Positions 1 to 16,700 of a stretch of 16,700 bases of DNA are shown here, in pieces. The notes under the pieces are model-generated. The model worked only from the letters and a program-made list of their open reading frames with translations. It was not told the origin of the DNA and ran no database searches. This stretch comes from Rhodobacterales bacterium UBA5972. Lineage in GTDB: Bacteria; Pseudomonadota; Alphaproteobacteria; Rhodobacterales; Rhodobacteraceae. The first letter of the stretch is position 1. Each line of letters begins with the position of its first letter. A program made the translations under genes and the position numbers. The stretch is taken from contig DJBQ01000141.1 in the NCBI GenBank assembly GCA_002430125.1, forward strand, positions 1 through 16,700, read 5' to 3'.

Positions 1-823
1 CCAAAGTTATGTCTTCGCCAAAGGCCATGTATCCGACCAAAAACATAGTTGGTAATTCCACGCTGCCAGCGACACCCGTTGCGCTGGCGCCGATTTTGGG
101 AGCGAAGACGACATAAATGAACTGCGGCAGGGTTGCGGTGATCACACCGATGCCGATCAACAGCACCCAAACCGAAGGATCTTTGGGGATGATTGCGTCG
201 ATCGGATAGGTTGCCATCAATGGCAATAACACAACGGCGGATCCTAACGGCCCAGCCACCATGCGCGAAATCGGCGGCAAGGCCACCAGTTTATGGGTCA
301 GGATGTTGATGCCAATACCAAAGGCAAAAGGTGCCAGAAGCGCAAACAATATGGAATGCAGCGGAAATTCAGCACCGCCCGACGGCGCCGCCGCGATAAT
401 TGCGGCCAGCAGGATCAACCCGGATGCTATGGACATGCGCAGGGTGGGGCGGTCACCGAAAAACAACCAGCTGATCAGCAGGGTGAAAATCGGATAGGTC
501 ATGTAAAGGATGCCGGCGGTTGAAACCGGCATCAGTTCCAGCGCGTTAACATAGCCAACCCAGCCAAGCCCCAGCAAGATGCCGGACGCCAATCCCCAAT
601 AGGTTGCCGAACTGCCGGGGCCGCGCAGAACCAGAAAGCGGAAGAACAGCAGAGGCGAGATCAGATAGCGAAAGAACGCAACCGCTGGCGGGGCGATGCC
701 TGCTTCGGTCAGCGAGCGGGCGAAAAACGGCACGAGGCCGAAAAACACCGCACTCAGCATGATCATCGCCAGGCCAAAGGCAAATTGGTCGGTCAGTTTA
801 ACGGGTTGCGCGTCAGTTTCCAT
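1..823 (-). CDS. DMT-superfamily (EamA) membrane permease, 3' end cut off by window edge
   Basis: An open frame runs on the minus strand from an ATG at 823-821 to the window edge without a stop, giving 274 codons of an incomplete protein. The translation begins METDAQPVKLTDQF and continues as about nine hydrophobic helices separated by short loops. It includes a first-helix region AMIMLSAVFFGLVPFFARSL and a mid-protein YMTYPIFTLLISWLFFGDRP segment of the kind that closes the first EamA repeat. A second, similar half follows, as expected of the two-repeat, ten-helix drug/metabolite transporter fold; probably only the last helix is missing. The substrate cannot be told from sequence. It lies 70 bases downstream of the pyrG stop on the same strand, with a hairpin between them, so it may be read through from pyrG or transcribed alone. 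I see no strong ribosome binding site before the ATG. Confidence 0.85.
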   Translation of the reverse strand, partial: METDAQPVKLTDQFAFGLAMIMLSAVFFGLVPFFARSLTEAGIAPPAVAFFRYLISPLLFFRFLVLRGPGSSATYWGLASGILLGLGWVGYVNALELMPVSTAGILYMTYPIFTLLISWLFFGDRPTLRMSIASGLILLAAIIAAAPSGGAEFPLHSILFALLAPFAFGIGINILTHKLVALPPISRMVAGPLGSAVVLLPLMATYPIDAIIPKDPSVWVLLIGIGVITATLPQFIYVVFAPKIGASATGVAGSVELPTMFLVGYMAFGEDITL

Positions 824-866
824 CGGCTGACTGTCGGACAGGCGCGGCCTTGGTGCTGTTCAGATT

Positions 867-885
867 GCGACCCGGAAAGGGTCGC
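867..885 (-). terminator. Hairpin just after pyrG, possible weak terminator
   Basis: A perfect 7-bp stem, GCGACCC at 867-873 pairing with GGGTCGC at 879-885, encloses a 5-base loop and begins 9 bases past the pyrG stop. Read on the minus strand, the bases after the stem are AATCTG, so there is no U tract. It could be a weak or Rho-assisted terminator, or an mRNA 3'-end stabiliser, between pyrG and the permease gene. Confidence 0.4.
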
Positions 886-893
886 GTTCCGGA

Positions 894-2537
894 TCAGACC
901 AAACGCGATTGTTCTACGGCGGCGCGGATGAAATCGGCGAACAGGGGGTGCGGTTCGAACGGTTTTGATTTGAGTTCCGGGTGGAACTGCACACCGATAT
1001 ACCACGGGTGGTCAGGCAGTTCGACGATCTCGGGCAATTTGCCATCGGGAGACATGCCGGAAAAGATCATGCCTTTGGCTTCAAGCGGTTCGCGGTAGCG
1101 CAAGTCAACCTCGTAGCGGTGGCGGTGGCGTTCGGAAATCGTGGTTGTGCCGTAGATTTGCGCAACCTGGCTGTTTGCCGTCAGGGTGGCGTTATAAGCG
1201 CCAAGGCGCATGGTGCCGCCTTTGTCGTCGCTTGCGTCGCGCTGGATTGTGCGGTTGCCTTCGACCCATTCTTTCAGGTGGTATACCACCGGGGTGAAAC
1301 GCTTTTTTCCGGCCTCGTGGTCGAACTCTTCCGATCCGGCATCGTCAACATTAGCCAGATTTCGTGCCGCCTCGATCACCGCCATTTGCATGCCCAGACA
1401 GATGCCAAAGTATGGCACTTTGCGGGTCCGGGCAAACTCTGCGGCTTTGATCTTGCCTTCGGTGCCGCGTTCACCAAAGCCGCCGGGCACCAGGATTGCG
1501 TCAAATTTTTCCAGATGTGGGGCCGCGTCTTCGCGCTCGAATATCTCGCTGTCGATCCATTCGGCTTTGACCTTGACCCGGTTTTGCATGCCGCCATGGG
1601 TCAACGCCTCGGCGATGGATTTATAGGCGTCTTCCAGTTGGACATATTTGCCCACGATCGCCACGCGAACGACACCGTCGGGATTATAAACCCGGTCGGC
1701 CACATCCAGCCATTTCTCGAGCTTTGGTTGCGGCGCAGGCGAGATATTAAAGGCGTCAAGCACCGCCCGGTCAAGACCGACTTTGTGATAGGCCAAAGGC
1801 GCCTCGTAGATCGATTTCAGATCAAGGGCGGGGATCACCGCATCATCCCGCACGTTACAAAACAGCGCGAGCTTGGCGCGTTCCTTTTCAGGGATTGGGT
1901 GTTCAGACCGGCACAACAGAATATCCGGTGCCAGACCGATGGAGCGCAGTTCCTTGACCGAATGCTGCGTTGGTTTGGTTTTGAGCTCGCCAGAGGCAGC
2001 CAGAAACGGCAGCAATGTTAGGTGCATGAAAATACAATCGCCACGCGGTTTTTCGCGGGAAAACTGGCGGATCGCTTCAAAGAACGGCAGGCCTTCGATA
2101 TCGCCGACAGTGCCGCCGATTTCGCAGAGCATGAAATCGACTTCGTCTTCGCCGATATGGATGAAGTCTTTGATTTCATTGGTGACATGCGGAATTACCT
2201 GAATTGTTTTGCCCAGATAATCGCCACGACGTTCCTTTTCCAGAACGGTCGAATAAATTCGCCCCGACGACACACTGTCGGTTTTTCGCGCCGCCACACC
2301 GGTGAAACGTTCGTAATGGCCCAGATCCAGATCGGTTTCCGCGCCGTCATCGGTGACAAATACTTCACCATGTTCAAACGGCGACATCGTGCCGGGATCG
2401 ACATTGAGATAGGGGTCGAGTTTGCGCAGACGTACAGAATAACCGCGGGCCTGCAACAGGGCCCCCAAAGCAGCCGAGGCTAAACCTTTTCCAAGCGAAG
2501 AAACCACGCCGCCGGTGATAAAAACAAATCGTGCCAT
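894..2537 (-). CDS. pyrG: CTP synthase (UTP-ammonia ligase)
   Basis: A full-length protein of 547 residues, the family's usual size. It makes CTP from UTP, ATP and glutamine in the cytoplasm, the last step of pyrimidine nucleotide synthesis. The N-terminal amidoligase domain (about 1-270) opens with [14 protein letters not shown], the characteristic P-loop, and contains [15 protein letters not shown], the conserved UTP/CTP-site region. The C-terminal class I glutamine amidotransferase domain (about 295-540) shows GGFGERG, the nucleophile motif GICLGMQ with Cys380, and the VQFHPE pair His519/Glu521. All catalytic residues are present. The ATG at 2537-2535 matches the family N terminus. A GGGGAGG Shine-Dalgarno-like run lies about 12 bases upstream, rather far. 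The gene is 185 bases downstream of secG on the same strand, a gap large enough for its own promoter. Confidence 0.98.
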
Positions 2538-2611
2538 TGGTTGCGGAAACCTCCCCGTGAATTTAACTGCTAAATCAGTACCTTACAGGCAAAATGCCAA
2601 GCAAAAAGCCC

Positions 2612-2636
2612 ATATATCACGGGATTTGAGATATAT
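2612..2636. repeat. AT-rich inverted repeat upstream of pyrG
   Basis: ATATATC at 2612-2618 and GATATAT at 2630-2636 form a perfect 7-bp inverted repeat with an 11-base spacer, about 75-100 bases upstream of the pyrG start and between secG and pyrG. It could be an operator or simply part of an AT-rich promoter. I could not place convincing -35 and -10 boxes next to it. Confidence 0.35.
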
Positions 2637-2722
2637 TAGATTCGCACGCCTTTGGCAACCCAAGACGCCCCAAGATGCTGTGATAAAAACCTATTCAGCA
2701 ACGAGCGGTTGTCGTGAAACGC

Positions 2723-3091
2723 TTATTCGGTGGCTTTTGGTGGTGTCGCTGGCTGATCCGAGGTGCTGGGTGGCAGAAGATTACCGTCAAGACCCGGAAC
2801 TGTAATCGGTGTAACCGGCGTTTCTGTGGTTGTGCCAAGGCGTTCAATCACCGAATCCCCGGCGGCATTTTTGGCGGCCAACACCGTCAATGTGATCGAG
2901 GTCGCCAGAAAGCCAATGGCAAAAATCCAGGTCAGTTTGGCCAATGCACTGGCGGCTGAACGACCGCTCATCAAGCCACCGCCGCCACCGCCGCCAATAC
3001 CAAGCCCGCCACCTTCTGAACGCTGCAACAAAACTACACCAATCAGGCATAGCGCCAGCATCAGATGAATGACCAGAATGATATTTTCCAT
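2723..3091 (-). CDS. secG: Preprotein translocase subunit SecG
   Basis: A 122-residue inner-membrane protein that assists the SecYE channel during protein export. It shows the standard layout: a first transmembrane helix near residues 3-21 (starting MENIILVIHLML), the conserved VLLQRSEGGGLG loop, a glycine-rich stretch, and a second helix around 50-72 (LTWIFAIGFLATSITLTVLA). A Pro/Thr-rich tail of about 45 residues follows, the kind of tail often seen in alphaproteobacterial SecG. It is preceded on the minus strand by AAGGGA at usable spacing from the ATG. The secG-pyrG order on one strand is common in alphaproteobacteria. The preceding gene on the same strand ends 103 bases upstream, so secG may be in a loose operon with it or have its own promoter. 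Confidence 0.95.
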   Translation of the reverse strand: MENIILVIHLMLALCLIGVVLLQRSEGGGLGIGGGGGGGLMSGRSAASALAKLTWIFAIGFLATSITLTVLAAKNAAGDSVIERLGTTTETPVTPITVPGLDGNLLPPSTSDQPATPPKATE

Positions 3092-3134
3092 GCCGTGTCC
3101 CTTGGGGGTCGGATTTTCGTTGGCGTTGTCTAAA

Positions 3135-3152
3135 ACAAGCAGCCAGCCTTGT
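3135..3152 (-). terminator. Weak hairpin with short U run upstream of secG
   Basis: Read on the minus strand, ACAAG, an 8-base loop and CTTGT are followed by a short U run (TTTTAG), about 45 bases past the stop of the DUF6524-like gene. The stem is only 5 bp, so this is at best a weak intrinsic terminator separating that gene from secG. Confidence 0.25.
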
Positions 3153-3194
3153 CGATGGTCTTATTTAGAGATGCGGCCAGAACGTTGCAAGGTT

Positions 3195-3593
3195 TCAGTC
3201 ATCCGCATCGTCAACGTCATATTGCCCTGACATGGCGCGGCGCACAAAGCTCCAACTCAGGCCAATGCCCAGTACAAAGGACAGACCGACCAGTACAAAC
3301 CAGACTTTGACCGTCGCATTGCCAAGCTGAATGATACCCTGATCAATCAGCACCCAAACGCCTGCGGCCACAATCGCGCTTACCAGCCCCATGCCGATCA
3401 TCCCGATCGACCTTAAGGTGGCACGAAGATAAATGATGTAACCTGCCATCAAAAGCAGCCCCATCAGGACCGTCATTGCGGTTTCACGGTTGAAATTCAC
3501 CATCGTCCAACTGACGTAGTTCCAGTCTGTCGGGTTATATGTGGCGGCCAAAAGGACAAAGGCCATCGCCCAGCGGATCAAAAAACCGTTCAT
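3195..3593 (-). CDS. Small four-helix membrane protein, DUF6524-like
   Basis: A 132-residue protein made almost entirely of four hydrophobic segments: about residues 5-20, a helix beginning TAMTVLMGLLLMAGYIIYL, then one beginning GMIGMGLVSAIVAAGVWVL, then VWFVLVGLSFVLGIGLSWSF. It ends in an acidic tail, DVDDADD. The N terminus, MNGFLIRWAMAFVLLAATYNPT followed by NWN/SW residues, is a pattern I associate with the uncharacterised family DUF6524 in Rhodobacteraceae; that identification is from memory. No catalytic motif is visible and I cannot propose a function. It is transcribed divergently from purA across a 147-base gap that contains a CtrA-like site, with secG downstream on the same strand. 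The start is the first ATG; no strong ribosome binding site precedes it. Confidence 0.8.
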   Translation of the reverse strand: MNGFLIRWAMAFVLLAATYNPTDWNYVSWTMVNFNRETAMTVLMGLLLMAGYIIYLRATLRSIGMIGMGLVSAIVAAGVWVLIDQGIIQLGNATVKVWFVLVGLSFVLGIGLSWSFVRRAMSGQYDVDDADD

Positions 3594-3612
3594 GCGTGTA
3601 CTCGTATGCTTG

Positions 3613-3627
3613 TTAATCGAGCGTTAA
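3613..3627. promoter_or_regulatory. Candidate CtrA-type box TTAA-N7-TTAA
   Basis: TTAA at 3613-3616 and TTAA at 3624-3627 are separated by exactly seven bases. This is the spacing of the full-length binding site for the alphaproteobacterial cell-cycle regulator CtrA. It sits 20 bases upstream of the DUF6524-like ATG and 114 bases upstream of the purA ATG, so it could act on either. A match of eight fixed bases in AT-rich intergenic DNA can occur by chance. Confidence 0.35.
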
Positions 3628-3740
3628 TTGTCAGATAGGCTTGGCTGTGTCCAGTGTTTCGGCGATTTTGTGGTTTCGCCCGTGTGTTGCTGAGGCTATA
3701 CGAGGCGCGGAATTTCAGCTGCGCGAAAGGGTCTTGCGGA

Positions 3741-5033
3741 ATGGCCAATGTTGTTGTGGTCGGTGCCCAATGGGGTGACGAAGGTAAAGGCAAAATCGTT
3801 GACTGGCTCAGCGAACGCGCCGATGTGATCGCGCGGTTTCAGGGCGGACACAATGCCGGGCATACGCTGGTTATCGACGGCGAGGTTTACAAACTGTCGT
3901 TGCTGCCATCCGGCATCGTGCGCGGCGGTAAGTTAAGTGTGATCGGCAATGGCGTGGTTCTGGACCCGTGGCATCTGGTCAGCGAGATTGCCACGTTGCG
4001 TGACCGGGGCGTTGAAATCACGCCTGAAAACCTGATGATCGCGGAAAATGCTCCGCTGATCCTTCCGGTGCACGGCGAATTGGACCGCGCGCGGGAAAAC
4101 CAGAACGCCGTGGCCAAAATCGGCACGACAGGGCGCGGCATTGGCCCGGCTTATGAAGACAAGGTTGGGCGTCGGGCGATCCGTGTGGCCGATCTGGCTG
4201 ATCCGGCAACGCTGGAACTGCGGATTGATCGCCTGCTTGTGCATCACGATGCGTTGCGGCGCGGTCTGGGCTTGCCCGAAGTGGATCGCGCAGCATTGCT
4301 CGCCGCATTAAACGAGATTGCGCCGCAGATTCTGCCCTATGCCGCACCGGTTTGGAAAGTCCTGAACGACAAGCGCAAGGCCGGCAAGCGCATCCTGTTT
4401 GAAGGCGCGCAAGGGGCTTTGCTGGATATTGATTTCGGCACGTATCCGTTTGTCACCTCGTCAAATGTCATCGCGGGTCAAGCCGCGACCGGCACCGGCA
4501 TGGGTCCGGGGGCGATTGATTTCGTGCTTGGCATTGTGAAGGCTTACACAACACGGGTCGGCGAGGGGCCGTTCACCGCAGAATTGCATGACGCTGATGG
4601 CCAAAGGCTGGGCGAGCGCGGCCATGAGTTCGGCACAGTGACCGGGCGCAAGCGGCGTTGCGGTTGGTTTGACGCGGTTCTGGTGCGCCAGACTTGCGCT
4701 ACATCCGGTGTGAACGGCATTGCCTTTACCAAGCTTGACGTGCTCGACGGCTTTGAAGAGCTGAAAATCTGCGTGGCCTACGAACTTGACGGGCAGCGGC
4801 TGGATTATCTGCCAATTGCTGCCGACCAACAGGCGCGCTGCACGCCGGTTTATGAAACCCTGCCGGGTTGGTCGCAATCGACCGAAGGCGCGCGCTCGTG
4901 GGCCGATCTGCCAGCCGAAGCGATAAAATATGTGCGTCGGGTGGAAGAACTGATTGATTGCCCGGTTGCCCTGCTGTCCACAAGTCCCGAGCGCGAGGAT
5001 ACCATCCTTGTCACCGACCCGTTTGCCGACTGA
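3741..5033 (+). CDS. purA: Adenylosuccinate synthetase
   Basis: A 430-residue enzyme, very close to the 432 residues of the E. coli protein. It joins IMP and aspartate using GTP, the first committed step from IMP to AMP. The P-loop-like motif [11 protein letters not shown] (8-18) contains the catalytic Asp13, and GGHNAGH (35-41) supplies the catalytic His41. Further family signatures include [42 protein letters not shown] and the GTP-site KLDVLDG. The frame is open upstream to 3654, but ATG 3741 is chosen because the protein then starts [18 protein letters not shown] like known PurA proteins and AAAGGG lies upstream. The stop overlaps the start of the next gene by one base (TGATG). The gene is divergent from the DUF6524-like gene. 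Confidence 0.98.
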
Positions 5034-5248
5034 TGGCCCTGTCTTACAAAGCCCGCCGCCGCTTGTCGGTCGTGATCCTGCTGGTGGGCCTGCCGATCTA
5101 TATCGTCGTGGCACTGAACGTCGTAGCGCTGTTTGACCGCCCGCCGTTTTTGCTTGAACTGGCGATCTATGTCGTTTTGGGGATCGTCTGGGTCTTGCCC
5201 CTGAAAGCCGTGTTCAAAGGCATCGGACAGGCAGACCCGGACGCCTGA
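5033..5248 (+). CDS. Small two-helix membrane protein, DUF2842-like
   Basis: A 71-residue protein starting [19 protein letters not shown]. Two hydrophobic segments are visible, about residues 12-32 (VVILLVGLPIYIVVALNVVAL) and 40-60 (LELAIYVVLGIVWVLPL), with a basic N terminus and a short acidic C terminus, so both ends are likely cytoplasmic. This pattern fits the uncharacterised DUF2842 family of alphaproteobacteria; function unknown. The ATG overlaps the purA stop by one base, so it is translated with purA from the same mRNA. The frame also extends upstream inside purA, but the overlap start gives the family N terminus. A candidate terminator begins 30 bases after its stop. Confidence 0.88.
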   Translation: MALSYKARRRLSVVILLVGLPIYIVVALNVVALFDRPPFLLELAIYVVLGIVWVLPLKAVFKGIGQADPDA

Positions 5249-5278
5249 TCGATGCTGGTTATCCGGTGTATTCGCAAG

Positions 5279-5329
5279 GCAGGCAGGCGACGGGGCGGGG
5301 AAGCTGGACCTGTCTGCGATTTTATTTCT
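5279..5329 (+). terminator. Intrinsic terminator of the purA-DUF2842 unit
   Basis: GCAGGCAGG at 5279-5287 pairs with CCTGTCTGC at 5309-5317 (nine pairs, one of them G-U). It is followed by a U-rich stretch, ATTTTATTTCTT, at about 5319-5330. The loop is long (21 bases) but the stem plus U tract, 30 bases after the last stop codon, fit a Rho-independent terminator. Confidence 0.6.
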
Positions 5330-5526
5330 TGAGCATGTGTGCCGGATGGCGGCTTTGGGCCCAAGTTGCCGACCTCAGCCAACAAGTCGCAGCAGAAGTT
5401 GTTCCGCAACGCTGTCAGATTGCACAAAAGGATAGTGAGCACCCTTTTTCTACTTAAGGACACTATTCACCATTTGCGCGTCCAGGGACTGCATTTGCCC
5501 GTCGGTCAAACAAGTATTGTAGGCAG

Positions 5527-5778
5527 TCACGACCGACTACTTGCCCTCCCAACTGGCATAGAAACTTCGGGTATTGCCCGCATCGCCAAAACAATGAGCA
5601 CCAAAATGCCAGAGATTATAGGCGCCTCCACTCTTTCGGTAGAGTGTCCCAAGACCAGACCCAAAATCGGCGGATAAGCGGCAAAGGCAATAGCTTGCCG
5701 TGCAACGCAATGCAGAGCTGATCTGGCGCAACCGATGGAAAACCAGACGCCAAGCAGAAGGTGCGATCTTCCAGTATT
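5527..5778 (-). pseudogene. Possible decayed membrane-protein fragment without a start
   Basis: Between a TAA at 5781-5779 and a TGA at 5529-5527 the minus strand has 83 sense codons. They read like a membrane protein: a VWFSIGCARSALH segment, IAFAAYPPILGLVLGH, then a helix PIISGILVLIVLAM ending MPVGRASSRS. There is no ATG near its upstream end and no ribosome binding site. It could be the C-terminal remnant of a lost transporter or a chance hydrophobic frame. I could not match it to a family. Confidence 0.25.
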
Positions 5779-5797
5779 TTAATGGGTTCTATCATTC

Positions 5798-5817
5798 ACG
5801 ACGGTGGCACTCGTCGT
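5798..5817. promoter_or_regulatory. Inverted repeat upstream of the operon, candidate operator
   Basis: ACGACG at 5798-5803 and CGTCGT at 5812-5817 are perfect inverted arms around an 8-base spacer, about 80 bases upstream of the acylphosphatase-like ATG. The size and position suit a dimeric repressor or activator site. No regulator gene is present in the window to pair with it, and no clear -35/-10 pair could be assigned. Confidence 0.35.
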
Positions 5818-5899
5818 TAGGTGGTAAAAGTCTCTTGGCCTTCGAACGAAAGGCTGTCTAAATGAGTTGAGAAACTGGAATGGAAGCGTGACAAGACCA

Positions 5900-6160
5900 A
5901 TGATACCTGCACCAGAAGACAAGGACGTCACAGCAGAAATCCTGATTTTTGGAGACGTAACTGCCACGGACTTCCCTTCGTGGATATCGCGCCATTCACA
6001 CAAGCTTGGTCTTCACACAGTTACCACAACATACCAGAACGATTGCTTGAAAGTGCAGGCAACGGGGCCGGATGAAATGTTAACAGCGCTTGCCGTGGGA
6101 TGCAGTCTTGGCCCGGCAACCGTTCTGATAGACAGGGTCGTTTTCACGGTAGTGCCTTGA
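5900..6160 (+). CDS. Acylphosphatase-fold protein lacking the catalytic residues
   Basis: An 86-residue protein, close to the usual 90 of acylphosphatases. The fold pattern is visible: a GxVxxxxFxxW core (GDVTATDFPSWI, 18-29), a helix ending in LGL (36-38), a V/T-rich strand, then the family's closing pattern with G56, the helix DEMLTALAVGC and GPATVLIDRV (71-80). However, the position of the essential Arg is Pro26 and that of the essential Asn is Thr44, so acyl-phosphate hydrolysis looks impossible. It may be a ligand-binding or structural member of the operon. The start is uncertain: ATG 5900 gives family length, and in-frame GTG 5888 and TTG 5867 are alternatives. It precedes the Rieske gene on the same strand with a 231-base gap. 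Family assignment is by pattern only and moderately sure. Confidence 0.6.
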   Translation: MIPAPEDKDVTAEILIFGDVTATDFPSWISRHSHKLGLHTVTTTYQNDCLKVQATGPDEMLTALAVGCSLGPATVLIDRVVFTVVP

Positions 6161-6162
6161 AA

Positions 6163-6327
6163 GTGGTGGAAATTGATTTCGCGCATCTTCGGGCCGGTTG
6201 GGTTTTCGCCGGTCAGGCGGCTTGGTCAAATGGGGTGTCAATGTTGCTGCCTGATAATGAACCACTCAAGCGTATTTTCGGTCATTTCTTGACAATCTAT
6301 TTGGCCCGGATGCCGCGGGAGCATTGA
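6163..6327 (+). CDS. Doubtful 54-residue ORF between the acylphosphatase-like and Rieske genes
   Basis: A frame beginning at GTG 6163, two bases after the preceding stop, encodes about 54 residues starting VVEIDFAHLRAGW and containing SMLLPDNEPLKRIFGHFL, ending LARMPREH. The composition is protein-like (amphipathic, balanced charges) and it fills most of the gap before the Rieske gene. There is no good ribosome binding site before the GTG and I do not recognise the sequence. It may be translated by coupling, be a remnant of a larger gene, or be untranslated leader. Confidence 0.3.
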   Translation: MVEIDFAHLRAGWVFAGQAAWSNGVSMLLPDNEPLKRIFGHFLTIYLARMPREH

Positions 6328-6391
6328 TCCTTGACGTCTTCAGAGAAAAATACCAGTCTTCTTCGAATTGGGGTTCGGGGTGGAGTGTTTC

Positions 6392-6994
6392 TTGGGTTGG
6401 ATACCTGTTGGATTAAGCGCTGATTTGTTGCCGAGCATGGCTATGCCGGCTCGGGTTGACGGTCAAGACCTCGCAATTTGGCGGGCTGCATCCGGTCAGA
6501 CTCACGTTTGGGGTGACCGTTGCCCGCATCGTGGAATGCGCCTGTCACGCGGATTTGTGCGTGGCGAAACGCTGGCCTGTATCTATCACGGCTGGCAATA
6601 CGGAAATGACGGTGGATGCACCCAAATTCCGGCGCACCCGAACCTTGTCCCGCCCAAAACAATTTGCGCAACCACCTATGCCTGTGCCGAATATTCTGGG
6701 GTTATTTGGGTTGCATTGCAGACGACAACGCAGGTTTGCCGATCGTTTCCGGGGCAGGCCGCAGTGCGGTCATTGGCGATCAAGGCCTCAGCTGAGAAAG
6801 TCATGGAATATTTTTCCGGCGCGGATACAGGTGTCGTGTGTGTCGGCGGTACCAATGACATCGCACTGGCATTGCAGCCCATTGATGCGACCCATTGCAC
6901 AGCGCATGCTTTGGCATCCGTGTCGGCAGATCGCAAAGAAGTGTCACGTTGGCTTGAATCGCAACGCCGCAGCATCGAACTGGACCTCGCATGA
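6392..6994 (+). CDS. Stand-alone Rieske [2Fe-2S] protein of an oxygenase system
   Basis: About 200 residues. The N-terminal two thirds is a Rieske domain of the oxygenase type: GWIPVGLSADL at the start, then CPH at Cys44/His46 and CIYHGWQYG at Cys63/His66, giving a complete C-x-H-x16-C-x2-H cluster motif. IPAHP and a YSGVIWVAL strand follow. The last about 90 residues lack iron ligands but keep the flavour of a reduced oxygenase C-terminal domain (ALQPIDATHCTAHAL and SRWLESQRR). The likely role is to carry electrons from a reductase to the neighbouring catalytic subunit, which has no Rieske motif. No ATG is available; TTG 6392 is chosen because GGAG lies six bases upstream and the protein then starts MGWIPVG. 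TTG 6368 and GTG 6380 are alternatives. Its stop overlaps the next start (ATGA). Confidence 0.88.
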   Translation: MGWIPVGLSADLLPSMAMPARVDGQDLAIWRAASGQTHVWGDRCPHRGMRLSRGFVRGETLACIYHGWQYGNDGGCTQIPAHPNLVPPKTICATTYACAEYSGVIWVALQTTTQVCRSFPGQAAVRSLAIKASAEKVMEYFSGADTGVVCVGGTNDIALALQPIDATHCTAHALASVSADRKEVSRWLESQRRSIELDLA

Positions 6995-7827
6995 CAGCCG
7001 GAATTGCCGACCACTGGTATCCCGTCGCGATGTGTTCGGGGATCAGCAGCCCACGCGACACCCGTCTTTTAGGGCAGGAAATAACCATAGGGCGTGAAGG
7101 TGAACAGTTTTGGGTGCGTGATGTGCACGGAAAAACACTACCCGCAATCGCGCGATATGGTCATCTGTGGACCAGCCCCGGTCAGCCCAACCGCGATCTG
7201 TTTTCCATCCCTGAGGCCGAAGCCCCGGGTCGGCGGCTGGTGGATTGTGGCGCTGTCAGGGTGAAATGCTCGCCCTTGCGGGCCGTAGAAAACTTTCTGG
7301 ATATTGCGCATTTCCCTTTTGTGCATACCGATATCCTTGGGGCTGAACCCTATACCGAAGTGTCGCGCTATGAAGTCCAGATACGCGAAGAGGTAGATGA
7401 GGTTTGGGCCACGAAGGTGAAATTCTTCCAGCCACAGGCCGCCCGATCCGCTGCTGGCGGAATCACCACCGAATACATGTACCGCGTCGCGGCGCCTACC
7501 AGTGCCGTACTTTACAAGACCTGCCCGCCGCGCCCCGGAGAATGGGATATCATCACGCTGTTCGTGCAGCCCCTGACCGAAGAGCTGTGCGACGTCTGGC
7601 CATGGATGGCGCTTTATGACGATACATCTCCGTTGGCCGAACTTGTCAGCTTTCAGCAGATGATTTTTATGCAGGATCGCTCCATTCTGGAAAGCCAGAT
7701 CCCACGAAAATTGCCGCTTGATCCAGGGATGGAGGCGCCAACCCAGGCCGATCTGACATCAGTGGCCTATCGGCGATGGTTGAAAAGAATCGGTTTTACC
7801 TATGGGGCGCAGGTGGTGGCGGCATGA
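6991..7827 (+). CDS. Rieske-type oxygenase catalytic subunit without a Rieske domain (NdmC-like)
   Basis: A 278-residue protein with the mononuclear-iron catalytic domain of ring-hydroxylating oxygenases/N- or O-demethylases. The iron motif ENFLDIAHFPFVH supplies Asn101, Asp104, His107 and His112. A late QDRSILESQ supplies Asp229 as third ligand, followed by a YRRWLKRIG tail as in VanA/NdmA-type enzymes. The N terminus starts like a full oxygenase (DHWYPVAM, TRLLGQEITI) but passes directly from WVRDVHG to a strand containing ARYGHLW, so the roughly 50 residues with the cluster ligands are absent. Full-length relatives have about 340-360 residues. It should therefore depend on the separate Rieske protein encoded just upstream, with which it overlaps by four bases. 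This arrangement is that of P. putida NdmC, the methylxanthine N7-demethylase subunit. Substrate inferred, not shown. Confidence 0.9.
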   Translation: MTAGIADHWYPVAMCSGISSPRDTRLLGQEITIGREGEQFWVRDVHGKTLPAIARYGHLWTSPGQPNRDLFSIPEAEAPGRRLVDCGAVRVKCSPLRAVENFLDIAHFPFVHTDILGAEPYTEVSRYEVQIREEVDEVWATKVKFFQPQAARSAAGGITTEYMYRVAAPTSAVLYKTCPPRPGEWDIITLFVQPLTEELCDVWPWMALYDDTSPLAELVSFQQMIFMQDRSILESQIPRKLPLDPGMEAPTQADLTSVAYRRWLKRIGFTYGAQVVAA

Positions 7828-8462
7828 TCCTTTACGACTATGTCCTCAGCGCAAGTTGCTACAAAGTCCGGTTGATGGCGGCACTACTGGATATTCCGAT
7901 CACATTGAAAGCTGTGAATTTTCATCCCGAAAAACAACACAAATCCCCTGAAATGTTGCGCCTCAACGCGGCGGGAACTTTGCCTGTACTTGTCGACGGG
8001 GATGTCATTTTGGTGCAAAGCGCCGATATGCTGCGCCACTTGGTTACCCCGAAAAATGCCGGGTGGTTGGGTGACAATCCCGCGCAAACCGAAAAATGGC
8101 TGGATTTTGCAAGCCGCCTGAACGCCAGCCTTGGCATGGCAAGATTGCATGACGTTTTGATGTTCGATGCAGATATTGATCAGGTGCGCTGCGATGGCGT
8201 CGCCCAACTGCGCCAGCTGGAGGAATGGCTGACCGAGCAGCGCTTCGACGGCATGACTTTTCTGACCGGCGCCGCGCCGACCATTGCGGATATCGCCTGT
8301 TTTCCGAATGCGGCGCTGGCCGAAGACGGGGGCGTCAGCCTTGATCCCTATCCGTCAATCCGCCTTTGGATGCGCGCGATACGGTCACTGCCGGGATTTA
8401 TCGAAATGCCAGGCATTCACCGCTTGCATGAACTTTCCCCCGCTCCAGCGAGGCCCGAATGA
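7824..8462 (+). CDS. Glutathione S-transferase-fold protein (NdmE-like)
   Basis: A 212-residue protein with the two-domain GST layout. The thioredoxin-like N-terminal domain (about 1-78) starts MILYDYVLSASCYKVRLMAAL, with NAAGTLPVLVDGDVILVQSADMLRHL around the cis-proline and glutathione-gamma-glutamyl site (V-Q-S in place of the usual E-S). The helical C-terminal domain contains PTIADIACFPNAAL, the conserved N-capping box/Asp of GSTs, and WMRAIRSLPGF. In the caffeine cluster a GST-like protein (NdmE) is required structurally for the NdmC-NdmD complex. By position between the oxygenase subunit and the deaminase this gene is the natural counterpart; classical transferase activity is not implied. 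The ATG at 7824 overlaps the upstream stop by four bases. A longer start at 7776 would lie inside the oxygenase gene. Confidence 0.9.
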   Translation: MILYDYVLSASCYKVRLMAALLDIPITLKAVNFHPEKQHKSPEMLRLNAAGTLPVLVDGDVILVQSADMLRHLVTPKNAGWLGDNPAQTEKWLDFASRLNASLGMARLHDVLMFDADIDQVRCDGVAQLRQLEEWLTEQRFDGMTFLTGAAPTIADIACFPNAALAEDGGVSLDPYPSIRLWMRAIRSLPGFIEMPGIHRLHELSPAPARPE

Positions 8463-9850
8463 CAGCCACACTCTTCAGATCATGCGAGGCGATTGTAACC
8501 TCGGCGTCCGATCCGGTGTTGTGGGGCCAAGATATATTGATCGAGGGCGGCGCAATCAAAGCGATCGGCCCGGACCTGTCGCGACAGGCCCCGGAGCATT
8601 GCACAGTTATCAACGCAGCGGGCATGTTTATCTATCCGGGTCTGGTCAACACGCATCACCATTTTTTCCAATGCTTTGTGCGCAACCGAGCCGAGCTCGA
8701 CTGGACCCGGTATTCCGTGATCGAGTGGCTTGACCGCATTTACCCGATATTTTCTCGCCTGAACGAGGATTGCTTTTATCACAGCTCGGTCGTGGCAATG
8801 GCCGAACTGATCAAGCACGGCTGCACCACCGCCTTTGACCATCAGTATTGCTTTCCCCGCCATGCAGGGACCCGGATCATTGACCGTCAGTTCGAGGCAG
8901 CCGAGCTGCTTGGAATGCGTTTTCATGCAGGCAGGGGGGGCAACACTTTGCCCAAGTCTGAAGGCAGCACCATTCCCGATGAAATGCTTGAAACGACCGA
9001 TGAATTCATCAGTGATTGCGAAAGGGTGATCGATGCATATCACGATGCCTCGGCGTTTTCGATGCGGCAGGTCGTGGTGGCGCCGTGCCAGCCGGTGAAT
9101 TGCTACAGGGAAACTTTTGTCGAATCTGTCAGACTGGCCCGCGACAAGGGCGTGTTCCTGCACAGCCATGTGGGCGAAGGCGAAAGCCCGGTGATTGCAC
9201 AGGTCCACGGCAAACGCACGGTCGAGTATTGCGAAGACATCGGCTTTGCTGGGCCCGATACATTCTATGCCCATGGCTGGGAACTGACCCGCGCCGAGCT
9301 GCAAAAAATGGCGGCAAGCGGCACCGGTCTGTCGCATTGTCCCGAGCCGGTTTATCTGGTGGGGGCCGAAGTGACGGATATTCCGGCGATGGAGGCCCTG
9401 GGCCTGCGCGTTGGTTTGGGCGTTGACGGGGCGGCGTCCAACGATAATTCTAACCTGATGCATTGTGTGCATTCCGCTTACATGCTGCAGTGCCTTGCCG
9501 CATCCGGACGTCAGGATGCGGTGCCAACGCCCGCGCGCTTTTTGTCTTACGCAACCGAAGGCGGGGCGTCTTTGCTGGGTCGACCGGACATTGGCGCATT
9601 GCGGCCGGGAATGGCTGCCGACCTTTTTGCCATTGATACCCGCAAACTTGATTACGTAGGCACACGGCATGATCCGATCAGCTTAATTGCAAAGGTCGGA
9701 ATCGGATCAGTGGTAGATCTGACAATGATCAACGGTCGCGTCGTCTGGGCCAATGGCGCTTTTCCGCACCTCGATGAAGCAGCACTGTTTCACGCGGCCG
9801 AGGAATCACTTCACACTATTTTACCAACTCAAACCCAAGGGGGATTGTAA
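8459..9850 (+). CDS. Amidohydrolase-family purine-type deaminase (8-oxoguanine/guanine deaminase-like)
   Basis: A 463-residue member of the amidohydrolase superfamily, of the length and layout of 8-oxoguanine deaminase and AtzB-like aminohydrolases. Visible metal and catalytic elements are PGLVNTHHHFFQ (HxH motif, strand 1), ELIKHGCTTAFDHQYCFP, HAGRGG, LHSHVGEGES (strand 5 His plus Glu), YAHGWEL (strand 6 His), GLSHCPEP and GVDGAASNDNSN with the strand 8 Asp. The expected reaction is hydrolytic deamination of a purine or pterin-like base in the cytoplasm. The segment after SHCP reads EPVYLVG rather than the SSNMRLG typical of 8-oxoguanine deaminases, so the substrate may differ; guanine, 7-methylguanine and isoxanthopterin-like substrates are all possible. 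It overlaps the GST-like gene by four bases and touches the BMP gene by one (TAATG). Confidence 0.9.
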   Translation: MTATLFRSCEAIVTSASDPVLWGQDILIEGGAIKAIGPDLSRQAPEHCTVINAAGMFIYPGLVNTHHHFFQCFVRNRAELDWTRYSVIEWLDRIYPIFSRLNEDCFYHSSVVAMAELIKHGCTTAFDHQYCFPRHAGTRIIDRQFEAAELLGMRFHAGRGGNTLPKSEGSTIPDEMLETTDEFISDCERVIDAYHDASAFSMRQVVVAPCQPVNCYRETFVESVRLARDKGVFLHSHVGEGESPVIAQVHGKRTVEYCEDIGFAGPDTFYAHGWELTRAELQKMAASGTGLSHCPEPVYLVGAEVTDIPAMEALGLRVGLGVDGAASNDNSNLMHCVHSAYMLQCLAASGRQDAVPTPARFLSYATEGGASLLGRPDIGALRPGMAADLFAIDTRKLDYVGTRHDPISLIAKVGIGSVVDLTMINGRVVWANGAFPHLDEAALFHAAEESLHTILPTQTQGGL

Positions 9851-10944
9851 TGTCACAAAAACTGGAACGCCGGACTTTTCTGAAGGGCACGCTTGCTGCA
9901 AGCACCGCAATAATGCTGCCCATGCGCGCCATGGCCAGCGAGCCCTTGAAGATTGGGGTTGTCCTGCCCTCGCCCGCGGCGGATGTCGGCTGGTCGCATA
10001 CTTTGCTGGCGGGTGTGGACACCGTGAAAAAGGCTTATGGTGATATGCTGCAAGTAACCGTACTGGAAAACATTGCCGAAGGCCCCGACGCGGATCGTAT
10101 CGCCAACGGGCTGGTCGCAGACGGCAACAAAGTGCTTTTGCTCGGCTCGTTTGGCTATCAGAACGGCGGCATCCAAATCGCAAAACGCAACCCGGATGTC
10201 TCGGTCATTCACGCCTCCGGATATTTGACCGAGCCGAACTTTTCACCGTTCACCGCAAAATACTGGCAAGGCACATATCTGATGGGTATGGCCGCTGCAT
10301 CGCTGACCAAGTCCAAGAAACTGGGCTGTGTGGCTGCATTTGCGATCCCCGAACTGATCACATCGATAAATGCTTTCATGCTTGGCGCCCGTTCCGTCAA
10401 CCCGGAAATCGAAATGAGCGTGGTCTGGGTGAATTCGTGGTTCGACCCGGCATCCGAACAAGACGCCGCCAAGGCATTGATTTCGCAAGGCGTCGACGTG
10501 ATCTTCTCCAACGCGCAGGACACGCCGTCGGTGATTGCGGTGGCCGAAGAGGCGGGTGTTTATGCTTACAACCTTAATTCATCAATGGCGAAATATGCAC
10601 CTTCCAAATACCTCGGTGTGGTCGGTACCGATTGGGGTCCGCATTTCAAACGTCTTGTCGACGAACATCTGGCCGGGACATTCGAGGGCAAGAATTTCTG
10701 GCTGGGGATGGAGGATGATGTTGTCTATGTCGCCGACTGGAATGCGGATATTCCCGCCGACATGATGGCCCTAATCAAGGCGCGGCAGACTGAAATCAGC
10801 AGTGGGTCTTTCGTGGTCTTCAAGGGTCCACTGAAGGATCAGGCCAGTGCCGAACGTGTGGCCGATGGTGTGTCGATGACCGATTCCGAGATCATCAGCA
10901 TGGATTGGCATGTTGCCGGCGTTACCACGCCTCTGCCGTCATGA
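9850..10944 (+). CDS. BMP-family periplasmic substrate-binding protein, Tat-exported
   Basis: A 364-residue ABC-importer binding protein of the BMP/PnrA family, members of which bind purine nucleosides and related compounds. The N terminus has a twin-arginine signal, ERRTFLKG, then a hydrophobic stretch and a cleavage-like AMASEP at about residues 27-34. There is no lipobox cysteine, so it is predicted to be a soluble periplasmic protein exported folded. The mature part begins LKIGVVLPSPAADVGWSHT, and contains the family's hinge-region signatures LLLGSFGYQNG, YWQGTYLMGMAA, GVDVIFSNAQDTP and GVVGTDWGP. AGGGGG lies seven bases before the ATG, an unusually strong ribosome site that fits high expression relative to upstream genes. 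It is placed first in the four-gene transporter set, directly behind the deaminase. Confidence 0.93.
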   Translation: MSQKLERRTFLKGTLAASTAIMLPMRAMASEPLKIGVVLPSPAADVGWSHTLLAGVDTVKKAYGDMLQVTVLENIAEGPDADRIANGLVADGNKVLLLGSFGYQNGGIQIAKRNPDVSVIHASGYLTEPNFSPFTAKYWQGTYLMGMAAASLTKSKKLGCVAAFAIPELITSINAFMLGARSVNPEIEMSVVWVNSWFDPASEQDAAKALISQGVDVIFSNAQDTPSVIAVAEEAGVYAYNLNSSMAKYAPSKYLGVVGTDWGPHFKRLVDEHLAGTFEGKNFWLGMEDDVVYVADWNADIPADMMALIKARQTEISSGSFVVFKGPLKDQASAERVADGVSMTDSEIISMDWHVAGVTTPLPS

Positions 10945-12446
10945 CGAACGCCGCGCCGACGCTTTTGCGCCTTTCCGGGGTGTCCAAGAGCTATGGTGCG
11001 GTGCAGGCAAATATTGCGATCGACCTGGAGGTGAAATCCGGGTCGATCCATGCCGTATTGGGTGAGAACGGGGCGGGTAAATCCACCCTGATGAAAATGA
11101 TTTATGGGGTCGAGCAGCCGGATGGCGGCCATATCCTGTGGAACGGCAAACGTGTCCATATGGCACGACCGTCAGATGCCCAAGCACTGGGTATCGGGAT
11201 GGTTTTCCAGCACTTCTCGCTGTTTGAAACGCTTAGCGTCGTGCAAAATGTATCTCTGATGGTGCCGGGAAAGCTGGCAGAACTCGCGAAGAAGATCATG
11301 GAGTTGGGCGAACAATTCGGCCTGACGGTTGATCCTGACGCGATGGTTCACCGTTTGTCGGTTGGTGAACGGCAGCGCGTGGAAATCATCCGGTGTCTGC
11401 TGCTACAGCCGAAACTGTTGATCCTTGACGAGCCGACCTCGGTTCTGCCTCCGCAAAGCGTGCGCCTGCTTTTTGCAACCCTGCGCAGCCTTCAGGCACA
11501 GGGCATGGCGATCCTGTTCATTTCTCATAAACTTGATGAAATCCGCGAACTTTGCGATGAGGCGACGGTCTTGCGTGGTGGTGAAGTCACCGGCCGGGTA
11601 GATCCGCGCGGTCATTCCGCCAGCCATTTAGCCACGCTGATGATTGGGCGCGAGATGCCTAAACTTGCAGTGACAAAAGCCACGCCCTCAAACGAGGTGC
11701 GCCTGTCGCTGAATGGCCTTAACCACCCGGCGATCAGCCGGTTCGGCACCACGCTGCGCGCCGTCAACATGGAGCTGCGTAGCGGACAAATTATTGGAAT
11801 CGCAGGAATTTCTGGAAACGGACAGCAGGAACTTGCCGCGTTGATCTCGGGCGAAACCCGGTGCAAACAGCGCGATATGATCACGATCATGGGGCAACAG
11901 GCAGGCATATTGGATCCGGCGCAAAGGCGCAGTCTGGGCTTTGCATTTGTTCCTGAAGAAAGGCTTGGCCGTGGCGCTGTGCCCGAGATGTCTTTGGCCG
12001 ATAACAGCCTGCTGACCGCGCATCGCCTTGGCATGTTGCGGGGCGGGTTTATTCGACGCCAGGTCGAACGCACCTTCACCAAAGAATGCATTAAAGAATT
12101 CGACGTCCGCACACCAGGACCCGATGCCGAAGCAGGGTCAATGTCAGGCGGCAACCTGCAAAAGTTCATTCTTGGACGCGAAATCATGCTTGACCCAAAG
12201 GTCATGCTGGTTTCGCAGCCCACATGGGGCGTTGATATTGGGGCTGCCACTGCCATTCGCCGCCGACTTCTGGACATGCGCGACGAGGGTGCCGCGTTGC
12301 TGGTCATCTCGGAAGAACTGGAAGAGTTGTTTGAAATCTGCGACGTCCTGCATGTCCTGCACAAAGGCGTGTTGTCAGCGCCTCTGGACGCCGCAACCAC
12401 CACGGCTCAGGACATTGGGGCATATATGATCGGTGCCAAAACATGA
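10941..12446 (+). CDS. ABC importer ATPase with two nucleotide-binding domains (BMP-type)
   Basis: A 501-residue tandem ATPase energising import with the two following permeases. Domain 1 has a full set of motifs: Walker A GENGAGKST (41-49), Q-loop VFQHFSLFE, signature LSVGERQR, Walker B LLILDEPTSVLPP and switch ISH. Domain 2 is degenerate, as is normal for this family: the Walker A position reads GISGNGQQE (about 285-293) without Lys, while MSGGNLQKF is a good signature and VSQPTWGVD replaces Walker B. ATP hydrolysis is therefore expected at one composite site. The ATG at 10941 is chosen because it overlaps the upstream stop by four bases (ATGA); a longer frame from 10905 would overlap the BMP gene. 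The relatives I recall are nucleoside (NupO-like) importers. Confidence 0.95.
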   Translation: MTNAAPTLLRLSGVSKSYGAVQANIAIDLEVKSGSIHAVLGENGAGKSTLMKMIYGVEQPDGGHILWNGKRVHMARPSDAQALGIGMVFQHFSLFETLSVVQNVSLMVPGKLAELAKKIMELGEQFGLTVDPDAMVHRLSVGERQRVEIIRCLLLQPKLLILDEPTSVLPPQSVRLLFATLRSLQAQGMAILFISHKLDEIRELCDEATVLRGGEVTGRVDPRGHSASHLATLMIGREMPKLAVTKATPSNEVRLSLNGLNHPAISRFGTTLRAVNMELRSGQIIGIAGISGNGQQELAALISGETRCKQRDMITIMGQQAGILDPAQRRSLGFAFVPEERLGRGAVPEMSLADNSLLTAHRLGMLRGGFIRRQVERTFTKECIKEFDVRTPGPDAEAGSMSGGNLQKFILGREIMLDPKVMLVSQPTWGVDIGAATAIRRRLLDMRDEGAALLVISEELEELFEICDVLHVLHKGVLSAPLDAATTTAQDIGAYMIGAKT

Positions 12447-13522
12447 AACTAAGGCTTGTTAGGCGCGACACCGCATCGCGCCTTGCCATGATTGCCGCGC
12501 CGATCCTGGCGCTTGTTCTGGCCTGTCTGGCCAGCCTGATCTTGTTCGCGTTATTGGGCAAACCGGCAGGAACAGCACTTTACGCGCTTTTGCTGAAACC
12601 GTTTCTGAGTTGGTACAGCTTTACCGAAGTGCTGCTTAAAATGGCGCCGTTGCTCATGATCGCCCAGGGGCTGGCCATTGGTTTTCGAGCCAATGTTTTT
12701 AATATTGGTGCCGAGGGGCAATTTATCATCGGCGCGGTTTGTGCGTCTGCTTTGCCAGTCTGGTATCCTGACGGCAATTTTCCTTTGATGTTGCCTGCCA
12801 TGATTATTGCCGGGGCGTTGGGTGGCATGGTTTATGCCATGATCGCTGCAGGGCTGCGTACCCGATTTGGCGCATCCGAGATTTTGGTCACGCTGATGTT
12901 GAGCCTGATCGCGGCCCAAATTCTGAACTATCTTTTGCTCGGTCCCTGGAAAGACCCGCATGGTTTCAATTTTCCGCAATCCGTGATGTTTCCCGACAAT
13001 GCAATTCTGCCTTTGCTGTTCCCAGGAACTCGCACCAACATTTCCCTCGTGTTTGCATTGGTCGCCAGCGGATTTGCCTATCTGATGATGCAGCATCATT
13101 TTCGCGGCTATCAACTGCGCACGGCCGGCCTTGCACCGCGTGCCGCACTTTATGCTGGGTTTAACGCCCCGCGCATGATCTGGCTTAGCTTGGCGCTTGG
13201 CGGGCTGGCTGCCGGAATCGCCGGCGCCAGCGAGGTGGCCGGTCCTATGGGGCAACTTCAAAGGTCAATCTCGTCCGGGTATGGCTATGCCGCCATTATC
13301 GTGGCCTATATGGGCGGGTTGAACCCGATCGGAATTATCGTGTCAAGTTTCCTGATTTCGGTTATTTACATAGGTGGCGACAGTGCGACCGTTACGGCGG
13401 GCTTGCCCGTTGCTGCGGTTGAGGTGTTTCAGGGATTTCTGCTGGTCTTTTATTTGCTGACCTTCACCTCAATCCGCTATCGAATTTCCATTTCGAAACC
13501 CCACTCAAAGGGCACCAAATGA
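12443..13522 (+). CDS. BMP-type ABC importer permease 1 (NupP-like)
   Basis: A 359-residue inner-membrane permease with about ten hydrophobic helices. It has an N-terminal anchor (SRLAMIAAPILALVLACLAS) and the family signature ANVFNIGAEGQFIIGA around 85-100, which contacts the ATPase. A late GYGYAAIIVAYMGGLNPIGI segment is also typical of branched-chain/nucleoside permeases of this type. It forms a heterodimer with the next gene product. It is the longer of the pair, as is usual, because of extra N-terminal helices. The start overlaps the ATPase stop by four bases and the stop overlaps the next start by four bases, so the two permeases are translationally coupled. Confidence 0.95.
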   Translation: MKLRLVRRDTASRLAMIAAPILALVLACLASLILFALLGKPAGTALYALLLKPFLSWYSFTEVLLKMAPLLMIAQGLAIGFRANVFNIGAEGQFIIGAVCASALPVWYPDGNFPLMLPAMIIAGALGGMVYAMIAAGLRTRFGASEILVTLMLSLIAAQILNYLLLGPWKDPHGFNFPQSVMFPDNAILPLLFPGTRTNISLVFALVASGFAYLMMQHHFRGYQLRTAGLAPRAALYAGFNAPRMIWLSLALGGLAAGIAGASEVAGPMGQLQRSISSGYGYAAIIVAYMGGLNPIGIIVSSFLISVIYIGGDSATVTAGLPVAAVEVFQGFLLVFYLLTFTSIRYRISISKPHSKGTK

Positions 13523-14394
13523 GCGTGGTTGAATTCCTTTTGGCAGGGACCCTGGCGGCGGCAATGCCGCTGTTGCTGGCTGCCCTAGGCGAATTGGTGG
13601 TGGAGCGCACCGGTGGTCTTAATCTGGGGCTGGAAGGCATGATGGCCCTAGGTGCAGTGATTGCCTTTATCTGCGTTTATCACAGCGGATCACATCTGAT
13701 CGGGTTTCTGGCGGCGGCGATTGCTGGTGCAGCTTTTGCGATGGTCTTTGCCGGTCTGGTCCTTGTAATCAAAGCCAACGAGGTCGCCGCAGGCCTTGCG
13801 ATTGGTGTGCTCGGCCTTGGCCTGTCGGCCCTTTTCGGGAAGTCTTACGAAAGCCACACAATCAAGGGGCTGCCGGATTATCGGTTGCCTGTGCTGTCCG
13901 AAATTCCGGTCATCGGTCCAACGTTTTTCACGCAGGATGTTGTCGTCTGGATCACGGTCATCGGGACGGCATCGCTTTGGTATGTGCTGAACAAGACAAA
14001 GCTTGGCCTGATCATCACAGCTGTTGGCGAAAACAGCGAAGCGGCGCGATCAATAGGCTATCCGGTTGGCGCAATCCGCTGTGCCGCCATCGCCTTTGGC
14101 GGCGGAATGTGCGGCCTGGCCGGGGCCTATGCTTCCACGGTTTACACGCCGCTTTGGGCGGATGGCATGATCGCAGGCCGCGGCTGGATCGCGCTGGCTT
14201 TGGTAGTCTTTGGAACCTGGCAAACCGGTCGGGTCGCCTTTGGCGCAATCCTGTTTGGCTTGCTTTCTATCGGTGAACTTATCGTACAGGCCATGGGTGT
14301 CGCGTTACCGTCTCAACTGCTGTCCAGCTTGCCGTATCTCGCCACGATCCTGATGCTCGTTGTTATTTCGAAACGGCGCCAGCCAATGGTGTAA
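13519..14394 (+). CDS. BMP-type ABC importer permease 2 (NupQ-like)
   Basis: A 291-residue permease, almost wholly hydrophobic, with the signature ERTGGLNLGLEGMMALGAV near residues 29-47 and GENSEAARSIGYPVGAIR, the cytoplasmic loop that docks on the ATPase. A GLAGAYASTVYTPLWADGMIAGRGWIALA-type segment (about 195-222) matches the family's conserved membrane core. It pairs with the preceding permease to form the channel. It is last in the chain of overlapping genes; the next gene starts 86 bases later with its own strong ribosome site. No hairpin with a U tract is visible in that gap, so transcription may continue into the next gene. Confidence 0.95.
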   Translation: MSVVEFLLAGTLAAAMPLLLAALGELVVERTGGLNLGLEGMMALGAVIAFICVYHSGSHLIGFLAAAIAGAAFAMVFAGLVLVIKANEVAAGLAIGVLGLGLSALFGKSYESHTIKGLPDYRLPVLSEIPVIGPTFFTQDVVVWITVIGTASLWYVLNKTKLGLIITAVGENSEAARSIGYPVGAIRCAAIAFGGGMCGLAGAYASTVYTPLWADGMIAGRGWIALALVVFGTWQTGRVAFGAILFGLLSIGELIVQAMGVALPSQLLSSLPYLATILMLVVISKRRQPMV

Positions 14395-14480
14395 AAGGGG
14401 TGGCGCCAGACGAATGCGAACGCCGGCTGGAAAAGGTGTCAGGAAATGCCAATGAAATAACTCTGACCGAGGGAGGGAAC

Positions 14481-14987
14481 ATGTCCAAAACTATTCGGAT
14501 TTCCAGTTGCACATGTGGCCGGGTCCAATTTGAAGCGATTGATGCCCCAATCCTGTCGGCTGTTTGTTATTGTGACGACTGTCAGGCGGGTGGAAAGATG
14601 ATCGAGGATTCACCCGCGGCATCGCGGGTTTTGGACGACGACGGAGGTGCTTCGTACCTGACGTACCGAGATGGCCGGTTCAGGTGCATATCCGGAGAGG
14701 CGCTTGTTAAAGGATTTAAGCTCAAAGATCAGTCTCCTACGCAACGTTATGTGGCGACCTGTTGCAATTCCGGTATGTATTTGAAGTACAAACGCGGCCA
14801 TTGGGTTTCGGCATATCGCCGGCGTTTTTCGGAGGTCGATTTGCCTCCGGTTGAAATGCGAACGAACACGCGTTTTAGGCAGGCGGATACTCAAATAAAA
14901 CAAGATGCGCCAAGCTATCGCCGCTTTCCGTTGCGGCTGTTTACAAAGCTGATTGTCGCGCGGTTAAACATGGCCTTGGGGCGCTAG
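14481..14987 (+). CDS. GFA-like zinc protein (DUF6151 type)
   Basis: A 168-residue protein with the cysteine pattern of the GFA/CENP-V zinc fold: SCTCGRVQFEA with Cys10 and Cys12, CYCDDCQ with Cys29, Cys31 and Cys34, and a late TCCNSG with Cys94 and Cys95. The C-terminal third is rich in Arg and has a hydrophobic LFTKLIVARLNMAL end. The full set fits what I recall of DUF6151, a branch of the GFA superfamily, whose name-giving member was proposed to condense glutathione with formaldehyde. The activity of this branch is not established. Start: ATG 14481, with GGAGG five to eight bases upstream; the frame is open to 14400 but the longer start lacks a ribosome site. If co-transcribed with the demethylase genes it could handle formaldehyde released on N-demethylation. 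Confidence 0.82.
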   Translation: MSKTIRISSCTCGRVQFEAIDAPILSAVCYCDDCQAGGKMIEDSPAASRVLDDDGGASYLTYRDGRFRCISGEALVKGFKLKDQSPTQRYVATCCNSGMYLKYKRGHWVSAYRRRFSEVDLPPVEMRTNTRFRQADTQIKQDAPSYRRFPLRLFTKLIVARLNMALGR

Positions 14988-15141
14988 GCAGGTTCAACAC
15001 ATTCTTCGGCCAAATGCGTGATCCGAGTGAAATCCGCAGGCATTGCGGCAGATGTCCAGGTTCTGCCCAGTGCGCATATTCCGCCGTTCGACCGGCCTAT
15101 GCGATTGGCTGCAGCGACTGACTTTATTGTCGCCCGCAAAG
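14988..15141. other. Intergenic space between convergent genes
   Basis: The plus-strand GFA-like gene and the minus-strand acidic-protein gene converge here. Apart from the terminator at its right end I see no gene, repeat or RNA element in it. Confidence 0.5.
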
Positions 15142-15174
15142 AAAAAAGGGGCCAGTTTCCCGGCCCCGTCTTTT
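15142..15174 (-). terminator. Strong intrinsic terminator, possibly bidirectional
   Basis: GGGGCC at 15148-15153 and GGCCCC at 15162-15167 form a 6-bp all-GC stem with an 8-base loop. Read on the minus strand it is followed by six U (A run at 15142-15147) and lies about 24 bases past the stop of the acidic-protein gene. Read on the plus strand it is followed by GTCTTTTAG, so it could also stop transcription coming from the operon. Confidence 0.85.
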
Positions 15175-15190
15175 AGCATTTCAAGTCAGA

Positions 15191-16700
15191 TCAGTCGTCA
15201 AACCGTGCGGCGACCGAAAAGCGCGAGGATTTCGAGATGGCGAACTGGCCATCCTGAACCCGCAAGATTTTGCCTTCGCGCAGCAATTTGCCAAATGCCC
15301 GCAGACCGACCTCTTTAGAGAACGCGTCGCCGGGAGTGATTTTGGCGATCTTTGACATCACTTGAGCGCGGCTGAACCGGGGCATGCCATCAACGATTGA
15401 GGCGTAAGCAGCCGAGGCTTCCAGCAGATCGACCATATCAACTGCACCAACCCGTTCGGCGAAATCAGCGAACGTAGTTGCCTCGCTGAAGGCGTCAGAA
15501 GGGATGCCGCGAATTTCGCCGTCGTTCAGATCAAAGTCGTCGTGATTCTGAAGCTGTGGGCGGAGTTCCCGCTTAAGCGCCAGATTGCCGTGGCTTTCTG
15601 CGACTTCACGCTGTGGCGCAATGCGGTGCTGATCAAGCGATGTGGACGGCTCGGCGATACGTTGTTCCGACACAAGGATCAACGGTGCCGGAGTCGCACG
15701 CAGACTTGCAGCACCTGACCGCAAAGGCGTGTGAGCCCGGCTTTGCGCACGGCGCAGATCTTCGCGATACGCGTCAAGATCAGTTGCCTCTTCTTCTTGC
15801 GGTTCTTCACCACGCGCAGCGGCCATTTCCTTGACCTTCTGGTCGGCTTCGGTTGCTGCAACAGCCGCTTTCAGCTGATCAAGCGCATTGATGCGACGCA
15901 TCAGGTCCGGCTTGTCCATCTGGGTTTGGGTGTTGACCAAAAGACGATCCATTGCCCTTTCTTCGCCGGCCAAATCGTCACGGCTGCGCAAAGCTGCAAC
16001 TCTGAGTCGGCGGTCTTCGCGGCGTTTGGCGGCCTCTTCGTCGACCGAAACTATCGCGACTTCTTCGGCATTGTCTGCCATTGCCTCTTCCAGGTCACGG
16101 GAAAGTTCCGCTTCTTGTTCGGCAGTCAGCATCGACGTGTAGACTGCTTCGGAAGGGGCCATATCGGCGACCCGGGCTTCTTCTTCAGCTTCGGCCACGA
16201 CTTCTGCATCCTCAAAGGCTTCGAGTTCAGTTTCAGCTTCGGCGTCTGGCAAGTCAGCTGCAACTGCTTCAATCACGTCTTCGACTTCAAAGGCGGCTTC
16301 AATATCGGTACCGATCTGAAACCATCCATTTGGCGCGGTTTGGCTGTCTGCTGCAGGCTCGACAAATGCCGCAACCTCGATTTCAGCTTCCGCCTCGGCC
16401 ACTACTTCGGCTGTTGCTTCAACTTCGGCCTCAACCTCGTGGTCAGCTTCAACTTCATCTTCGGCTGTCATTTCGATTTCAGCTTCGACTTCTGCGGCCT
16501 CTGTTTCAGCCAGTTCTGCGTCAGATTCCTGCGCTACGTCAAAGATGTTGGCGTCGTCATCAGCCGCATCCAGCAACTCGTTGCTTTGCAGAATCAGCGT
16601 CTCACCGGCGTCTTCTGCCAAAAGGTCAACAGCGTCTTCGTCTTGTTCGTCTGCCGCACTGGAAATCTCGACACCGGATTCGGCCTGTTCGACATTGTGG
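15191..16700 (-). CDS. Acidic Ala/Glu-rich protein of unknown function, 5' end beyond the window
   Basis: The minus strand is open from the window edge to a TGA at 15193-15191, 502 codons, so the true start lies outside. An apparent start near 16621 is an internal TTG. The first about 190 visible residues are a highly acidic, low-complexity stretch of Glu, Ala, Asp and Val in irregular EAE/EVE repeats. A charged helical region follows (about 200-310, with AAKRREDRRLRVAALRSRDD and a QMDKPDLMRRINALDQLKAA segment, coiled-coil-like). A compact C-terminal domain (about the last 100 residues) has the look of a small helical or winged-helix fold: TFADFAERVGAVDMVDLLEASAAY, then MSKIAKITPGDAFSKEV, then FGKLLREGKILRVQDGQFAIS. 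No signal peptide or enzyme motif is visible. I recognise it only as a Rhodobacteraceae-type conserved hypothetical protein. Confidence 0.85.
   Translation of the reverse strand, partial: HNVEQAESGVEISSAADEQDEDAVDLLAEDAGETLILQSNELLDAADDDANIFDVAQESDAELAETEAAEVEAEIEMTAEDEVEADHEVEAEVEATAEVVAEAEAEIEVAAFVEPAADSQTAPNGWFQIGTDIEAAFEVEDVIEAVAADLPDAEAETELEAFEDAEVVAEAEEEARVADMAPSEAVYTSMLTAEQEAELSRDLEEAMADNAEEVAIVSVDEEAAKRREDRRLRVAALRSRDDLAGEERAMDRLLVNTQTQMDKPDLMRRINALDQLKAAVAATEADQKVKEMAAARGEEPQEEEATDLDAYREDLRRAQSRAHTPLRSGAASLRATPAPLILVSEQRIAEPSTSLDQHRIAPQREVAESHGNLALKRELRPQLQNHDDFDLNDGEIRGIPSDAFSEATTFADFAERVGAVDMVDLLEASAAYASIVDGMPRFSRAQVMSKIAKITPGDAFSKEVGLRAFGKLLREGKILRVQDGQFAISKSSRFSVAARFDD
16170..16530. 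repeat. Low-complexity GAA/GCT-type stretch coding for acidic repeats
   Basis: The plus strand is filled with imperfect short repeats of the type TTCAGCTTC, TTCGGCCTC and CTTCAACTTC, which on the coding minus strand read GAA-GCT-GAA and related codons. They encode irregular Glu-Ala/Glu-Val repeats in the acidic protein. No exact tandem unit longer than about 9 bases is seen. Confidence 0.5.

Follow-up and report, generated by a model that had tools for sequence, protein, structure and literature searches.

A Rieske-less catalytic chain and a separate Rieske protein in a predicted methylguanine operon of Rhodobacterales and Rhizobiales

The locus

The window analyzed here is the whole 16,700-nucleotide stretch of DNA from Rhodobacterales bacterium UBA5972. 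It contains a chain of genes, all on the plus strand. The first, RSK (6392..6994), encodes a Rieske [2Fe-2S] subunit of 200 amino acids (Pfam Rieske, 8.9e-21, in a scan that started from the TTG at 6368). The second, CAT (6991..7827), encodes a Rieske-less catalytic subunit of 278 amino acids that is a relative of NdmC (VanA_C, 4.6e-19). The third (7824..8462) encodes a GST-like protein of the NdmE kind (GST_N_3, 4.5e-11). The successive overlaps of these three genes are ATGA.

The chain continues from 8459 to 14394, with overlaps that are either ATGA or a single base. Next come an amidohydrolase (8459..9850) having the full set of NdmH active-site residues, by comparison with those named in PMC13054789, and a BMP-type substrate-binding protein (9850..10944) related to AtzT (PMC6834077), with a weak match to a TAT signal. 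An ABC transporter ATPase (10941..12446) and two permeases (12443..13522 and 13519..14394) complete the chain. A first-pass annotation had drawn attention to the first three genes; beyond these, the operon also encodes an ABC transporter of the purine type and what is predicted to be a dimethylguanine hydrolase.

Upstream of RSK, ACYP (5867..6160, plus strand) encodes a small protein resembling a degenerate acylphosphatase (Pfam Acylphosphatase, 0.0021, below the cut-off). The usual acylphosphatase catalytic motif seems to be absent. The window protein was aligned with 13 relatives; its position upstream of RSK is conserved. Further upstream, 894-2537 (minus strand) and 3654-5033 (plus strand) resemble CTP synthase and adenylosuccinate synthetase, their translations having been judged by eye.

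Directly after the transporter, 14478-14987 holds a gene like GFA/DUF6151, the glutathione-dependent formaldehyde-activating family. It found a match in no other locus compared, and thus probably stands outside the operon, even though formaldehyde is an expected product.

Conservation and distribution

When one genome per species was scanned, at least 516 relatives of CAT were confirmed. The best 80 were kept, and figures out of 80 in this paper describe these nearest relatives only. In all of the best 80, RSK lies directly before CAT on the same strand, a GST-like gene is present, as the first-pass annotation had it for the window, and there is one CAT per locus. We call this gene order, which is that of the window, type I. 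Among the same best 80, the hydrolase and the binding protein are each found in 77, an acylphosphatase-like reading frame in 75, and the ATPase with the permeases also in 75 (76 by label, where labels count any reading frame of the kind within the locus; at L038 the ATPase and permeases are those of another transporter). All eight main genes occur together in 74 of the best 80. Four of the six incomplete loci (L023, L024, L038, L062) run off the end of their stretch. The other two do not: L044 has RSK, CAT, and the GST-like gene followed by neither hydrolase nor transporter over the next 9 kb, and L080 has the transporter with the hydrolase absent. The motif and profile analysis of the 80 loci carried six family controls.

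The hosts include Marivita, Sulfitobacter, Paracoccus, Rhodobacter, Rhizobium, Mesorhizobium, Shinella, Martelella, and Pleomorphomonas, and the RSK-CAT operon is frequent in Rhodobacterales and Rhizobiales. In 390 sampled genomes of the order (E<=1e-28, window genome included), a stand-alone RSK was found in 22 and a reductase-fused one in 2. Four stretches of viral contigs matched a pattern, and none was confirmed. The locus was at first described as a distinct version of the NdmCDE architecture in a marine alphaproteobacterium. It is indeed an unfused variant of that plan, but not a marine oddity, given its presence in Rhizobium, Mesorhizobium, Shinella, and Pleomorphomonas. Open papers in PMC, surveyed through their titles and the beginnings of their abstracts, describe no such unfused Rieske subunit or operon.

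Two chains, each with one center

The Rieske chain binds its cluster, by motif, through Cys44-x-His46-x16-Cys63-x2-His66. The exact pattern C-x-H-x16-C-x2-H is kept by the RSK proteins of all of the best 80 loci, each about 200 residues long and unfused, which bears out the earlier remark that the motif sits alone on a 200-residue protein. The 120 RSK homologs listed, of 334, measure 180-219 amino acids, with one exception of 148. RSK is much closer to the Rieske domains of oxygenases (SxtT, 3.1e-28; NdmA, 3.9e-16) than to Rieske ferredoxins (CarAc, 4.6e-5; T4moC, 0.028).

RSK had also been called a spare Rieske domain. It is separate and small, but the models suggest that it is no bare domain: it would have the complete fold of an oxygenase, its catalytic domain reduced to a vestige. 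The structure predicted for RSK, a confident one, matches a whole Rieske oxygenase across 200 of 200 residues, its best structural match being oxygenases of the SxtT/GxtA type. The superposition on SxtT in Foldseek is loose (rmsd 5.4). Residues from about 120 to 199 are modeled as a shrunken catalytic domain without metal ligands, and the tails of RSK in all of the best 80 loci are without D-x2-H-x4-H. Profile comparison of this tail with full-length oxygenases gave nothing significant (15.3% in one run, 2.0% in another); the tail of the type II RSK (described below) scored 27.7% against CAT and 0.3% against full-length oxygenases. The proposal of a vestigial domain rests, then, on the CAT profile and the predicted structure, and AlphaFold has, of course, seen such folds. 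The tail profile left out two rows from L194 that had been typed RSK and are full-length oxygenases; these were relabeled in the Rieske tree.

The catalytic chain is the reverse case. As first described, CAT skips the cluster region: the Pfam scan finds no Rieske match, and the cluster motif is absent from CAT in all of the best 80 loci. These chains, about 278 residues long, carry N-x2-D-x2-H-x4-H and a later Asp in QDR[SI]IL, again in 80 of the best 80. By homology with Rieske oxygenases such as dicamba monooxygenase, we take His107, His112, and Asp229 to be the iron ligands, as proposed earlier. Asp104, at first counted among the ligands, is presumably instead the aspartate that bridges to the Rieske histidine of a neighboring subunit, as in Rieske oxygenases. 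It is invariant in three alignments. The model of CAT is of moderate quality (pLDDT 71.3); it too spans a whole oxygenase fold as predicted, with SxtT/GxtA-type oxygenases as its best structural match. SxtT and GxtA differ in holding both centers in one chain, and in their substrates. The 120 CAT homologs listed, of 3174, measure 265-282 amino acids, and all have the split. The window genome (77% complete) has, at E<=0.001, no relative of CAT besides CAT itself.

In none of the best 80 loci do both Rieske-oxygenase centers lie in one chain. From their sequences and models, RSK and CAT look like paralogs that degenerated in complementary ways, each keeping the half that the other lost. Since each chain spans a whole-oxygenase fold, they do not represent a single gene cut in two.

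Kinship with NdmC, NdmD, and NdmE

NdmC, NdmD, and NdmE of P. putida, first offered as a parallel, are the closest named relatives. CAT is 46% identical over 275 amino acids to M1EY73 (P0263), whose record names it P. putida methylxanthine N7-demethylase (NdmC). The best comparison for RSK is the N-terminus of NdmD from the P. putida caffeine-type cluster (40% over 108 amino acids), and NdmE of that cluster matches the window's GST-like protein (40% over 205). With the full-length, putatively NdmA-like oxygenase of the same cluster CAT shares 21%. Thus CAT is not closest to full-length oxygenases, as it might be had an erroneous deletion removed its Rieske region.

The likeness lies in the plan: a Rieske-less catalytic chain, a Rieske domain with a related tail on another chain (the tail of NdmD-like proteins is related by profile comparison to that of RSK), and a GST-like third protein. 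Here, however, the Rieske subunit is a separate protein of about 200 amino acids without a reductase, whereas the Rieske domain of NdmD is fused to a flavin/NAD/2Fe-2S reductase. The neighbors differ as well. In the window they are a hydrolase of the NdmH type and an ABC transporter of the BMP type; in the P. putida cluster, a nucleobase symporter, formaldehyde genes, and full-length oxygenases are found instead. The gene kinds in the P. putida plasmid cluster, with its flanking formaldehyde genes, match those reported for caffeine N-demethylation (PMC4408171).

In a tree of 74 catalytic domains, the 62 Rieske-less chains separate from the 12 full-length oxygenases (91/72; 92% of 200 bootstrap trees). 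One group (99/97), next to the group that contains NdmC (node 90/75), is made up of 41 CATs with an unfused RSK. L188, L191, L199, and L200 have a reductase-less RSK, yet their CATs fall elsewhere, among the NdmD-type rows. Five rows were left out of this tree: two odd or full-length ones typed as CAT, two long-branched full-length ones, and the partial CAT of L192, a locus with an unfused RSK; the CAT profile also omits two of the five. The Rieske tree, with few columns, agrees weakly (89). Fused and unfused forms interleave in both trees, which favor neither fission from NdmD nor fusion into it.

Other arrangements

Type I is one of several arrangements. In type II (L007, L133, L135, L138), RSK and the GST-like gene diverge from a transporter, CAT, and guanine deaminase. 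Three of these four loci (L133, L135, L138) have two CATs per RSK, hinting that one electron-transfer subunit may serve several N-demethylases. The second CAT of L135 adjoins a frame like xanthine dehydrogenase, below the cut-off and cut by the end of the stretch. In type III (L128, L136, L201), an unfused reductase stands beside RSK and CAT, and a GST-like gene is present in two of three loci. Type IV has the fused NdmD (L004, L005, L006, L130, L131, L190, L196-L198). At L199 (7106-8359), RSK is fused solely to a plant-type ferredoxin domain (Pfam Rieske and Fer2), without flavin or NAD domains. In one strain of S. meliloti, the annotation of an NdmD-like gene (L008, 10901-12668) breaks it into a Rieske piece and a reductase piece. 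Full-length Rieske oxygenases are found next to BMP-type ABC transporters at L202, L203, and L009, at L203 with guanine deaminase also; they may approximate the form from which the split system arose.

A predicted dimethylguanine hydrolase and its transporter

N2,N2-Dimethylguanine hydrolases (NdmH) have been described from Pleomorphomonas oryzae, Haliea, and a Rhodobacteraceae bacterium, with 13 active-site residues, among them C213, Q214, N217, and N165, named (PMC13054789). All 13 are present in the window amidohydrolase (Q71, W82, W90, Y95, Y130, N162, C210, Q211, N214, E240, H272, P297, and D323 in its own numbering), as they are in every one of the 77 named loci with a hydrolase among the best 80. 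The set differs in four rows like 8-oxoguanine deaminase and in ten guanine deaminase rows. Several of the residues so named are, of course, common to guanine deaminases; the telling ones are the C, Q, N, and N together with Trp85 and Pro300. On this sequence comparison, the window protein is predicted to be an N2,N2-dimethylguanine hydrolase of the NdmH type. It is not assigned to 8-oxoguanine deaminase (PRK08203): it scores 371.9 bits against a curated NCBIfam cut-off of 532, and its residues fit NdmH instead. Both of the two 8-oxoguanine deaminase-like rows that were tested, from the four, exceed that cut-off.

A homolog from Pleomorphomonas, read from its own start codon, has exactly the residue numbers of the published protein (PMC13054789). 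Among 14 genomes of the Pleomorphomonas genus group, five have the hydrolase at 92-100% identity and a further two have matches of 37-40% only. In all five, the gene sits between RSK-CAT and the transporter. We infer that poNdmH itself lies in such an operon; the words "Rieske" and "operon" occur nowhere in the main text of PMC13054789.

The binding protein finds 3s99 as its best match in the PDB, followed by AtzT (2.9e-76). AtzT is reported to bind guanine with an affinity of 110 nM, and adenine is modeled in 3s99; the pocket residues of AtzT are described as well (PMC6834077). The window protein resembles AtzT, a guanine-binding BMP-type protein, in most of these: five of eight pocket positions are kept, and Tyr45 is replaced by Trp. 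In 77 of 77 named loci among the best 80, N169 of the pocket so described becomes S or T, and N220 becomes D. The four binding proteins of type II lack this AtzT-like pocket. The NCBIfam "B6" transporter names do not apply, all four transporter proteins being far below the cut-offs.

The source of electrons

No reductase reading frame is found in the operon of the window or in the fetched stretches of any of the best 80 loci. A dedicated reductase elsewhere in the genome was considered and rejected: with the type III reductase as query (E<=1e-20), 6 of 16 genomes with RSK, CAT, and the GST-like gene have none, and the same is true of both plasmid records. The remaining genomes give 14 matches of 35-42% identity, 8 of them in open frames of 1070-1260 amino acids. 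Two reductase-type matches pass E<=1e-40 in the window genome (77% complete): the first belongs to a dimethylamine monooxygenase cluster, the second is a 1064-residue protein. Since no dedicated reductase lies near type I loci, the type I split oxygenase probably draws on a general electron donor.

Interpretation and alternatives

From the computed pairing, motifs, folds, kinship with NdmC, NdmD, and NdmE, hydrolase active-site set, and transporter kinship, we think it probable that the locus encodes a heteromeric Rieske N-demethylase, working as set out here, within an operon for methylguanine catabolism. The class of pathway, uptake and breakdown of methylguanine, is well supported. As to the complex, the electron path, the substrate, the position of the methyl group, and the order of the steps, we infer the following.

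RSK and CAT together would constitute one Rieske oxygenase. A general ferredoxin or reductase would deliver electrons to the Rieske cluster of RSK, and from there they would cross the subunit interface into CAT, passing through its Asp104 on the way to its mononuclear iron. In ordinary Rieske trimers, electrons likewise pass between neighboring protomers. CAT would then hydroxylate an N-methyl group, which would leave as formaldehyde, and the GST-like protein may be a structural partner, as proposed for NdmE. The ancestors of both chains would have been whole oxygenase paralogs; RSK would have retained the cluster as its catalytic domain shrank, and CAT would have retained the iron site and shed the cluster lobe.

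In the pathway, the BMP-type transporter would import a methylated guanine base. The split oxygenase would remove one methyl group, most likely from N7, as NdmC does; given that specificity of NdmC, an N7-methylated guanine would be the simplest joint substrate. The NdmH-type hydrolase would remove the N2-dimethylamino group, or deaminate, to give xanthine. Should a single step by NdmH already dispose of N2,N2-dimethylguanine, the oxygenase must have a different substrate. The genome from which the window comes also has a dimethylamine monooxygenase cluster (L140, 154-2879; DmmA-like protein, reductase, HODM), and any dimethylamine set free by NdmH could feed it. Two of the best 80 loci (L044 and L080) break the link to the pathway, and they slightly lower our confidence in the full reading.

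Those two loci, which keep the split oxygenase without the hydrolase, also speak for a broader salvage operon, in which oxygenase and hydrolase have separate substrates (7-methyl-, 1-methyl-, and N2,N2-dimethylguanine) and no single linear pathway exists. One transporter could import several bases, and the two CATs per RSK at L133, L135, and L138 look as if several methyl positions were served. Type I loci, however, have a single CAT (80 of the best 80), in 77 cases next to a single hydrolase. We regard this as a serious possibility, although not the expected one.

A bolder version of the methylguanine pathway is tentative, and somewhat unlikely. Here, the operon would serve RNA-derived hypermethylated guanines such as N2,N2,7-trimethylguanine, for which trimethylguanosine caps are a source. 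Uptake would be followed by N7-demethylation by the two-paralog oxygenase, and NdmH would then release dimethylamine and leave xanthine. NdmCDE would be a specialized, reductase-fused offshoot of an older purine-salvage family. N2,N2,7-Trimethylguanine has been reported from an ascidian (PMC5793054).

The 46% identity of CAT with the methylxanthine N7-demethylase of P. putida could mean that the window system, too, acts on methylxanthines of the caffeine type, the hydrolase first turning 7-methylguanine into 7-methylxanthine by deamination and the oxygenase acting thereafter on the xanthine. Loci of the NdmC type do lie near a purine permease, a gene of the xanthine dehydrogenase family, or urate hydroxylase. 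This is improbable in view of the guanine-type binding protein and the NdmH active site, each kept in 77 of 77 of the best 80 loci where present. No NdmA- or NdmB-like partner for the other methyl groups is seen in the window genome (77% complete, E<=0.001), and other branches have a plain guanine deaminase.

Separate Rieske ferredoxins exist, of course, and CarAc, the naphthalene dioxygenase ferredoxin, and T4moC are weak matches to RSK. RSK might then be such a ferredoxin, in the style of class II/III dioxygenases, and CAT a decayed or otherwise powered oxygenase. This is very hard to credit when RSK is far closer to oxygenase Rieske domains and its model spans a whole oxygenase, and when CAT, with no cluster of its own, keeps the iron ligands and the bridging Asp in 80 of the best 80 loci. 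That an assembly or frameshift error split a normal gene deserves practically no credence: the S. meliloti annotation shows that such splits occur, but it lends the window no support, and the split is common to all of the best 80 loci and the 120 CAT homologs listed of 3174. The split between RSK and CAT is real and old, and is no sequencing error.

Implications

The operon presents a frequent relative of NdmCDE without any fusion, whose Rieske part is, as the models suggest, a degenerate oxygenase paralog. With unsplit, split, reductase-adjacent, ferredoxin-fused, and reductase-fused forms known, the family offers a natural experiment in parting electron transfer from catalysis. Methylated guanine is a waste product of RNA, and the genes of the operon look, from their sequences, as if built for its uptake and breakdown. 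Through the operon, a split oxygenase is connected with the recently discovered dimethylguanine hydrolases, and the bacterial methylated-guanine recycling route that this would represent is testable in culturable rhizobia and roseobacters.
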